Position numbers and translations under genes: made by a program. Below the pieces are notes generated by a model. The model saw only the letters and a list, made by a program, of their open reading frames with translations. It did no database searches and was not told the origin of the DNA. From positions 3,268,001 through 3,332,000 of the forward strand of contig NZ_UGOD01000001.1 of the NCBI RefSeq assembly GCF_900461525.1: a stretch of 64,000 bases of DNA. Reading direction: 5' to 3'. The DNA comes from Legionella busanensis. Lineage in GTDB: Bacteria; Pseudomonadota; Gammaproteobacteria; Legionellales; Legionellaceae. This document shows positions 1 to 64,000 of the stretch, one piece after another. Every line of letters starts with the position of its first letter. The first letter of the stretch is position 1.

Positions 1-1
1 A

Positions 2-103
2 GCTCACGACGCTACTTACCAAAAACACCGTTTCTTTAACAAGAAAACAACAACCACTGAATTTTTAGAAGATCTGGCTGAACGTGTCTCACCAGCAGCA
101 TAA
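2..103 (+). CDS. 3' end of an unidentified protein-coding gene (partial)
   Basis: An open frame enters from the left edge and stops with TAA at 101-103, giving 33 C-terminal residues that end in ERVSPAA. Nothing in this tail identifies the family. The gene lies on the plus strand and converges on rep; about 80 bases without a gene separate it from the repeat at the 3' end of rep. It is called only because the frame is open to the edge and the residues look like an ordinary globular C-terminus. Confidence 0.45.
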   Translation, partial: AHDATYQKHRFFNKKTTTTEFLEDLAERVSPAA

Positions 104-184
104 GAAGACTTTATTCTTAATAGTTAGAGCAGTCCATTTGACAAATGGAATGCTTTAACTAGCTTAATGAAATCCACACTAATT

Positions 185-247
185 AACGTTCGTTTAGCGG
201 CACAAAAGAGCCTTCATCTCTTTTATGTCGAACTCACGTTAATTAAG
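185..247. repeat. 63-bp palindromic intergenic repeat, copy 1
   Basis: This 63-bp block matches 18548-18610 at 58 of 63 positions. Its core is a hairpin with arms AAAAGAG (204-210) and CTCTTTT (218-224), and its outer ends carry an imperfect inverted AACGTTAATT. The right end supplies the last codons and the stop codon (239-241) of the rep gene, so on the minus strand the hairpin falls about 10 bases after the stop and could serve as its terminator. There is no T run after it. This is a dispersed repeat with no coding content. Confidence 0.75.
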
Positions 248-2236
248 TAAACTTTTTAAGCTAGTTAAATGGGATTTAGCCAAAGCTTTAGATCGCTCTT
301 CGTTGCGTTCACCTTTTCCAAACCATTCTAAACTATCCTTTGGTAATTCATCTAGGAAGCGACTCGGCAGGCATTCTTGTACTTCGCCGCCGCGACGCCG
401 TTGCTTAGCCAACGTTAAACAAAGACCCTTTTGTGCACGCGTAATGCCCACATAAGCTAAACGTCTTTCTTCTTCAATTTGATCTTCATCAATACTCACT
501 CGATGCGGTAGTAAATCTTCTTCCATACCTACTAAATAAACGAAAGGAAATTCTAACCCTTTTGCTGCATGTAAGGTCATAAGTTGTACACTATCTTCAT
601 TAGCCTCGCCGGATTGTTCTAAAATATCAATTAAGATAAGTTTATTAATTACATCACTTAAAGTTTGCGTAGCATCCTTTTCTAATAAACGCCCTACCCA
701 ATCGAGTAATTCCCAGATATTTTCCATACTCCGTTGCGCTCTGGCTGGCGAATTGCACTGTTCATAAAGGTAAGCTTCATAACCGCTTTCCTCGACCATT
801 TCGCGTAATATCTCGACAGAATTAGCATGATTAGCTAGACGCTCTTTAATTCTTAACACCCATCGCTTAAAGCTTTCTAATGCTAAACGTGGCTTCTCAG
901 CAATCCGATCGGCCAAAGCCATGTGATCAGCACATTGAAATAGACTAAGTTGCCTTAATTGTGCATACTGGCCTAAAGCCGTTAGGCTCGCATCACCAAT
1001 ACCTCGCTTAGGCGTATTAACGGCTCTTAAAAATCCAGCATCATCTGCTTCATTGCATATTAGCCTTAAATAAGCGAAAATATCTTTAACTTCTGCACGA
1101 GCAAACCAAGATTGGCCACCACTAATACGATAAGCAATACTATGATGACGCAAGACTTTTTCAAAAACACGAGATTGATGGTTACCACGATATAAGATCG
1201 CATATTCCCCATATTTTTTTCCTAGCTGTAATTTATGGCTAATCATATCCATAACCACTTGTTCAGCCTCATCTTGTTCATCTTTACAGCATAGAACGCG
1301 TAATAATTCACCTTGACCTAGTTGGCTCCATAATTTTTTTTCAAATAAATGAGCATTATTGGCAATTAACGTATTTGCAACATGCAGAATCTGGCTAGTT
1401 GAACGATAATTTTGCTCTAACATAATTACTTTTAACTGCGAATAATCTTTTTTCAACTGAGCTAAATTCTCAGGCCTTGCTCCGCGCCAGGCATAGATTG
1501 ATTGATCATCATCACCTACAACTGTAAAACGAGCGCGAACACCGGTTAATAATTTAATAAATAAATACTGGCTGGTATTAGAATCTTGATATTCATCAAC
1601 TAATAAATGTCGTACTTTATTTTGCCAGTATTCGCGAATTTTGACATCTTGATTAAGAAGCTGAACAGGAATTTTAATTAAGTCATCAAAGTCAACTGCA
1701 TTATAAGCCTTAAGTGCTTCCTGATATTGCTCATAAACTAATAAGGCATCATCAAAAACAGGACTCGTCTTTGGCTGTGTATGGCAATCCTTAGGCATTA
1801 ATAAATCATTTTTCCATCTAGAAATTTGTTGTTGCACTTGTGCTAAATAATCTCGATCTTGTGCACGTCCAACCGGTAGGTAATTTTTTAATAACTGTTG
1901 ACTGTCTTCACTATCAAAGATAGAAAAGCCAGTACGTAAATTACACTGTTCTAAATGCTTTTTGATAATTTTTAAACCAAGAGTATGAAAAGTTGCTATA
2001 TTTAAACCACGACGTTTAGGCGCATTAATCGTCGTTGCTATTCGACTGCGCATTTCTTCAGCAGCTTTATTGGTAAATGTTATGGCATAAATGGATGCTG
2101 CACTGTAACCACATTGTTCTATTAAATAAGCAATTTTTTGAGTAATTACTCGTGTTTTACCACTCCCTGCACCCGCTATAACGAGTAAGGGCCCATCAAT
2201 ATATTTCACTGCTGCCATTTGGCGAGAATTAAGCAT
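239..2236 (-). CDS. rep: ATP-dependent DNA helicase Rep
   Basis: SF1A 3'-5' DNA helicase that acts as an accessory replicative motor, clearing proteins ahead of the fork. The 665 residues match the usual Rep length (about 670). Walker A GAGSGKT lies at residues 22-28, followed by the motif Ia stretch ITFTNKAAEEM. Motif II reads LLVDEYQDSN, motif III GDDDQSIYAWRGA, motif IV LEQNYRST, and the C-terminal VGITRA motif VI is present. The DDDQSIYAWRGA block and the length favour Rep over UvrD, which is longer. The ATG start is preceded by AGGAT. The gene is divergent from hslO across a 270-bp gap. Its final codons and stop lie inside a dispersed 63-bp repeat. Confidence 0.95.
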   Translation of the reverse strand: MLNSRQMAAVKYIDGPLLVIAGAGSGKTRVITQKIAYLIEQCGYSAASIYAITFTNKAAEEMRSRIATTINAPKRRGLNIATFHTLGLKIIKKHLEQCNLRTGFSIFDSEDSQQLLKNYLPVGRAQDRDYLAQVQQQISRWKNDLLMPKDCHTQPKTSPVFDDALLVYEQYQEALKAYNAVDFDDLIKIPVQLLNQDVKIREYWQNKVRHLLVDEYQDSNTSQYLFIKLLTGVRARFTVVGDDDQSIYAWRGARPENLAQLKKDYSQLKVIMLEQNYRSTSQILHVANTLIANNAHLFEKKLWSQLGQGELLRVLCCKDEQDEAEQVVMDMISHKLQLGKKYGEYAILYRGNHQSRVFEKVLRHHSIAYRISGGQSWFARAEVKDIFAYLRLICNEADDAGFLRAVNTPKRGIGDASLTALGQYAQLRQLSLFQCADHMALADRIAEKPRLALESFKRWVLRIKERLANHANSVEILREMVEESGYEAYLYEQCNSPARAQRSMENIWELLDWVGRLLEKDATQTLSDVINKLILIDILEQSGEANEDSVQLMTLHAAKGLEFPFVYLVGMEEDLLPHRVSIDEDQIEEERRLAYVGITRAQKGLCLTLAKQRRRGGEVQECLPSRFLDELPKDSLEWFGKGERNEERSKALAKSHLTSLKSLLN

Positions 2237-2506
2237 TAATACATCCTAGATAAACTTAATTTTATTTACTTATAGTGTCAGTTAAAAAGCCTAAATATTT
2301 TGCAAGTTATTATAGCGAGCTAAACTCTAATAGAAATATAAAAGATTTAACACTATGAATAGTAGTAAAGATTTAAGGCTGATGTAACTGTACTGCAGAT
2401 TAAAGCCATGTATTATTAAATAACTTTGCTAAATTATACACATTCAGCATTAAATAAGCATATGTTAGAATAGTTGATTTTGATTTTACTTAAATGGGGA
2501 ATAACC

Positions 2507-3349
2507 ATGGATAGTCTACAACGTTTTATGTTCGAACACGCCAGTATTCGTGGGGAAATTGCCCATTTAGACCATACTTACACGACTATTATTAACCAAA
2601 GATCTTATCCACCTATGATAAAAAATGTCTTAGGTGAGGCATTAGTATCCTGTTTGTTAATGATAGGAAGTATCAAATTTGAAGGTGAACTAAGCTTGCA
2701 ATTCCAAGGCGACAAACGTTTACCGCTTCTATTAATTCAATGCGATCATCAGTTACATTTACGAGGATTTGCGAAGTTTCAACCTGATTTAACAACTGAA
2801 GAATATGCTGCTGCTTTTTTAGAGGGGAAAATGGTACTTACCATCAATCCTTATAATCAGACTCAGTCTTATCAAAGTATTTTACCTATTCAAAGTACCT
2901 CAATGGCTGAAAATTTAATGTATTATTATGCCCAATCTGAGCAAATACCAAGTCGCGTATGGCTGGCAAGTGATGATACAAAAGTTGCCGGTCTCTTATT
3001 ACAATTAATGCCAGGACAAAGTTCAGAGCAGCGCGAACACTTTTGGGAATATGCAGTACATATTGGCCAAACAATAAGTGAGCCAGAGTTACTTAGTCTT
3101 GATAATGAAACGCTTTTATATCGTTTATATCACGAAACTGATATTCGAGTTTTTGACAACAAAATGGTCACGTTTAAGTGTCGCTGCAATCCTGACAAGA
3201 TGAAACAAGTATTAAATGTTCTAGGTGAAAAGGATATTAAAGAATTACTGGCTGAAAAAGGTAAAATTGATGTTACTTGTGATTTTTGTAATCAACACTA
3301 TAGCTTTGACTCAATTGACATTACAATGCTATTTCACAAAGGTAATTAA
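2507..3349 (+). CDS. hslO: Redox-regulated holdase chaperone Hsp33
   Basis: Cytosolic chaperone activated by oxidation, which binds unfolding proteins during oxidative stress. The C-terminal zinc switch is intact: CRC near residue 228 and CDFC near residue 262, the CxC...CxxC pattern that defines the family. The body shows the expected N-terminal fold with MDSLQRFMFEHASIRGE at the start. A longer frame opens at 2474, but the ATG at 2507 is preceded by TGGGGAA and begins where the family begins, giving 280 residues. It is divergent from rep and convergent with the hypothetical gene at 3363, with only 13 bases between the stop codons. Confidence 0.95.
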   Translation: MDSLQRFMFEHASIRGEIAHLDHTYTTIINQRSYPPMIKNVLGEALVSCLLMIGSIKFEGELSLQFQGDKRLPLLLIQCDHQLHLRGFAKFQPDLTTEEYAAAFLEGKMVLTINPYNQTQSYQSILPIQSTSMAENLMYYYAQSEQIPSRVWLASDDTKVAGLLLQLMPGQSSEQREHFWEYAVHIGQTISEPELLSLDNETLLYRLYHETDIRVFDNKMVTFKCRCNPDKMKQVLNVLGEKDIKELLAEKGKIDVTCDFCNQHYSFDSIDITMLFHKGN

Positions 3350-3362
3350 ATTTTTAACTACA

Positions 3363-3860
3363 TTACTGCAATGACAGTTTAGTTGCAGAAATAATGCCGG
3401 GATCTATTTCACTAAACTTTAAGTATTCACCACGCATAGCTTGTAATACTTGTTGTAATGTAGCAAATTGGGCACTAAGTTGGAAAAATAGTTCTGCCGT
3501 TTCAGGCGTATGTAGCTCTCCAACACTAAGATAAGCAATTTGCCCTATATTAGAAAAATAATTTAAATTAAGCTTACGGCGTTCAGCGATACCGGGAAAT
3601 AAGCCACAAAAAAGTAAGCTTTTATCCCCAACGTCCCTTAATAAATCGGCTTGTCTACGACCTGTTGTTTGCATTGATTCTAAAAAGTCTAACGCAATCA
3701 CTGATTCTATCAATCTAGGTCCTTGCGAGAAGCGCATTAGCAAGAAAACTAAATAACTTTCAGTATTTTCATTAAGAATTAAGCGAGTAGATGCTTGAGC
3801 TTCATTAACTAAGGCATACCATTGACTAGTCTCGGTAGGATGTAGAATCAACTTATCCAT
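3363..3860 (-). CDS. Conserved hypothetical protein, 165 aa
   Basis: I do not recognise a named family. The protein is globular in composition, without signal peptide or membrane segments, and is predicted to be mostly helical with short strands. It has a strong ribosome binding site (AAAAGGAGT) seven bases before the ATG at 3858-3860, and codon use is like its neighbours, so the gene is very likely real. It sits tail to tail with hslO and is followed upstream by a 170-bp spacer. A cytoplasmic housekeeping or stress role is possible from the position, but nothing in the sequence shows it. Confidence 0.75.
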   Translation of the reverse strand: MDKLILHPTETSQWYALVNEAQASTRLILNENTESYLVFLLMRFSQGPRLIESVIALDFLESMQTTGRRQADLLRDVGDKSLLFCGLFPGIAERRKLNLNYFSNIGQIAYLSVGELHTPETAELFFQLSAQFATLQQVLQAMRGEYLKFSEIDPGIISATKLSLQ

Positions 3861-3981
3861 GACTAACTCCTTTTCTTACTTCTTATACACAGTTTAGCAA
3901 ATAACATACCAATGTGAGCTAATTTGGATAAAATCCTTTACTCAACTAAATTGATACTGCAAAACTTATTAAGTGAGAATA

Positions 3982-4004
3982 GGCCCGCTTTTTAAAAGCA
4001 GGCC
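3982..4004 (-). terminator. Hairpin after the paralogue A gene
   Basis: An 11-bp stem with one mismatch (GGCCTGCTTTT against AAAAGCGGGCC on the minus strand) lies 26 bases downstream of the stop at 4030. There is no long T run, so it is a probable but unproven terminator. Confidence 0.45.
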
Positions 4005-4029
4005 AATAGAGGTTAACTTTTACTTAAGA

Positions 4030-4653
4030 CTAACCAGGAGTAGAAGTTGAAGTCGGATCTGCTTCTGGAGCTAACTCTTGATCCTCTTCACATTTGTGGG
4101 ATTTATGGTTAAAAAGCCGAGTAGTAGAATTCACAATATATTTTAGCTCATCAAAGTGAGCGCCATCCATAAAAATCTCTTGGGCAGGATGTAAGTTTGT
4201 TGGATCAGCTATACGTTTAGAATCCCCTACTGCTAAAAAAGCATAAGTAGGCTGTAGAAGGAGAATTTCTCTTAATTCCTTACTAATTTCTTTTAAATGG
4301 GCAATAGCTCGTTTGTAATTCTTAGCTAAGTCATCTGGTTTGAGCCAAGTAACTGGACTATTATTGCTTTCATAAGCTTGTCTGTATTCACCTAGAGTAA
4401 TAACAAAATTCATTTGTTCCTGCTCTAGTGTAGAAATTGCTTTATTTATTTTTATAGCTAAAGCACATAAGGGATCTGTATCATCTATCATTAGAGCTTT
4501 ACTAATTTTTTCTAGAGCCATTGGGCCTTTTACTCCAAAAACTGGATAGTAAGATTGCTCCCATCCTCCATCTCTTTGAAGATTAAGGCTCGGAATTCTT
4601 GTATTAAAAGCGTCTTCAGCTAATTGGATTAATTTCTCTTTACGTGAGGGCAT
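4030..4653 (-). CDS. Hypothetical protein, paralogue A of a duplicated pair (207 aa)
   Basis: Cytoplasmic, helix-rich and charged, with no known domain that I recognise. It is clearly related to the protein encoded at 5001-5513: shared blocks include RKEKLIQLAEDAF, VFGV, a D-D-x-x-P-L segment, GEYRQAY and YKRAIAHLKEI, in the same order. It has about 40 extra C-terminal residues (acidic, Thr/Pro rich, ending STSTPG) that the paralogue lacks. The start is supported by AGGAGT eight bases upstream of the ATG. It is the last gene of a tandemly duplicated unit with a TTL-like ligase, and its own ligase partner survives only as a remnant just upstream. A secreted effector or effector-partner role is inference only. 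Confidence 0.8.
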   Translation of the reverse strand: MPSRKEKLIQLAEDAFNTRIPSLNLQRDGGWEQSYYPVFGVKGPMALEKISKALMIDDTDPLCALAIKINKAISTLEQEQMNFVITLGEYRQAYESNNSPVTWLKPDDLAKNYKRAIAHLKEISKELREILLLQPTYAFLAVGDSKRIADPTNLHPAQEIFMDGAHFDELKYIVNSTTRLFNHKSHKCEEDQELAPEADPTSTSTPG

Positions 4654-4813
4654 TTGTTACTCCTAAGATTAATTTAGGATATTATAACGCACAATTGTTA
4701 ATAAATTATTAAATTAGATAAAATTTTGAACATTTTTATTGGTCTATTAGCGTTTTTTTAATAAATTCGAGGTGAAGTTTTTAAGCTTTATAGCTTAGAA
4801 CCAGGATAAAGAT

Positions 4814-4971
4814 TTAGTTATCTGTATTTATAAATTTAGTAAACAAGCCAGTCTTTAAGGATCGTGATAACTGTTGAGTATTTATAGGTAAGACAAAATT
4901 TCTAACTACCACACGCCAAAATGATTGATAAATATGGTTAAAGTAGATGATTAGCCTCAGTAGGAAAACAG
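4814..4971 (-). pseudogene. Remnant of a tubulin-tyrosine-ligase-like gene (3' end only)
   Basis: The conceptual product YQSFWRVVVRNFVLPI lines up with YQPFWRAIVRNFAVPI at the C-terminus of the intact ligase at 5762-6772, and both end with a FTK motif. DNA similarity extends upstream to about 4971 (TGTTTTCCT shared), but in the homologous frame there is a TAA stop and a two-base deletion just before the FWR segment. Everything upstream of the equivalent of residue 289 is gone. It lies directly after the stop of paralogue B (5001), so the 5' part was probably lost when the unit duplicated or soon after. Confidence 0.8.
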
Positions 4972-5000
4972 ATAAATAAAATAACCTAATACCTTTCATT

Positions 5001-5513
5001 TTAAATTAGCGAAAGAGTAGGCTGAGAATCTTCTAAGGTTTTGGCTTCGGAATTCTTAAAAAAGCGTGAGCCTAGGCGCTCTCTTCTCATCAATTCTGTA
5101 TGAATATTTTTACAGCCAAAAATGGTTTGTATTAATTCTGTATGAATTTCTTTTAACTGAGCAATAGCTTGTTTATACTTCTTCTCTAATTTATCTGGAT
5201 CAGGATAATAAATCGGTTTAGCAGCCTTAAGATAGACTTGTCTGTATTCACTCAAGTTGTTTTCGAATCGTTGTTGATTTTTCTCTAATGAATTGATTGC
5301 ACTCATTATCTTATCTTTTAACTTAAATAACGGCTCCATGTCATCTTTCACTAAGGCCTTGGCAACCGTCGTTGGTAACTTTTCAGCGTACAATACACCA
5401 AAAACCATACCTTCATTTACGCTCCAACTGTGATCTACTTTGCCAAGATTTACAGAATGTATATTAATAACAGATTCAACTAACTTCATAAGTTTTTCAA
5501 TGCGTAATTGCAT
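5001..5513 (-). CDS. Hypothetical protein, paralogue B of a duplicated pair (170 aa)
   Basis: Paralogue of the protein at 4030-4653; matching blocks run through most of its length (RIEKLMKLVE, VFGV, KALVKDDMEPL, LSEYRQVY, KKYKQAIAQLKEI). It is helical, charged, without a signal peptide or membrane segment, and of unknown function. The frame opens at a TTG at 5519, but the ATG at 5513 follows AGGAG at a seven-base spacing and is the better start. It lies 240 bases downstream of the intact TTL-like ligase in the same direction, which suggests the two form a functional pair that was duplicated together. Confidence 0.8.
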   Translation of the reverse strand: MQLRIEKLMKLVESVINIHSVNLGKVDHSWSVNEGMVFGVLYAEKLPTTVAKALVKDDMEPLFKLKDKIMSAINSLEKNQQRFENNLSEYRQVYLKAAKPIYYPDPDKLEKKYKQAIAQLKEIHTELIQTIFGCKNIHTELMRRERLGSRFFKNSEAKTLEDSQPTLSLI

Positions 5514-5761
5514 TAACAACTCCTATTGACTAATTAAAGCCCATTATAACTAATAATTGTTAAGATTATATTAAATTTGATTATTTTTTATACAAAGCGA
5601 GGATTCTAACTTGTAATACTGATATTAGATGAGCAGATGTTAAATTTTTTTTACAATTTTTTCTGATAAAAATGGCTTGCTATTATGAAGTTAGCTTGCT
5701 TAAACTTTAAGAGTTGCAAACTTTATCACCTATAGCTATAAGTAATTCAAAATGTTACTAC

Positions 5762-6772
5762 TTAGAGAAGCTTTGTAAAAAAGTCTGTTTCTACTAAGTG
5801 CTTCAATGGTTGATTACCTATAGGCACAGCAAAATTTCTGACGATAGCGCGCCAAAAAGGCTGATATAAATATTGCTGCAGTGGATGATCGCCAGTAGAA
5901 GGAAAACATGGACCATGATTGGCCTCAAGTAGCCAAACTTTATTTTGCTCATCAACCATAAAATCGACACCAAACAAAGCAAATGTAGGTTTTTTATGAA
6001 GCTTAAAGGCGTTCGGATAGTTTCTTTGTAGTCCCAAAATTACCTCTTCTAAGATTACTTTTATTTGAGAATAGAGGTCGGGAAAGAAAGTAAACTGATC
6101 GGTTGGAATCTGAATGACATTGGGATCATTGCCATACAAATGTTCATTAGTTAAATGGGCGTTAAGATTAACAATATTGTTTGGATTATAAGGTTGCCTA
6201 GCTACATTAAAATAGCCATGCGGATAAAGATAAGCCCCAGCATAATTAGTAAGTACCATAAATTGCCGGATACTGTATTTGCGTTGATCTCTAAGCAACT
6301 GCGGATTAGAAATATAATACTGCAACACATGTTCACCACCTAAACGATTAGTGCTCAAGAAGTGTTGCTCTAAATCACTTAATTTATTAAATAATTTGAT
6401 AGATTGCCCATTATTTAATAAAGCCGGTTTTAAAATCCAAATTAAATTGTTTACCTCATTAAGTAACTGGTTATTTTTAAAATAAAATTTTTGGGCAATT
6501 TGATTTAATATTACTGGCCAATTATAATCATTAATACCATAAGTTAATGGCATGACCCCTGGACAGTGTTGATTAACCAAGTCGGCTAATAAATGTTTAT
6601 ATTCAAGGCATTGGGCAGCAGGCTCGTTAAACGCTAAATTATCAGTACTAAATTTAGCGAGACCGCGCCAACTACTTTCTCTCCACCCTAATTCTTTTAA
6701 ATAAAGGCTTAAATTAAAATAAGTTGGTGAGCTATTTTTCTTTAAATAAAAAGTATTACGTTTTAAACCCAC
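5762..6772 (-). CDS. Tubulin-tyrosine-ligase-like ATP-grasp protein
   Basis: TTL-family ATP-grasp ligases add an amino acid (Tyr, Glu or Gly) to a protein carboxylate, classically on tubulin in eukaryotes. Visible TTL motifs: WILKP at 112-116, KYSIRQF at 165-171, NLNAHLTNEHL at 202-212 (TTL proteins have a similar HLTN block) and the metal/ATP-binding GVDFMVDEQNKVWLLEANHGP region at 268-288. The 336 residues lack a signal peptide. The start is GTG at 6772, with AGG about six bases before; no ATG is available nearby. It is followed by paralogue B and then by the remnant of a second ligase copy. Rare in bacteria, it may be a translocated effector that modifies host tubulin or another protein; the target is unknown. 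Confidence 0.8.
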   Translation of the reverse strand: MGLKRNTFYLKKNSSPTYFNLSLYLKELGWRESSWRGLAKFSTDNLAFNEPAAQCLEYKHLLADLVNQHCPGVMPLTYGINDYNWPVILNQIAQKFYFKNNQLLNEVNNLIWILKPALLNNGQSIKLFNKLSDLEQHFLSTNRLGGEHVLQYYISNPQLLRDQRKYSIRQFMVLTNYAGAYLYPHGYFNVARQPYNPNNIVNLNAHLTNEHLYGNDPNVIQIPTDQFTFFPDLYSQIKVILEEVILGLQRNYPNAFKLHKKPTFALFGVDFMVDEQNKVWLLEANHGPCFPSTGDHPLQQYLYQPFWRAIVRNFAVPIGNQPLKHLVETDFFTKLL

Positions 6773-6800
6773 ACCTTACCTAGTGATTTTATAGATTCTA

Positions 6801-7985
6801 CTAATTATGTTGTAACTTATTTAGCAATTTTGCAAATGAGCCAGGCAAATGAGATGCTATTAAACCAGCTAGTAAGCTCCAAAAAGCAGCATTAACTCCC
6901 AATAAACTAATACCTGAAGCCGCAACAAGAAAAGTAATTAAAGCAGAGTCACGGTGCATATCATCCTCAACAGCTGCTTTAAGGTTAGAACCTAAGGTAC
7001 TTAGTAAAGCAAGGCCTGCAAGGGCTGCCATTAATTCCTTAGGGAGCGCTGCAAGTAGGGCTAATAAAGTGGCGCCACAAAGCGCAATTAATAAATAAAA
7101 AAAGCCAGCCCAAATTGTAGAATAATAGCGAAGAGCTGGATCTTTATGAGCTTCTTCATTAGCACACATAGCGGCTGTTAATGCAGCTAAATTTACAGAA
7201 AAGCCGCCAAAGGGGGCCACTAATAAATTAGCCACACCAACCCAACTTATTATTGCTGAAATAGGCGGTTGATACCCTGCTACTTTCAAAACTGAAAAGC
7301 CAGGTAGATTTTGTGAAGTCATGGTAACAATAGCAAGAGGAAAACCAATACTTGCTAAGACTGCCCAAGAAAACTCTGGCTTAATGAAAATCGGATAAGC
7401 AAGTTCTAAATGGAGAGCAGCCGTGTTGATTAACCCTTCGCTAGCGGCAATAATCATGCCTGCGGCCATAACCATTAAAATTACCACACGGGGAAAGAAC
7501 TGTTTACCAAGCAAATAAATAAAAATCATACCTAATACTAATAGCGCTTGCCCTTGTACAGCCATAAATAAGCCAAGGCCAAAATGCAATAAGATGCCAG
7601 CTAACATAGCACTTGCTATTGAATTAGGAATAAAACGCATGATTTTAGTTACAGAGCCACTTAAGCCAGCAAAAATTGTCAATATGGCTGAAAAAATGAA
7701 TGCGCCAATAGCTTGATTAAGTGGAATACCTGGTAAACTTGCGATTAGAAAAGCCGCGCCTGGTGTTGACCAAGCAGTTAAGATAGGGATGCGATAGTAG
7801 AGAGATAAACCAATACAAGTGCAGGCAACGCCTATACACAGACTAAAAATCCACGAGTTTAACTCTGCTGTAGATGTACCAGCAGCAGCGGCGGCTTGTA
7901 AAATAATAACAGCGGTACTACTAAAGCCAATTATTACTGACATAAATCCAGCCATCATTTGACTTAAAGGAAAATTGCTTGCCAT
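6801..7985 (-). CDS. benE: BenE-family benzoate/H+ symporter-like membrane transporter
   Basis: Integral inner-membrane transporter with about 11-12 hydrophobic segments over 394 residues, the usual length for BenE (E. coli YdcO). The N-terminal block with GFSSTAVIILQAAAAAGTS, the STPGAAFL motif near residue 73 and the SIASAMLAGILL segment match that family. The substrate is uncertain: BenE members are named for benzoate but the cargo of most is untested. The ATG is preceded by AGGAATTCC. It is divergent from an XRE-cupin regulator at 8430, the same arrangement as ydcO-ydcN in E. coli, so regulation through the palindromes at 8356-8415 is likely. Confidence 0.88.
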   Translation of the reverse strand: MASNFPLSQMMAGFMSVIIGFSSTAVIILQAAAAAGTSTAELNSWIFSLCIGVACTCIGLSLYYRIPILTAWSTPGAAFLIASLPGIPLNQAIGAFIFSAILTIFAGLSGSVTKIMRFIPNSIASAMLAGILLHFGLGLFMAVQGQALLVLGMIFIYLLGKQFFPRVVILMVMAAGMIIAASEGLINTAALHLELAYPIFIKPEFSWAVLASIGFPLAIVTMTSQNLPGFSVLKVAGYQPPISAIISWVGVANLLVAPFGGFSVNLAALTAAMCANEEAHKDPALRYYSTIWAGFFYLLIALCGATLLALLAALPKELMAALAGLALLSTLGSNLKAAVEDDMHRDSALITFLVAASGISLLGVNAAFWSLLAGLIASHLPGSFAKLLNKLQHN

Positions 7986-8115
7986 GGTGGAATTCCTGTA
8001 TGGTAAAGCGCGCTGAGTTAAAAGATTTTGTCACCTTCTCACAAGGCAAGAATTTATTCTTATATAATTCTTGTCCTTCCTGCGGAAAGCACGCTACTGC
8101 CCGAGTAAAGCAAAG

Positions 8116-8213
8116 GTAGGTTGGGCTAAGCATAGCGCAGCCCAACAGTTGCAGTTATAAGGCGTTTGGCTATTCACAATTTGTTGGGCTGCACTTCATT
8201 TAGCCCAACCTAC
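8116..8213. repeat. REP-type inverted pair (REPIN-like element)
   Basis: Two copies of a roughly 30-bp unit face each other: GTAGGTTGGGCTAAG at 8116-8130 and its inverse TTAGCCCAACCTAC at 8200-8213, each followed inward by an x-GCAGCCCAAC half, so every unit is itself palindromic. This is the GTAGGTTGGGCT type of repetitive extragenic palindrome seen in many proteobacterial genomes. Such pairs are mobilised in trans by RAYT (Y1-type) transposases; none is in the window. Confidence 0.8.
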
Positions 8214-8355
8214 TCTGCTCAAAAGCGAGAATTTCTTATAGGATATGGATACCTATTGATTCACGGAGCCTCACTGCCACAATAATGACAATTAATCATT
8301 AATTAGGCTTCGTGAAGCTTTCTTTCTTAACTTAGTCCTACTACTATATGCTCTC

Positions 8356-8373
8356 TGTGCGTTATAACGCACA
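8356..8373. promoter_or_regulatory. Perfect 18-bp palindrome, candidate operator 1
   Basis: TGTGCGTTATAACGCACA reads the same on both strands. It shares its whole core with the second palindrome 37 bp away (centre to centre). The pair lies between the divergent benE and XRE-cupin genes, and the natural ligand is the XRE-family regulator encoded next to it. Confidence 0.75.
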
Positions 8374-8387
8374 ATAGCGCTAAGCAT

Positions 8388-8415
8388 ACCATTGTGCGTT
8401 ATAACGCACAATGGT
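8388..8415. promoter_or_regulatory. Perfect 28-bp palindrome, candidate operator 2
   Basis: Half-site ACCATTGTGCGTTA is followed directly by its exact inverse. The right edge ends about five bases before the ribosome binding site AGGAG of the regulator gene, so a protein bound here would cover its promoter or leader and give autorepression. Confidence 0.8.
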
Positions 8416-8429
8416 TAATAGGAGAATAA

Positions 8430-9005
8430 ATGGATCATTTAACACGCTTTATTGGTTCACGTTTACGTCTTTTAAGACAGCAAAAGGGCTGGAGCTTAGA
8501 TAAAACTGCAGAGATGACGGCAGTTAGCAAAGCCATGTTAGGCCAAATAGAACGTTTTGAATCTTCCCCAACCGTGGCAACCTTATGGAAAATCGCTAGT
8601 GGCTTTCGGGTCTCATTTTCTTCCTTTTTAAAGGAAAATCTAGATGCCCAAAATACTAATTTTATACATACTAAACCTCGTTTAATTAATCATCATCAAG
8701 AAAAACTTTATTTAACACCTCTTATTCCATTTGATGAGCAGCTAAATTTTGAAGTATTTGAAATTGAATTATTATCAGGGTGTAAACAATTATCATCCGC
8801 CCATGCTAAAGGTGTAATTGAACATATTATTGTCGTTAGCGGCGAGATTGATATACTTATTAAGGAAAAATGGCAACCTTTAAAGGCCGGCGATAGTTTA
8901 CGCTTTAATGCCGATGTTCTGCATGGGTATCGTAATCTAAATCCAAAACCTGCCATTTTTCATAATGTTATTCATTATCCTCACGAAAAAAATTATAAAA
9001 TCTAA
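8430..9005 (+). CDS. XRE-family transcriptional regulator with C-terminal cupin (SutR/YdcN-like)
   Basis: DNA-binding regulator of 191 residues. Residues about 9-65 form a helix-turn-helix of the XRE type (RLRLLRQQKGWSLDKTAEMTAVSKAMLGQIER), and residues about 110-180 form a small cupin barrel (SAHAKGVIEHIIVVSGEIDILI...LKAGDSLRFNADVLHGYRN), probably sensing a small ligand. The architecture and divergence from a BenE gene match E. coli YdcN (SutR) beside YdcO. The ATG is preceded by AGGAG. Two perfect palindromes directly upstream make autoregulation and control of benE likely. Confidence 0.9.
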   Translation: MDHLTRFIGSRLRLLRQQKGWSLDKTAEMTAVSKAMLGQIERFESSPTVATLWKIASGFRVSFSSFLKENLDAQNTNFIHTKPRLINHHQEKLYLTPLIPFDEQLNFEVFEIELLSGCKQLSSAHAKGVIEHIIVVSGEIDILIKEKWQPLKAGDSLRFNADVLHGYRNLNPKPAIFHNVIHYPHEKNYKI

Positions 9006-9120
9006 ATATTGACCCAAAATAGTTTAGAAATTGTAAAGATTGGGCATTAATAAACTTAAAAAGATGAATTATGCTATGATTTAGTAAAGATTTAATGACT
9101 TTATTTTAGGAATTATTGTT

Positions 9121-9777
9121 ATGTCTGATTTAGAAGATACTCAAAGCACTAATGCGCCTGTAACTATGACGCCCTCTACCGTAGGAAATGGAGGTAATGT
9201 CCCTACACCAACGCCCAAAAAGGATGATAAGGGAGCGGCTGGTCCAGACGCAAAAAATTTTACTACGCCTCAGTCTGAACCTAAACCAACAAATCCAACA
9301 GTAGCCCCTAAAAAAAAGGATCAAGACAAAGATGATAATAATGAGTGGATCGCCGGTACTAATAGAAACCACAAAGATATATTTGCTTTTAGAAAAGAGT
9401 TTCAAGAAAACGGGGGTTGGCGCGCAGTTGGAGCCGGCATTTTAAACGGAGCTAATGAAATTAAAGACGGCGCGGTACTGAAAGCGCAAGATGCTAAAGA
9501 AGGTGTTAAAAATATACACTCAACAATTAAACAAACATTGAATGAAATTAACGACGGCGCCATACCGAAGGCTTTTAATGAGATGAGTAATGCTTTTAAA
9601 CAAGGCCTTGATACAAATTTTGGCCTTAAGCCTATGTCTAAAGATTCAACAAAAGAGACACCAGCGTCAACTTTAGACAATGTGAGTATGAATGATAAAA
9701 CCACTACAAAAAACCCAGGTGTTGATCAAGCTGATCCTGGGGTCGATTTGGATAACGCAGTGGAAAACAAAATGTAA
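9121..9777 (+). CDS. Hydrophilic low-complexity protein, effector-like, unknown function
   Basis: A 218-residue protein with a Thr/Pro/Asn/Lys-rich N-terminal third (to about residue 80), a central helical part and an acidic tail ending in ENKM. The middle holds two related segments, NEIKDGAVLKA and NEINDGAIPKA, about 30 residues apart, an internal duplication. There is no signal peptide or membrane segment. The ATG follows TTTTAGGA. I do not recognise a family. Stand-alone hydrophilic genes of this kind between housekeeping genes are common among Legionella type IV effectors, but the C-terminus does not carry a clear E-block secretion signal, so that is only a guess. Confidence 0.7.
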   Translation: MSDLEDTQSTNAPVTMTPSTVGNGGNVPTPTPKKDDKGAAGPDAKNFTTPQSEPKPTNPTVAPKKKDQDKDDNNEWIAGTNRNHKDIFAFRKEFQENGGWRAVGAGILNGANEIKDGAVLKAQDAKEGVKNIHSTIKQTLNEINDGAIPKAFNEMSNAFKQGLDTNFGLKPMSKDSTKETPASTLDNVSMNDKTTTKNPGVDQADPGVDLDNAVENKM

Positions 9778-9831
9778 CTACTAGCCTATAAGATTGCTTT
9801 AGCTATATTCATGGTATTTACTATTATTCCC

Positions 9832-9840
9832 ATGTTATAA
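9832..9840 (+). promoter_or_regulatory. Possible extended -10 element upstream of typA
   Basis: The hexamer TATAAT with an upstream TG lies about 130 bases before typA. No good -35 hexamer at 16-18 bases was found, so this is a weak call. Confidence 0.3.
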
Positions 9841-9969
9841 TGATTAATTAATAAGCATTAATATAATTACCTTATCCTATTCTATTCCACTTAATATGAA
9901 ATAGCTTAATAGGCGACTTCCTATTACAAGTGGGTTAGAATCGCATCATTTTTAAATACAAGGCCCTTT

Positions 9970-11793
9970 ATGATTGAAATGATTCGTAATATCGCTATCA
10001 TTGCCCACGTTGATCATGGTAAAACCACCTTGGTTGACAAGTTACTGCAACAAACAGGAACCCTTAATGAACGAGCACCCCGCGTTGAGCGCATTATGGA
10101 TTCTAACGCTTTAGAAAAAGAACGCGGTATTACTATTTTAGCTAAAAACACGTGTGTTTATTGGCAAAATTATCAGATTAATATTGTTGACACCCCAGGG
10201 CATGCTGATTTTGGTGGTGAAGTAGAGCGCATCTTATCTATGGTTGATAGTGTTTTACTGTTAGTTGACGCTGTTGACGGACCTATGCCACAAACTCGTT
10301 TCGTCACGCAAAAAGCCTTTGCCCGTGGCTTAAATCCGATTGTGGTCATTAATAAAATTGATAGACCGGGTGCAAGGCCACATTGGGTCATGGATCAAGT
10401 TTTTGATCTTTTTGACAATTTAGGTGCTAATGACACTCAACTTGATTTTCCTGTAGTTTATACTTCAGCTTTAAATGGCTATGCCAAGCTCGATTTAAAT
10501 GATGAAGCGACCGATATGTCTGCCTTATTACAGACAATCGTTGATAAAGTGAAATCCCCTGATGTTGATGAAGATGGTCCTTTTCAAATGCAAATTAGCT
10601 CACTAGACTATTCTTCTTATGTGGGTACCATTGGCATAGGGCGTGTTACCCGCGGTCACATTAAAGCTAAATCACCGATTAAAATTATTGATAAAGATGG
10701 TCAAATTCGCAGCGGTCGATTATTACAGTTGTTAGGTTTCAAAGGCCTTGAACGTATTGAAATTGAAGAAGCAAGTGCTGGTGATATTGTTGCTGTAACC
10801 GGTATTGAGCAACTTAATATTTCCGATACCTTGTGTGATCCTAATCAGGTAGAAGCGCTTCCTCCTTTGTTAGTTGATGAACCTACGATTAGCATGACAT
10901 TTCAAGTGAATGATTCTCCTTTTGCCGGCCAAGAAGGCAAATTTGTTACCAGTCGCAAGATAAGAGAACGTTTAGAGACTGAATTGTTACATAATGTTGC
11001 TTTACAGGTTGAAGATACAGCTGATCCTGATAAATTTCGAGTTTCAGGCCGCGGTGAACTTCATTTATCTATTTTAATTGAAACCATGCGCCGGGAAGGT
11101 TATGAATTAGCGATTTCTAAACCTGAAGTAATTATGCGGGAAGAAAATGGGGAAAATTTAGAGCCTTATGAACGGTTAACCATTGATGTCGAGGAAGCTC
11201 ATCAAGGTGCTATTATGGAAAAGTTAGGCGAACGACGTGGTGAGCTACAAAATATGCTCCCCGATGGCAAAGGTCGGGTTCGACTGGATTATGTGATTCC
11301 GACGCGAGGTTTAATTGGCTTTCATACCGAGTTTCTTTCCAGCACATCAGGCACAGGACTTATGTATCACGTATATGATCATTATGGGCCCGCATTTAAA
11401 GGTCGATTAGGCAAACGTAATAACGGCGTGTTAATTGCCAATTGCCAAGGAATGGCCCGTGGTTTTGCTCTCTTTAACTTACAAGAACGGGGGCGCTTAT
11501 TTATTGAGCCACAAACTATGTGTTATGCCGGTATGATTGTCGGTATTCATGCTCGAGATAATGATTTAGTTGTTAATGTAACTAAAGAAAAACAATTAAC
11601 CAATATGCGTGCCTCAGGAACTGATGAAAATATTATCCTTACACCGCCTATTAAGCTATCTTTAGAGCAAGCACTTGAGTTTATAGATGATGATGAATTA
11701 GTAGAAGTAACTCCCCAAACTATTCGGTTACGAAAAAAAGAATTAGATGAAACAGCTAGAAAACGTACATCACGAGCTAATGCGGATAATTAA
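9970..11793 (+). CDS. typA: Translational GTPase TypA/BipA
   Basis: Ribosome-associated GTPase related to EF-G and LepA that helps 50S assembly and adaptation to cold and stress. All G motifs are visible: AHVDHGKTT (G1), RGITI (G2), DTPGH (G3) and NKID (G4). The EF-G-like domains III and V and the family-specific C-terminal domain follow, and the 607 residues match the family. The first ATG is chosen because the family starts [19 protein letters not shown]. nadK follows after 12 bases, and recN after that, so the three may be read together. Confidence 0.97.
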
Positions 11794-11805
11794 AAGCTAA
11801 TCACT

Positions 11806-12690
11806 ATGAAACCTAAATTTGAGCGTGTTATTCTTTATGCAAGGCAGCATCGGGCAACTCAGGAGATTGAGGAGACGCTACAACGTCTTAGTCATTTTTT
11901 AAACGCCCAAAAAATCGAAGTATTTATAGATAGTGATACTGCTAAATTTGCTACTAACCTACCCATCATACCCCATGAGCAAATTGGACAAACAAAAGAT
12001 TTAATTGTGGTTGTAGGTGGGGATGGTAGTTTATTATCCGCAGCACGCATGGCTATTTTAGTCGATGTACCAGTAATAGGAATTAATCGTGGTCGTTTAG
12101 GTTTTTTAACTGATATCTCACCTACTGATATTGAAAAACAATTAGATGCTGTTTTACACGGGCATTACTTAGAAGAAAAACGCTTTTTGTTAAGTGCAAA
12201 AATTCATGACAAAACAAAAACTTATTTTCATGGCAATGCCTTAAATGATGTCGTATTAGGACGGGGTAGTGATACGCACTTAATTGAATTTGATGTGTAT
12301 ATTGATAGCCAATTTGTGAGTCACTATCGTTCAGACGGGATGATCCTTGCAACCCCTACTGGCTCAACTGCTTACTCGTTATCCGCAGGTGGTCCTATTA
12401 TGCATCCACAATTAAATGCCATTGTTTTAGTGCCTATGTTTTGCCACAGTTTAAGCTCTCGACCTTTAGTCATTGATGCTCATTCCATTATTGATCTTGT
12501 TATTAGCGAGCATAATGAAGTTGACTTGCGAATTAGCTGTGATGGGCATGAATCAAGAATGGTTAAACCTGGGCAACAGGTTTGTATTGAACAAAATAAA
12601 CAAAAGCTTCGCTTATTGCATCCATGTGATTATCATTATTATGATACGCTAAGAATCAAACTTGGCTGGGAATCAAAGCATCAAGGATAA
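11806..12690 (+). CDS. nadK: NAD kinase
   Basis: Phosphorylates NAD to NADP in the cytosol. The defining GGDGS motif is at residues about 69-73 ([10 protein letters not shown]), followed by the [10 protein letters not shown] block and the [16 protein letters not shown] catalytic/NAD-binding stretch. The length of 294 residues equals the E. coli enzyme. The ribosome binding site is weak. It lies 12 bases after typA and 3 bases before recN; the nadK-recN pairing is common in gammaproteobacteria. Confidence 0.96.
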
Positions 12691-12693
12691 GCT

Positions 12694-14394
12694 ATGCTCA
12701 CTGCTTTACGTATTGAAAACTTTGCTATCGTTAAATTGCTTGAACTTGATTTTACAAGAGGGATGAGTGCGTTCACTGGTGAAACAGGTGCAGGGAAATC
12801 CATTATGATTGATGCGCTACTATTAGCCTTAGGTGGTAGGGCAGATGCATCAGTCGTTCGATACGGTGAAGAAAAATGTGATATTCATGCCACTTTTCAA
12901 ATTGATAATGCAAGTGAGCCAGCGAATTGGTTAACCAAACATGATCTTAATCATGAGGATGGAGAGGTTTATTTAAGACGCGTTATTTATAGCGAAGGAC
13001 GCTCCCGTTCTTATATTAATGGCCAACCTTTTCCCTTGCAGAAAATTAAAGAACTAAGTGAAATGTTAGTACATATTCATGGCCAGCATCAACATCAAAC
13101 ATTAATGCTACATCAAACTCACCGTGAGCAGCTAGATCGTTTCGCAAATCATGATAAGCTTGTAGACGATGTATATTACCTTTATAGGCAATGTCAGAAA
13201 ATAAAAAATGAAATTGATACACTAAAAACACATGAAAACTCTAAAGATAGAATTGAGCTTTTACAATTTCAAATTGATGAGTTAAGTAACCTTGCTCTGC
13301 AAGAAAACGAAATTAAACAATTAAATGAAGAGCATCAATTATTGCATCGAGCGCAAGATTATATTCATTATACCCAACAAATTTCTCAGTTATTAAACGC
13401 AGATAATGAACCTTGTATTCACCAGCAACTTAATCTAGTTTTACACTTGCTTCAGGATTTACCTCACGAACAAACTAATATTAAAAATGCATTAGAGTTA
13501 ATTAATAGCGCTTTGATACAGTGTGAAGAAGCATTAGATGAAATTCAACATTTTGGTGAACGTATACAGCTTGATCCTGAGCGTTTACAAGAAATAGAAA
13601 ATCGCTTAAGTGTTATCCACCATATGGCTCGTAAATACCATGTAGGACCCGAACAAATTATTCATCACCTGACGGGTTTACAGGAAGAACTACAAGCTTA
13701 TCAAGATGCAAAAGAAAAAATTATACTTTTAGAGCAGCAGTACCAAAATCAATTACAAGCTTATGAAAAAGACGCTCTTAAACTCCACAATTCAAGAGTT
13801 ATTCATGCAGAAAAATTGGCCAATGAAATAAGTAAAATTATAAAGCAACTAGGAATGCCCAAAGGTAAAGTATCTATCGAAATTACTAGCCTTGATAAAA
13901 TGCAGCCTTATGGCCTTGATAAAGTAGAATATAAAGTTTGTACTAATCCTGGTATGGCGCCAGATTCATTAAATAAAATTGCCTCAGGCGGCGAGCTCTC
14001 TCGTATTAGCTTAGCTATTCAAATGATTACTGCACAGCGAGGTGCAACACCCACATTAATTTTTGACGAAGTCGATGTCGGGATAGGAGGTGCAACAGCC
14101 GCATTAGTAGGTCAACTTCTACGCCAACTGGGCGAACGGCTACAAGTATTTTGTGTCACACATCAACCGCAGGTTGCCGCAGCTGCTCATTATCATTTTG
14201 TGGTAGAAAAATTTAGTGATAATCAGCAGACGTATTCCCATATTGTTGCTCTATCTGAAAAAGATAAGGTGGATGAAATTGCCCGTATGTTGGGCGGTTT
14301 AACAATTACTGAGCAAACGCGTAATCATGCTGAAGAGCTTTTGTTAAGTAGTAAAAAGAGTAATAAAGTAGTAGAAAATACTCGTTTGCCATAA
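12694..14394 (+). CDS. recN: DNA repair protein RecN
   Basis: SMC-like ATPase used in double-strand-break repair. Walker A (GETGAGKS) is near residue 32, a long coiled-coil region spans about residues 160-370, the ABC signature SGGELSR is near residue 430 and Walker B follows as TLIFDEVDVGIGG. The size of 566 residues is typical. AGGATAAG lies just before the ATG, only three bases after the nadK stop, consistent with co-transcription. No LexA box was recognised upstream. Confidence 0.96.
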   Translation: MLTALRIENFAIVKLLELDFTRGMSAFTGETGAGKSIMIDALLLALGGRADASVVRYGEEKCDIHATFQIDNASEPANWLTKHDLNHEDGEVYLRRVIYSEGRSRSYINGQPFPLQKIKELSEMLVHIHGQHQHQTLMLHQTHREQLDRFANHDKLVDDVYYLYRQCQKIKNEIDTLKTHENSKDRIELLQFQIDELSNLALQENEIKQLNEEHQLLHRAQDYIHYTQQISQLLNADNEPCIHQQLNLVLHLLQDLPHEQTNIKNALELINSALIQCEEALDEIQHFGERIQLDPERLQEIENRLSVIHHMARKYHVGPEQIIHHLTGLQEELQAYQDAKEKIILLEQQYQNQLQAYEKDALKLHNSRVIHAEKLANEISKIIKQLGMPKGKVSIEITSLDKMQPYGLDKVEYKVCTNPGMAPDSLNKIASGGELSRISLAIQMITAQRGATPTLIFDEVDVGIGGATAALVGQLLRQLGERLQVFCVTHQPQVAAAAHYHFVVEKFSDNQQTYSHIVALSEKDKVDEIARMLGGLTITEQTRNHAEELLLSSKKSNKVVENTRLP

Positions 14395-14516
14395 TATTTA
14401 TAAGTCTTCCTGTGGGTCAGTTTTATTGTTGGTCAAGGCCCAATCTACTTTTTAAACATATAATCGATTGCTTATAACTAAGAGCCCCCCTTATTAAAGC
14501 TTCAAGTTAATTTAAA

Positions 14517-14534
14517 GTCGGGCCTTAGCCCGAC
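14517..14534 (-). terminator. Hairpin between recN and the autotransporter gene
   Basis: A perfect 7-bp stem (GTCGGGC, loop CTTA, GCCCGAC) lies about 18 bases past the minus-strand stop of the autotransporter. On the minus strand it is followed by TTTAAATTAA. The two genes converge here, so it may serve either. Confidence 0.5.
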
Positions 14535-14551
14535 GAATTTCCTACAATAGA

Positions 14552-17500
14552 TTATTTATACTGCAGAGCCGGACCGTCGAAGCTCCATGTTAACCTCGCA
14601 ACAAAACCATTGTCCTTGACTCGGGAAGCAAATTGTCCGAAATAGGAAATATTTAAATGCACATCATTTGCAAGTCGTGCTATATCAATGCCTGCATCTA
14701 AAAGAAGCGCATTGCGAGCAAGTGGCGTGCCACCAATTAAAAATGGTAAGCTACCTGATGCAAAATTAAGTGTGGCTTGGGGCGTTAAACTATTGTAAGC
14801 ATGACGCCAGCCTAAGAAAATGCGTTGATTAAGTGCATAGGTATCTGTTACATATAATACGCCTTTTTCCCTAATACCTAATGTTGTATAGGTCATGTCT
14901 TGAGAAGCTTGTCGAGCTCGTAGACTTGCTGCGCCACCGTGCTCCTTAAACCTATCTGAACTAACATCAATATAAGCAATATTAACAAGCGGCTTTATAG
15001 AAAAACGGTTTACTTGTAAATCATAGCCAAGCTCACCAAATACTTGCGCTGTATTAGCATTATAGTTATTCGTTAAATAATCATTAAAATAGGGGAAGCT
15101 AACGCTACGATTAGTATTAATATCATGCCAGCTATAAGCTGCGCCCACATGGGCAATAAATCGATTATAAAAAGCATTGGCGTAAAGGCCTATATGACCA
15201 TTATTACTTTCACTAAATGAATTTCTTCGATCAACATCAAAATTTGATCGACTATAGCCACCCACAAGTCCTACCCGCCCTATTACACCGACTTCTTGAT
15301 CTGCACCTATAAAAAAGCCCTGTGTAGAACGATCTAATTCACTAGCATTGTAATTACCATCTAATTTACCCCAAGTGCCAAAACCATGTGCCCAAAAAAT
15401 AAGGCCGGTAATGGTTTTTACGTGTGGCAGGAAATTCGCTTGATCATCTAAACGCATAGAAATAGCGTCACGTATATAACGACTTTCTTCAAGTAAAGCA
15501 CCTAACGTAGAAGGATATATTTCTCCACTTAAATTATTTAATGTAGTTTTAATCAAGGGCACATTATCTAAATTTAAAAAACCATTATAGAGAGGGTTAC
15601 CCGCGCCTAAGCTTTCAACGCCAGTTGCCGTAGCAATTTCATTTAGGGTAGTACCAAAGAAAGCAAAGGATCTGTCATTACGAGCAACATCTAAATAAAC
15701 ATTACTAGCATCGTAATTAAGAATTAAATTTAAGAAAGGTAGATTCTGTAGTAAGTTATTATAAGTTCCATTAACGCCGCCTCCCGCAGTTAAAATGGTA
15801 TAGCGAGTACCTGCTGCATAAAGCCCTGACTCTTTTAGCACATATACGTTTGCGCCCGGTAATAAATTGGCCGTACCGGTTACATTAATTAAGTCAGATT
15901 GACCAGCGGTGTTGATTTCTACTTCATAAACGGAACCAGTAGTTTGCGTGTAATTACCAGCTACAGTTAATACACCAATAGAGTAGTTACCAGGTGCAAT
16001 AATACCATTCACTTCAGTTGTACCTACTGTGCCTGTGCCTCCTAAACGGCCATTTGTGCCTATTGTCACTTGACTACTAAGCACACCATTAACTATTAAA
16101 CTACCAGCCTCTATTGAAACATTGCCACCATAATTTGTAGAAGCCCCTGTTAAAATCAAACTCCCTAGGCCTTGCTTGGTAAAACCTTCTGTACCTACAA
16201 ACTCACCAGCAAAAAAGCTAGTATTGACCTGATTAATAATTAAATGAGTTGCGCCTACATTGACTGTACTACCTGCAACGCCTGATAATAACTGAATCAC
16301 ACGATTATCATTTGCATTTGTAATATCAAATACGGTATTTGTATTAACTAAATTAATCCCGCTACTACTAGCTACATCACCCGCTAATTCTAAAGCTAAA
16401 GTACCTTCGGCGATAATTGTTGGACCTGTATATGTGTTTACTGCTGATGAGATTAATGCGCCTGGACCTGTTTTAATAAGGCTACCGCTACCATTAATAG
16501 TATTATTTATATTGAGATTAGCTAATGTGTTAAAAGTACCACCAGCAGCCGCTAAGGTAACCAGGCGATCCATCATAACGGACGATGTTGTTTGTAAAAT
16601 ACCACCATTTAAGGTTAGTAAACCTGCAGCATTGCCTAATTGTGCATCGTCAGAAATACTTAATATACCTTGGTTAATAGTCCATGGTGTAACAATACTG
16701 GGATCAGGCAACGAGCCAATCAAAGTCCAAGTACTATCCCCTGTTTTTTCATAATTAGTAAAATTTAAATATTGGCCACCGGTACTTAATAAGCCTACGT
16801 CAAAGGTAGCACTACCTGATCCACCTAAAGCCAATACATCATCGCCACAATCACATCCAATAACTAACCCAGAAATAGAGAAACCAGGCTGCAATTCAAG
16901 GCGATTTACACCCCCCAAAAAAACGATAGCCGGTGCTCTAAATAATTCATTACCAATATGATCGCCTACAAATCCGCCTTCTATAGTTCCGCGATTAATG
17001 ATATTAAGATTGCCACCCATAATAGCAACGCCACCTGCACCAGCGAAACCCGATGCAGAGGTAGGAGATGAACCGCCCACACCACCATTACCACCACTAA
17101 TCATACCAGCGTTAACTAAAACACCCCCACCAATAGCTTCAATCCCTACTCCTCCTTCTCCACCATTACCTGGTGTAGCATCTTGAGAAGCAACATCGCC
17201 CCCACTGCCTCCAGCCCCACCACTAATAAGACCATTATTGATAATATGATTGTTTTCAATAAACAATAAACCAAAACCACCAGAGCCGCCATTACCCGCT
17301 ATACTTGCAGCACCTAAGCTCTCTCCACCGTCTCCACCATTACCGCCAATAATATTACCTATATTATTAAGTTGAGAGCTAGTAAACGCAAAAATGTCTA
17401 TACCATCTCCGCCGCTACCTCCATTGCCAGCTGAATTAGTAATACCGCCACTATCGCCACCACCTATACCACCTAAGCCACCATTGCCACCTATAATATT

Positions 17501-18349
17501 GCTGATATTAGTTAAATTAACTGCTTCGTTAAATAGCATCCCGGTACCACCGCCACCACCGCCGCCACCCCCACCTAACGAAGAACCACCATTACCGCCA
17601 TTTCCGCCAATATTATTAAATGAATTAGTTGCATTGCTAATAACTGTATTAAAAACAACAGCAGTACCACCACCGCCACCGCCGCCACCACCAGCGTCAA
17701 GGGAAGCGTTACCCCCATTACCACCGTTACCGCCAGTATTTTCACCAATTTCTACGGGAGAAAATAAAAATGTTTGACCAACACCACCGCCACCACCACC
17801 GCCGCCAGCACCACTAGTATTGCTACCCCCCCCACCACCACCGCCAGTACCTTGTCCAGTCAAAAAATTAGTACTACTACCGCCACCGCCGCCCCCACCG
17901 CCAGAAATATTACTTCCACCATTACCACCTTTAAAAGCGCCTAAACCGCCCTCTCCACTAGCTATAAAACCGCTGCCTCCCTCACCACCATCGATACCCC
18001 CTGCACCATCAAAATTTAATCCCCCCCCGTTACCACCTTGTGTTCCAGGCGGCGTCCCAGTGCCTGCAATACCACTATTGCCTGGATTAACGCCAATCCC
18101 ATTACCGCCATTACCACCATTCCCACCGGTAGCAAAAGACGTCTCTGCTTCTTCTGTAATTACATTAACAATAAATTGATTATTAGCTAAAAGATCCGAC
18201 TGCTTTATTAAATTTAAAAAATCGATTTCTACGTTAGCAAATGTGCATTGAGAAAAAAAACTACTTGCTATTAGGGATGCAATGATTGTTTTTTTAGATT
18301 TAAAAATTTTATTATCTTGATTTATCGAGACAGCTTTATTATTTTTCAT
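14552..18349 (-). CDS. Gly-rich (PGRS-like) autotransporter
   Basis: Type V secreted protein of 1265 residues. An extended signal peptide occupies about residues 1-39 (positively charged start, hydrophobic IIASLIASSFFSQ, then TFANVE). Residues about 70-470 are extremely Gly/Asn rich (GGNGG and poly-Gly runs), like mycobacterial PE_PGRS repeats. Passenger-associated repeats follow (SLIKTGPGALI, FTKQGLGSLILTGAS), typical of a beta-helix autotransporter passenger. The last 280 residues form the beta-barrel (GLIFWAHGFGTWGKL to the end LTWSFDGPALQYK). The ATG is preceded by GAGG. The antisense strand shows proline-rich open frames that are shadows. Probable function: surface adhesin or matrix protein; the repeat tract is prone to length change. 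Confidence 0.9.
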   Translation of the reverse strand: MKNNKAVSINQDNKIFKSKKTIIASLIASSFFSQCTFANVEIDFLNLIKQSDLLANNQFIVNVITEEAETSFATGGNGGNGGNGIGVNPGNSGIAGTGTPPGTQGGNGGGLNFDGAGGIDGGEGGSGFIASGEGGLGAFKGGNGGSNISGGGGGGGGSSTNFLTGQGTGGGGGGGSNTSGAGGGGGGGGVGQTFLFSPVEIGENTGGNGGNGGNASLDAGGGGGGGGGTAVVFNTVISNATNSFNNIGGNGGNGGSSLGGGGGGGGGGTGMLFNEAVNLTNISNIIGGNGGLGGIGGGDSGGITNSAGNGGSGGDGIDIFAFTSSQLNNIGNIIGGNGGDGGESLGAASIAGNGGSGGFGLLFIENNHIINNGLISGGAGGSGGDVASQDATPGNGGEGGVGIEAIGGGVLVNAGMISGGNGGVGGSSPTSASGFAGAGGVAIMGGNLNIINRGTIEGGFVGDHIGNELFRAPAIVFLGGVNRLELQPGFSISGLVIGCDCGDDVLALGGSGSATFDVGLLSTGGQYLNFTNYEKTGDSTWTLIGSLPDPSIVTPWTINQGILSISDDAQLGNAAGLLTLNGGILQTTSSVMMDRLVTLAAAGGTFNTLANLNINNTINGSGSLIKTGPGALISSAVNTYTGPTIIAEGTLALELAGDVASSSGINLVNTNTVFDITNANDNRVIQLLSGVAGSTVNVGATHLIINQVNTSFFAGEFVGTEGFTKQGLGSLILTGASTNYGGNVSIEAGSLIVNGVLSSQVTIGTNGRLGGTGTVGTTEVNGIIAPGNYSIGVLTVAGNYTQTTGSVYEVEINTAGQSDLINVTGTANLLPGANVYVLKESGLYAAGTRYTILTAGGGVNGTYNNLLQNLPFLNLILNYDASNVYLDVARNDRSFAFFGTTLNEIATATGVESLGAGNPLYNGFLNLDNVPLIKTTLNNLSGEIYPSTLGALLEESRYIRDAISMRLDDQANFLPHVKTITGLIFWAHGFGTWGKLDGNYNASELDRSTQGFFIGADQEVGVIGRVGLVGGYSRSNFDVDRRNSFSESNNGHIGLYANAFYNRFIAHVGAAYSWHDINTNRSVSFPYFNDYLTNNYNANTAQVFGELGYDLQVNRFSIKPLVNIAYIDVSSDRFKEHGGAASLRARQASQDMTYTTLGIREKGVLYVTDTYALNQRIFLGWRHAYNSLTPQATLNFASGSLPFLIGGTPLARNALLLDAGIDIARLANDVHLNISYFGQFASRVKDNGFVARLTWSFDGPALQYK

Positions 18350-18450
18350 GATAGCCTCACATCAAACAGATAGAAAATCATTGTAGAAAGATTAAAAACT
18401 AAAAAGCAAGCTTAAGAATATTAACTTCATTTAGCTACTGTTAGTTAAGT

Positions 18451-18497
18451 AACGTGAATTCGACATAAACTATATTTGCTATAGCTTATGTCGAATT
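18451..18497. repeat. Inverted repeat related to the end of the 63-bp repeat
   Basis: The 12-bp arms AATTCGACATAA (18457-18468) and TTATGTCGAATT (18486-18497) are exact inverses. The left side, AACGTGAATTCGACATAAA, is the inverse of the right part of the 63-bp repeat with one mismatch, so this is a partial or rearranged member of the same family. Confidence 0.65.
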
Positions 18498-18547
18498 TAG
18501 TTATGTTTAATCTGGATCCCGTATAAATGCTTGGTATTTTACGGGAT

Positions 18548-18610
18548 AACGTTCGTTTAGCGACATAAAAGAGCCTTTGTCTCTTTTATGTTGAACTCAC
18601 GTTAATTAAG
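18548..18610. repeat. 63-bp palindromic intergenic repeat, copy 2
   Basis: Matches 185-247 at 58 of 63 positions. The core is a perfect 11-bp hairpin: ACATAAAAGAG (18563-18573), loop of seven bases, CTCTTTTATGT (18581-18591). Its right end provides the AAGG ribosome binding site of the gene starting at 18619, so the repeat forms the immediate leader of that gene. Confidence 0.75.
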
Positions 18611-18618
18611 GTAATTTT

Positions 18619-18819
18619 ATGCAAAAAATTATGGTTGGATTGGGAATTATTTTCATAATTTTAGGCTTAGCATGGCCTTTAATTAAAAAATTAGGTATAG
18701 GCAGGTTACCTGGCGATATCCTTATAAAAAAAGGTAATTTTACTTTCTATTTTCCAATTACCACCTCAATTGTCATTAGTTTAGTTATTATGATTATTTT
18801 ATGGCTGATAAATCGCTAA
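18619..18819 (+). CDS. DUF2905 small membrane protein
   Basis: A 66-residue protein with two membrane segments (about residues 3-22 and 44-63) separated by a short loop with the family motif GRLPGDI. This layout and length match DUF2905 proteins, which are widespread and of unknown function. AAGG lies eight bases before the ATG and is contributed by a dispersed repeat. The stop lies 10 bases from the end of the convergent flippase gene. Confidence 0.85.
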   Translation: MQKIMVGLGIIFIILGLAWPLIKKLGIGRLPGDILIKKGNFTFYFPITTSIVISLVIMIILWLINR

Positions 18820-18829
18820 GTGTTAAAAT

Positions 18830-20137
18830 TTATACTTTTGCGCTGCCAAATGGATCATTTTTATAAATTTTTAATCCCAAAATCACCATTGCTATGATAT
18901 AGATAATGTTTATACCAATATAGCAAATGATTGCGCCTAAAAGGTCTAACCAGCTAATAAAAATAATGCAAGCCACAAATTGAAAAAGTAATAGGCTAAG
19001 TGTTAACTTAGCTCCAATTTCACTGCCTCTATGAGAGTATTGAATCATTTTTGATAAAGGCATTGTAATTGAATAAGTTAAGATATTTATTAAACATGCG
19101 TAAGTGTACGGTAATGCATTCATGAAATGAGATTGGTACAGTAATAAAATTTGTTTAGCAAACAAACCTATTATTAGCATCACTATTAAAGCAATCCCAA
19201 CACAAATTAATAAGTATTTTTGAATCACCTTTTTAAGCGCTTCGCGGCTTTGAGCAAAAGAAGCAGAAATATCCGGTCCAATTAATATACCGATTGGAGC
19301 GATAGCAATAGCAGCAATGGCAATAATAGAAGTAACAGCTGCAAATAAGCCAACTGAGCCTTCCTCATTACTTAACCACTCAATGACTATCAATGGAATT
19401 ACAGTAAAGACATAGCGATTTAAGTTTTGAATCGTATAACCATACATCTTCTCCTTCCACTCTATACTGGTATTTGCTAATTCAGGTTTAAATGAGTGAA
19501 TATTTGAGCGCTTATAAAGAAAGGAAACGATTACTAAGATTAATAGATAACTTAAAATAAATCCTATTAACATAATATGAGGGAAATAGTGCTTATTATC
19601 ATGAAGGAGGGCTGGATAGAGATAAAAATAAATGATTAAACTTAAAATAAAATAAAAAATAGTCTGCAGTAAGCTTAATAAAATTGCTGTACGCATATAG
19701 TTAATGGCTCGAAAATACTGCATTGAGATGGTATATAAAGATAAAGCAACTGTACCCCAAAGAAATAAATATAATGGGTGGCCTATATCGAATAGGGTTA
19801 TATTTTTAAGAGCAGTGGCTAAAGCAATAAGGGTAACTGCGCCAATACATCCTAATACCATAACCCACAAATAAAGGGGCTTTAGAAAATGTGAAACGTC
19901 CTCTGTTAGACGCACTATCGTGCTATATTTACTTTGCACATAATACTTAGGAACGTAGTAAGCAATAATTGAGTCAATCCCTAAAGTAATCAGGGTCGCA
20001 ATTAAAAAGAGCGAACTTGTTGCTACAGCGTAATCACCAAACAAAGCTTCACCAGCATGCCTGGCAACCAGCATGTTAATAATGAACAGCATAAGCTGAT
20101 CAGCGATAATAATGATTAGATTTAAAGCAAAATCCAT
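18830..20137 (-). CDS. Polysaccharide flippase-like membrane protein (Wzx/MVF type)
   Basis: About 12 membrane segments over 435 residues and an N-terminus like the MVF superfamily flippases (LNLIIIIADQLMLFIINMLVARHAGEALFGDYAVA, then ATLITLGIDSIIAYYVPKYY). Such proteins flip lipid-linked oligosaccharides across the inner membrane. It stands alone, with no glycosyltransferase cluster beside it, so its substrate cannot be inferred from the neighbourhood. The ribosome binding site is weak. A multidrug efflux role is less likely because the typical MATE motifs are not seen. Confidence 0.75.
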   Translation of the reverse strand: MDFALNLIIIIADQLMLFIINMLVARHAGEALFGDYAVATSSLFLIATLITLGIDSIIAYYVPKYYVQSKYSTIVRLTEDVSHFLKPLYLWVMVLGCIGAVTLIALATALKNITLFDIGHPLYLFLWGTVALSLYTISMQYFRAINYMRTAILLSLLQTIFYFILSLIIYFYLYPALLHDNKHYFPHIMLIGFILSYLLILVIVSFLYKRSNIHSFKPELANTSIEWKEKMYGYTIQNLNRYVFTVIPLIVIEWLSNEEGSVGLFAAVTSIIAIAAIAIAPIGILIGPDISASFAQSREALKKVIQKYLLICVGIALIVMLIIGLFAKQILLLYQSHFMNALPYTYACLINILTYSITMPLSKMIQYSHRGSEIGAKLTLSLLLFQFVACIIFISWLDLLGAIICYIGINIIYIIAMVILGLKIYKNDPFGSAKV

Positions 20138-20372
20138 GTGTTAAATTCATTAATAAATTCTATTAAAACTATTTTAATTTTAGAAATAAATGCCTAGACT
20201 TGATTTGTTACTATTTAATTAGATTTTTAAGGCCTCACTTAAGTGTAGATTAAATTTATCAAGTCTGACTAATATAGTATCACCTACTAAGTTTTATATT
20301 ACGCTGCTAGCTCTTTTGCCTACTCATTTAGCTTTGTCTAAAATTAGAGGGCGGCGCTATATATTAACAAAG

Positions 20373-20381
20373 TTATCCACA
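20373..20381 (+). promoter_or_regulatory. Perfect DnaA box (TTATCCACA), first
   Basis: An exact consensus DnaA binding site in the intergenic space, 117 bp from a second site in the same orientation. Confidence 0.6.
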
Positions 20382-20489
20382 GAGCTAATAATTAGACCGA
20401 ATTTGTTTTTTACAAATTAATAATTAAATACAATGACTTAAACTAGAAAATAACTTTATTGAAATTTTACTCAAAATTTAATCACATAG

Positions 20490-20498
20490 TTATCCACA
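20490..20498 (+). promoter_or_regulatory. Perfect DnaA box (TTATCCACA), second
   Basis: An exact consensus DnaA site 29 bp from the end of the hypothetical gene at 20527. The intervening 108 bp are AT rich. Confidence 0.6.
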
Positions 20499-20526
20499 GC
20501 TAATCCTCAATACTTTTAGGCAAAAG

Positions 20527-22167
20527 TTACTCAGGATTTAAGTAAGTGCGCCGATCATGCATAGTTTCAATACTATTAATGACAGTTTGCCGGCTAATTT
20601 CATGTATTAAAGGAATAGAAGATAGAGGCATATTTTCATAAATGGCGTACGCAATAAAGAAACTATCTTGCCAGGTCTTTTCATTTTTACGAGATTTAGC
20701 TTTAAGCCATATAGTAATCCATAAAAAATGAAAAAGCCATTTCTCTCGATTTAACTCCATTTCCTGCTCTATAACGGCTTTAATAGCATCTTCAATCACG
20801 CAAAGTTTTACACCATCTACAAAGCTACTGCAACGGTTTACTAACTTATCAACATTAGCATTTTCAATATACCAAGATTCTGTAAAAGACTTGGTTTTAA
20901 GCCAATTTTTTGAGCGTTTAAATGAAGCCTGCATTTTATCTGGGGTAAAAGGAGAAATTTTTACACTTAATTCTTCTATTAATCCTGTTACGTCTAGTAT
21001 ACGAGGATAAAAGTTTATATTTAAAAGCTCTTGAATTTCTAATAAATGCAGATCCGGCATACCACCTTGTTCAATTGTTAGCGCTAGAAAGTGCTCTGTT
21101 ATTATTTGCAAATAAGTCAGATCTACTTCTCTTAAAGTAATATTGTCATCAAATGTTTCATCATAATACTTTTTGATATCTTGTATTTTAATGGGTGGCG
21201 TTAACCAGGCATCTTTAATCCCTAAACCATGCTTGAGCAATAAGCCACAAAGTCGATTTTTCCTACCTTCCTTAATATGTATAAATAGACCTTGGGCACC
21301 ACTGCCATCGACCTCACTGGCCTTAATTTTAATAATGGGAACACCTTTATTTGTGTTAAAAAGAACACCTTGCTTCCGTTGTTCCTTAATCCAGCGGTTA
21401 AACTGCTCATGATAAAGTGTTGAGTACCAATTTTTAATTGCTTGTAAGCGAGATAATGAAACTGAACTTAGAATAATCCTTGGCATTAAGTGTTCAAATG
21501 TTGCAATTACTATTTCTCTTACAGCAGGTTTAGGATGTAACAAAGTAAGAAGGGCAATTTCGTGGCCTTCTTCAATGCTATAAAGATCAATGACTAAATC
21601 AACAAAAAAATCAGCAGGCATAGCATGGCTTTGCGCAAAGAAATTTTCTGCAATATCAAAAGCAGAAAAATTAGAAAGCTCCTCTATCATATCCTTAATA
21701 GCGTCGAGATGATTTACTTCATCACTAACCTCATTGCTCTCATCATCTCCTTCAGCCAAAGTTAAATAAGCCTCCCGTAATTTGGGGGAAAGCTCTAAAT
21801 GCACATCATAAAAAGCATTTAAAATAGGCAACCAAAATCCTAGCGAATGTTTACTCGTTAATATTGCGTCAGCCATGTGATCCATTAATTGATTTAATGT
21901 TTTCATTGCTAACTTATTTCCTGTCTCTTGAGCTGATTGTAATTGAGCAACACAAATATCAATAGCAAAGATACAAGCAGAATAATAAGGATTTTCCTCA
22001 GTGCTATTTTCTTCCTTTAAGGAAGCTATTAAATCAATAAGCTGCAGAGCTAAAACAGGTTCGTAAAGAAAAGGAGTAAAATTCTGAGGTTCAGGGTCAG
22101 AGTTATCTTCGATCAGATTAGCCATCTCAGCAATCCAATTCTTTAAGCTTTCAAAATGAGTGCTCAT
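20527..22167 (-). CDS. Hypothetical protein, 546 aa, in the tex operon
   Basis: A large soluble acidic protein without signal peptide or membrane segments, largely alpha-helical, with a possible HEAT-like feel in its first 250 residues (for example LLTLLHPKPAVREIVIATFEHLMPRI). I do not recognise a domain. Its ATG overlaps the TGA stop of yciA (ATGA), so it is translationally coupled to yciA and probably read from the tex promoter. Codon use resembles its neighbours. It is presumably a conserved lineage-specific cytoplasmic protein; no function is proposed. Confidence 0.8.
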   Translation of the reverse strand: MSTHFESLKNWIAEMANLIEDNSDPEPQNFTPFLYEPVLALQLIDLIASLKEENSTEENPYYSACIFAIDICVAQLQSAQETGNKLAMKTLNQLMDHMADAILTSKHSLGFWLPILNAFYDVHLELSPKLREAYLTLAEGDDESNEVSDEVNHLDAIKDMIEELSNFSAFDIAENFFAQSHAMPADFFVDLVIDLYSIEEGHEIALLTLLHPKPAVREIVIATFEHLMPRIILSSVSLSRLQAIKNWYSTLYHEQFNRWIKEQRKQGVLFNTNKGVPIIKIKASEVDGSGAQGLFIHIKEGRKNRLCGLLLKHGLGIKDAWLTPPIKIQDIKKYYDETFDDNITLREVDLTYLQIITEHFLALTIEQGGMPDLHLLEIQELLNINFYPRILDVTGLIEELSVKISPFTPDKMQASFKRSKNWLKTKSFTESWYIENANVDKLVNRCSSFVDGVKLCVIEDAIKAVIEQEMELNREKWLFHFLWITIWLKAKSRKNEKTWQDSFFIAYAIYENMPLSSIPLIHEISRQTVINSIETMHDRRTYLNPE

Positions 22168-22547
22168 GTATGCTTAGGTACCTCTCTAGGTTTGCCATGT
22201 TCATCAATTGCAACAAAAACAAATGTACCTTCTGTAACGCGAAACTTACCAAAACCTGTAGCGGGCTCAGCCCATACTTCAACATCTATTGTCATAGAAG
22301 ACTTTCCTAGCTTAACTAGCTCAGCATAACAACTAACTATATCACCTACTCGCACAGGTTTAAGGAAAGTCATAGAATTAATTGCTACCGTTGCCGCTCG
22401 TCCCTGCGATAACTTTTTAGCCAAAACACCCGCAGCTAAGTCCATCTGCGAAACTAACCAGCCGCCAAAAATATCACCATTTGCATTAGTATCAGCTGGC
22501 ATTGCAAGAGTTTGGATAGTAACCTCACCTCTAGGGACTTGAATCAT
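22164..22547 (-). CDS. yciA: Acyl-CoA thioesterase, YciA family
   Basis: Hot-dog-fold thioesterase that hydrolyses acyl-CoA in the cytosol. The family signature is clear: MPADTNANGDIFGGWLVSQMDLAAG near residues 17-40 (with the conserved Asn-Gly-Asp-Ile-Phe-Gly-Gly) and the MTFLKPVRVGDIVSCY segment. The 127-residue length fits. Its ATG shares one base with the stop of tex (TAATG), and its own stop overlaps the start of the next gene, so the three genes form a tightly coupled operon. Confidence 0.93.
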   Translation of the reverse strand: MIQVPRGEVTIQTLAMPADTNANGDIFGGWLVSQMDLAAGVLAKKLSQGRAATVAINSMTFLKPVRVGDIVSCYAELVKLGKSSMTIDVEVWAEPATGFGKFRVTEGTFVFVAIDEHGKPREVPKHT

Positions 22548-24913
22548 TATGAACCACGCTTTAATTTTGCTAAAGCATCTGCCATCGCAGTATTAAATAT
22601 TCCTTTTTTACTAGTCGAAACAACCCCTTTTTTATGTTGATCTGCTTTCTTAACTATCGTTTTCTTCTTTATAGGTAAGGCTTTTTCTCCTTTTTCCCTT
22701 TGCTCAGGACTTACCGTTTTCTTAGCAGGCACTGAAGCTTTATCTTCCTCAAGCCTCATACTTAAACCAATTCGTCGCCTTTCTTTGTCTATTTCAATAA
22801 CCTTCACTTTAATTATATCACCTGCCTTAACAACAGCATGTGGGTTAGTAACAAATTTATTAGTCATTGCTGATATATGTACAAGCCCATCTTGATGTAC
22901 ACCAATATCGACAAACGCACCAAAATTAGTAACATTGCTAACTACACCCTCAAGGATCATCCCTTCTTTAAGATGATTAATGTCTTCTACACCCTCTTTA
23001 AAACTAGCCGTTTTAAATTTTGGCCTTGGATCGCGCCCTGGCTTTTCAAGTTCCTTTAAAACATCCTTTATAGTTGGTAAACCAAAGTGCTCATTAACAT
23101 AATCTTTAGCATTAACGCTTTGCAAAAGATTATAATTGCCAATCACTTCATTAAGTGAAACGCGTTGAGTAGTTAATATTTTCTCTACTAAAGGATAAGC
23201 TTCAGGATGTACTGCTGAAGCATCTAAGGGGTTTTCACCATTGATAATACGAAGAAACCCAGCACATTGTTGAAAGGTTTTATCACCCATTCGAGGTATT
23301 TTTTTTAATTGCTCTCGATTAATAAACTTGCCATATTCATCACGATACTGAACTAAATTTTTAGCTAAAGATTCATTAAGCCCAGAAACACGCGTTAATA
23401 AAGCTACGGAGGCAGTATTGACATCCACACCAACTAAATTGACACAATCTTCTACAACACCATCTAAACTACGAGCTAGACGGCTTTGATTGACGTCATG
23501 TTGATATTGTCCTACACCAATTGCTTTTGGCTCAATCTTTACTAGCTCAGCCAATGGATCTTGGAGACGTCGTGCAATCGAAACAGCACCTCTTATACTT
23601 ACATCTAAATCAGGAAATTCTGCAGCAGCTAACTCAGAAGCAGAGTAAACAGAAGCGCCTGCTTCGCTAACCATAACCTTAGTTAATTTAAGATCTGGGT
23701 ACATTTTAATCATATCATTGACTAAGCGTTCTGTTTCCCTTGAGCCCGTCCCATTACCAATACTGATTAAACTAATATGATATTTAGCAGCAAGTTTAGC
23801 TAATTCACCAATAGCTTGATGCCACTCATTATGAGGCGCAAAAGGAAACACAGTCGTATAATCTATAACTTTTCCAGTCACATCGACTACGACAACTTTA
23901 ATACCTGTTCGAATACCTGGATCTAATCCAATTGTTGCTTGAGAGCCTGCAGGCGCTGCTAATAATAAATTACGTAGGTTACGAGCAAATACTTGAATAG
24001 CTTCTTCATCAGCAAGCTCACGTAAACGAGCAAGTAATTCGAGTTCTAACTTAGTAAATAGTTTGATTTTCCAAGTCATTTCTATAGTTTCTAATAACCA
24101 TTTATCTGCTGCGTTGCCCTGATTCGTAATATTAAAAAAAGTAGCAATACGCTGTTGACCATAATCCTGATTATTAGAGAGCTCTAATCTAAATTGTAAA
24201 ATACCTTCACGACGTCCCCGAAATAAAGCTAAAGCGCGGTGGGAAGGTATCTTTTTAATAGGTTCAGCGTAATCAAAATAGTCACTAAACTTAGCAGCAT
24301 TGTTAGCTTTTTTCTCATCCCCTATAGCAGTGGATTTAAGCGCAATATGATTCCACAAATATTCACGTAGCTCTGTGATAAGCTCAGGCTCTTCTGCAAA
24401 ACGTTCCATTAAAATCTGCCGAGCGCCTTCTAAAGCGTCTTCAGCTGTGAGAATACCAAGCTCATTGTTAATGTATTGTTGTGCTTTTTGTAAGGGCTCT
24501 TGTGTTGGCTCTTGCAACAAACTATCAGCTAATGGCTTTAAACCGGCCTCTTTAGCCACCTGTGCTTTAGTACGACGTTTTGGGCGATAAGGCAAATAAA
24601 GGTCTTCTAGACGCGTTTTAGTCGCTGCCGCCAAGATCAACTGCTCAAGCTCAGGTGTTAATTTATCTTGCTCACGAATTGATTGTAAAATAACATTACG
24701 ACGTTCATCCAATTCACGAATATAGTGTAAGCGTTCAGCTAGTTTTCTTAATTGGGTATCGTTAAGGCCGTCTGTTGCTTCTTTTCGGTAACGTGCAATA
24801 AAGGGCACTGTCGCACCTTCATCAAGTAAACGAATAGCCGCCTCTACTTGTGCGATCTGAACTTTGAGTTCCTGCGCTATAATCTCTGCAGCCGATATCA
24901 TTTCTTGAGCCAT
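22547..24913 (-). CDS. tex: Tex family RNA-binding transcription accessory protein
   Basis: Nucleic-acid-binding protein of 788 residues related to eukaryotic Spt6. In order: helical N-terminal domain ([21 protein letters not shown], about 25-50), YqgF-like RNase-H fold (about 325-450, starting [18 protein letters not shown]), helix-hairpin-helix modules (about 500-560) and a C-terminal S1 domain ([32 protein letters not shown], about 650-720), followed by a Lys-rich tail. It is first in an operon with yciA and a hypothetical gene. Confidence 0.96.
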
Positions 24914-25082
24914 TCACATCCTCGCAAAACATTAATTAAAACCTTGCTATTATACACTCATTACCATTGGTTTTGCGAACTTTAGCAACAGCATTTTTGA
25001 TGCTTTAAATGGTTAGAGTATATTAAATGAATTAATCTCTATATGATTGTCTAATTTAGATTAATTAATAATGAGAATAGAT

Positions 25083-25484
25083 ATGTCTATTTCAAACTCA
25101 AATCCATTTTGTTGGCATGAACTAATAACGCCACACCTAGACCAAGCCAAGGATTTTTATACTAAATTATTAGGGTGGCAATTTATAGAACATACTATTA
25201 ATAATTCAATCTATACTATGATTATTATAAACGATAAGGAGTTTGGTGGTATTAAACAAATGACCTTGGATAGTGCGAGCGACAGCCGGGCCCAATGGCT
25301 AAGCTATCTCTCTGTTAATAATCTTAATTCTATTTTAGACCAAGCAAAAAAATTAGGTGCAATTATTAAAACACCTATGACAGCGATAGGAAATTATGGA
25401 CACTTTGCAGTAATTACAGATCCCACAGGCGCCACTGTAGCTCTTTGGGAGCCACAATCTAAATGCGCTATGGAAACTCAATAA
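25083..25484 (+). CDS. VOC (glyoxalase/bleomycin-resistance fold) family protein
   Basis: A small protein of 133 residues with the paired beta-alpha-beta-beta-beta modules of the VOC superfamily: an N-terminal WHELITPHLDQAKDFYTKLLGW motif and a C-terminal FAVITDPTGATVALWEP strand with the usual metal-site glutamate. Activity cannot be named from sequence alone. An in-frame ATG four codons earlier (25071) exists; the one at 25083 places the domain correctly and follows GAGAA. It converges with glmS. Confidence 0.85.
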   Translation: MSISNSNPFCWHELITPHLDQAKDFYTKLLGWQFIEHTINNSIYTMIIINDKEFGGIKQMTLDSASDSRAQWLSYLSVNNLNSILDQAKKLGAIIKTPMTAIGNYGHFAVITDPTGATVALWEPQSKCAMETQ

Positions 25485-25532
25485 GATAACTCTAAATTTT
25501 AAACTATCTACTGCTTAAACAGATATAAAGAA

Positions 25533-27347
25533 TTATTCAACGGTAACTGATTTTGCTAAATTACGTGGCTGATCAACATCTGTACCCTTGGCTACTGCTA
25601 CATGATAAGCAAGTAACTGTAGTGGAATAGTGTAAATAATTGGTGCAATCCAATGTCCGCATGTCGGTACTGGAATTAATTGTGCTCCATTAGGCTGCCA
25701 TGCTTGTGAGTCATCCACAAAAACAATTAACTGGCCACCACGAGCGCTAACCTCATGTAAATTTGATTTTAATTTATCTAATAGCTCATCATTAGGCGCT
25801 ATGGCAATAACTGGCATTGCATCATCAACTAAAGCAAGAGGTCCATGCTTTAATTCTCCGGCTGGATAAGCTTCGGCATGAATATAAGAAATTTCCTTAA
25901 GCTTTAATGCGCCTTCCAAAGCAACAGGGTATTGAACGCCTCGACCTAGAAAAAGTGCATGTGATTTAGTTACAAATAATTGTGATAAAGATTCAATACG
26001 CTTATCCATTTGTAAAACACGCTCGCAGCAAGCTGGTAATTCTTTAAGTTGATTTAATAGTTCTGTGGCACGTTCATCATTACATAATGCCGTAGCTAAC
26101 ATTAAAAAAGCAGCTAATTGAGTAGTAAATGCTTTAGTTGAAGCAACACCAATTTCAATACCTGCTCGAGTTAAAAAGACACAATCTGCTTCGCGAACCA
26201 GAGTACTTGTTGAAACATTGCAAATAGCTAATGTGGCTAGATAGTTTAAAGACTTGGCTTTATGGAGAGCTGCCAATGTATCAGCAGTCTCGCCAGACTG
26301 AGAAACAGCGATAAAAAGTGTACCTCTATTAACTACTACATCGCGATAGCGATATTCACTTGCTATTTCCACTTGAGCAGAAATACCAGCTAAAGATTCC
26401 AACCAATAGCGAGCAACAAGTCCCGCGTGATAACTCGTTCCACAAGCTATAATATGAATTTGTTTAATATCTTTAAAGAACTTAGCAGCCTCAACACCAA
26501 AGCTCGCTCTTACAATCTCTTGTGAAGCGATACGGCCCTCAAGGGTATCTGCTAAGACTTTACTTTGCTCATAGATTTCTTTCAACATAAAATGACGATA
26601 TTTGCCTTTATTTATAATTTGACTATCGCCATTAAATGCATGTGCCTGTCGATTTACTGACTGACCATTATTATCATAAATATCAATTTTACCATCATGT
26701 AAATGAGCACTATCACCTTCTTCAAGATAGGTTACTTTCTCAGCGAACGAACCTAAAGCAAGAGCATCAGAAGCTATAAATTGTTCATTAATACCTGAAC
26801 CAAGTACAAGTGGACTGCCCTTTCTAATAGCCACCAATTCATTTGGACATTGCTCATGAATGACACCTAAAGCAAATGCGCCATGCATTAATTTTGCGGA
26901 TTCTTGTACAGCACGTAATAAGTTTTCATATTGTTGATAATGGTAATGAACTAAATGAGCTGCTACCTCAGTATCTGTTTCTGAAGAAAATTCATAGCCA
27001 GCCTTTTCTAACTGCGCACGTAAAGCATCATGATTTTCAATAATTCCATTATGAACAACTGCTATTTGTCCATTAGAAAGATGAGGATGAGCATTTTCCT
27101 CACAAGGTTTTCCATGAGTTGCCCAACGTGTATGAGCAATACCTAAATTGCCACTAACAGCGGTTTCTTTCATAGCATCGGCTAAAGCTTGTACTTTACC
27201 CTGAATACGGACCCGTTTTAAATGACCTGTATTATCGATAACTGCGATACCTGCAGAATCATAACCTCGATATTCAAGACGCCTAAGCCCTGCTAATAAA
27301 ATCTGACTAATATCGCGTTGAGATACTGCGCCTATAATTCCGCACAT
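25533..27347 (-). CDS. glmS: Glutamine-fructose-6-phosphate aminotransferase (isomerizing)
   Basis: Makes glucosamine-6-phosphate from fructose-6-phosphate and glutamine, the first step to UDP-GlcNAc. The N-terminal nucleophile Cys follows the start Met (MCGIIGAV), with the glutaminase motifs YDSAGIA and HTRWATHG. Two SIS domains follow (ACGTSYHAGLVARYW and the second near residue 450), and the protein ends with the invariant DQPRNLAKSVTVE. The 604 residues match the family. GGAG lies a few bases before the ATG. No glmS ribozyme is present upstream. Confidence 0.97.
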   Translation of the reverse strand: MCGIIGAVSQRDISQILLAGLRRLEYRGYDSAGIAVIDNTGHLKRVRIQGKVQALADAMKETAVSGNLGIAHTRWATHGKPCEENAHPHLSNGQIAVVHNGIIENHDALRAQLEKAGYEFSSETDTEVAAHLVHYHYQQYENLLRAVQESAKLMHGAFALGVIHEQCPNELVAIRKGSPLVLGSGINEQFIASDALALGSFAEKVTYLEEGDSAHLHDGKIDIYDNNGQSVNRQAHAFNGDSQIINKGKYRHFMLKEIYEQSKVLADTLEGRIASQEIVRASFGVEAAKFFKDIKQIHIIACGTSYHAGLVARYWLESLAGISAQVEIASEYRYRDVVVNRGTLFIAVSQSGETADTLAALHKAKSLNYLATLAICNVSTSTLVREADCVFLTRAGIEIGVASTKAFTTQLAAFLMLATALCNDERATELLNQLKELPACCERVLQMDKRIESLSQLFVTKSHALFLGRGVQYPVALEGALKLKEISYIHAEAYPAGELKHGPLALVDDAMPVIAIAPNDELLDKLKSNLHEVSARGGQLIVFVDDSQAWQPNGAQLIPVPTCGHWIAPIIYTIPLQLLAYHVAVAKGTDVDQPRNLAKSVTVE

Positions 27348-27380
27348 ATCGCATCACTCCTTAATTTAATTTCCAGTATT

Positions 27381-27416
27381 GGCATACTGCTTAAATTAGA
27401 AACCGTGCAGTATGCC
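27381..27416 (-). terminator. Hairpin between plaC and glmS
   Basis: Perfect 10-bp arms GGCATACTGC and GCAGTATGCC enclose a 16-base loop, about 25 bases after the plaC stop on the minus strand. The stem is strong, but no U-run follows, so it may be a terminator or an RNA-processing stem. Confidence 0.5.
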
Positions 27417-27440
27417 ATAACAAATAGCCTTATTTAAATA

Positions 27441-28742
27441 TTAGCTTTTTATAAGGTACGCACAATTCGCTTTATAGCCATGCGCTTTCATTAATAAACA
27501 AATTTCATCAGCTAAAAATAAATGTGCTTTAGTTGTTGGGTGAATCTCATCCCAAAAGAGGTAATCATCAGGATTACTACAAACATGATAATTTTTCTCA
27601 TTAGGCGAAAAACTTTTATCTTGATACTGGAGCGCTTCGGCATATTCAAGCACGAAGTTGCCCTTAAACGGCGAATCTTTTAATGCCTTATACATAGGGA
27701 ATTTAACATCTATACAAGCATCCGTTACATTTTTAAACCCAAAAAGTGCAGGATTTTCGATCGCTTTAAATAAAATAGGCTGAATATCGATAAAGAGAAA
27801 ATCAGCATCAGGGAAAGTACTTTGCCATTCAGTTACTTTATGCGCTAAACGTTCATTATGAGTTTGACTCACAAAATTTAACAATTCACTATCCGCTGTA
27901 TTGTTATATTTAGGGGCAACACCTACTGAAGGCACGCCTAAAATAACAAAACGTTTGGCACCAGCTTTAACTAATTTTTGTAATGAATAGTCTAAGCTTG
28001 CAATAACATTATCTATATAAGCACTTAATTTAGTAGGCTCATAATTATCTTCGAATCTAAACGTGTTTAAATAATCATTACCACCAATGAAAACAAAATA
28101 AACCGGTTCATCACTTAAATTCTTATTAATTAATAACTGAGCTTGAATATTTAACCCTAAGCTGGGAGGAATTAACTTACCAACGATTAAGTTTTTTACT
28201 GTTAACAATGGATGACGTATTAGATTCCATACCGTTAATTGATGATCATAGGTAACAGTCCAACTACCTCCAAATGCGTTATTAACAAAATAGCGTTTAT
28301 CTTCTCTATCTATATAAAGCATTGGTGCTAAATACTCAGCCCACACCCGACCATTAGAAAAATGGTCTTGCCAGTAAGGTTCGCCAGGTAAAATTGGTGC
28401 TTTTTTAACCTTGGAAATAAGGGATGCAAGCATAGGCCCAACCCCTGTATCAAAAAAATCAGTTACTATATCTATGCCTGTATCGAGCAGGATTTGAGGA
28501 ATATAATATTCGTCTGCAAATTCAGTCATTTTATTAATAACAAAAACTTTTACAGGATAAACAAGGTAAGCGGGACTTTCTTCTTGTCGTAAGCTTTTTA
28601 AAAGATGCGTAGTATTACCGGTATCAGATAGACTATCGCCAAAAATTACCATCGATTTAACAGGCACTTCTGCTTTTACCATAATAGGTAAAAAGAATGA
28701 TAGTATAAATAAGATCCTGCACAACTTTGTGCAATATGACAT
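27441..28742 (-). CDS. plaC: Secreted GDSL phospholipase/acyltransferase, PlaC-like
   Basis: Type II-secreted lipid acyltransferase/lipase in the Legionella PlaC group. A signal peptide spans about residues 1-24 (hydrophobic LFILSFFLPIMVKA). The GDSL block I reads MVIFGDSLSDTGN with the nucleophile at Ser37; block III is FIGGNDY; block V is DEIHPTTKAH with the catalytic Asp and His. A Cys pair (near residues 345 and 390) could form the disulfide loop known in these enzymes. At 433 residues it fits PlaC rather than the shorter PlaA. A strong AAGGAGGGG site precedes the ATG. The family is known; the PlaC assignment is by length and layout. Confidence 0.8.
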   Translation of the reverse strand: MSYCTKLCRILFILSFFLPIMVKAEVPVKSMVIFGDSLSDTGNTTHLLKSLRQEESPAYLVYPVKVFVINKMTEFADEYYIPQILLDTGIDIVTDFFDTGVGPMLASLISKVKKAPILPGEPYWQDHFSNGRVWAEYLAPMLYIDREDKRYFVNNAFGGSWTVTYDHQLTVWNLIRHPLLTVKNLIVGKLIPPSLGLNIQAQLLINKNLSDEPVYFVFIGGNDYLNTFRFEDNYEPTKLSAYIDNVIASLDYSLQKLVKAGAKRFVILGVPSVGVAPKYNNTADSELLNFVSQTHNERLAHKVTEWQSTFPDADFLFIDIQPILFKAIENPALFGFKNVTDACIDVKFPMYKALKDSPFKGNFVLEYAEALQYQDKSFSPNEKNYHVCSNPDDYLFWDEIHPTTKAHLFLADEICLLMKAHGYKANCAYLIKS

Positions 28743-28990
28743 AGTCCCCTCCTTAGGTTAAAAATTCCTTTTATATCTTTACTGCTTAAAATTCAATCAT
28801 TTGGTATAACAATTTTACATAATTGTCATTAATTTGAAAATAGAGATACTTTTAGATTAAAGACTGATGTCTATTTATTGTCAATCTGTTTATCATGTAA
28901 CTCTTTATTTTTGTCTATTATAATTAAAATTTGTAATAACTTAGTCAATGTTTTATTTATTTAATTTCAAGCACTAATTCTTCTTTTCAA

Positions 28991-29461
28991 TTAATAATTA
29001 TTTTTCTTTAATAACCTTGATCGATCCCGTTGCCAATCTCGCGCTTTGATAGTATCGCGTTTATCATGTGTTTTTTTACCTCTTGCTAAAGCTAATTTCA
29101 TCTTTACACGGTTTTTGCGCCAATATAATGATAAAGGAATTAAGGTATAGCCTTGCCTTTCTACACTACCAATTAATTTATTTAATTCTTGCTTGTTTAA
29201 TAAAAGTTTACGTGTCCTTATAGGATCAGGATATAAATGCTTTGCAGCAGTAGGTAAAGGCTGAATTTGAGCACCTAACAAAAATGCTTCATTGTGCTTA
29301 ATAATGACATGTGCATCAGATAAATTTATCTTACCAGCACGTAAACTTTTTACTTCCCAACCCTCAAGCACTAAACCTGCTTCATATTCATCTTCAATAA
29401 AATAATCAAAACGAGCTTTCTTATTTAGAGCTATAGAAGCATCGTGATTTTTACTACTCAT
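28991..29461 (-). CDS. smpB: SsrA-binding protein SmpB
   Basis: Binds tmRNA and brings it to stalled ribosomes for trans-translation. The 156 residues carry the family hallmarks: YFIEDEYEAGLVLEGWEVKSLR, the SDAHVIIKHNEAFLLGAQIQP stretch, KLLLNKQEL and the C-terminal basic tail RGKKTHDKRDTIKARDWQRD. No tmRNA gene was found beside it. Confidence 0.97.
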   Translation of the reverse strand: MSSKNHDASIALNKKARFDYFIEDEYEAGLVLEGWEVKSLRAGKINLSDAHVIIKHNEAFLLGAQIQPLPTAAKHLYPDPIRTRKLLLNKQELNKLIGSVERQGYTLIPLSLYWRKNRVKMKLALARGKKTHDKRDTIKARDWQRDRSRLLKKNNY

Positions 29462-29778
29462 TAATCGCCTAACAATAAAATACTAAAAGTTAGAGTATAA
29501 CATCGGCTAGGAAAATTAATGAAGCTATAAAATAATATTCTAAATGAAAAATCATTAAACAAAACACGGGTAAAATCTTACTAATTTCGATTTATTAATT
29601 TGTAGGCTAACTATAACTTTGGTAATAATGCATCACTCTCTTGGTGTAGCGCTGAATTTGCGCACAAAATGTGATTAGACGGTTATTTAGTACTCAAGAT
29701 TGATCACTTACTAAATTTGTTTGTTGAATTGTATTTATAAAGATAAAATAAAAAGTGTATTTAAATTTAGGAGAAGTC
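29462..29778. other. 317-bp divergent gap
   Basis: Separates smpB from the peroxiredoxin gene. It is AT rich and must hold two divergent promoters, but no confident promoter hexamers, repeats or hairpins were identified. Confidence 0.5.
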
Positions 29779-30252
29779 ATGAAAATTGGTGAAAAAGTAC
29801 CCGATTTTCAATTTGCAGCAACAAACGGTATTAACGCCAATTTAGCGGATTACCAAGGTAGTTGGGTAATACTTTATTTTTATCCGAAAGATGCAACACC
29901 AGGCTGTACAACTGAAGGGCAAAATTTTCGTGATTTATATATAAATTTTCAAGCATTAAATGCTTTAGTATTTGGTGTTTCTCGTGACAGCATGAAGTCC
30001 CATGAAAAATTTAAATTAAACCAATCTTTTCCTTTTGAACTTATTAGTGATACTGATGAGAAATTATGTGCCTTATTTGACGTTATTAAAATGAAAAATA
30101 TGTATGGCAAACAAGTAAGGGGAATAGAACGTAGTACTTTTCTGATTAACCCGCAAGGTATTTTAACTTATGAATGGCGAAAGGTTAATGTACCTGATCA
30201 TGTTGATGAAATATTAGTTACGTTAAAACAGTTACAGAAAGAATTTAATTAA
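29779..30252 (+). CDS. bcp: Bcp/PrxQ-type thiol peroxidase
   Basis: Atypical peroxiredoxin that reduces hydroperoxides in the cytosol. The active site reads YFYPKDATPGCTTEGQNF, with the peroxidatic Cys in TPGCT. The usual resolving Cys five residues later is absent (a Gln lies there), so this is the one-Cys variant or uses another Cys, such as the one in LCALF. The ATG at 29779 follows AGGAGA and gives 157 residues, the family length; an upstream in-frame ATG at 29755 has no such site. Confidence 0.92.
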   Translation: MKIGEKVPDFQFAATNGINANLADYQGSWVILYFYPKDATPGCTTEGQNFRDLYINFQALNALVFGVSRDSMKSHEKFKLNQSFPFELISDTDEKLCALFDVIKMKNMYGKQVRGIERSTFLINPQGILTYEWRKVNVPDHVDEILVTLKQLQKEFN

Positions 30253-30333
30253 GAGCTAACAATGTTATAAAAAGAGACCTTGACGGCGACTAGTCAGGTT
30301 ACACAATGAATACTTTGGCTGATGGAGTGGGTT

Positions 30334-31737
30334 ATGGATAACAAAGGATATAAAAATAAGCTTTTTGTGCTCGATACAAACATAATGATGAGTGATCCAA
30401 CAGCAATTTATCGTTTTGATGAGCATGATATCTATTTACCCATGGTTGTTTTAGAAGAATTAGACAGCCATAAAACAGGACTTTCCGACGTAGCTCGTAA
30501 CGTTCGACAAACAAACCGAATGTTAGTTGAGTTGATGAGTGGTGCAACTCACAAGCAAATTGTTGAAGGTCTTTCTATTCCCAGCTTCCTACATCATGAC
30601 AGTAATAAAACAACTGGGCGGTTGTTTTTCCAAACAGACGATTTTGAGCAAATAGGCTCAAGTACATTGCCCGGCCATAAACCTGATAATACATTATTAG
30701 CTACGGCACTTGGCTTACAAAAAAAATACCCGGAACGGCAAATTATTATTATTTCTAAGGATATTAATTTACGAATTAAAGCAGGTATTTTAGGCATCAA
30801 AGCGGAAGATTATTACAATGATCAAGTGCTTGATGATGTTAGTCTCCTGCATAGTGGTTTACATTTCTTGGAAAATAATTTTTGGGATACGCATGTTAAG
30901 GATATGAACGCTTGGCAGGAAAGTGGTAAAAGTTTTTATAAAATTAGCGGCCCTATAACGCATCATTGGAATGCTAATGATTGTTTAAGTACTGAAGATA
31001 ATCAATTTCAAGCTATTGTAAAAAAGGTTGAAGCAGAGCATGCAATCATTCAAGTTGCTCGCGATTATACGCAACCAAAACACACGGTTTGGGGCATTAA
31101 CGCGCGTAATAGGGAACAGAATTTCTCCTTAAATTTATTACTCGATCCTGACATCGATTTTGTTACCCTGCAAGGTTCAGCTGGTACTGGAAAAACCCTA
31201 CTTACAATTGCAGCTGGTTTAACTCAAGTTTTAGATCAAAATCGCTACGCCGAGATTATTATGACTCGGGTAACTATTCCAGTTGGCGAGGATATTGGCT
31301 TTCTGCCTGGGACGGAAGAAGAAAAAATGACGCCTTGGATGGGCGCTTTAATGGATAACCTGGAAGTACTACATAGCTCGCAAGAAGGGGGCAGCTTTGG
31401 ACGTAATGCGACCCAAGATCTCTTACAAAATAAAATTAAAATTCGTTCTTTAAATTATATGCGGGGTCGAACTTTTTTAAATCGATTTATCATCATTGAT
31501 GAAGCCCAAAACCTAACACCTAAACAAATTAAAACCTTGGTAACCCGTGCTGGCCCCGGTACTAAAGTTGTTTGCCTAGGTGATATTAAGCAAATTGATA
31601 CGCCTTATTTAACTGAAACAACCTCAGGTCTAACGTTTGCCGTTGATCGATTTAAGCATTGGGAACATAGTGCACATATGACGCTGTTACGTGGCGAACG
31701 ATCAAGACTTGCTTATTATGCAGCTGAGCATTTATAG
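30334..31737 (+). CDS. PhoH-family ATPase with N-terminal PIN domain
   Basis: PIN-PhoH protein of 467 residues. The N-terminal PIN ribonuclease domain (about 1-145) opens with KLFVLDTNIMM, with acidic residues at the usual places (DTN, EELD, IISKDINLR). The C-terminal PhoH ATPase (about 235-465) has Walker A LQGSAGTGKTLL and Walker B FIIIDEAQNLTP. In related PhoH2 proteins the pair acts as an RNase coupled to an RNA helicase. The ATG at 30334 follows GGAG at six bases. guaC follows after 25 bases in the same direction. Confidence 0.93.
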   Translation: MDNKGYKNKLFVLDTNIMMSDPTAIYRFDEHDIYLPMVVLEELDSHKTGLSDVARNVRQTNRMLVELMSGATHKQIVEGLSIPSFLHHDSNKTTGRLFFQTDDFEQIGSSTLPGHKPDNTLLATALGLQKKYPERQIIIISKDINLRIKAGILGIKAEDYYNDQVLDDVSLLHSGLHFLENNFWDTHVKDMNAWQESGKSFYKISGPITHHWNANDCLSTEDNQFQAIVKKVEAEHAIIQVARDYTQPKHTVWGINARNREQNFSLNLLLDPDIDFVTLQGSAGTGKTLLTIAAGLTQVLDQNRYAEIIMTRVTIPVGEDIGFLPGTEEEKMTPWMGALMDNLEVLHSSQEGGSFGRNATQDLLQNKIKIRSLNYMRGRTFLNRFIIIDEAQNLTPKQIKTLVTRAGPGTKVVCLGDIKQIDTPYLTETTSGLTFAVDRFKHWEHSAHMTLLRGERSRLAYYAAEHL

Positions 31738-31762
31738 TACGTCTTTTAAAAGAGGATAACCG

Positions 31763-32776
31763 ATGAACAATCATGCCATCACCTTCGATGATGTATTATT
31801 AGTCCCTTCTTATAATCATCATGAATCGAGGCGAGTCGTTGATATTAGTATGACTGATCGCTTAAGTAAGCTTAGCTTACAACTGCCAGTCATTAGCTCC
31901 AATATGGATACTATTACTGAAAGTAAGATGGCTAATTTTATGCACAGTAAAGGCGGTATTGGTGCCTTACATCGCTTTTTAAGTATTGAAGATAACATTG
32001 CCGAATTTAAGCGGTGCACGGGCCCTGTATTTGTTTCTGTTGGTTGTAGTGAAGCTGAATTACAACGCGCTGAAGCATTAAGGGATGCAGGAGCTGATTA
32101 CTTTTGTGTTGATGTTGCTCATGCCCATGCTAAATATGTAGGTAAAACATTAAAAAGTCTAAGGCAAGTATTAGGCTCTCGTTGTATTATGGCAGGTAAT
32201 GTTGCAACTTATGCTGGCGCTGACTATCTAGCTTCTTGTGGCGCTGATATCATTAAAGCAGGTATTGGTGGCGGCTCGGTATGTAGTACTCGGATTAAAA
32301 CTGGCTTTGGTATTCCCATGCTAACCTGTATACAAGATTGTGCACGCACCGATCGCTCAATTGTTGCTGATGGTGGTATTCGTACCTCAGGTGATATTGT
32401 TAAAGCGTTAGCGTTTGGCGCTGATTTTGTCATGATTGGTGGTATGCTTGCTGGCACCGAGCCAACGCCTGGTAATGTTATTACTAAAGAAAATGGAACA
32501 AAAGTTAAGCGCTACCGAGGCATGGCATCTCGCGAAGCACAAGAAGAATTTTTAGGTCAGATGCATGAATGGAAGACAGCAGAAGGAGTCGCTACTGAAG
32601 TAGTATATCGTAATAATCAAGAAGCTATTATTGCAGATATCATTGGAGGGCTACGTTCTGGGTTAACTTATGCTGGAGCAGATTCTATTTCAGAATTACA
32701 GCGTAAATTAAATTATGTGGTGGTAACACAAGCTGGTCGTTTGGAAAGTTTACCGCATAAGTTAATAGAAGCTTGA
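31763..32776 (+). CDS. guaC: GMP reductase
   Basis: Reduces GMP to IMP with NADPH, part of purine salvage. The IMPDH/GMPR barrel is complete with the active-site loop GGGSVCSTRIKTGFG and VADGGIRTSGDIVKALAFGADFVMIGG. At 337 residues it lacks the CBS-domain insert that makes IMP dehydrogenase about 490 residues, so GMP reductase is the better name. AGAGGATAA precedes the ATG. It lies directly after phoH, and a clear terminator follows. Confidence 0.9.
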   Translation: MNNHAITFDDVLLVPSYNHHESRRVVDISMTDRLSKLSLQLPVISSNMDTITESKMANFMHSKGGIGALHRFLSIEDNIAEFKRCTGPVFVSVGCSEAELQRAEALRDAGADYFCVDVAHAHAKYVGKTLKSLRQVLGSRCIMAGNVATYAGADYLASCGADIIKAGIGGGSVCSTRIKTGFGIPMLTCIQDCARTDRSIVADGGIRTSGDIVKALAFGADFVMIGGMLAGTEPTPGNVITKENGTKVKRYRGMASREAQEEFLGQMHEWKTAEGVATEVVYRNNQEAIIADIIGGLRSGLTYAGADSISELQRKLNYVVVTQAGRLESLPHKLIEA

Positions 32777-32787
32777 CACAACAAGAA

Positions 32788-32815
32788 AAGAGCCCTAACT
32801 ATGTTAGGGCTTTAT
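32788..32815. terminator. Rho-independent terminator shared by guaC and the convergent small gene
   Basis: A perfect 9-bp stem, AGCCCTAAC (32791-32799) and GTTAGGGCT (32803-32811), with a three-base loop and flanked by A-rich and T-containing sequence. It falls between two convergent stops and can work on both strands. Confidence 0.85.
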
Positions 32816-33096
32816 CAAAGTACCATTGCTACTTCGGCTAGTTCAGAGGCGTCAACTCCTGCAGCAGCGTCTCCTCCTCCGCTTAAACCATCACTCTGTT
32901 TCATGAAGTCGTTATTAAAACTATCCATTGGATTACTACTTTTCTTAGACTCTTTTTTATCGGAAGACTCCTCTTTGTTTGAATCATCGTCTTGAAATAA
33001 TGCCTTCATTGCCTCTTCCATAGTTGCTTGTACCGAATTGCAACTTAAAGGGCTTAGCATACCCATAGTATCTGCAGGAGATGGACTTGAAGCCAT
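32815..33096 (-). CDS. Small acidic Ser-rich hypothetical protein, 93 aa
   Basis: A low-complexity protein: an N-terminal helix (ATMEEAMKALF), a central charged Asp/Glu/Lys/Ser tract and an Ala/Gly-rich end. No family is recognised. The ATG is preceded by GAGGTAATT, and its stop abuts the shared terminator, both supporting a real gene. Conservation cannot be judged here; a small secreted or disordered protein is possible. Confidence 0.55.
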   Translation of the reverse strand: MASSPSPADTMGMLSPLSCNSVQATMEEAMKALFQDDDSNKEESSDKKESKKSSNPMDSFNNDFMKQSDGLSGGGDAAAGVDASELAEVAMVL

Positions 33097-33284
33097 AATA
33101 ATTACCTCTATTCACTTTATAAAATAATAAAATTTAAGCTTAATTAGCTGTATTGAGCTTGACTCAATTATTAACATCACTAAATAATTAAATAGTTTAA
33201 TTAAATTAAATTTTACTGCAACTAAGTTAATTATAAACCATTTTGTTTTAATTTTTACACTTTTTTAGCAATTAAGGTGGCTTA

Positions 33285-34157
33285 ATGAAGCATGAAGACT
33301 TGCGCTGTATTTATATGGGTAAGCAGCTATATACAGTCAACAGTGAAGATTTAGACATTATAGCACCTAAAAAATTAAACAATCGGAAGAGTCGTAGCGC
33401 ACTCTTACTTTTGCATGGCTTTTCCTCTACACCTGGCGTTTACCGCTTTTTATTACCTCATATTAAAGATTTTTACGATAGTTTAATTATACCTGCTTTG
33501 CCGGGCCATGTAGAAAGTATTCAAGCGTTTAGTCAAATAAAAGACAGCGAATTACTGCAGTTTGCTGAGCAAACATGCGCTTCTTTGGTAGAGAAGTATC
33601 AATATGTAGATGTCTTAGGATTATCATTAGGCGGACTTATTGGTTGCCACTTAAGTAATAAATTTGACTTACGCCACTTATATCTACTGGCGCCAGCTTT
33701 GGATTTAACCCTAAATATCACAAAAACAATGTGGTTAATTCAATTTTTGCAAGCCCTGGGTTTTCGTAATATACGCAGTGCAGCAGGAAATATCTACCTA
33801 TCTTTGGCACAAGAAAAAGTTTATCAGCAGATGACTGTTAAGAGGGGCTTTAATTTAGATGAGTTTAAAGGCGGCGAAATTGCTTATCGCCAAATTCCTC
33901 TAGCAGCTAGCCTTACTATATTAACGCTTATTAAAGAGTTTCAATTTATCATACCCAAATGCCCTACTGATTTATTTTTAGGAGCCCACGATAAAGTAGT
34001 TAATAGTCAGCAAGTTGCTAAGCGTTTTGCAAATCAAGCTCATATTAAAACTCACTGGTTACCTAATTCGGCTCATGTTTTACCATTAGATAATGATATT
34101 GAAGTTATTATTCAATCTATTAAAACCAACTTCCAACCTTTGCAATCTAAAAAATAG
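33285..34157 (+). CDS. Alpha/beta hydrolase (carboxylesterase/monoacylglycerol-lipase-like)
   Basis: Serine hydrolase of 290 residues. The oxyanion block LLLLHGFSSTPGVY comes first, followed by the nucleophile elbow GLSLGG (Ser near residue 120), an acidic residue in FLGAHDKVV and a catalytic His in NSAHVLPLD. The arrangement resembles the carboxylesterase Est30/MGL-like group. It has no signal peptide. AAGGTGG precedes the ATG. It is followed after 160 bases by the zinc-ribbon operon, which is probably separately transcribed. Confidence 0.88.
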   Translation: MKHEDLRCIYMGKQLYTVNSEDLDIIAPKKLNNRKSRSALLLLHGFSSTPGVYRFLLPHIKDFYDSLIIPALPGHVESIQAFSQIKDSELLQFAEQTCASLVEKYQYVDVLGLSLGGLIGCHLSNKFDLRHLYLLAPALDLTLNITKTMWLIQFLQALGFRNIRSAAGNIYLSLAQEKVYQQMTVKRGFNLDEFKGGEIAYRQIPLAASLTILTLIKEFQFIIPKCPTDLFLGAHDKVVNSQQVAKRFANQAHIKTHWLPNSAHVLPLDNDIEVIIQSIKTNFQPLQSKK

Positions 34158-34318
34158 TATGAAATAAAGGCTCATTTTTAGAGAGCTTTTAAATTATTGC
34201 TTATAATGAAATAAAGAAAGAATAGAATTCTTCTAAAACTACTAAAGTCTTTTTTGGATGAGAATTAATAGTAGTTTCCTAAGAATTCCAATGTTCGTAT
34301 AGCTGAAGGAACAGTTTA

Positions 34319-36595
34319 ATGAGCAATAAAAAAATAATTATTTTGGCTGATGAGAACTATTCTTTAGACGCCGATTTTACGCCGTCCCACTCAGTGGAAT
34401 ATATTCAAACATTAGATGATTTTTCTGCTAATGAATGTTTCTTATTGGCTCTTAAAGTTACTCAAACGACCTCATGGACTTTGCTTCAGCAGCTAAGAAA
34501 AATGCCAAATGCTCAACTTACTCCTCTCTTTTATATAGGCGAAATTGATGAACGGCTTTCATCTTTGTATGACGGCCCATTAGATGAAAAAGCCCTTGAA
34601 ATAGCCGACCGAATAAATGAGCTTATTACTCAAATTTCAGCCGAGTATACGCATGCTATAACTTATTTAGAGCAATTAATTTTAAGTTATTTATTCACTC
34701 GTAAAGACTATTTATTAACAGGTTTTATTGACTATCATGTGCCCTCGGGCATTGAGTACCCTTTAGTACGTTTTTTAAATCCCAATAATGAAGAAAAAGA
34801 TAGTTGGGCCTTTTTAGAAACAATGGCTGATGATGGCTTGTTACAACCTCAGTTAATAATTGGCGAAGTTCAATTATGTCCAACTTGCCAATCACCAGCC
34901 CTTTCCGGTGCGGAACTTATCCGTTGTACTGTGTGTAAGAGCAGCATATTAAAAGTGTCTCTTGATCCAAATAACAACAAATATTGTCCCTACTGCCAAA
35001 CCAAATTTGAATCTCAAGCGGCAGCCAGTGAATCATTTGAATTAAAAAATGAGCTTCCCTTTTACAGGCCTTCTTTCGCAGAAAAAACAATCACCTGTTT
35101 AGATTGCAAGAGACAATTATCGCAAACAGAATTACTAACGAAGAAATGTTTTACTTACGTAATTACAAATGAGGGTAAAAAGTTTGTTAAAGGAATTTCT
35201 TTTAAAAGAACATACCTTATAAGTGACAAAGCGCCTATTCAATCTGTAACAGATACTAATAAAGAGCTCACTACTGTATACTCTGTCCAAGCCCTGCCCA
35301 CTCGGGGTTGTTTTTCCGTAATACTTGATTTAACATCGAATTGGCAAGATAAATTGATTGCTCTGCGCAAGCTAAGCTACTATCAACTAACTCCTCTTTT
35401 TTATTTGGGCGAATTTATAACCTCACCAGAATTAATGCCACTCTTTGATGGCCCTTTTGATAATAATTCCATTCTTATTGCAAATGATATTAATGAACGT
35501 ATTCAACGTTTGTATTTTAATGAAAATAATCAATTTATTGGCCAATATGAATGGTTTATATTAAGTTATTTATTCACGCGTCCTAAATTACGTTTATTAC
35601 CTCAGTTAAATCATCAAGTAACACAAGCTTTTACTTATCCAGTACTTGATTTATTTGGGCAACCGCAAAAGGAAGATACGTGGGAATATTTACAAGACCT
35701 AGTCACAAGCGGATTTTTAAAACAAGGGGCCGCACATAGTGAAATACAAGCTTGCCCGAGCTGCCATGCAGGTCTTTTAAATTTTACAAGTAATTGTCCA
35801 AACTGCCATTCTGTCGATATTCAAGAACAACAATTTATTCATTGCTTTACTTGTGGCCATATTGGCCCTATTTCTGAGTTTATGTTACGCGAACAATTAA
35901 GATGTAGCCGCTGTCATACCAAATTAAGACACATTGGCATTGATTATGATAAACCCTTGGAAGACAAATTATGCTTAAATTGCAAGCATTCTTTTTTTGA
36001 ATATGAAGTTAATGTAACTTGCCTTGTTTGTAAAAAGCAATCTATGCCACAAGATTTACTAACTAGAAAATTATATGAGTACAATCTTGATCGCTATGGT
36101 ATTAATATTATCACTGGAGTTAGACAGAATTTATTTAAAGAATTGCCTCAAATTTTTAAATTTTTAGAATTCAATGCTTTTATGGCTATTGTTAAATGGA
36201 ATATAAAAATGGCTAAACGATTTAATAACCTTTCTTTTAGTTTACTAGCTATTAATATTTTAAATACGGATGATTTAATGCTTGAACTTGGTTTATTAAA
36301 AATGGAAAAGCTTTTACGTGAATTTTTTGAGGGATTAAGAACAGTATTTCGCGAAATCGATCTTTGTACTAAAAATGAAAATCAGCTTATATTTTTTTTA
36401 CCGATGACTGATGAGCATGCCAGTTCATTTATAATAAAAAAAATAAGAGATTTTACTGAAAAAAATTGGCGCAGACAGGAAGCAAAAATTGATATTAGCT
36501 TAAGCTATGTTTCATCGCACGAAATCATTAAATTAAATTTAAATGAAAACTCATTATTGGCCGAATTACATGGGTGGAAAACCTATGAACAGTGA
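34319..36595 (+). CDS. Multi-zinc-ribbon protein with tandem TackOD1-like modules and a degenerate GGDEF domain
   Basis: 758 residues. An N-terminal receiver-like part is followed by two copies of one module: QLTPLFY (66-72 and 356-362), ILSYLFTR (121-128 and 414-421), a D-x-W-x-(F/Y)-L helix, then zinc ribbons. CxxC pairs lie at 187, 203, 223, 260 and at 479, 493, 509, 529, 552, 568, ten in all. The helix-plus-ribbon module resembles what is called the TackOD1 domain. The last 140 residues look like a GGDEF fold whose signature is replaced by NENQL at 686-690, so it should not make c-di-GMP. The next gene overlaps its end by 11 bases. Likely a cytosolic sensor or assembly regulator for the glycosyltransferase that follows; the ligand is unknown. 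Confidence 0.75.
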   Translation: MSNKKIIILADENYSLDADFTPSHSVEYIQTLDDFSANECFLLALKVTQTTSWTLLQQLRKMPNAQLTPLFYIGEIDERLSSLYDGPLDEKALEIADRINELITQISAEYTHAITYLEQLILSYLFTRKDYLLTGFIDYHVPSGIEYPLVRFLNPNNEEKDSWAFLETMADDGLLQPQLIIGEVQLCPTCQSPALSGAELIRCTVCKSSILKVSLDPNNNKYCPYCQTKFESQAAASESFELKNELPFYRPSFAEKTITCLDCKRQLSQTELLTKKCFTYVITNEGKKFVKGISFKRTYLISDKAPIQSVTDTNKELTTVYSVQALPTRGCFSVILDLTSNWQDKLIALRKLSYYQLTPLFYLGEFITSPELMPLFDGPFDNNSILIANDINERIQRLYFNENNQFIGQYEWFILSYLFTRPKLRLLPQLNHQVTQAFTYPVLDLFGQPQKEDTWEYLQDLVTSGFLKQGAAHSEIQACPSCHAGLLNFTSNCPNCHSVDIQEQQFIHCFTCGHIGPISEFMLREQLRCSRCHTKLRHIGIDYDKPLEDKLCLNCKHSFFEYEVNVTCLVCKKQSMPQDLLTRKLYEYNLDRYGINIITGVRQNLFKELPQIFKFLEFNAFMAIVKWNIKMAKRFNNLSFSLLAINILNTDDLMLELGLLKMEKLLREFFEGLRTVFREIDLCTKNENQLIFFLPMTDEHASSFIIKKIRDFTEKNWRRQEAKIDISLSYVSSHEIIKLNLNENSLLAELHGWKTYEQ

Positions 36596-37913
36596 TATTT
36601 TTTATGAAATAGCTTATCATTTAACGTCTATTTTTAAAAATAATCAAAATCTTAGCTTTGCCCTTTTATTCTTTCCCTATGTTATTTTTATGGAAATTCC
36701 CTATAGTATTATTGTTATTCTATCAAGCGTAAGAAGCTGGTTAAAAAAATATAGCTTATATGCCTATACAAATAGTTATCCCTTAGTGACCGTCATTATC
36801 ACCGCTTACAGTGAAAGCAAGGCTGAATTAAACATCACAATAAGATCGCTAATAGAACAAAATTATCCTGGCAAAATAGAAAGCATTATTATTTTCGATA
36901 GTTCAGGTACAAATAGAGCTAGTATTTTTTTTGCTGAAGAACTGGTAAAGGCTTATCAAGGTATTCGTAATCGTGAATTTAGGTTAGTAAAAAAATTAAC
37001 TCGTGGTGGACACGCTAATTCAATGAACCTCGGCTTAAGGCTTGCAAAAGGAGCGGTGTTAATTATGCTTGATGCCGATACATCAATTGATAATCAAACT
37101 ATTAGTAAAGCAGCTCGCCATTTTGCTGACCCCGATGTTGTAGCCGTTTCTGGCGCAATTCGCGTTCGAAATTTTAAAGATTCAATATTAACCAGATTAC
37201 AAGCTATAGAATATATGCTTGGAATTCAACTCGGGCGCTTTGGTTTAAGTGAAGTCAATGCTGTGAATAACATTTCAAGTGCATTTGGCGTCTTTAGAAC
37301 AAGTTTTTTAAAAGTGATGGGTGGTTGGTTAAATGGTACAGCAGAAGATTTAGATTTAACCTTGCGTATTCATGCGTATAGTGCACGTTATCCAAACTTA
37401 AAAATTGTGCATGAACCCTATGCCGTGGCTTGGACAGCCGCACCTACTTCCATGCGCAAGTTATTAAAACAACGTATGCGTTGGGATGGCGATTTGTATT
37501 ACATCTATGTACGTAGACACTGGCGAAAATTTAATTCTCAATTTTTAGGACGCACAAAAAATATTTTCATGATTTGGTACAGCCTATATTTCCAGCTGAC
37601 ATTACCCTTCGTTATTATGTTATACACACTTTGGCTACTCATTACCTATAACCTTGGCTTTTTAATCGCCATACATGTATTAATCTATATCTACTATCTC
37701 ATAGCAGATTATTTTTTATTTGCTTTATTTTTAATTCTTGTCTCAGAGCGGCCGAAAAGCGATGCTAAGATGTTAGGCTGGATATTAATTATGCCCATTT
37801 ATCTACAAATAATGAGACTTGTTTCTGCTTCCTTTATTATTAATGAAATGTTATTTAAATCACATCGGACTTCAACTATGGCACCATGGTATATAATTAA
37901 AAAAACAAAATAA
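36585..37913 (+). CDS. BcsA-like processive GT2 glycosyltransferase
   Basis: Inner-membrane polysaccharide synthase-like protein of 442 residues. A first membrane segment lies near residues 20-40. The GT2 domain starts PLVTVIITAYSES; the UDP/metal motif is LDADTS, the acceptor motif TAEDLDLTLRI, and the processive-synthase signature QRMRW follows. Three or four C-terminal membrane segments follow. There is no PilZ domain, so c-di-GMP control, if any, must come from a partner. The ATG at 36585 follows GGGTGGAAA and overlaps the preceding gene by 11 bases; an earlier ATG at 36543 is less likely. The product is probably an unidentified exopolysaccharide. Confidence 0.88.
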   Translation: MNSDIFYEIAYHLTSIFKNNQNLSFALLFFPYVIFMEIPYSIIVILSSVRSWLKKYSLYAYTNSYPLVTVIITAYSESKAELNITIRSLIEQNYPGKIESIIIFDSSGTNRASIFFAEELVKAYQGIRNREFRLVKKLTRGGHANSMNLGLRLAKGAVLIMLDADTSIDNQTISKAARHFADPDVVAVSGAIRVRNFKDSILTRLQAIEYMLGIQLGRFGLSEVNAVNNISSAFGVFRTSFLKVMGGWLNGTAEDLDLTLRIHAYSARYPNLKIVHEPYAVAWTAAPTSMRKLLKQRMRWDGDLYYIYVRRHWRKFNSQFLGRTKNIFMIWYSLYFQLTLPFVIMLYTLWLLITYNLGFLIAIHVLIYIYYLIADYFLFALFLILVSERPKSDAKMLGWILIMPIYLQIMRLVSASFIINEMLFKSHRTSTMAPWYIIKKTK

Positions 37914-37931
37914 ATAAACAGATTATATAAT

Positions 37932-38960
37932 ATGGGTATACTTTTAAGGATAGAAAATAAAAAACCCTTAATTCCTGCGCCACCGCCTGGCGCTCGTAAG
38001 TTAGCCAGATTGCGCTGGCTTTTGCTGGTTCTTCTTCTTTGTCTTCCTTTAGGCTACTTATCGGTTAGGTTAATTCAAGATTACATTTTTGTCCGATTTA
38101 GTGGCATTATTATTTATGACACTTTGTTAGTTAGAGCGCCTGATGAGGGTTATATTAAAAGCATGTCAGTTCATACTGGTGAGTCTGTTCGACCTGGCGA
38201 TTTAATATTAGAAATTGATTCTCCAAAATTAAACAATAAATTAATGAATTTAATATATGAAAAAGAAAGAATTAGTAAACTCATTATTAATGTAAAAAAA
38301 TTTAATCAAGATGAGTTAGTTAATTCCTTAAAGGTAGCCGAAAAGGATATGATTGATAGTCAAAAAACGTATGAAAAATTCAAGGAGTATTTTAAAGGCG
38401 GCAATTTAATTACGCTGCAATTAGAAGAAGCAAGAAAAAATTATACGGCAGCGCAGCAAAATTATGCCAGTATTAAACAAAAAATGTCAGAAATTGCGCT
38501 ACATCAAAATACTTCATTAGAAGTCAATTATAATCGCCGTTTAGCTGAAGTTGAGAGCGATATAAAAGTACTTAAAACCCACCTTAAAAACTTTACTGTC
38601 CGAGCGCCACAACAAGGAACAGTTATGAGTATAGAAACGCATGTAGGCGAATATGTCCCTATAGGAAAAGATCTATTAACCATTGTAACAAATGATAACT
38701 TACAGATTAAAGCTTATATAGAGCCTAAATATAGCGCAGTAGCTACCCATGGTAGTAAAGTTACTATTCAACTGCCCAATAATGATAAAATACCAGGAAT
38801 CATTATTAATGATCCCCGTTATGCGCAACAACTTCCTTCTTCTGAAACGAATCCACTTGCAACGCGGCAAAATAAATTAATTGCTATTATTGCACCTAGA
38901 AAGCCAATACCGAAAGAATATCAAGTCTATGGGATTCCTGTTCAAATAAACTTAGATTAA
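37932..38960 (+). CDS. HlyD-like membrane fusion/periplasmic adaptor protein
   Basis: A single N-terminal membrane anchor (about residues 27-48, LLLVLLLCLPLGYL) precedes a biotinyl-lipoyl-like domain split by a coiled coil (about 85-205): VRAPDEGYIKSMSVHTGESVRPGDLILEID before it and VRAPQQGTVMSIETHVGEYVPIGKDLLTIV after it. The barrel domain follows. It lies 18 bases after the glycosyltransferase gene, so it probably bridges the synthase to the periplasm, like Alg44 or other exopolysaccharide export partners. It ends the operon. Confidence 0.88.
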   Translation: MGILLRIENKKPLIPAPPPGARKLARLRWLLLVLLLCLPLGYLSVRLIQDYIFVRFSGIIIYDTLLVRAPDEGYIKSMSVHTGESVRPGDLILEIDSPKLNNKLMNLIYEKERISKLIINVKKFNQDELVNSLKVAEKDMIDSQKTYEKFKEYFKGGNLITLQLEEARKNYTAAQQNYASIKQKMSEIALHQNTSLEVNYNRRLAEVESDIKVLKTHLKNFTVRAPQQGTVMSIETHVGEYVPIGKDLLTIVTNDNLQIKAYIEPKYSAVATHGSKVTIQLPNNDKIPGIIINDPRYAQQLPSSETNPLATRQNKLIAIIAPRKPIPKEYQVYGIPVQINLD

Positions 38961-38988
38961 TTTCTGAAGTAAAGCCAAACCTAAACTA

Positions 38989-41900
38989 TTAACGATTCGA
39001 CATCTCAGTAATTTTTTCTATTGTCTTTTCACCACTAATTTCTAATTCACCATTAAAAAAGGCAAGTTGATGAGTATTTTTTATTTCCTGCTTCATCATT
39101 TTATTATAAATAAGCTTTTTTACGTCTTCATGGCCGAAAATATCAGCAATCTCATGCGGTAAAATACTAAATTCACCCTCTTCATCAGCTTCTCTTTTTT
39201 CTATAAAACTTTTGGCCCTTTCTTGCGCTTCTGTATCGCCATATTTTTCAACCATCTCGTTTATCTCTTCAATGGTTGCTTTATAAGGTTCAAATCTGCA
39301 ACCCTCAACAGCAAGTAAAGCGGAAGCTATTTTAACCTTACCCGTTACTGCCACTGCAATAAGGGGAGTTTGCCCTGTTTCTGTAGTTTGATTAACATCA
39401 GCTTTCTTCTCAAGCAAAGTAGCCACCATCTCTTCATCGCTCTGGCAAACTGCTACATAAAGCGGTGACTCACCATTCTCTGTAGAAACTTTATGAATAT
39501 TAGTGCGTTCATCGGCGATTAACATTTTAGCAGCCTCTTTGTAGCCCCATTCCACTGCAATATAAAGGGGAGTCTGGTTAAAGGAGTCAGCCTCATTTAA
39601 TTTAGCCTCTTTTTTACCTAGTAATATTTTAATGACAGCTACTCGATTATTTTTGACAGCATTATGTAATGGAAGCTCCCTACGATCATGAGCATTAGGT
39701 TGATTCAGGTCAGCATTGTTTTCTAATAAAGCATTAATAACGTCTGTATAGCCTCTGCTTGCTGCAATATGAAGCGGGGTATCACCCTGGCCATTGACTG
39801 CATTAACATTAGCGTCATTTTTAATTAAAGCGAGAGCAGCGTTGACTTTGCCCTTTCGCAATGCAAAATGAAGAGGCGTTTCAGACTTAGAATTGACTTT
39901 AGCATCTTTTTTAATTAATGCGAGCGCAACGTCTATTTGACTCATTTGTAATGCACAATTAAGCGGTGTTTTGCCATTAGAGTTAATTTGATTAACATCA
40001 ACACCATGTTCAATTAAAGCGAGGGCAATGTCAATTTTGCCATTTTGCAATGCAAAGTGAAGAGGCGTTTCATTCTTAGAATCGTCTAAATTAACTTTAG
40101 CACCTTTTTTAATTAACGCGACCGCAACTTCTGTCTGGCCTGTTAGTAATGCATAATGTAGTGGTGTTTCACCCTTGAAATTAACTAGATTAACATCAGC
40201 ACCATGTTCAATTAAAGCGAGAGCAGCTTCTTTACTGTCCTTTCGTAACGCTAAATTAAGTGGTGTTTCTCCACCTTTAATACATTGATCAACTTGAGCC
40301 CCTTTTGCTATTAACTTAGCTATTACATCTGGCTTATGACCTAAGACTGCCATATGAACAGCAGTACCGTACTTTGCATTAACATAGGAAATATTTGCGC
40401 CTGCTGCTAATAATGGTTCGATTAAAGCAACCTGACCATTAAAGGCTGCGGCTTGTAAAGGAGTCTCACCTTCTCTAAATTTGCCATCTTCTGTATTTAT
40501 CAAATCTAAGCGTTGTAATTTGGCTACAACCTCAATCTCTCCTCTCATCAGAGCTGAATGAAAATCATTACGCCTTACTTGCCTATAGCTTTTCATAAAA
40601 TTAAACGTATCTTTATCTGCAGCAAACGCTTTAAGGACATTTACTGTCCCTGCTAATGGCAAATCCCATTCATTGGATCGATAATAAAGAATGGCCATAA
40701 AGACATCTTGACGCTCTTTATTTTCCATTAATTGGCGCCAAGAGCTTATTTGTTTTGTATAAGCTACTAGTGCCTCTATGAGCGGCTCCGGTAATGTTTT
40801 TCCATCAATTTTTTTACTATTTAAATACTTTACTAAGCTTTTAGCAGGTAAATTTTGTGCAATTCGTTCCTCTTCACTTAAGCTCTGATAATCCTTAAGC
40901 GCCTCAAATTCAAAATTTAGTAGTTTATCAATGGCCCATAATTGGCCTTGCATAATATATTCTAAAATTAAGTCGAGCCGTTCCTCAAGGTCAAGAGAAG
41001 CTAATCTTTCTTCCATAGCTTGAGAACAAATTTCTTTTTTAACCGGTGGTTTAGATGGTTGGCTTTTAGCATTTTTCTGTGTAGCTAGCTTCGGTGGTTG
41101 TTTTTTTACCTTACGAGTTTCTTTGGTAGGCTTTTCAATTTCAGTCTTAGAATCAGGTACCTTAAGATTAACCCGACTCAAATATGCTTCAAAAGAAGTT
41201 ACATCATTCTTGCTTTCGGTTACTTCTTGCTTGGTTGCAGATGAGTTTTTTAAATAACGATTTTCAATCTCACGAATCATTTCACTTATTTTAGGATCAG
41301 GGTTAGATTTCGCCCTTGCCTTTAAGTCCTCAACACGTTTACGCCAGTCTTCTTCTGAAGAGACTTTGACTTCCTCACTTGGTGTATAATCTGCAGTGGT
41401 TTTATTAGTTAGCTTTTTTAATGGGTTACAAATAGCTGCAATATCGCGGTGTTTTTTGCCATCAAGCGGTTGATAAATAGTGAGAGCGGTTTGAGCGCGC
41501 GTAATGGCCACAAAGAGTTCATTAAAAATGTTATTATGACAGATATTGCCAGTCTCGCACCCTTTAGGTATTTTTCCTTCTCTTAAAGCTTGTTCTAAAT
41601 CAATTTCTTTTGCCTGACTCATAGGCTTATTAGCCGCACTAAAGCTATCTTGCTCAAAGAATCGATATAATAATATTTCCTTAGCTTGTAACCCTTTCAT
41701 CTGCTTAGCAGTAAAAACTCGTTCCCGGCCAAATTTTTTGACAGCATCATCAAAATATTTAGGGCTAGTTATCACAACAAAATCAGCATTAGCCTGATTA
41801 TTTTTAGCAATTATCTCAAGTTTTTCGCTATCTTTTTCTTCGCTCTTAGGATCGTGGCCACCTAACCACTTCACATCCACACTCTTTTCTTTTTGTTGCT

Positions 41901-43314
41901 CAATACTTTTGATAAAGGGTAATTCATTATTATCAGTGACTGCTGTTCCACCAATAGCCTGATATTTAAGGTATAAGGCTGCATTAGCAAAACGTACAAT
42001 TGGCTCAGCGCAACGATAAGATGCATGCAGAGTAGTCGTTATATTGTCAGTAATTTCTTTTTTTTCTCCCCCTTCCCAAAAAAGAGTTTTCAAAAAGGGA
42101 ACGGTTGATTCGCTACCAGATAAGCGCTGATGGTCACCTACGCAAAGGACTAAATTCTTTCTAGATTTTTTTTCATCAATTTGTACTAATGATCTCAGTT
42201 GCTGCCTGGATAAATCTTGCGACTCATCTATCCCAATAAAATCATATTGCTCAGTAAGTTTAATTTCATTAAAGGATAAGTCGACTACTTTCTGTTGTTT
42301 ATTTAGTTTATTTAGGTTATCAATATGCGTGCGATAGGTCTGATATACCTGCCAAATTGCCTCACGAGCTTTGGGGTCAGGAAATAAAGATAAATTATCG
42401 TTAACTCCTTTATTGTATTTTTCAAGGCTAGGATAACCAGACATAGTATGCATCTCTTGATAAACAAGTGAAGCATTGACCTCCCCCGCTGGTAAAGGCC
42501 TCTGATCTTTTTTTAGATTGCTATTATAGTGTTTGGCATATTTCAGGTACCACTCAGTAAATTCTTTTTCGCCTAGGAATGTGACTGCTTCCTCAGGATG
42601 ATTGGCTCTATAAATGTCCTCTGGCGTTTGAAATTTAATGCAATCAATCCATTCAGGCTTAATGCTGGCATCCTCTTGACACATCTGCTTCCATTCTTTT
42701 TTCATTTGCTCGACCAAATATTGCGATTTCGCTAGTATTAAAATATTTGGCAGTTCGCCCTCTTCTTTCTGTGCTACCCAATGGGCCATATTATGTTTAA
42801 TTAATGCTAAAAGCGTACTTGTTTTACCTGAGCCGGGTGCGCCATTGATAATTCTGGGTAAAGAAGCCTTCTTTAATGATTCCTGCTCATCATCTAAGAA
42901 AATGTACTGTTGATTAGTGTATTCTATTTGTGTTGTTTCTTTGATTAATATCCCTGATTTTTCTTCCTTACCTGAACCCATAGCAAAATAGGCTTGCCTT
43001 ACCGCTTCTTTTTCTGCGTCGCTTAAACCTACTGCACGGCCGCCTTTTTTAAGATCCTTATATTCATGCCGAGTAAGTATTTTTGTTACAATCCAAACCT
43101 GTTCTCCTAATTTTGTTTTAATTGGACAGAGTATAATTCTTCTTTTTCGGTTATCGCGGATACTATAGAGAGGTTGATCGCCTTCAGTTTGTAATTTTTC
43201 TAATTTAAGCGAAGGATGTGATGGATTATCACTAAAGGTGGTAAGTGCTTTTTCATAAGTCTCAAAATCACTACTAAGCTCTTTCATTACTTGAGAACGA
43301 ATAAAGACTTTCAT
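38989..43314 (-). CDS. RelE/ParE-like domain, UvrD-like SF1 helicase and ankyrin repeats in one protein
   Basis: 1441 residues with three parts. Residues about 1-92 resemble a RelE/ParE-type toxin fold (DFETYEKALTTFSDNPSHPSL, YSIRDNRKRRIIL, VWIVTKILTRHEY). Residues about 130-620 form an SF1 helicase: Q motif LDDEQ, Walker A GAPGSGKT 158-165, DESQ 363-366, GDHQ 393-396, SYRC near 432 and VAITRA 602-607. A charged linker follows, and then from about residue 960 to 1370 about 12 ankyrin repeats (repeated TPLHxA, ALALIxxGAxVN). No signal peptide is present. The ribosome binding site is weak. Its ankyrin tail and size suggest a translocated effector; a stand-alone defence or RNA-acting protein is also possible. 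Confidence 0.85.
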   Translation of the reverse strand: MKVFIRSQVMKELSSDFETYEKALTTFSDNPSHPSLKLEKLQTEGDQPLYSIRDNRKRRIILCPIKTKLGEQVWIVTKILTRHEYKDLKKGGRAVGLSDAEKEAVRQAYFAMGSGKEEKSGILIKETTQIEYTNQQYIFLDDEQESLKKASLPRIINGAPGSGKTSTLLALIKHNMAHWVAQKEEGELPNILILAKSQYLVEQMKKEWKQMCQEDASIKPEWIDCIKFQTPEDIYRANHPEEAVTFLGEKEFTEWYLKYAKHYNSNLKKDQRPLPAGEVNASLVYQEMHTMSGYPSLEKYNKGVNDNLSLFPDPKAREAIWQVYQTYRTHIDNLNKLNKQQKVVDLSFNEIKLTEQYDFIGIDESQDLSRQQLRSLVQIDEKKSRKNLVLCVGDHQRLSGSESTVPFLKTLFWEGGEKKEITDNITTTLHASYRCAEPIVRFANAALYLKYQAIGGTAVTDNNELPFIKSIEQQKEKSVDVKWLGGHDPKSEEKDSEKLEIIAKNNQANADFVVITSPKYFDDAVKKFGRERVFTAKQMKGLQAKEILLYRFFEQDSFSAANKPMSQAKEIDLEQALREGKIPKGCETGNICHNNIFNELFVAITRAQTALTIYQPLDGKKHRDIAAICNPLKKLTNKTTADYTPSEEVKVSSEEDWRKRVEDLKARAKSNPDPKISEMIREIENRYLKNSSATKQEVTESKNDVTSFEAYLSRVNLKVPDSKTEIEKPTKETRKVKKQPPKLATQKNAKSQPSKPPVKKEICSQAMEERLASLDLEERLDLILEYIMQGQLWAIDKLLNFEFEALKDYQSLSEEERIAQNLPAKSLVKYLNSKKIDGKTLPEPLIEALVAYTKQISSWRQLMENKERQDVFMAILYYRSNEWDLPLAGTVNVLKAFAADKDTFNFMKSYRQVRRNDFHSALMRGEIEVVAKLQRLDLINTEDGKFREGETPLQAAAFNGQVALIEPLLAAGANISYVNAKYGTAVHMAVLGHKPDVIAKLIAKGAQVDQCIKGGETPLNLALRKDSKEAALALIEHGADVNLVNFKGETPLHYALLTGQTEVAVALIKKGAKVNLDDSKNETPLHFALQNGKIDIALALIEHGVDVNQINSNGKTPLNCALQMSQIDVALALIKKDAKVNSKSETPLHFALRKGKVNAALALIKNDANVNAVNGQGDTPLHIAASRGYTDVINALLENNADLNQPNAHDRRELPLHNAVKNNRVAVIKILLGKKEAKLNEADSFNQTPLYIAVEWGYKEAAKMLIADERTNIHKVSTENGESPLYVAVCQSDEEMVATLLEKKADVNQTTETGQTPLIAVAVTGKVKIASALLAVEGCRFEPYKATIEEINEMVEKYGDTEAQERAKSFIEKREADEEGEFSILPHEIADIFGHEDVKKLIYNKMMKQEIKNTHQLAFFNGELEISGEKTIEKITEMSNR

Positions 43315-43457
43315 TATAACTACCTAATAAATAGAAAACAAATTAGGCTTATTGTATCATAATTAAACAAAATGAATCAATATGTTTCATTTATAAGATA
43401 GACAAATACCAGGAGCTTATTTAATTAGCTCTTCTAGGCTAGTGATATAGAAATTAG

Positions 43458-44402
43458 CTATTTATTGTAACGAGTATATTCTTCGACAAATGGACTATTT
43501 AAATCACGCATATCGAGTACCGCGCCGTCAAAGGCCATAAAGTCCGTTTTCATATCGGGGATTTCATAAAAATAGATATCACTCGCATCCGTTGCTAAAG
43601 TATGCTGTCGCTTAATAGCTAATAATTCTGCTACAGCGTGTTGATGAGTTTTAGCAAATAATCGTTTAGCACGTAAATAGCGGCCCTTAAAGTGAGCATA
43701 GCCCCATAGTTCTAAGTCTAATTTATTGACAATACCTGCCAATTGAATAACTGAATGACCACGACCACGAATCGTTAACCAGTCACTCTTGATCCAATAT
43801 AAACTAATATTAGCATCACCTTTTAAATCAAGGTTGGAAAGATTGACAACGCCACTTAATTGAATTGTTGGATTTCCGGTAACTACTAATTGTAGATTAG
43901 ACGATTTAATACCATTAATAGACACGTAACTTGAGCCATGGACTTCAAGGCGGCCTAAATTAATATTACCTCCTAAAGTCGTTTTTCCTGGATTAGTGAT
44001 AAATAAATCTAATAATCCTGAATTTAAGTGCGGCCCGGTAATGGTACCAATACCTTGGTAAGAAAACGTATTAAGATGCCGAGTGCGAATTTCTATATTG
44101 ATAGGACCATGCTGAGGGAAAGCATCTAATAGAGATACAAATAATCGACTATTATCTACAGACATATTAATTTGTACTAAATCACGCGGGTCACCCCGCA
44201 AAATCACTTTAGATTTAGCATAACCTGTATGCAAGCTAACATTCATTTTACCTTGCACAAAAACATCATTAAAAGCAGGTAATATTCTTGTCTGGGTGGT
44301 TTTACCGACAGGAATAACTGTTTTTGGAGCAGATATATGAGTTCGAGCGCACCCAACAAAAAATAATATTAGAAAAAATAATATTAATGAGCGCCTCAAC
44401 AT
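43458..44402 (-). CDS. Lipoprotein with GIN (DUF2807) beta-helix-like domain
   Basis: The N-terminus is a lipoprotein signal (LILFFLILFFVGCAR, acylated Cys at about 18). The rest is a repeating beta pattern (GRLEVHGSSYVSINGIKSSNLQLVVTGNPTIQLSG, LDLKGDANISLYWIKSDWLTIRG) like the putative auto-transporter adhesin head GIN domain. Such proteins are surface or periplasmic and mostly uncharacterised. It lies between the ankyrin-helicase gene and srnL, both co-directional, with a 62-base gap to srnL. Confidence 0.8.
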   Translation of the reverse strand: MLRRSLILFFLILFFVGCARTHISAPKTVIPVGKTTQTRILPAFNDVFVQGKMNVSLHTGYAKSKVILRGDPRDLVQINMSVDNSRLFVSLLDAFPQHGPINIEIRTRHLNTFSYQGIGTITGPHLNSGLLDLFITNPGKTTLGGNINLGRLEVHGSSYVSINGIKSSNLQLVVTGNPTIQLSGVVNLSNLDLKGDANISLYWIKSDWLTIRGRGHSVIQLAGIVNKLDLELWGYAHFKGRYLRAKRLFAKTHQHAVAELLAIKRQHTLATDASDIYFYEIPDMKTDFMAFDGAVLDMRDLNSPFVEEYTRYNK

Positions 44403-44464
44403 AAGTTATTTGTCCATTTAAATTTATTTCCCTACATTAGACGAACTTACCTCAGCACGCAAGG

Positions 44465-45484
44465 TTAATGCTTAAATCTTGCTATAAATTTCTTTAAATC
44501 AAATGGTTGAAAAGTTTTTTTAGAGAAATTAGAAATACTTACCATAGCCGGACAACCATCATACCGATTAAGACCTTTTGCTTTGAGCACCAATGAATTA
44601 AGTGGTTCGCTAAATGGAATTAAAGCAGGTAATTGAATGAAAATATCAACTAAGTAGCCATTTTTACAACCTAAATATACTTTATTCAATGCTTCTATAC
44701 CAAAGGATTGCTCAATAACTTCTTTCAATTGCGTTAATGGCACGCGTTGTCCTACATGATTATGTAGATAATCACCTAAAAAAGTCGCTTGTGCTTCTTG
44801 TGTTAAGCGTAAAGCCAAAGAAAAATAATCATCATTAGATAAAATTTGACAGGTACCATGCTTATACCATTCATGTCTTTCTAAACAGCTTCCTACTGCA
44901 AAGCTTGGCATCAGTAAACGTAATAAGCTCGCTACTTTTTCGTTAAAATCTAAGACTGGGTAATCGCAATGATTAGATCGCGGTTTTGTATTACAAAAAC
45001 CATAAGCTTGCCCACAAACATCTTGATTAGGCCATAAACCATGTAAAACTAAATGGCTAGCTTGATAACTATCTGAAGGTAGACGTAAACATTCAGGTTT
45101 TCCTGCTTCATAGCCATAAGTCTGACAGAAACCGGGTTGCCAACTTAGCGCCAATACATAGCTATCTGCCATCCCAGGTACTTGTTGACAATTTGCTTGA
45201 TTAATTTCAAATGAAGCATAGCCACAATCACTACTTACCCAACGCAAGGGGTATTGAGAATTTTCTGGAATTTCGATACGTAGCCAATCAGGATTATTTT
45301 CTCGATTAATTTCTTTAATTTGATAACGAGCATTAGGCTGTATAAATAAGCCATCGGGATTGGTTTTTTTATTTTTCGAGAGATAAGCTGGACACGTTTT
45401 TGCTGCTTCAAATTTACCTACGACAGGTACTGCTAGTGTGTTTAGTGAAAATAAAAATAAACAAAAGCCAATCCTGTATTTCAT
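44465..45484 (-). CDS. srnL: Secreted T2-family ribonuclease (SrnL-like)
   Basis: Extracellular RNase of 339 residues. A signal peptide covers about residues 1-18 (GFCLFLFSLNTLAVP). The two RNase T2 active-site segments are intact: LVLHGLWPN and LERHEWYKHGTC, with the catalytic His residues. Many Cys residues fit disulfides in a secreted protein. About 90 extra N-terminal residues precede the catalytic domain. Legionella pneumophila secretes a T2 ribonuclease of this type, SrnL, used in growth in amoebae; the match is by family and context. Confidence 0.88.
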   Translation of the reverse strand: MKYRIGFCLFLFSLNTLAVPVVGKFEAAKTCPAYLSKNKKTNPDGLFIQPNARYQIKEINRENNPDWLRIEIPENSQYPLRWVSSDCGYASFEINQANCQQVPGMADSYVLALSWQPGFCQTYGYEAGKPECLRLPSDSYQASHLVLHGLWPNQDVCGQAYGFCNTKPRSNHCDYPVLDFNEKVASLLRLLMPSFAVGSCLERHEWYKHGTCQILSNDDYFSLALRLTQEAQATFLGDYLHNHVGQRVPLTQLKEVIEQSFGIEALNKVYLGCKNGYLVDIFIQLPALIPFSEPLNSLVLKAKGLNRYDGCPAMVSISNFSKKTFQPFDLKKFIARFKH

Positions 45485-45633
45485 AGACGCGTCCCTAGCA
45501 ACGAGATTTTATTTATTATACTGTTTTATCAGCAGGATACGAACATTATTTTAAGTAATTTGTTGAAAATATATGGTGTAAGCCCTAACGTCTCACATTA
45601 AGAAAAAAATAGCAGCAAACTAGTTTTATTTTA

Positions 45634-45660
45634 TAAAAAAAAGTGCAACAAAGCACTTTC
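45634..45660 (-). terminator. Rho-independent terminator downstream of cspA
   Basis: On the minus strand a 7-bp stem (AAAGTGC, loop TTTGTT, GCACTTT) is followed by an unbroken T run. A textbook terminator about 90 bases after the cspA stop. Confidence 0.85.
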
Positions 45661-45697
45661 TTATTTAGAAAAGATATCAGTGACCAGCTTCATCTTT

Positions 45698-45730
45698 CCT
45701 ACCAATAACAGACAGGCAGCTATTGGTAGG
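45698..45730 (-). terminator. Second hairpin between cspA and its terminator
   Basis: Perfect 10-bp arms CCTACCAATA and TATTGGTAGG enclose a 13-base loop just past the cspA stop. It lacks a T run, so it may stabilise the mRNA end rather than terminate. Confidence 0.5.
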
Positions 45731-45747
45731 GGATGAAAAAAAGCAGA

Positions 45748-45963
45748 TTAGACAGCAGTTACTTCTTCTGCCTGTAGCCCTTTAGGACCTTTTGTAACAG
45801 TAAATTTTACTTTTTGGCCTTCGAGTAGGGTTTTACGACCAGCAGCACTCACAATTGAGCGAAAGTGAACGAAAACGTCATCTTGACCATTATCACGACT
45901 AATAAAGCCATAACCTTTATCATCATTAAACCACTTAACGTGGCCAGTTTCTATAGCAGACAT
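45748..45963 (-). CDS. Cold-shock domain protein (CspA family)
   Basis: A single-domain nucleic-acid chaperone of 71 residues. The RNP1-like KGYGFISRD and RNP2-like DVFVHF motifs are exact, and the length is typical. The ATG at 45963 is chosen because the family starts just before TGxVKWFN and GGAAAG precedes it; a longer frame opens nine codons earlier. The 300-bp gap upstream could hold a long 5' leader as in other csp genes. Confidence 0.93.
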
Positions 45964-46266
45964 GTATACTTTCCAATTTAAATTAAACACATACTTGATC
46001 CATTAAGCCAATAACAAAGCATCGTAGGAGTCTATTGCGCGATAAATATGCCACTTTGGAATACAAAGGAAGGATGTTATGCACTGGTAGTAACAATGTT
46101 TCATTTAGGATTGCTGGAATGCAAGTAATTTTATTATAACCTACAATCAATAAAATTGCATCATAACTGATGATATTTAATTAACATTGTAAGCATTTAT
46201 ATAGTGCTAAAGTGATTAATTTAGTAAATTAATGTCTTTTAATCCAGCAATTGAGAAGATTTATTT
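45964..46266. other. 303-bp divergent gap with likely cspA leader
   Basis: Divergent between cspA and the dipeptidase gene. Near cspA the sequence is less AT rich, as expected for a structured cold-shock leader, but no csp box could be confirmed by eye. Nothing else was identified. Confidence 0.4.
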
Positions 46267-47019
46267 ATGAAAAAAGTGCTATTAAATTTATCTTTTATAG
46301 TGATTATTTTTTTAAGCGCAAACAAAAATAGTGTTTATGCTAAAGATAATCATATTGTATTAATTACCGATCCAAACGTATTAGCAATTCCTATTAAAGA
46401 TAACGGAGAATCTTTAATTGATTTAAAAAATCAGAAAGAAATTGCTTATGGTAGTTCACCTGAAATACCTAACAATCACGATTACACAAAATTAAGAAAA
46501 ACAGTCTATCAAAAGCTAAATCAAGCACAAAAACTGTTACCAAAAGGCTTACATTTCTGCTTGTATGAAGGCTATCGAAGTCTTGCTTTACAAAAAAACC
46601 TATTTGATAGACGTTTTGATATAGTTAAAAAAAAACATCCTAATTGGTCTAGAGAACAAATTTTTAAGGAAACCACTAAATTAGTGTCTCCTGTTGTTAA
46701 TTTAGACAATACAAAAAATATACCTGCCCATTCTACGGGTGGAGCTATTGATATTTATTTAATTGATGATACAGGTAAACCTGTTGATATGGGTATTCAT
46801 CCTAAAGACTGGATAAAGGATGATGGCTCTTTATCGCGCACTGCATCAAAAAAGATTTCTCTACAAGCTAGACAAAATCGAGCAATTATGAATAGGGCGC
46901 TAGCCACCGTTGGTTTCGTTAATTATCCAACTGAATATTGGCATTGGTCTTATGGTGACAGGTACTGGGCTTTCTTTATGCAAGAACCTAATGCTCTTTA
47001 TAGTAGCTATACGAAATAA
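46267..47019 (+). CDS. D-Ala-D-Ala dipeptidase, VanX/DdpX family (peptidase M15D)
   Basis: Zinc dipeptidase of 250 residues. A signal peptide is present (KVLLNLSFIVIIFLSANKNSVYAK). The zinc site is complete: HSTGGAIDI (His and Asp) and EYWHWSYGD (catalytic Glu and zinc His). The YEGYRSLALQ segment carries the family Arg. With a signal peptide it acts outside the cytosol, on peptidoglycan-derived D-Ala-D-Ala, rather than as a resistance enzyme. A good terminator follows. Confidence 0.9.
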   Translation: MKKVLLNLSFIVIIFLSANKNSVYAKDNHIVLITDPNVLAIPIKDNGESLIDLKNQKEIAYGSSPEIPNNHDYTKLRKTVYQKLNQAQKLLPKGLHFCLYEGYRSLALQKNLFDRRFDIVKKKHPNWSREQIFKETTKLVSPVVNLDNTKNIPAHSTGGAIDIYLIDDTGKPVDMGIHPKDWIKDDGSLSRTASKKISLQARQNRAIMNRALATVGFVNYPTEYWHWSYGDRYWAFFMQEPNALYSSYTK

Positions 47020-47042
47020 ACTTAATTAGGCATGCTTATATT

Positions 47043-47070
47043 ATGATATGGCTAGTGCCATATCATTTTT
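47043..47070 (+). terminator. Rho-independent terminator of the dipeptidase gene
   Basis: A 10-bp stem (ATGATATGGC, loop TAGT, GCCATATCAT) ends in a T run, about 25 bases after the stop. Confidence 0.85.
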
Positions 47071-47121
47071 AAACATTTAATCCTAATAAAAGCCTCAACA
47101 CTATATATTAGTAAATTTTAT

Positions 47122-48807
47122 TTAAAGAGGATTTAGTGGCTTTAGTGGCCTATCTCTATTCGCCCTACTCGCCGAATTTAACTTATAGTTAGTAACCAAT
47201 TGCCACAATTTTTCACCACTCCAATTAGATTGATGAGGATGATAGATTGCCTTGGATAGTTCATTAATTTCTCTTTTAAACGCTATATCACTAACCACTT
47301 TATTTATATCATCTAAATTTAAAAATTCTAGGCCAGGCCATTGCCAACGGGCCCAGTTAAGTAAAGCGATCCTTGCTTGCTCAGGTTGATTGGTTAAACA
47401 GGCTTGCTTTAATTGCGCAAATACCTTTCTTTTACTTATATGACCACTATTTGGCCTTTTTCGTGCCCACCACCATAAAAATAAGGTTAAAACCCATGCT
47501 AGAGCAAAGCCTCCCGCTAACCACCAAGGTAAGTTTCCATTATTTTTATCATTTAAGTTAAAGGTATTTATAGGCTGGGTATTAGTTAAATTCGTTCCAT
47601 GCTTTATGTTAGATGGGGTAGGTTGAGATTGCTGCGTCGTTACTGCTGATGTAGTTGCATTAGAATTGGTCTGATTAATATTAACAGGATTAGCAACAAC
47701 ATTTAGTGTTAAGGCCGGTAAAGTAGCCATTTCAGTTTTATTGGTAATAATATTAAACCAAGGTAACTGTATAGCCGGAATAGTAACCTGGCCAGATTTA
47801 TTTAACAGGTAAGTAATATTAATAGTCGCTGTACCAATAAGATCAAATTGGCGAAACCTATTTTTTTCAATAGGCTTTTCAGGATAAACACTAAATTGAT
47901 CGGTATTATCGAACGTTAAATTTGGAAGTAACTGAGCCGGTGTACCTATTGCCTGTAACGTGATAGTACGTCTTAATGTATTTCCTTGCTGTATAGTATT
48001 TGTAGTTTGATCATATTGTTCTGTTAAATTAATTTGTTTAGCAGGTAGCCAATTTTTTCCTTTAAAACTAGCAGGTATAGATTTTACTTGTAATTTACTT
48101 GCAGACGCTTGAACATGGACAGGCTCAGGAATAGCGTCATAAATCAAAGCATTAAAAGAAGGCGGAGTAATATTTAATTCACCGCTTTTTTGAGGGAAAA
48201 TAGCATACTGTTGCTCTTCTACAGAATATAATCGACCATTTTCAGCGACCTGATAACGTCGCCCATCTCCCAAAGGAATTAACAAAGCGTCATCAATTTG
48301 AGGACCTTGGTAATTAACATCTAATAAACGACGACTATTGTACAATTTGACTGTATAGATAATTTGTTCATTAATATAAGGATGTTCGTTACTAAGCTCA
48401 GCAGTTAATATAACATCTTGTTGTTTATTTACCGTAGTTGACTTAGTACTATTTTGAATGTTAGTGACTTCGATTGTTTTAGCCGGTGTATACTCCTGTC
48501 CTACACGAATAGCAGGGATAGATAAAATACCTGTTTTTTTAGGCAATAACAAAACTGTCCATTGATTACTAGAAGTAGTTGTCCCGTTAATAATACTATA
48601 GTTGGTACTTCTTTCTGTACCTACAATAGTGAAATCCGCCTGTAAAGGTGTTAAGTCAGGCACGCCCGTTGGCATTTTATCATTCGTGATAATAAGTCGA
48701 AACGTTTCGCCTTTCTGTATTTTTGTTGCTTCAATTTGCATCGTTAATTCGGCGTGTATAATGCTACTATAAATTACGATAATGAACGCAAAAATTAGTC
48801 TTTCCAT
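47122..48807 (-). CDS. batD: BatD-like protein (last gene of the MoxR/Bat operon)
   Basis: BatD-type oxygen-tolerance/aerotolerance protein of 561 residues. It has a signal peptide (LIFAFIIVIYSSIIHA) and tandem immunoglobulin-like beta domains (QKGETFRLIITN, NEQIIYTVKLYNSRRLLDV). One membrane segment near residue 430 (WWLAGGFALAWVLTLFLWWWARKR) precedes a cytosolic tail. The ATG at 48807 is preferred to a GTG three codons earlier and overlaps the previous stop by 13 bases. It ends a seven-gene operon. Confidence 0.85.
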   Translation of the reverse strand: MERLIFAFIIVIYSSIIHAELTMQIEATKIQKGETFRLIITNDKMPTGVPDLTPLQADFTIVGTERSTNYSIINGTTTSSNQWTVLLLPKKTGILSIPAIRVGQEYTPAKTIEVTNIQNSTKSTTVNKQQDVILTAELSNEHPYINEQIIYTVKLYNSRRLLDVNYQGPQIDDALLIPLGDGRRYQVAENGRLYSVEEQQYAIFPQKSGELNITPPSFNALIYDAIPEPVHVQASASKLQVKSIPASFKGKNWLPAKQINLTEQYDQTTNTIQQGNTLRRTITLQAIGTPAQLLPNLTFDNTDQFSVYPEKPIEKNRFRQFDLIGTATINITYLLNKSGQVTIPAIQLPWFNIITNKTEMATLPALTLNVVANPVNINQTNSNATTSAVTTQQSQPTPSNIKHGTNLTNTQPINTFNLNDKNNGNLPWWLAGGFALAWVLTLFLWWWARKRPNSGHISKRKVFAQLKQACLTNQPEQARIALLNWARWQWPGLEFLNLDDINKVVSDIAFKREINELSKAIYHPHQSNWSGEKLWQLVTNYKLNSASRANRDRPLKPLNPL

Positions 48808-49688
48808 TGATACCACCCATGTTGTCTACGAATATAATCTCGAAGAAATTTTTCTCTTAATAGCCCACCTGGATCATCAGGGATTAAGCGTAACCATTGT
48901 TCTTTTGCTTGCTCCTTTTCTTGCTCTTGAGGAGATTGCCTAATACTTGCTTTCGCCTGCTTTTTAGAGTCTTGCTTATTTTGTTTAGCAGCGTCTTGCT
49001 CGCTTTTAGTATGTTCGTTTTTATCATTGTTTTTTTGTTTTTGCCTATTTTCAGATGTTTGACTGTCTAACTGCTTATCCTGTTGATTTTGTTTGTCTTG
49101 AGAAGTTTGATTTTGCTGAGATTGCGGCTGTTGATTATTATTTTGTTGCTGATTTTGTTTATCTTTATTCTGGTTAGCTGCATTATTCTGATTTTGCTGA
49201 TTTTGTTGTTTATTCTGTTGTCCTTGTTTGTCTTGTTGATTTTTATCTTGTTGTTTATTATCAGCTTGCTGCTCTTTATTACGCTCGGAATTCTCTTGTT
49301 TTTCTTTTTGCTTTTTTAATAAATCCTCTAATAAGCGGCGATTATATAACGCATCTTTATTACTCGGATTTAATGTTAAGGCTTGATTATAAGATTTGAT
49401 TGCGTCTTCATATTTACCTAAATGCGCTAAAGCATTACCTTGATTATAATAACCTTGTTCAGTCTGCAAATGGCCAAAAACTTGCGCAGCTTGCTGATAG
49501 TCGCCGGCACGATATGCAGCACTGGCGCGCCAAGCAGGATCATTAAAGGTTGTTTGTGCTTTTTTAAACTGACCTTGCTGCATTAACCGCTCACCCTGCT
49601 GGTCTTTTGTTGACCATAGATCTTGCCAAGTCAAAGCATAGCTATTACATGTTATTAATAAAAGTAAAAGCTTAAATAACCTTATCAT
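48795..49688 (-). CDS. batC: BatC-like TPR protein with Gln-rich linker
   Basis: 297 residues. A signal peptide (LFKLLLLLITCNSYA) precedes TPR repeats at about 30-130 (GYYNQGNALAHLGKYEDAIKSYNQALTLNPSNKDALYN). A very low-complexity Gln/Asn/Lys/Asp region runs from about 130 to 240, followed by a C-terminal block WLRLIPDDPGGLLREKFLRDY that is typical of BatC/BatB fusions. The repetitive Gln codons give misleading open frames on the opposite strand. It overlaps BatB by four bases. Confidence 0.85.
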   Translation of the reverse strand: MIRLFKLLLLLITCNSYALTWQDLWSTKDQQGERLMQQGQFKKAQTTFNDPAWRASAAYRAGDYQQAAQVFGHLQTEQGYYNQGNALAHLGKYEDAIKSYNQALTLNPSNKDALYNRRLLEDLLKKQKEKQENSERNKEQQADNKQQDKNQQDKQGQQNKQQNQQNQNNAANQNKDKQNQQQNNNQQPQSQQNQTSQDKQNQQDKQLDSQTSENRQKQKNNDKNEHTKSEQDAAKQNKQDSKKQAKASIRQSPQEQEKEQAKEQWLRLIPDDPGGLLREKFLRDYIRRQHGWYQWKD

Positions 49689-50617
49689 GTATCAATCCTC
49701 TGCAACCAACCACGTCGAAACAAAGGTAATAGTAAAACAAGGGCTGGTAGCAAGAACCATCGCCCCTCATCGCGCCAAATAGGTATATCTTTATATTCAT
49801 TCTGAACAAAGTGTGGATTTTTATTGGCTGTAGTTAACCACTGTTTTAAATCTTTTGACGTATTATTTAAGGATAAAACTATACCTTGCCCCGCTTTAAC
49901 AAATGAATCAAATAAAGGTGATAAAGATTCATTAGTAACAATAGGCATGATAGACGTTGTAATACCTTCAGCAGCTAGTTTTCTAGAAGTATCACTTGCT
50001 TGTGCATCTGGTGGTGTCCCTGTCAATACTAATAATTGACCTTCGGTAAAACCAGCTTGCTTAATTAATCGAGCACCCTCTTCAAGAGCATCACTTAATT
50101 GCTGACCATCAATAGGCATTATATCGGGAGTAAGCGACGGTAAAAGTGCATCGATGGTTTTAGCGTCTTCGGTTAAAGGTGAAACGACAAATGGCTGGCC
50201 AGTAAAAACAATTAATCCTAATTGGCCAGTATTTGATTGAGTAAATAAATCATGTAGTTTAAATTTAGCTCTAGTTAACCTATCAGGCGGCAAATCTTTA
50301 TTTAACATACTTTCAGACACATCTAAAATAATAACTCGTGGCTGTATTGCTTGAAAAGTAGGAACAGGTAAACGAACCCAACTAGGCCCAGCTAAACTAA
50401 TGATAAGAAAAATTCCTATGCCTAACAAAAGCAAAAGACTACTATAACGTTTGCCAACTTCCTTAGATTGAATTAATTGATCAAGCAAATGTTTATCGCA
50501 AATAGCACTCCATGATTCTAAGCGTGGATTTTGCCGTGTTAGTTGCCATATTAATAAGATTAATGGCAGCAAGGCTATTAACCACCATGGTCGTAAAAAA
50601 TGAAAATCAGCTATCAT
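49685..50617 (-). CDS. batB: BatB-like von Willebrand factor A protein
   Basis: Membrane-anchored VWA protein of 310 residues: N-terminal membrane segments (about 10-27 and 58-76), the VWA domain with the MIDAS motif DVSES at 99-103 and a closing membrane segment near residue 290. Overlaps BatA by four bases (ATGA type) and BatC by four. In this operon family such proteins form a membrane complex with MoxR and BatA. Confidence 0.85.
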   Translation of the reverse strand: MIADFHFLRPWWLIALLPLILLIWQLTRQNPRLESWSAICDKHLLDQLIQSKEVGKRYSSLLLLLGIGIFLIISLAGPSWVRLPVPTFQAIQPRVIILDVSESMLNKDLPPDRLTRAKFKLHDLFTQSNTGQLGLIVFTGQPFVVSPLTEDAKTIDALLPSLTPDIMPIDGQQLSDALEEGARLIKQAGFTEGQLLVLTGTPPDAQASDTSRKLAAEGITTSIMPIVTNESLSPLFDSFVKAGQGIVLSLNNTSKDLKQWLTTANKNPHFVQNEYKDIPIWRDEGRWFLLPALVLLLPLFRRGWLQRIDT

Positions 50618-51648
50618 TGGGTAACCTCATTCATAGTACGCCGATTAAAAGGCAGCTGAAGTCGGTTAATTAAACCAGCTTTCTCACTGAGCCAATAGAA
50701 AAAAAGTATGAGGGCAACACTTAATGGCCAAGGATAGTATTCTTTTTTCGGCTGGGCGCTTACTTGTTCTTGTGATGTTGTTTCTAATTTATTTATTTTG
50801 CTATAAATTTCTTGCAAAGATTGAGTATCTGTTGCACGGAAATAACGGCCGCCAGTAAGCTTTGCAATTTCTTGTAGTGTCTTTTCATCTAAATCTGCAC
50901 CTGCATTAAAGCTAAAGAAAGGATCATTAGGAACTTGTAATTCGGCTTCAGAGCCTAGGCCGATAGTGTACACTTTTATATTATCTTGTTTCGCCAATTC
51001 CGCTGACTTTAATGGATTTAACACGCCAGAGTTATTTGCTCCATCGGTTAATAAGATGATGACTCGGCTTGTAGGCGGAACATCTTGTAACCGTTTTACA
51101 GCTAGACCTAAGGCATCACCAATAGAGGTCGTTTTACCTGCTAAACCGACTGTCGCATCATCAAGCCGCATTAAAACACTGTGTCTATCAAAAGTTAGAG
51201 GTGTTTGTAGGTATGCTTGACTGCCAAATAAAATAAGTCCAATTCGATCTCCGGCGCGTGCTCGCACAAATTCTTTCGCAGCCTGCTTCACTACCGTTAA
51301 ACGACTAACAGGTTGTCCATTAAGCAACATATCATTCAGTTCCATACTACCTGATAAATCAAGAACCATCATAATATTTCGTCCTTCACGAGCCAATGGG
51401 ATGGGTTCTCCAATCCAACGAGGCCCCGCTGCTGCCAGCACAATCAAGGTCCAAATAATAAAAAACAGTCCTATTCGATTTGTACGCGCTACTGTTAATT
51501 TTTCTTTAGCAATAATTGACTGTAACGCTTTATAAAAAGGGAGCTTTAATGCAGCTGGCAAAATTAAGGTAGTAGGAGGCAGAAAATACCAAATGAGAAA
51601 AGGCAGTATAATAAGTAGCAAAAGCCACGGTGTTGCTAGTTCGAACAT
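50614..51648 (-). CDS. batA: BatA-like von Willebrand factor A protein
   Basis: 344 residues. An N-terminal BatA segment with one membrane helix (FELATPWLLLLIILPFLIWYF) and a second near 60-75 come before the VWA domain. The MIDAS motif is DLSGS at 97-101, followed by the DGANNSGVLNP loop. A last membrane helix is near residue 325. The ATG at 51648 is preceded by GAGG; a longer frame opens eight codons earlier. It overlaps the DUF4381 gene by 13 bases. Confidence 0.87.
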   Translation of the reverse strand: MFELATPWLLLLIILPFLIWYFLPPTTLILPAALKLPFYKALQSIIAKEKLTVARTNRIGLFFIIWTLIVLAAAGPRWIGEPIPLAREGRNIMMVLDLSGSMELNDMLLNGQPVSRLTVVKQAAKEFVRARAGDRIGLILFGSQAYLQTPLTFDRHSVLMRLDDATVGLAGKTTSIGDALGLAVKRLQDVPPTSRVIILLTDGANNSGVLNPLKSAELAKQDNIKVYTIGLGSEAELQVPNDPFFSFNAGADLDEKTLQEIAKLTGGRYFRATDTQSLQEIYSKINKLETTSQEQVSAQPKKEYYPWPLSVALILFFYWLSEKAGLINRLQLPFNRRTMNEVTQ

Positions 51649-52124
51649 GGAATACCTCGTTGTTTTATCCAAGCATAGGCGCGACTAAATAAAGGTTTTA
51701 AATTAACCTTCTGGCTACGCCCTTGGTAGGGTAAAATTAATAAGCACTCGCGAACAGCATTAAAATTAATATTTTTAGACGTTTGATTTAAGAAATTAAT
51801 CCAATTATCACCTTGTAGACTCGCTACATCTTGCCGTGGAAAGTAAACTAAAGCAACTCGCTTTAATAATTCAGAAATTTTTGCACATGTAGCAGATACA
51901 TCACCATGTTGTAAAAAATCGTGTTCATAGCTAGCTAGTAATTGGCAAGCTTGACGTTTAGCTCGTGCATATTTGTATTGTCGATACACTATTGTAATTA
52001 GCAAACTTATAATAAGTAAACTTAGACAAGCTGCAATGTACCACCCAGGCGCTAAAGGCCACCATCCTATCGAGTCAGGTAAATGAATATCATGCAATTT
52101 AGCCAGTACCTGAGTATCAGACAC
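51636..52124 (-). CDS. DUF4381 membrane protein of the Bat operon
   Basis: A 162-residue protein with one membrane helix (about residues 25-46, WYIAACLSLLIISLLITIVY). The start is GTG at 52124, chosen for the GGAGG five bases before it and because the conserved LAKLHDIHLPDSIGWWPLAPGWY begins right after it; the longer frame from 52151 has no such site. DUF4381 proteins occupy this place between DUF58 and BatA genes. Confidence 0.82.
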   Translation of the reverse strand: MSDTQVLAKLHDIHLPDSIGWWPLAPGWYIAACLSLLIISLLITIVYRQYKYARAKRQACQLLASYEHDFLQHGDVSATCAKISELLKRVALVYFPRQDVASLQGDNWINFLNQTSKNINFNAVRECLLILPYQGRSQKVNLKPLFSRAYAWIKQRGIPCSN

Positions 52125-53031
52125 GTTGCCTCCGCGGAAAAGTTTGATCAACCAATAGTGATAAATCCGTTTGCGCTGTTACTTGAGAATAAGGAATACG
52201 TAAACGCTTTAAATTAGTTTGAATTTTAGATTGCTGACTGTCGCACCAAACCTTATATTCTTCTGATAATTTAGAGTACGTCGTATCTAATAGTAACTCT
52301 TGCTTACCATCTGTAATAGCGTAAATCGCAGGTTTTGGTGGAGAAAGCTCTAAAGGATCACAAATGTGATAGGTTAATATATCATTATTCATTTTAAGAC
52401 GACTAAAATGTGGCTCACATTTTTCATCCAACTCGTAAAAATCACTAATTAAAATAATAAGACTTCCTGGTCTAGCTACTCGATTTAATTTACTTAGAAT
52501 TTGGTTTAAAGGAACAGCTTTATTTTCATTTTGTACTTGACGAAACTGTTTTGTATAGTGATTAAGAGAAGCAAGCAGAGGCAGCACGCCTGCTTCACGA
52601 GACTTGGGCATAAATTCATTATGCTCACGGGGTGAAAATAATAAAGCGCCTACCCTATCTCCTTGGCTAATTGTAGTCCAAGCAATTAAGGCAGCTAAGC
52701 GAGCAGCAATGACAGATTTAAAAGCTTGCTTAGTCCCAAAATACATAGAGGGATTAAAATCAACAATTAGTATAACAGGTCTCTCTCGTTCTTCCTGATA
52801 TACTTTAATATGTGGCCTGCCAGTGCGGGCAGTTACACGCCACTCCATATGTCGTATTTCGTCACCGGCTTGATAATTTCTAACTTCAGCAAAATCCATA
52901 CCGCGTCCACGAATACAAGAGAGGTGATTACCCGCCTTTGCTGCTCTAGCACCTAAGTGTCTACGCTTGCGGCTAACTAAACGCCTTAAGGTAATTAACT
53001 CATTAAGCTCTGTAATAAGACCGTAAGTCAT
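52117..53031 (-). CDS. DUF58 protein of the MoxR/Bat operon
   Basis: 304 residues with the DUF58 hallmark RGRGMDFAEVRNYQAGDEIRHMEWRVTARTGRPHIKVYQEERERPV at about 41-85, then a VWA-like domain starting ILIVDFNPSM. There is no membrane segment. AGGAAAAGC precedes the ATG, and the gene overlaps the next by eight bases. DUF58 proteins are standard partners of MoxR ATPases. Confidence 0.9.
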   Translation of the reverse strand: MTYGLITELNELITLRRLVSRKRRHLGARAAKAGNHLSCIRGRGMDFAEVRNYQAGDEIRHMEWRVTARTGRPHIKVYQEERERPVILIVDFNPSMYFGTKQAFKSVIAARLAALIAWTTISQGDRVGALLFSPREHNEFMPKSREAGVLPLLASLNHYTKQFRQVQNENKAVPLNQILSKLNRVARPGSLIILISDFYELDEKCEPHFSRLKMNNDILTYHICDPLELSPPKPAIYAITDGKQELLLDTTYSKLSEEYKVWCDSQQSKIQTNLKRLRIPYSQVTAQTDLSLLVDQTFPRRQRV

Positions 53032-53038
53032 GCTTTTC

Positions 53039-54043
53039 CTAAGGAATGGCTACTAAACGTAATAACGAATCAATAAAGTCATCACTATTAATACCTTCTG
53101 CTTCTGCTTCATAGCTTAATAAAATTCGATGTCTTAAAACATCGTGAGCAATAGTGTGGATATCATCAGGTGTAACAAAATCCCTACCAGAAAGCCAAGC
53201 ATGTGCTTTAGAGCATCGATCAAGGGCTATTGTTGCACGAGGGCTTGCCCCAAAACGCAACCAACGCCCTAAATCACTGCTGTAAACACCAGGGTTACGA
53301 GTAGCAACAACAAGTTGGACTAAATAATTTTCTAATGGCTCACTCATATGCACATTTAAAACTTGCTGACGTGCTGCAAAAAGCGTGCGTTGATCAAGCG
53401 GTTGTATATTTAAATCAGTATTTTTTTGCCTATTATAAGCACCTGATGCTTCCCGTCGTGCTAACTTTAAAATATCATGCTCTACCGAAGCATCTGGATA
53501 ATCAATTTTTACATACATTAAAAAACGATCCAGTTGTGCTTCAGGTAAGGGATAAGTTCCTTCTTGTTCAATAGGATTCTGTGTTGCCATGACTAGAAAT
53601 AATTCTGGCAATGGATAAGTCTTGCCTCCAATGGTAACTTGACGCTCAGCCATGGCTTCTAATAATGCAGCCTGCACTTTTGCGGGTGCGCGATTAATTT
53701 CATCAGCTAATAAAAGATGATGAAAAATAGGTCCAGGCTGAAATACAAAGGAGCCATCCTGCGGATGAAACACATCTGTACCCGTTAAGTCCCCAGGTAA
53801 TAAATCGGGAGTAAACTGGATGCGATGAAATTTTCCTTCAACTACAGCAGACAATTCTTTTACAGCTCGTGTCTTAGCTAGCCCTGGAGCGCCTTCAACG
53901 AGTAAATGTCCATCTGCAAGTAAAGCAATTAACAAGCGTGAAACCAGTTCTCTTTGCCCAAGTATACGTTGATTAAGATAGTTATTTAATTGCAAAATTT
54001 GCTGTTGTATCATTTCTATCTTGCTAAGGTCTAATTGCTCCAT
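53039..54043 (-). CDS. MoxR-family AAA+ ATPase
   Basis: 334 residues. Walker A GAPGLAKT and Walker B LLLADEINRAP are present, followed by the sensor region ATQNPIEQEGTYPLPEAQLDRF typical of MoxR. It likely acts as a chaperone for the VWA/Bat membrane proteins encoded downstream. The ATG at 54043 has AGGG eight bases upstream; an ATG six codons earlier is less supported. It is first in the operon. Confidence 0.93.
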   Translation of the reverse strand: MEQLDLSKIEMIQQQILQLNNYLNQRILGQRELVSRLLIALLADGHLLVEGAPGLAKTRAVKELSAVVEGKFHRIQFTPDLLPGDLTGTDVFHPQDGSFVFQPGPIFHHLLLADEINRAPAKVQAALLEAMAERQVTIGGKTYPLPELFLVMATQNPIEQEGTYPLPEAQLDRFLMYVKIDYPDASVEHDILKLARREASGAYNRQKNTDLNIQPLDQRTLFAARQQVLNVHMSEPLENYLVQLVVATRNPGVYSSDLGRWLRFGASPRATIALDRCSKAHAWLSGRDFVTPDDIHTIAHDVLRHRILLSYEAEAEGINSDDFIDSLLRLVAIP

Positions 54044-54206
54044 TTCTTTTACCCTGTGCAAAAAAAGATAATCGTATCTTGAAATTTAATGGATGCCAAG
54101 TCGAATAACTAAGAAGCTTTGTTACAAAGCCAATAACTACTTGTAGAAATTATAACCAAAATCTGGTTTTAGCAGCAATACTTATAGGTATAAATCAGGA
54201 GGAAAA

Positions 54207-55172
54207 ATGAAGCTAATCTACTCATCACTGCACTTACTATTGACTAAAATAAGTTTAATTTTTTCCTTATTTATGGGCAATTTGCTATTAGCTACGAATT
54301 TATATGCAGCATCTGCATGCCAACTTGTTCTTAACCAACCAGTTAAGCTTAAGTCTAAGATAGGCGCTATTAATATAACAGCCATTCATCCCAACTCTAT
54401 TTTAACATCATTAAAACCAACTATTATGGCAAATTTAGATGAATTGTATGGCTTAACAAAAGATAAAAAGACCTGGCTTTTTCGTATTGCAGCATTCACA
54501 CCTTTACCTTCCGGCGGTACGCTTTACGCTGTAAACTGGGCTACTAAAGATCTACCTTCTAAGGGCACTTATGAGTTAGCTACGTATGAAGCGACTCGTA
54601 AACCGCCATTTAAAAAAACATTTGATACAATAGGTGATAGTATTACTTGGGGAGGTTATGGCCAATTTTTACGTTGCTTACTTAAAGATCAAGGCTTACC
54701 TTACGATTTTAACGGTAGTCATGTGGACTCCTTTGGATTAGGGCATGATGCCGAAGGTGGTGATACAACCCAAAATGTATTAGCACGTATTAATAAAATA
54801 CCTTCTACTGACGTTTATTTTTTACTTATTGGTACCAATGATCGTATTTTACCTCAAGATACGGTGAATAATATTGTTCAAATTGCTAAACAACTTTATG
54901 CTAAAAATAATAAAGCAACTATTTACATAAGTACTCTTTTACCACGTGCAGATCTTTTTTTGGGTCGCAATCAAATGGTAAATGGGTTACTTCTGCAAAC
55001 AGGCTCTATCTGCCCTAGATGTAAAGTTATTGATGTAGGTGGCGCTTTCTATGCTTTAAAAGATTGGCAAAAATATTTTCCAGATAAATTGCATCCTAAT
55101 TACGAAGGCTATGTGGAACTTGCAAGAATAATTAATCGCTTCATAAAAAATGACAATCAAGCTAAAAGTTAA
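54207..55172 (+). CDS. Secreted SGNH/GDSL hydrolase
   Basis: 321 residues. The signal peptide reads SLIFSLFMGNLLLATNLYAASA. The first 130 residues are a separate N-terminal beta domain. The SGNH blocks follow: IGDSITWGG (catalytic Ser), LIGTNDR, and DKLHPNYEGY (Asp/His). The substrate is unknown; candidates are an esterified glycan or lipid. AGGAGGAAAAATG is a strong start. A perfect 16-bp hairpin follows the stop. Confidence 0.85.
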   Translation: MKLIYSSLHLLLTKISLIFSLFMGNLLLATNLYAASACQLVLNQPVKLKSKIGAINITAIHPNSILTSLKPTIMANLDELYGLTKDKKTWLFRIAAFTPLPSGGTLYAVNWATKDLPSKGTYELATYEATRKPPFKKTFDTIGDSITWGGYGQFLRCLLKDQGLPYDFNGSHVDSFGLGHDAEGGDTTQNVLARINKIPSTDVYFLLIGTNDRILPQDTVNNIVQIAKQLYAKNNKATIYISTLLPRADLFLGRNQMVNGLLLQTGSICPRCKVIDVGGAFYALKDWQKYFPDKLHPNYEGYVELARIINRFIKNDNQAKS

Positions 55173-55182
55173 ATATTCTTAG

Positions 55183-55220
55183 GCATAAAACTAGTATTAT
55201 TATGAATACTAGTTTTATGC
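55183..55220. terminator. Perfect 16-bp hairpin between convergent genes
   Basis: Arms GCATAAAACTAGTATT and AATACTAGTTTTATGC enclose a six-base loop. The length suggests a bidirectional terminator, although there is no clear T run. Confidence 0.6.
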
Positions 55221-55227
55221 TAAATAG

Positions 55228-55671
55228 CTACTGATAATCCTCTTGTAATTCAAGTGGCATCATTGCTTGTAATTTTTCATATAAAGCAACAATCTGGTGA
55301 CAGAAAATTAGAAACTGTTGTCTATCTTGCCAAATCTCATAATCAATCCCTTTACGAAAAGCATATTGCCTGGATAAGATTCTAAGTAATTGTTGCTCTT
55401 GAGAAGAAAATACAAGATCGCGGTTTAATTCAAGTAGTTCTAATAAACTTTTAAACTGCTTAACTGGTCGATGATCATGAATTAAGTAAGCTTTTAAAGT
55501 TAAATCAAAAGCAATGTACATCAACGATATAATAGATAATAAACAATCCTGATGCTCATCTAAATCGGGCAGTTGTGAATCTAGCTTATTATTTAACAAG
55601 GTATCAGCACAGGTAGCATGCTGAGTTGCAATTTTTAACAATTCCATTGGAGAGTAATAGCGTTTTTCCAT
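55228..55671 (-). CDS. Small helical hypothetical protein, possible HEPN fold
   Basis: 147 residues, all-helical, with a central stretch CLLSIISLMYIAFDLTLKAYLIHDHRPVKQFKSLLELLEL that resembles HEPN-type helices. The HEPN ribonuclease motif (Arg-x4-6-His) is not clear, so it may be an inactive member. There is no toxin or nucleotidyltransferase partner next to it. It has no signal peptide. I cannot name a function. Confidence 0.6.
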   Translation of the reverse strand: MEKRYYSPMELLKIATQHATCADTLLNNKLDSQLPDLDEHQDCLLSIISLMYIAFDLTLKAYLIHDHRPVKQFKSLLELLELNRDLVFSSQEQQLLRILSRQYAFRKGIDYEIWQDRQQFLIFCHQIVALYEKLQAMMPLELQEDYQ

Positions 55672-55785
55672 GATTTAAATTACTTAATTTTTATTAATCA
55701 CATCATAAAGTATATAAGTAGTTTTAGCTATTTGCCTATAATTTTAAATTACTTTCAGCTCAAATTATGCGAAAATAAAAGCACT

Positions 55786-56775
55786 ATGAATGACTTTCTA
55801 AATACACCGCTTACTATTGGGTCTTTTACTTTAAATAATCGTCTAATTCAGGGCCCTTTAGCCGGCTATAGTTGTGCCCCTTTTAGAAAATTATTTTCTC
55901 TTTTTTTTGTCCCCGCTTACTGTGTTTCAGAAATGCTCTCCGCTCAGGATGTTCTTCATAAACATACAATCCAAGATCGCTATCTTTTGCGGGCAAAAGA
56001 GGAAAAAGCACTTTGCTATCAAATTGCTGGCAATGAGCCTAATATAATGGCTGCAGCAGCCCAAAAACTTGAATTATTAGGCGCTAATCTTATCGACATT
56101 AATTGTGGCTGTCCTAAAACTAAAATTCGTAAAAAAGGCGCAGGTAGTGCTTTACTGGAGCGACCTGATCAATTAATTAAAATTGTAACTGCTGTACGCA
56201 GAGCAATAGGCATACCCTTAACGATTAAAATTCGCTTACAGGAAAACTCTAAACAAGATATTGAATTAGTAAAACGACTTACCAACGTAGGTGCAGATGC
56301 AATCATTATTCATGGCCGTAGATGGTACGATACCTATGACACCCCATGTGATTTAAACCGAATTGGCTTAATTAAAAAAGCAACTGACATACCGCTCATT
56401 GTTAATGGCGATTTAAAAGATAAACACACCATTTTAAAGGCACTCAAAAATACAGGGTGCGATGCTTTTATGATTGCACGAGCAGGCTCTGGAAAACCCT
56501 GGCTATTTCAGGAAATTATCAACGATACTTCTATCAAATTAGATAAAAATCAGTTAAATAATTTATTTATGATTCATTTAACTGGTTTAGCTGAACTTGA
56601 AAATGAACATAAAGCTGTTTTACAAAGCCGCTCGCTTATCCGTTATTATTTTAGAAATCAAATATCGTCAGAACAACTATCGCTCTTTTATCAATTAAAT
56701 ACTTTAAAAGAAGTTGAGTTTTTTTTAATTAAAAATAGTTATGAACATGAGGTAGCCGTATCCCCTCAGTTTTAA
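55786..56775 (+). CDS. tRNA-dihydrouridine synthase, DusB-like
   Basis: FMN-dependent tRNA-dihydrouridine synthase-like barrel of 329 residues. The N-terminus resembles DusB (LTIGSFTLNNRLIQGPLAGYSCAPFRKLF). The catalytic Cys lies in INCGCPKTKI, followed by AGSALLERPD, IHGRRW and NGDLKD. Two DusB-like residues in the first loop are altered (GPLAGYS instead of APMAGIT), so it may be a specialised paralogue. The start at 55786 is chosen because the family begins there. Confidence 0.85.
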   Translation: MNDFLNTPLTIGSFTLNNRLIQGPLAGYSCAPFRKLFSLFFVPAYCVSEMLSAQDVLHKHTIQDRYLLRAKEEKALCYQIAGNEPNIMAAAAQKLELLGANLIDINCGCPKTKIRKKGAGSALLERPDQLIKIVTAVRRAIGIPLTIKIRLQENSKQDIELVKRLTNVGADAIIIHGRRWYDTYDTPCDLNRIGLIKKATDIPLIVNGDLKDKHTILKALKNTGCDAFMIARAGSGKPWLFQEIINDTSIKLDKNQLNNLFMIHLTGLAELENEHKAVLQSRSLIRYYFRNQISSEQLSLFYQLNTLKEVEFFLIKNSYEHEVAVSPQF

Positions 56776-56954
56776 ACAAAACTCAAGTGAATAAGAATAA
56801 AATATTTATTTAAAAAAACTATTTGCTTTTCGATGCTTAAACCATTGCATGATATTGTATTAGTTTAATTACTGATGCCATGGTGTTTATATGGTTATAC
56901 AATGAATCAAGAAGTTGGAGTTATTATCAAAAGAATATCTGAGTTTAAATTATA

Positions 56955-58133
56955 ATGATGATCTTATCCTTTTATTGGCATTTGTTGTTATTATTGCTTA
57001 TTGTGACAATAGGCAATATATATAGTTTGTTCAAAATTGTTCAATTTCGCCTATCAATAAAGCGCCTAGAAAAGCGATGTACTAATTCTTCTCGTGTATG
57101 GCCTAAGGTATCTATTATTGTCCCTTTTCATAATGAACAACAACATTTAGAGAGTGCTATGAGGTCTTTGTGCTCTTTAGATTATGCTAACTATGAGGTT
57201 ATTGCCGTTGATGACCGTTCTACCGATTTTAGTTATAAAATAGCAAGTCAAATAGCTAACAAAAATCCATGTCTAAAATTGATAAAGGTAGAAACCTTAC
57301 CCTTTAATTGGCTAGGTAAGCCTCATGCCTTACATCAAGGTTTGAAACATGCAACAGGCGATTATATTGTGTTTACTGATGCCGATGTAAATTTCAAACC
57401 GTCTACCCTTACCAAAGCAATAGATTACATGCTGGCTGAAAATTTAGGGCACTTAACGTTATCACCAAAAATTGAAGTAACCCATTTCAGCATGAAATTA
57501 TTTATGCCTTTTTTACTTTGTATCATGTTTCTTTCTATGATGCCTTGGCGAATTAAAAGTATTAACCCTAAAGATGCGATAGGCATAGGAGCCTTTAATT
57601 GTATAAGTCGAGAGACACTTAACCTAATTGGCGGAGTAAAGTCCGTAGCCTTAAATCCGATTGATGATGTTGGCTTGGCATGTCGAATTAAGCAATACTC
57701 AGTCAAACAGGGCATCGCAGATGCAGGATTTTTATTAACCCTTTCTTGGTATGAAACAATTAAGGCGTGTAAAATTGGATTTGAAAAAAATATCTTTGCC
57801 TTCTTTAATTTTAGTCTTATTAAATCAGTGATGGCATTACTTAGCTTGGCAACGTTTATATTTTTGCCATTATTTGGCTTAACTATTTTTAATAGCTTAA
57901 CTTATCTATTAAGTAGTATATCAATCATCAGTATGGTTCTTGCTATCATGCTAAGTTGTCATCAATTGAACCTACCAAAAATCTACGCTCTCAGTTACCC
58001 ACTAGCTGCTCTGATAACTTTATATATAGTTATACGCTCTGTCAGTTTATGTATTTTAAGGCAAGGTATATATTGGGGCGGAAAGTTTTTTTCATTAAAA
58101 AAACTTATTACTTTTTATAAGTTAAATAACTAG
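56955..58133 (+). CDS. Membrane GT2 glycosyltransferase (HpnB/CrtQ-like)
   Basis: 392 residues. One N-terminal membrane helix, then a GT2 domain: VSIIVPFHNEQQHLESAM, AVDDRSTD and FTDADVNF, with the IDDVGLACRIK acceptor loop. Several C-terminal membrane segments follow, and the tail RQGIYWGGKFFSLKKL resembles the RG(I/V)xWRGxxYxL motif of carotenoid/hopanoid-associated glycosyltransferases. The acceptor is uncertain. It is unlike the processive BcsA type at 36585 because it lacks QxxRW. Confidence 0.83.
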   Translation: MMILSFYWHLLLLLLIVTIGNIYSLFKIVQFRLSIKRLEKRCTNSSRVWPKVSIIVPFHNEQQHLESAMRSLCSLDYANYEVIAVDDRSTDFSYKIASQIANKNPCLKLIKVETLPFNWLGKPHALHQGLKHATGDYIVFTDADVNFKPSTLTKAIDYMLAENLGHLTLSPKIEVTHFSMKLFMPFLLCIMFLSMMPWRIKSINPKDAIGIGAFNCISRETLNLIGGVKSVALNPIDDVGLACRIKQYSVKQGIADAGFLLTLSWYETIKACKIGFEKNIFAFFNFSLIKSVMALLSLATFIFLPLFGLTIFNSLTYLLSSISIISMVLAIMLSCHQLNLPKIYALSYPLAALITLYIVIRSVSLCILRQGIYWGGKFFSLKKLITFYKLNN

Positions 58134-58138
58134 CGACG

Positions 58139-58633
58139 TTAGCATTGAAATGGATACATTTTAATAAATTCCCATGGTCCATCTAAGTACCGCCATAAAT
58201 TTAAGCCAATAATATTTCCATATAAAGGGATACTCTGCGTATAAAGTGCCTGATTTAATAACTTAGCCTCTTCTATAGAAACTTTATTTTGTATAGTAAC
58301 ATGGGGTTGCCAGGTTTGTTTATCTTGAGAAATTAACCAAGTACTCCACGCTTTACGAAGCTGTAAAAATAACGTTTGATCAAAGTCTAAAGAATAAGCA
58401 TTGCCCCTACCTAAAAATTTTATCCCTGATATAGTTACCGGTACACAAACGTTATCCGATGTAATTTCATTGAGCTTAGTATTAATTTTAACGAAGTATT
58501 TTTCCGGAAGTTGATGAAAAACACTCACATGAGCTGGAACTTTATTTAAATGGAAAGGGTAATGCTGCCGACGTTGTTGTTCAAAGAAATTTTGTAGCGT
58601 TGAATTGAATTCTAATGTTAAAATAAATGACAT
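58139..58633 (-). CDS. 2H phosphoesterase superfamily protein (2'-5' RNA ligase-like)
   Basis: 164 residues with the two HxTx-type motifs of the 2H family: HVSVF near residue 35 and HVTIQN near residue 110. It likely acts on cyclic phosphodiesters or RNA ends in the cytosol, but the substrate is not given by sequence. It is convergent with the glycosyltransferase, five bases apart. Confidence 0.83.
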   Translation of the reverse strand: MSFILTLEFNSTLQNFFEQQRRQHYPFHLNKVPAHVSVFHQLPEKYFVKINTKLNEITSDNVCVPVTISGIKFLGRGNAYSLDFDQTLFLQLRKAWSTWLISQDKQTWQPHVTIQNKVSIEEAKLLNQALYTQSIPLYGNIIGLNLWRYLDGPWEFIKMYPFQC

Positions 58634-59160
58634 AAGTCGCTTCAGATTAGTTATTGTTAGTTGATATTATGTAGTTTTTTTTCTAAAATCATAAATAATG
58701 AAATTTTTAACTAGCTAATAATCTTATTAATTCCAAAATACCTTCATTAGTAAATATACTCAGCAATAACTGTTACAAATGCTCAGGTAAATGTCTAAGA
58801 AATAATTTAGAATAAACAGCTGGACTACACAGCTAAGATCTACCCAAAAATTAATATCTTGCAAATTAAATTTTTGAAACAAAGCCTAGCGCTATCAGGC
58901 ACCTAACAAAGCATTTCAGTATCTGAAAATACATAACTTTAAAATATTGTCACTTTTTTATAAAGCTCTTTTTATATGGACGATGTTGATATCCTTAAAC
59001 GATTGAGCAAAAAAATTACTCAATAAATATCATTATCAGTTTAGACCCTATATACGGTAAAACCCAAGCTACATAATATTTGGTTAATGAAATTTGTATA
59101 TAATATATACATATATGCAAAAATCTTTTATTTGCCTAGCGCGTTGAATGAGGAGTTAGT
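58634..59160. other. 527-bp AT-rich intergenic region
   Basis: Upstream of both the 2H gene and the protease-like gene, so it must hold their promoters. A TATAAT at 59099-59104 is a possible -10 for the gene at 59161, but no -35 at standard spacing was found. No repeats, RNA genes or coding frames were recognised. Confidence 0.5.
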
Positions 59161-60396
59161 ATGCCCTACAACACCAGTCAGTTAGAAAAAGAACGTGAAA
59201 AGAAAGAGGCATTATATTACATTAATCTGCTCATTAAGTTAATAAGTGAACAAGCTTTTTTTCGGCTTCAAGAGCTCCAAAAACGGCCTGAAGAAAAAGA
59301 AGAGGAAGCGAGAACGCTTGAGAAAAATATTAACCATTGTTTAACTTTATTAGCCTCTGTGAAAAGTAAGATTAAGGATCAGGGCCCTTCTTCAGTGACT
59401 GACTATCTGATTACTTCTGCAATATCACATCTTGCTAACAGTTTGCCACCAGAATCTGTGAGTAATATAGTTACTCAATTAAATACTGTCAAAATTAATG
59501 AATCTAAGACTCATAATATCAGCAAGCAGACAGACTCTTCAACCACTGATACTGCAAAAACTCATCAATCTAAGACTCACAACGTCAGTAAGCAGGCTGA
59601 CTCTTCCCCCACTGATACTGCAAAAATTAGTGAATCTAAGACTCACAATGTAAGTAAACAGGCAAACTCTTCACCCACTAATCCCGATTTTCCTCGTTTA
59701 CTATCAACTATAAGAGCTACCTTTTCTCATGAAATTTCTCTGAAACTTCCTCCTAAACCGCTTGAAAAACAAGTGGTTATTGACTTTGCGGCAGATAAGC
59801 CTGTTTATAGCGATTATGGAGTAAAATGCGCTCAACGATTAGGGGCAAATTTAATTCAAAGTCAACCAGATAATTTTTCCGCGGTTAATGAAAAATTTTC
59901 CATTTCTGAGGGTACTATTTTAACCTTAATTGGCCATTGTTCTCGTGGCTCAAATCATTTATCAGATAACTCTGGAAGAAGAATACGCGCAGCAGAAATT
60001 GCGGAACAAATATATATCAACATGAAAACAAACAACACGCCATTTGAGACGCCTTTCACTATCGATTTGATAGCCTGCCAGGCAGCAAGTTCCACAGCTA
60101 AACGACCTGCTTTTGCTCAACTTCTCGTAGACGAATTATCTAAGCGTGGTATTAAAAATGCAAAAGTTATCGCAAGTCCAACTATCATGACGACTACACC
60201 TGATGGCAGGCAAGCAAATCTTAGTAGGGAAGAAGATCAAAAAATGTCAGCGCAATTACAGGGTGTACAACAGCATGAGGTAAATAGTTGTTTTAAGTCT
60301 GGCGGTACTGCTTCTTTCTTTAAAGATACAATGCGACAATTACGCGAACCCGGTTTAAAGGTAGAAAAACAAACTTTTACTAGCAAACCTAGTTAG
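59161..60396 (+). CDS. Candidate clan CD (caspase-fold) cysteine protease, effector-like
   Basis: 411 residues. A helical/coiled N-terminus (1-105) is followed by three 22-residue repeats (about 112-176, core ESKTHNVSKQADSSPTDTAK) and a C-terminal domain with the clan CD pattern: a strand ending in His259 (TLIGHCSRG) and a second strand ending in Cys306 (IDLIACQAA), as in C80-type self-processing proteases and other caspase-like folds. No signal peptide is present. GAGGAG precedes the ATG. The combination suggests a translocated effector; catalysis is inferred from two residues only. Confidence 0.7.
   Translation: MPYNTSQLEKEREKKEALYYINLLIKLISEQAFFRLQELQKRPEEKEEEARTLEKNINHCLTLLASVKSKIKDQGPSSVTDYLITSAISHLANSLPPESVSNIVTQLNTVKINESKTHNISKQTDSSTTDTAKTHQSKTHNVSKQADSSPTDTAKISESKTHNVSKQANSSPTNPDFPRLLSTIRATFSHEISLKLPPKPLEKQVVIDFAADKPVYSDYGVKCAQRLGANLIQSQPDNFSAVNEKFSISEGTILTLIGHCSRGSNHLSDNSGRRIRAAEIAEQIYINMKTNNTPFETPFTIDLIACQAASSTAKRPAFAQLLVDELSKRGIKNAKVIASPTIMTTTPDGRQANLSREEDQKMSAQLQGVQQHEVNSCFKSGGTASFFKDTMRQLREPGLKVEKQTFTSKPS
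59501..59690 (+). repeat. Three 66-bp in-frame tandem repeats
   Basis: The unit starts at 59501, 59567 and 59633 (AATCTAAGACTCA), giving three 22-residue repeats within the protease-like gene. They are diverged by several bases each, so they are not a very recent expansion. Confidence 0.85.
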
Positions 60397-60465
60397 GAAC
60401 TTGCCCATATGGAATTAGATCTCAATAGAAAGGAAAGTATAGAATAACCAGAAAAATGGTATGTT

Positions 60466-61569
60466 TTATATGGATTTATCTAAAAAACTAAAAAGTTTTT
60501 CCATTGCTATTTTAAAGTGTGTAGGATCCACGCCAAGCCGCATTCTGAAATAACCGGGTAAATCAAAACACTCGCCTGGTAGTATAGAAACACCTGTTTT
60601 ATTAACTAATTTTTCCGCAAAACTATAAGAATCATTGGTAAAATTTAGTTTCGGAAAAGCAATTGTTCCTGCGTTTGGTTCAATCCAATCTATATATTGG
60701 GAATAATTTTTTTGATATTGTTTAAATAATGTTTTATTTATTACAATCCACTGTTTAACTTTTTGAGTCAAAACCGTATGATTTTTTATAATTTCATAAG
60801 CAAGATAATCGGCTCCCTTAAATAGTGAGTGTGTTGTTAAACACTTAAAAGCTAAACAACGATCTAAGATTTCTTGCCGCGCTATCATCCACCCCACTCT
60901 TAAACCGACACAACCATAACATTTACCAATAGAGCCTAATCCAATCACTCGAGGAGAAAAATTAACAAATGAAGGAACAGTATCATTGTCATTATGCGGC
61001 AGTAACCTATAATGCTCATCAACTACAACATCACAATCATAAATTTCTGAGATATTTAGTAATTCTTCAAACTCTTGCTGCGAATAAGTTATACCTGTTG
61101 GATTGTGTGGAGAATTGATTAGAATCGTTCGTGTTTTTTTATCTATATTTTTTTTGATTTGCGAAAGAGGCAATCTAAACTCTGTCTCAGGAGAAAGTGC
61201 AACTTTGCGTACTTCAAATCCTACAGCTTGAGGAACATCATATAAAGAATGGAAGACTGGCACCGTTACAATAACATTTGAGCCCGGAGAAAACTGGGTA
61301 CTAAAATAAAGTAGTATCGCTTCAATCATTCCTGTAGTTACAAGAATATTGTCAGCTGAAATCTGCTGATATAATTTACTAATTTCATTTCGAAGCTGGA
61401 AAGAGCCCTTGGTATCATTATGTTCGAAATCAATATTTAAAAAATCTTGAATTTTTTTAGTGGAGTCTAAAACATCTTCTACCCTTAGACTAGCAACATC
61501 ACTCTCACCAAGATTATAAGGTGCCTTAAGATAAGTATCTAACCATTTGTACAATAAACTCAATTCCAT
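60466..61569 (-). CDS. PLP-dependent class I/II aminotransferase-like enzyme
   Basis: 367 residues of fold-type I aminotransferase. ILVTTGMIEAILLYF, INSPHNPTG, DEHYR and the PLP-binding Lys in GSIGKCYGCVGLRVGW are all present. The GKCYG-VGLRVGW block and overall size are like VioD-type (capreomycidine synthase) and MalY-like members, so the reaction may not be simple transamination. The ATG at 61569 follows GAGGA; a TTG two codons earlier is less likely. It lies 15 bases after the desaturase stop, so the two are co-transcribed. Confidence 0.85.
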   Translation of the reverse strand: MELSLLYKWLDTYLKAPYNLGESDVASLRVEDVLDSTKKIQDFLNIDFEHNDTKGSFQLRNEISKLYQQISADNILVTTGMIEAILLYFSTQFSPGSNVIVTVPVFHSLYDVPQAVGFEVRKVALSPETEFRLPLSQIKKNIDKKTRTILINSPHNPTGITYSQQEFEELLNISEIYDCDVVVDEHYRLLPHNDNDTVPSFVNFSPRVIGLGSIGKCYGCVGLRVGWMIARQEILDRCLAFKCLTTHSLFKGADYLAYEIIKNHTVLTQKVKQWIVINKTLFKQYQKNYSQYIDWIEPNAGTIAFPKLNFTNDSYSFAEKLVNKTGVSILPGECFDLPGYFRMRLGVDPTHFKIAMEKLFSFLDKSI

Positions 61570-61584
61570 ATGCAAATCCTCTTA

Positions 61585-62592
61585 TTAATTGTTTTCTCTT
61601 AAATTCCTATTAACATTAACTTTTTCACCACTAGAATACTCTTTTAACAAATTAAACACAGTAGGCTTATTATTTGACGAAATGAAAATTCCTCCCATAT
61701 CAGCGTTTAACTTGGCATACCTCTCATCTTTTAGCAAAATCGCATGTAATTTTTTAAGTTTCCAAAAAGGTACCTTTGGAAAAAGATGATGTGCTAGATG
61801 TAAAGTTTCTCCATGAATACCAGTAAAAAAGTACTCCAACCAATGACTATTTCGATTACGAGTCATATATAAATCAGTGCCGTTTCCCATTAAAGGTGCA
61901 TGCTCTGCTAACTCAATAAACCAATTAATTAATTGAAAGGCAGTAAATAAAGGAATAAACCAAAATAAAAATAAAATGGTTAAGTAGCCACTCTTATAAC
62001 ACACTACAAAAATAATAGACCAATAAACTCCCAATATTAACAACTCTAATTTTTCTGATGCTACTTTACCCGTGTACAATCTTGATTTTATCGAAAAATA
62101 AAGATGGCTGGGGACTGTAAATTTCAAACAGGGTATAAGAAAAAGCTGCCGTAAATATTGATTCGAAGACAGCTTGGAATTATAAACGCCTTTTTGCAAC
62201 ATATAGCGGTAATCATCATCGCTCTCAGGATCGCCAAAATTACCATGGTGCAACCGCAAATGAGTATCTTTATAAGCTGAGTAAGTATGTAGAATAAGAT
62301 GTCCGCTTAAGAAGGTGCCTAAAAACAGGTTAAGTAATTTGTTTTGGGCAATAGAATTATGTGAGGCCTCATGTAGAATGGTGGCCAGAGCACGTTGCCG
62401 TGAACCAATGATAAGAATAGCTAAAGGATATAAAAGATAATTGGAGTAAAGCGTTAAGATAATTGTAATAGCAATTACTGTATAATCATATGAGACTGCG
62501 ATTAGACCATGATAATTATCAAATTGGTATAATTTATTAATATCAGCACGAACCTCAGGTGAAAAAATATAGCGCTTGCAAAAACTTCTCAT
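61585..62592 (-). CDS. Membrane fatty-acid desaturase-like protein
   Basis: 335 residues with four or five membrane segments and the three His boxes of integral-membrane di-iron desaturases/hydroxylases: HEASH at 74-78, HLRLHH at 111-116 and HLAHH at 265-269. It could act on a fatty acyl chain or on another substrate; the family includes hydroxylases. It is in a co-directional group with an aminotransferase and an NspC-like decarboxylase. Confidence 0.85.
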   Translation of the reverse strand: MRSFCKRYIFSPEVRADINKLYQFDNYHGLIAVSYDYTVIAITIILTLYSNYLLYPLAILIIGSRQRALATILHEASHNSIAQNKLLNLFLGTFLSGHLILHTYSAYKDTHLRLHHGNFGDPESDDDYRYMLQKGVYNSKLSSNQYLRQLFLIPCLKFTVPSHLYFSIKSRLYTGKVASEKLELLILGVYWSIIFVVCYKSGYLTILFLFWFIPLFTAFQLINWFIELAEHAPLMGNGTDLYMTRNRNSHWLEYFFTGIHGETLHLAHHLFPKVPFWKLKKLHAILLKDERYAKLNADMGGIFISSNNKPTVFNLLKEYSSGEKVNVNRNLRENN

Positions 62593-62747
62593 ATTTATTC
62601 CTAAGTATTAACTCTCCCCTTACACTCCTTTAAATTTTTAAATCCCTTTATTAAGAAAGACAACTGTTAAGCATGTAGTACTAAGGTATAGCTTATGTAT
62701 AATTATTAGTCAAAATGATTTTTAAGCTCTCTATTTTCCTCAGCTGT

Positions 62748-63842
62748 TTAAGATTGGCTGTTTAAAAAATCCCTATAACTGAAGGTTTTGATAAGGTCTA
62801 TCTGACCATTTAATTGTTTTATAGCTATGGCAGGCATTCTTAAACCATTAAACCAGTTTTGTTTAACAATGGTATAACTTCCAGTATCTTTAAAGGAGAT
62901 GCGGCTTCCTGGCTTTAATTTTTCTTTAAAACTAAACTCACCAAAAATATCTCCGGCTAAACAGGAATTTCCAGCAAGAATATAAGTATAAGGGCCTTCA
63001 TTAGGCTCAATGTGAACAGGTATAGGGAAAGAAATAACTTCAGGCATATGCGCGTCTGCAGAGCAATCTAAAATAGCAATTTGTTTCCCATTTTCAATAA
63101 TATCCACAACCGTAGTCTCAAGGCTTACGACGTTATTAAGAACAGCCTGCCCTGGCTCTAGATAAATCTGAACCTGATATTTATCACTAAATTCTTTTAA
63201 ACGATCAGAAAATTTCTGAATTGGATATCCTTGATTAGTAAAGCTTATACCGCCACCTAAATCTATCCATTCAATACTATGCAATAAATGACTATATTTT
63301 TTTTCAATTAGAAGCAAAGATTCAGCAAATTTATCAAAGCTGTTATTTTCACAATGAATATGGAACATCAGCCCAGAAACATCATCTATGACCGATTCAA
63401 TATGATTGATATCACTTTCTCCAAGTCTACAATTGGGTCTGCACGTATTACTTAAATCATGAGGGGAAAAACTATAACCAGGATTTATTCTTAATCCTGT
63501 TATTTGCTTAGGAGACTGGTTTCTAAAATACTTGACTTGGCTGGCACTATTAAAGACAATTTTATCTGCATAATTAATAACTTGCTGAAAATCGTCTTCA
63601 CTATAAGCAACACTATAGGAAATACCCTCACCGCCAAACTTTTCATAACCAAGCCTTACCTCATAAGGAGAAGACGATGTGAAACCATCCATATGTTTAC
63701 TAATTATGTCAAATAAAGCCCATACAGAAAAAGTTTTTAAGGCAAATAAGAACTTAGCACCTGACTTTTCTCTTATTTGTTCGATAATTTTAAGGTTAGC
63801 TAAAAGCTTTGATACATCAATCAAATAAAAAGGGGGCTTCAC
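62748..63842 (-). CDS. NspC-like PLP decarboxylase (carboxynorspermidine decarboxylase family)
   Basis: 364 residues of alanine-racemase-fold decarboxylase. The PLP Lys is K36 in FALKTF. HIHCEN, the EWIDLGGGISF loop, EPGQAV and the catalytic Cys region with CSADAHMPE match NspC proteins. NspC makes norspermidine or spermidine from the carboxy form, but here it lacks its usual carboxynorspermidine dehydrogenase partner, so another amino-acid-derived substrate is possible. The start is GTG at 63842, with AGGAGA six bases before. It follows a partial gene in the same direction. Confidence 0.85.
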   Translation of the reverse strand: MKPPFYLIDVSKLLANLKIIEQIREKSGAKFLFALKTFSVWALFDIISKHMDGFTSSSPYEVRLGYEKFGGEGISYSVAYSEDDFQQVINYADKIVFNSASQVKYFRNQSPKQITGLRINPGYSFSPHDLSNTCRPNCRLGESDINHIESVIDDVSGLMFHIHCENNSFDKFAESLLLIEKKYSHLLHSIEWIDLGGGISFTNQGYPIQKFSDRLKEFSDKYQVQIYLEPGQAVLNNVVSLETTVVDIIENGKQIAILDCSADAHMPEVISFPIPVHIEPNEGPYTYILAGNSCLAGDIFGEFSFKEKLKPGSRISFKDTGSYTIVKQNWFNGLRMPAIAIKQLNGQIDLIKTFSYRDFLNSQS

Positions 63843-63873
63843 CTGTTTCTCCTAACTAAACTTAAATCTTAAG

Positions 63874-64000
63874 TTATTTTTTACTTATCAATAGCTTATC
63901 AATTAATCTTTGTGGCACTAATTTAATGAAAGGATAAATGACTTTTTCTGATGTTCTAAGCCAAGTAGAGATATCAGGATTGATTTCTGGTGAATAGCTA
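63874..64000 (-). CDS. 3' end of an unidentified gene (partial)
   Basis: The minus strand is open from the right edge to a TAA at 63874-63876, coding for 41 C-terminal residues (ending LVPQRLIDKLLISKK). The tail resembles the basic helical end of some short-chain dehydrogenases, but this is not enough to name it. It is co-directional with the NspC-like gene 31 bases downstream, so it probably belongs to the same cluster. Confidence 0.6.
   Translation of the reverse strand, partial: SYSPEINPDISTWLRTSEKVIYPFIKLVPQRLIDKLLISKK

What the first reader, a model, noticed from the sequence alone, without database searches (positions are those of the whole stretch)
38989..43314. A single protein joins a RelE/ParE-like domain, an SF1 helicase and ankyrin repeats
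Seen: an N-terminal segment (1-92) with the pattern of RelE-type toxins, a complete UvrD-like helicase with Walker A, DESQ and VAITRA motifs, and about 12 ankyrin repeats. Known: RelE-type folds cut or block mRNA or ribosomes, SF1 helicases translocate on single-stranded nucleic acid, ankyrin repeats bind proteins and are typical of Legionella effectors. Inference: a helicase-coupled RNA-targeting effector, or a defence protein, whose target is chosen by the ankyrin part. I do not recall a described protein with all three.
Basis: partly seen in the sequence, partly recalled or inferred. Interest (0 to 1): 0.88.

Follow-up and report, generated by a model that had tools for sequence, protein, structure and literature searches.

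The report
Toxin-fold, helicase and ankyrin fusion protein
A Legionella gene encodes one long protein that joins a bacterial-toxin-like fold, a nucleic-acid motor and a long protein-binding tail; the combination is real and belongs to a wider bacterial family for which we found no description, so it is not unique to this genome.

Summary
ORF 38989-43314 (-) is one intact 1441-residue gene with a RelE-superfamily-like domain (1-92), a UvrD-like SF1 helicase (about 131-640) and about 12 ankyrin repeats (949-1346). Pfam misses the first part in the window sequence, but a 24-member profile has YoeB toxins as its best PDB hits (E 0.003, modest), and the YoeB-like residues R59, H83 and Y85 occur in 24 of 24 rows (E39 in 14, D in 2).

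The sense that nothing similar exists does not hold. The organism is a Legionella. The N-domain-plus-helicase model matches 61 of 112 Legionellaceae genomes; relatives lie on Methylosinus, Polymorphobacter and Piscirickettsia plasmids and in unnamed Pseudomonadota. Ankyrin models match behind the helicase in 18 of 20 compact or outside tails and 15 of 29 Legionellaceae long tails. No recurring antitoxin or partner gene was seen. My paper searches found no description.

Best reading: an antitoxin-less toxin-helicase of biological conflicts, a predicted RelE/YoeB-type RNase gated by a translocase and aimed by a fast-changing repeat tail. Whether Legionella uses it in its own cell or in its host is unresolved.

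The parts
38989..43314 (-). whole gene, 1441 aa, ATG start at 43314, stop codon 38989-38991
   Evidence: upstream sequence read
43039..43314 (-). residues 1-92: RelE-superfamily (YoeB-like) domain
   Evidence: profile against PDB, hhalign with controls, Pfam scan of 24 relatives
43060..43068 (-). residues 83-85, H-E-Y, likely counterpart of the C-terminal H-Y of YoeB (residue roles recalled)
   Evidence: H83 and Y85 in 24 of 24 rows of A3; in the 14 rows of A4, which include the Cetobacterium protein, H83 is invariant and Y85 is not
43138..43140 (-). R59, likely counterpart of YoeB R65 (numbering recalled)
   Evidence: 24 of 24 rows; aligned with an Arg of solved YoeB chains
43198..43200 (-). 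E39, likely counterpart of YoeB E46 (numbering recalled)
   Evidence: E in 16 of 16 rows of A1, 14 of 18 of A2, 14 of 24 of A3
41395..42924 (-). residues 131-640: UvrD/PcrA-like SF1 helicase
   Evidence: Pfam; PcrA best PDB match of the family profile, E 2e-13
42820..42843 (-). motif I (Walker A) GAPGSGKT, residues 158-165
42217..42228 (-). motif II DESQ, residues 363-366
41494..41511 (-). motif VI VAITRA, residues 602-607
40471..41394 (-). residues 641-948: linker and helical-looking region
   Evidence: residues 660-950 match 0 Pfam families at E up to 10
39277..40470 (-). residues 949-1346: about 12 ankyrin repeats
38992..39276 (-). residues 1347-1441: C-terminal tail with glutamate-rich end
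   Evidence: 5 E in the last 20 residues

Best explanation
A single-gene toxin-helicase of biological conflicts. Shown: the gene is intact, the three modules lie in one ORF, the N-domain resembles RelE/YoeB toxins by profile and keeps basic and His/Tyr residues, and the tail changes repeat number between close relatives. Inferred: the N-domain is a ribosome-linked or free endoribonuclease. The SF1 motor loads on a nucleic acid (invading DNA or RNA, or translated mRNA) and brings or unlocks that domain. The ankyrin tail binds the protein that decides where or when it acts. No separate antitoxin is seen, so the rest of the chain would have to keep the toxin domain quiet. In the compact, often plasmid-borne relatives it probably acts in the bacterium itself; in the Legionella long forms a host-cell role is about as likely.
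For: RelE-superfamily profile evidence with controls. Conserved residues. SF1 motifs. Against L. gresilensis only 301 of 398 ankyrin-part residues align, 12 repeats against 9. No neighbour cluster other than the family's own in more than 4 of 31 sources. Resolvase homologues within 4 kb at 4 of 23 outside or compact loci (two of the four near-identical) and a Tn3 transposase at 2 of them. Tandem copies and split copies and matches in 61 of 112 Legionellaceae genomes fit a fast-turning conflict gene.
Against: No activity was tested. E39 is K or R in 8 of 24 rows. The RelE-like part is not more conserved than the tail in amino acids: identity to L. gresilensis is 0.71, against 0.84 for the helicase, 0.73 for the helical part and 0.65 for the ankyrin part; its low dN/dS (0.21; ankyrin 0.45) rests on a high dS of 0.73 in one pair of genes and was not tested for significance. 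PADLOC hits are partial matches to helicase or ankyrin parts. Neighbours were not scanned with a defence library; of 10 scanned with Pfam one is GmrSD. No match in phage records or confirmed in viral contigs.
Confidence: 0.4

Rival explanations
1. In Legionella it is a Dot/Icm-injected effector: the RelE-like domain acts on host RNA or ribosomes and the ankyrin tail binds a host protein.
For: DotI/IcmL encoded in the genome; ankyrin-rich tail; at least 3 E in the last 20 residues in 13 of 27 Legionellaceae members against 24 of 165 other ORFs; many Legionellaceae genomes carry it; Piscirickettsia, another carrier, has a Dot/Icm system too (recalled).
Against: 8 of 20 compact or outside relatives have the same glutamate-rich end; the family occurs in Methylosinus and Polymorphobacter; ankyrin effector models score far below their cut-offs.
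Confidence: 0.4
2. It is a self-acting anti-phage or anti-plasmid defence protein in all members, including Legionella.
For: Patchy distribution (17 of 274 class genomes match, of which two are Legionellaceae and two look like plain UvrD helicases to me), mobile-element neighbours at some loci, SF1 and RelE modules both common in conflict systems (established knowledge).
Against: No PADLOC model covers the whole protein; defence-island context was not shown.
Confidence: 0.33
3. The RelE fold is a dead adaptor (ribosome or nucleic-acid binding) of a repair or RNA-metabolism helicase.
For: E39 replaced by K or R in 8 of 24 rows; Y85 counterpart not kept in every member of A4; SF1 helicases often carry accessory binding folds (established knowledge).
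Against: R59, H83 and Y85 in 24 of 24 rows of A3.
Confidence: 0.25
4. The RelE resemblance is chance.
For: No RelE hit in Pfam for the window sequence itself; no clear match to the ParE set, and the pooled set fails its reversed control for the outside rows; a non-RelE chain follows closely in the PDB list at E 0.0051.
Against: YoeB as the first PDB hits; YoeB score far above reversed, shuffled and PemK controls; five RelE-superfamily Pfam models hit by members.
Confidence: 0.08

Closest known systems
YoeB / RelE-superfamily type II toxins
   Same: Profile match and the R, H, Y (and in the window protein E) residues
   Different: Fused to a helicase; no recurring antitoxin gene beside it
PcrA/UvrD SF1A helicases
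   Same: Helicase motifs; best solved relative PcrA, E 2e-13
   Different: Toxin-like N-domain and repeat tail added
Compact relatives annotated 'AAA family ATPase' or 'ankyrin repeat domain-containing protein' (WP_099832079.1 Methylosinus, WP_216711068.1 Polymorphobacter, WP_155068129.1 Piscirickettsia)
   Same: RelE-like, SF1 and short ankyrin part in one protein; the Piscirickettsia Ank_2 match is under Pfam's cut-off (22.2 against 27.3)
   Different: 899-978 aa; carry a C-terminal domain that 0 of 29 Legionellaceae long forms show
Legionella ankyrin effectors (NCBIfam models AnkY, AnkH, AnkG, AnkX)
   Same: Ankyrin repeats match
   Different: Scores far below the equivalog cut-offs, e.g. 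133.9 against 600 for AnkY
Gabija GajB
   Same: UvrD-like helicase region
   Different: Partial match only; no neighbour annotated as GajA in the stretches
TRANK1 (eukaryotic ankyrin/TPR/UvrD-like protein; recalled only)
   Same: SF1 core with ankyrin repeats, as recalled
   Different: Not compared here; only listed papers that mention it

Membership tests
RelE/YoeB toxin superfamily | sequence-profile similarity to the superfamily | tested here: met
   YoeB comparisons and single-member Pfam hits; not met against the PF05016 ParE set
RelE/YoeB toxin superfamily | catalytic-type residues (YoeB E46, R65, H83, Y84; recalled) | tested here: met
   E39, R59, H83, Y85 in the window protein; across A3 R, H, Y in 24 of 24 and E in 14 of 24
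RelE/YoeB toxin superfamily | cognate antitoxin gene next to it | tested here: not met
   no recurring neighbour gene; window neighbours look like a lipoprotein and an HlyD-like gene by eye
RelE/YoeB toxin superfamily | fold | not testable with these tools
   structure prediction switched off
RelE/YoeB toxin superfamily | RNase activity | not testable with these tools
   needs a bench assay
UvrD/PcrA SF1A helicases | SF1 motifs I, II, III, VI | tested here: met
UvrD/PcrA SF1A helicases | ATPase and 3'-5' movement | not testable with these tools
   needs a bench assay
Dot/Icm effectors | Dot/Icm system in the genome | tested here: met
   DotI/IcmL at E 2.3e-62; other components not searched
Dot/Icm effectors | C-terminal glutamate-rich signal | tested here: inconclusive
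   window end has 5 E in 20; 8 of 20 compact or outside relatives have at least 3
Dot/Icm effectors | translocation | not testable with these tools
   bench step referred
Named Legionella Ank effectors (NCBIfam equivalogs) | score over the curated cut-off | tested here: not met
Gabija GajB | full-length GajB match | tested here: not met
   partial helicase matches only
Gabija GajB | GajA partner gene | tested here: inconclusive
   no recurring neighbour and none annotated so; no GajA profile was run on neighbours

The most novel reading that the evidence does not exclude
A widespread, undescribed class of one-protein conflict systems: a YoeB-type RNase built into a translocating SF1 helicase, with no separate antitoxin, switched on by nucleic-acid engagement and by a protein sensed through ankyrin repeats. 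Legionella lengthened the sensor and multiplied the gene, possibly turning a bacterial defence protein into a toolkit aimed at host translation.
Probability: 0.25. Interest if true: 0.82.

Novelty: new variant of a known kind. Interest (0 to 1): 0.55.

Why it matters
RelE-type toxins are normally held by a separate antitoxin; here the toxin-like domain is part of a motor protein, so control would have to come from inside the chain. The same architecture in free-living bacteria and its multiplication in Legionellaceae offer a testable case of a bacterial conflict protein reshaped in an intracellular lineage.

Tried and rejected
A match to the PF05016 ParE set was not separable from its reversed control and is not claimed. 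Absence of anything similar: rejected. Phage or viral origin: no match at E 1e-5 in 50,697 phage records and none confirmed among 600 pattern-matched viral stretches. Glutamate-rich C-terminus as an effector signature: first seen as an enrichment (13 of 27 against 24 of 165), then weakened by the outside-relative control (8 of 20).

Literature: eight searches gave no description of the combination. Searches matched 'rele' at word starts and so also 'released', and held a term that the tool reads as 'parelike'; these three say little. I read passages of PMC3710099, PMC5512222 and PMC11696984; all other papers were seen as listings only.

Limits of counts: the phylum search (11 of 398) scored 3 candidates per genome and the class search (17 of 274) 4, so both are lower bounds; on the other side, G012 and G193 look like plain UvrD helicases to me, and G663 matches over the helicase part only. 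Several weak matches also cover the helicase part only. Dropped rows: one search left out 2 ParE places by hand and 1 with a stop (27 of 30 kept), 7 of 23 YoeB places (fragments or stops) and 4 of 30 PemK loci; of 54 tails, one search left out 4 pieces of broken genes and one near-duplicate and one tail cut by a contig end. The 29 tails include near-identical tandem copies.

Full report
The ORF at 38989-43314 on the minus strand is intact, 1441 residues from an ATG. Pfam reports a UvrD-type helicase at 144-395 and strong ankyrin matches. A repeat model built from 11 of the protein's own repeats places 12 at 949-1346. The helicase carries GAPGSGKT 158, DESQ 363, GDHQ 393, YRC 433, KGLQ 540 and VAITRA 602, and PcrA is the best solved relative of the family profile (E 2e-13).

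The N-terminal part needed more work. The window's residues 1-100 match no RelE model in Pfam at E up to 10. I aligned the N-domain of 24 chosen relatives, window included. This profile searched against all PDB sequences gives three YoeB chains first (E 0.0028, 0.0028, 0.0037), then an 87-residue chain titled antitoxin RelB (0.0041), then a 40 kDa insecticidal toxin (0.0051); a further YoeB chain is eighth of 11 hits at 0.14. HHalign between 35 family N-domains and 16 YoeB sequences gives probability 86.4 and score 34.8; controls are 10.3 (reversed YoeB), 12.7 (best of 10 column shuffles) and 7.8 (PemK set). Legionellaceae rows alone give probability 58.7, outside rows alone 88.4. With the 27 PF05016 sequences the score, 16.2, does not clear its reversed control, 13.95, by much, and for the outside rows it lies below it (17.2 against 20.2); the pooled ParE+YoeB set fails its reversed control for the outside rows (20.7 against 20.4). 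Scanned one by one, members hit ParE_like (6 of 24, best E 1.6e-5), HigB-like (3), YafO (1), YoeB (1) and Gp49 (1), plus 13 other models by one member each. R59, H83 and Y85 are invariant in these 24 rows; E39 is E in 14, D in 2, K in 7, R in 1. In the 14 rows of A4, which include the Cetobacterium protein left out of the 24, R59 and H83 are invariant and Y85 is not. In YoeB the active residues are, from memory, E46, R65, H83 and Y84. So the RelE call is supported at profile level, on the YoeB side of the superfamily; the fold itself is unproven because structure prediction was off.

The organism is a Legionella. The closest named relative is Legionella gresilensis (81% over 1-661); 17 of 20 loci from that scan are titled Legionella, 2 Tatlockia and 1 an unnamed proteobacterial MAG. 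Among 11 genomes of the window's genus, its own included, 10 match; among 112 Legionellaceae genomes 61 match at E 1e-20 or better, 48 of 91 in the high-quality ones. Genomes can hold several copies, for example three in tandem in one genome. The window's own genome holds a second copy that is split into ORFs of 488 and 717 residues.

The three-part order is not special to this gene. 126 plasmid records match residues 1-661, 10 of them over at least 80% of the query. Four were fetched: Polymorphobacter, Methylosinus, Cetobacterium and Piscirickettsia, 899-978 residues. Ank_2 passes Pfam's cut-off in the first two, is below it in Piscirickettsia and absent in Cetobacterium. The Shigella and E. 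coli records that make up most of the 126 were left alone; the rows listed for them begin at query residue 140, so I do not know whether they have the N-domain. Ank_2 follows the helicase in 18 of 20 compact or outside tails at E 0.01 and in 15 of 29 Legionellaceae tails, the window included, at E 0.001. Two of the 20 are compact forms from Legionellaceae (G713 and G688).

The ankyrin-rich label, which I gave to 8 rows, needs 3 changes, though starred branches do not rule out one origin. The compact forms share a C-terminal domain (19 of 20, in a model built from them) that no Legionellaceae long form shows (0 of 29). A linker motif after the helicase is found in 19 of the 29 long forms; the window's own match to it is weak (E 0.46).

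Between the window gene and L. gresilensis (one pair) identity is 0.71 in the RelE-like part, 0.84 in the helicase, 0.73 in the helical part, 0.65 in the ankyrin part and 0.67 at the C-terminus; dN/dS is 0.21, 0.21, 0.58, 0.45 and 0.67. The low ratio of the RelE-like part rests on a high dS (0.73). Only 301 of 398 ankyrin-part residues align, 12 repeats against 9. The helicase is conserved and the tail moves; the RelE-like part lies between.

Context: by eye the neighbours are a lipoprotein gene upstream and an HlyD-like gene downstream on the other strand. Clustering of neighbour ORFs from 30 loci and part of the window found the family itself in all 31 sources and no other cluster in more than 4; those others look like shared chromosomal flanks or mobile-element genes. 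In the genus the lipoprotein gene matches in 11 of 11 genomes and the HlyD-like gene in 7 of 11, but by the coordinates the family gene lies directly beside them only in the window's genome and G004. So the gene is accessory at this site. Among 23 outside or compact loci, many on short contigs, a resolvase homologue lies within 4 kb of the gene at four (L071, L074, L192, L209; L074 and L192 near-identical), a Tn3 transposase at two of them (L071, L209), and IS6-like ORFs at three (L072, L074, L192).

Mechanism. I commit, at 0.40, to an antitoxin-less toxin-helicase: a RelE/YoeB-type RNase domain brought or unlocked by an SF1 motor and aimed by the repeat tail. Shown are the anatomy, the conservation and the distribution; RNase action, gating and targets are inferred. 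On which side it acts in Legionella I cannot decide. DotI/IcmL is encoded. The last 20 residues hold at least 3 E in 13 of 27 Legionellaceae members against 24 of 165 other ORFs, but 8 of 20 compact or outside relatives do too. The defence reading is supported by mobility and patchiness but by no PADLOC model over the whole protein, and neighbours were not scanned with a defence library.

Literature searches did not turn up a description of RelE-like, SF1 and ankyrin in one protein; this covers only the held open-access library. Passages read: PMC3710099, PMC5512222 and PMC11696984. The last, a domain atlas of L. pneumophila effectors, reports ankyrin repeats in 24 models and has no occurrence of 'helicase' in its main text.

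Noticed in passing
L033 5449-8972 (own genome, C1 near 1321463): A second family copy in the window's genome is split into ORFs of 488 and 717 residues; described only.
   Followed up: partly
L048 5958-9667 and 11749-15440: Two tandem copies in one genome are both split in the same way, into about 280 and 940 residues with 38 bases between; duplication of a broken gene or a stable two-piece form are both possible.
   Followed up: no
L043 4331-18632: Three tandem family copies of 1225-1246 residues within 15 kb.
   Followed up: no
C-termini of the window protein, L034, L056, L057 and others: The pair FF lies 11 to 40 residues before the C-terminus in 10 of 29 Legionellaceae members against 10 of 165 other ORFs.
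   Followed up: partly
L056 (Legionella jamestowniensis) compared with window 43458-45990: A family member only about 27% identical sits near relatives of the same flanking genes as the window gene; old shared site or repeated insertion.
   Followed up: no
L199 3908-9658: A 1916-residue member from another bacterial family with 10 ankyrin repeats, seven of them at about 72-residue spacing, possibly a separate tail expansion.
   Followed up: partly
window 34319-38960: A plus-strand run of three genes converging on the finding: by eye a 758-residue zinc-ribbon protein with a GGDEF-like end, a glycosyltransferase-like gene and an HlyD-like gene; possible polysaccharide or signalling cluster.
   Followed up: no
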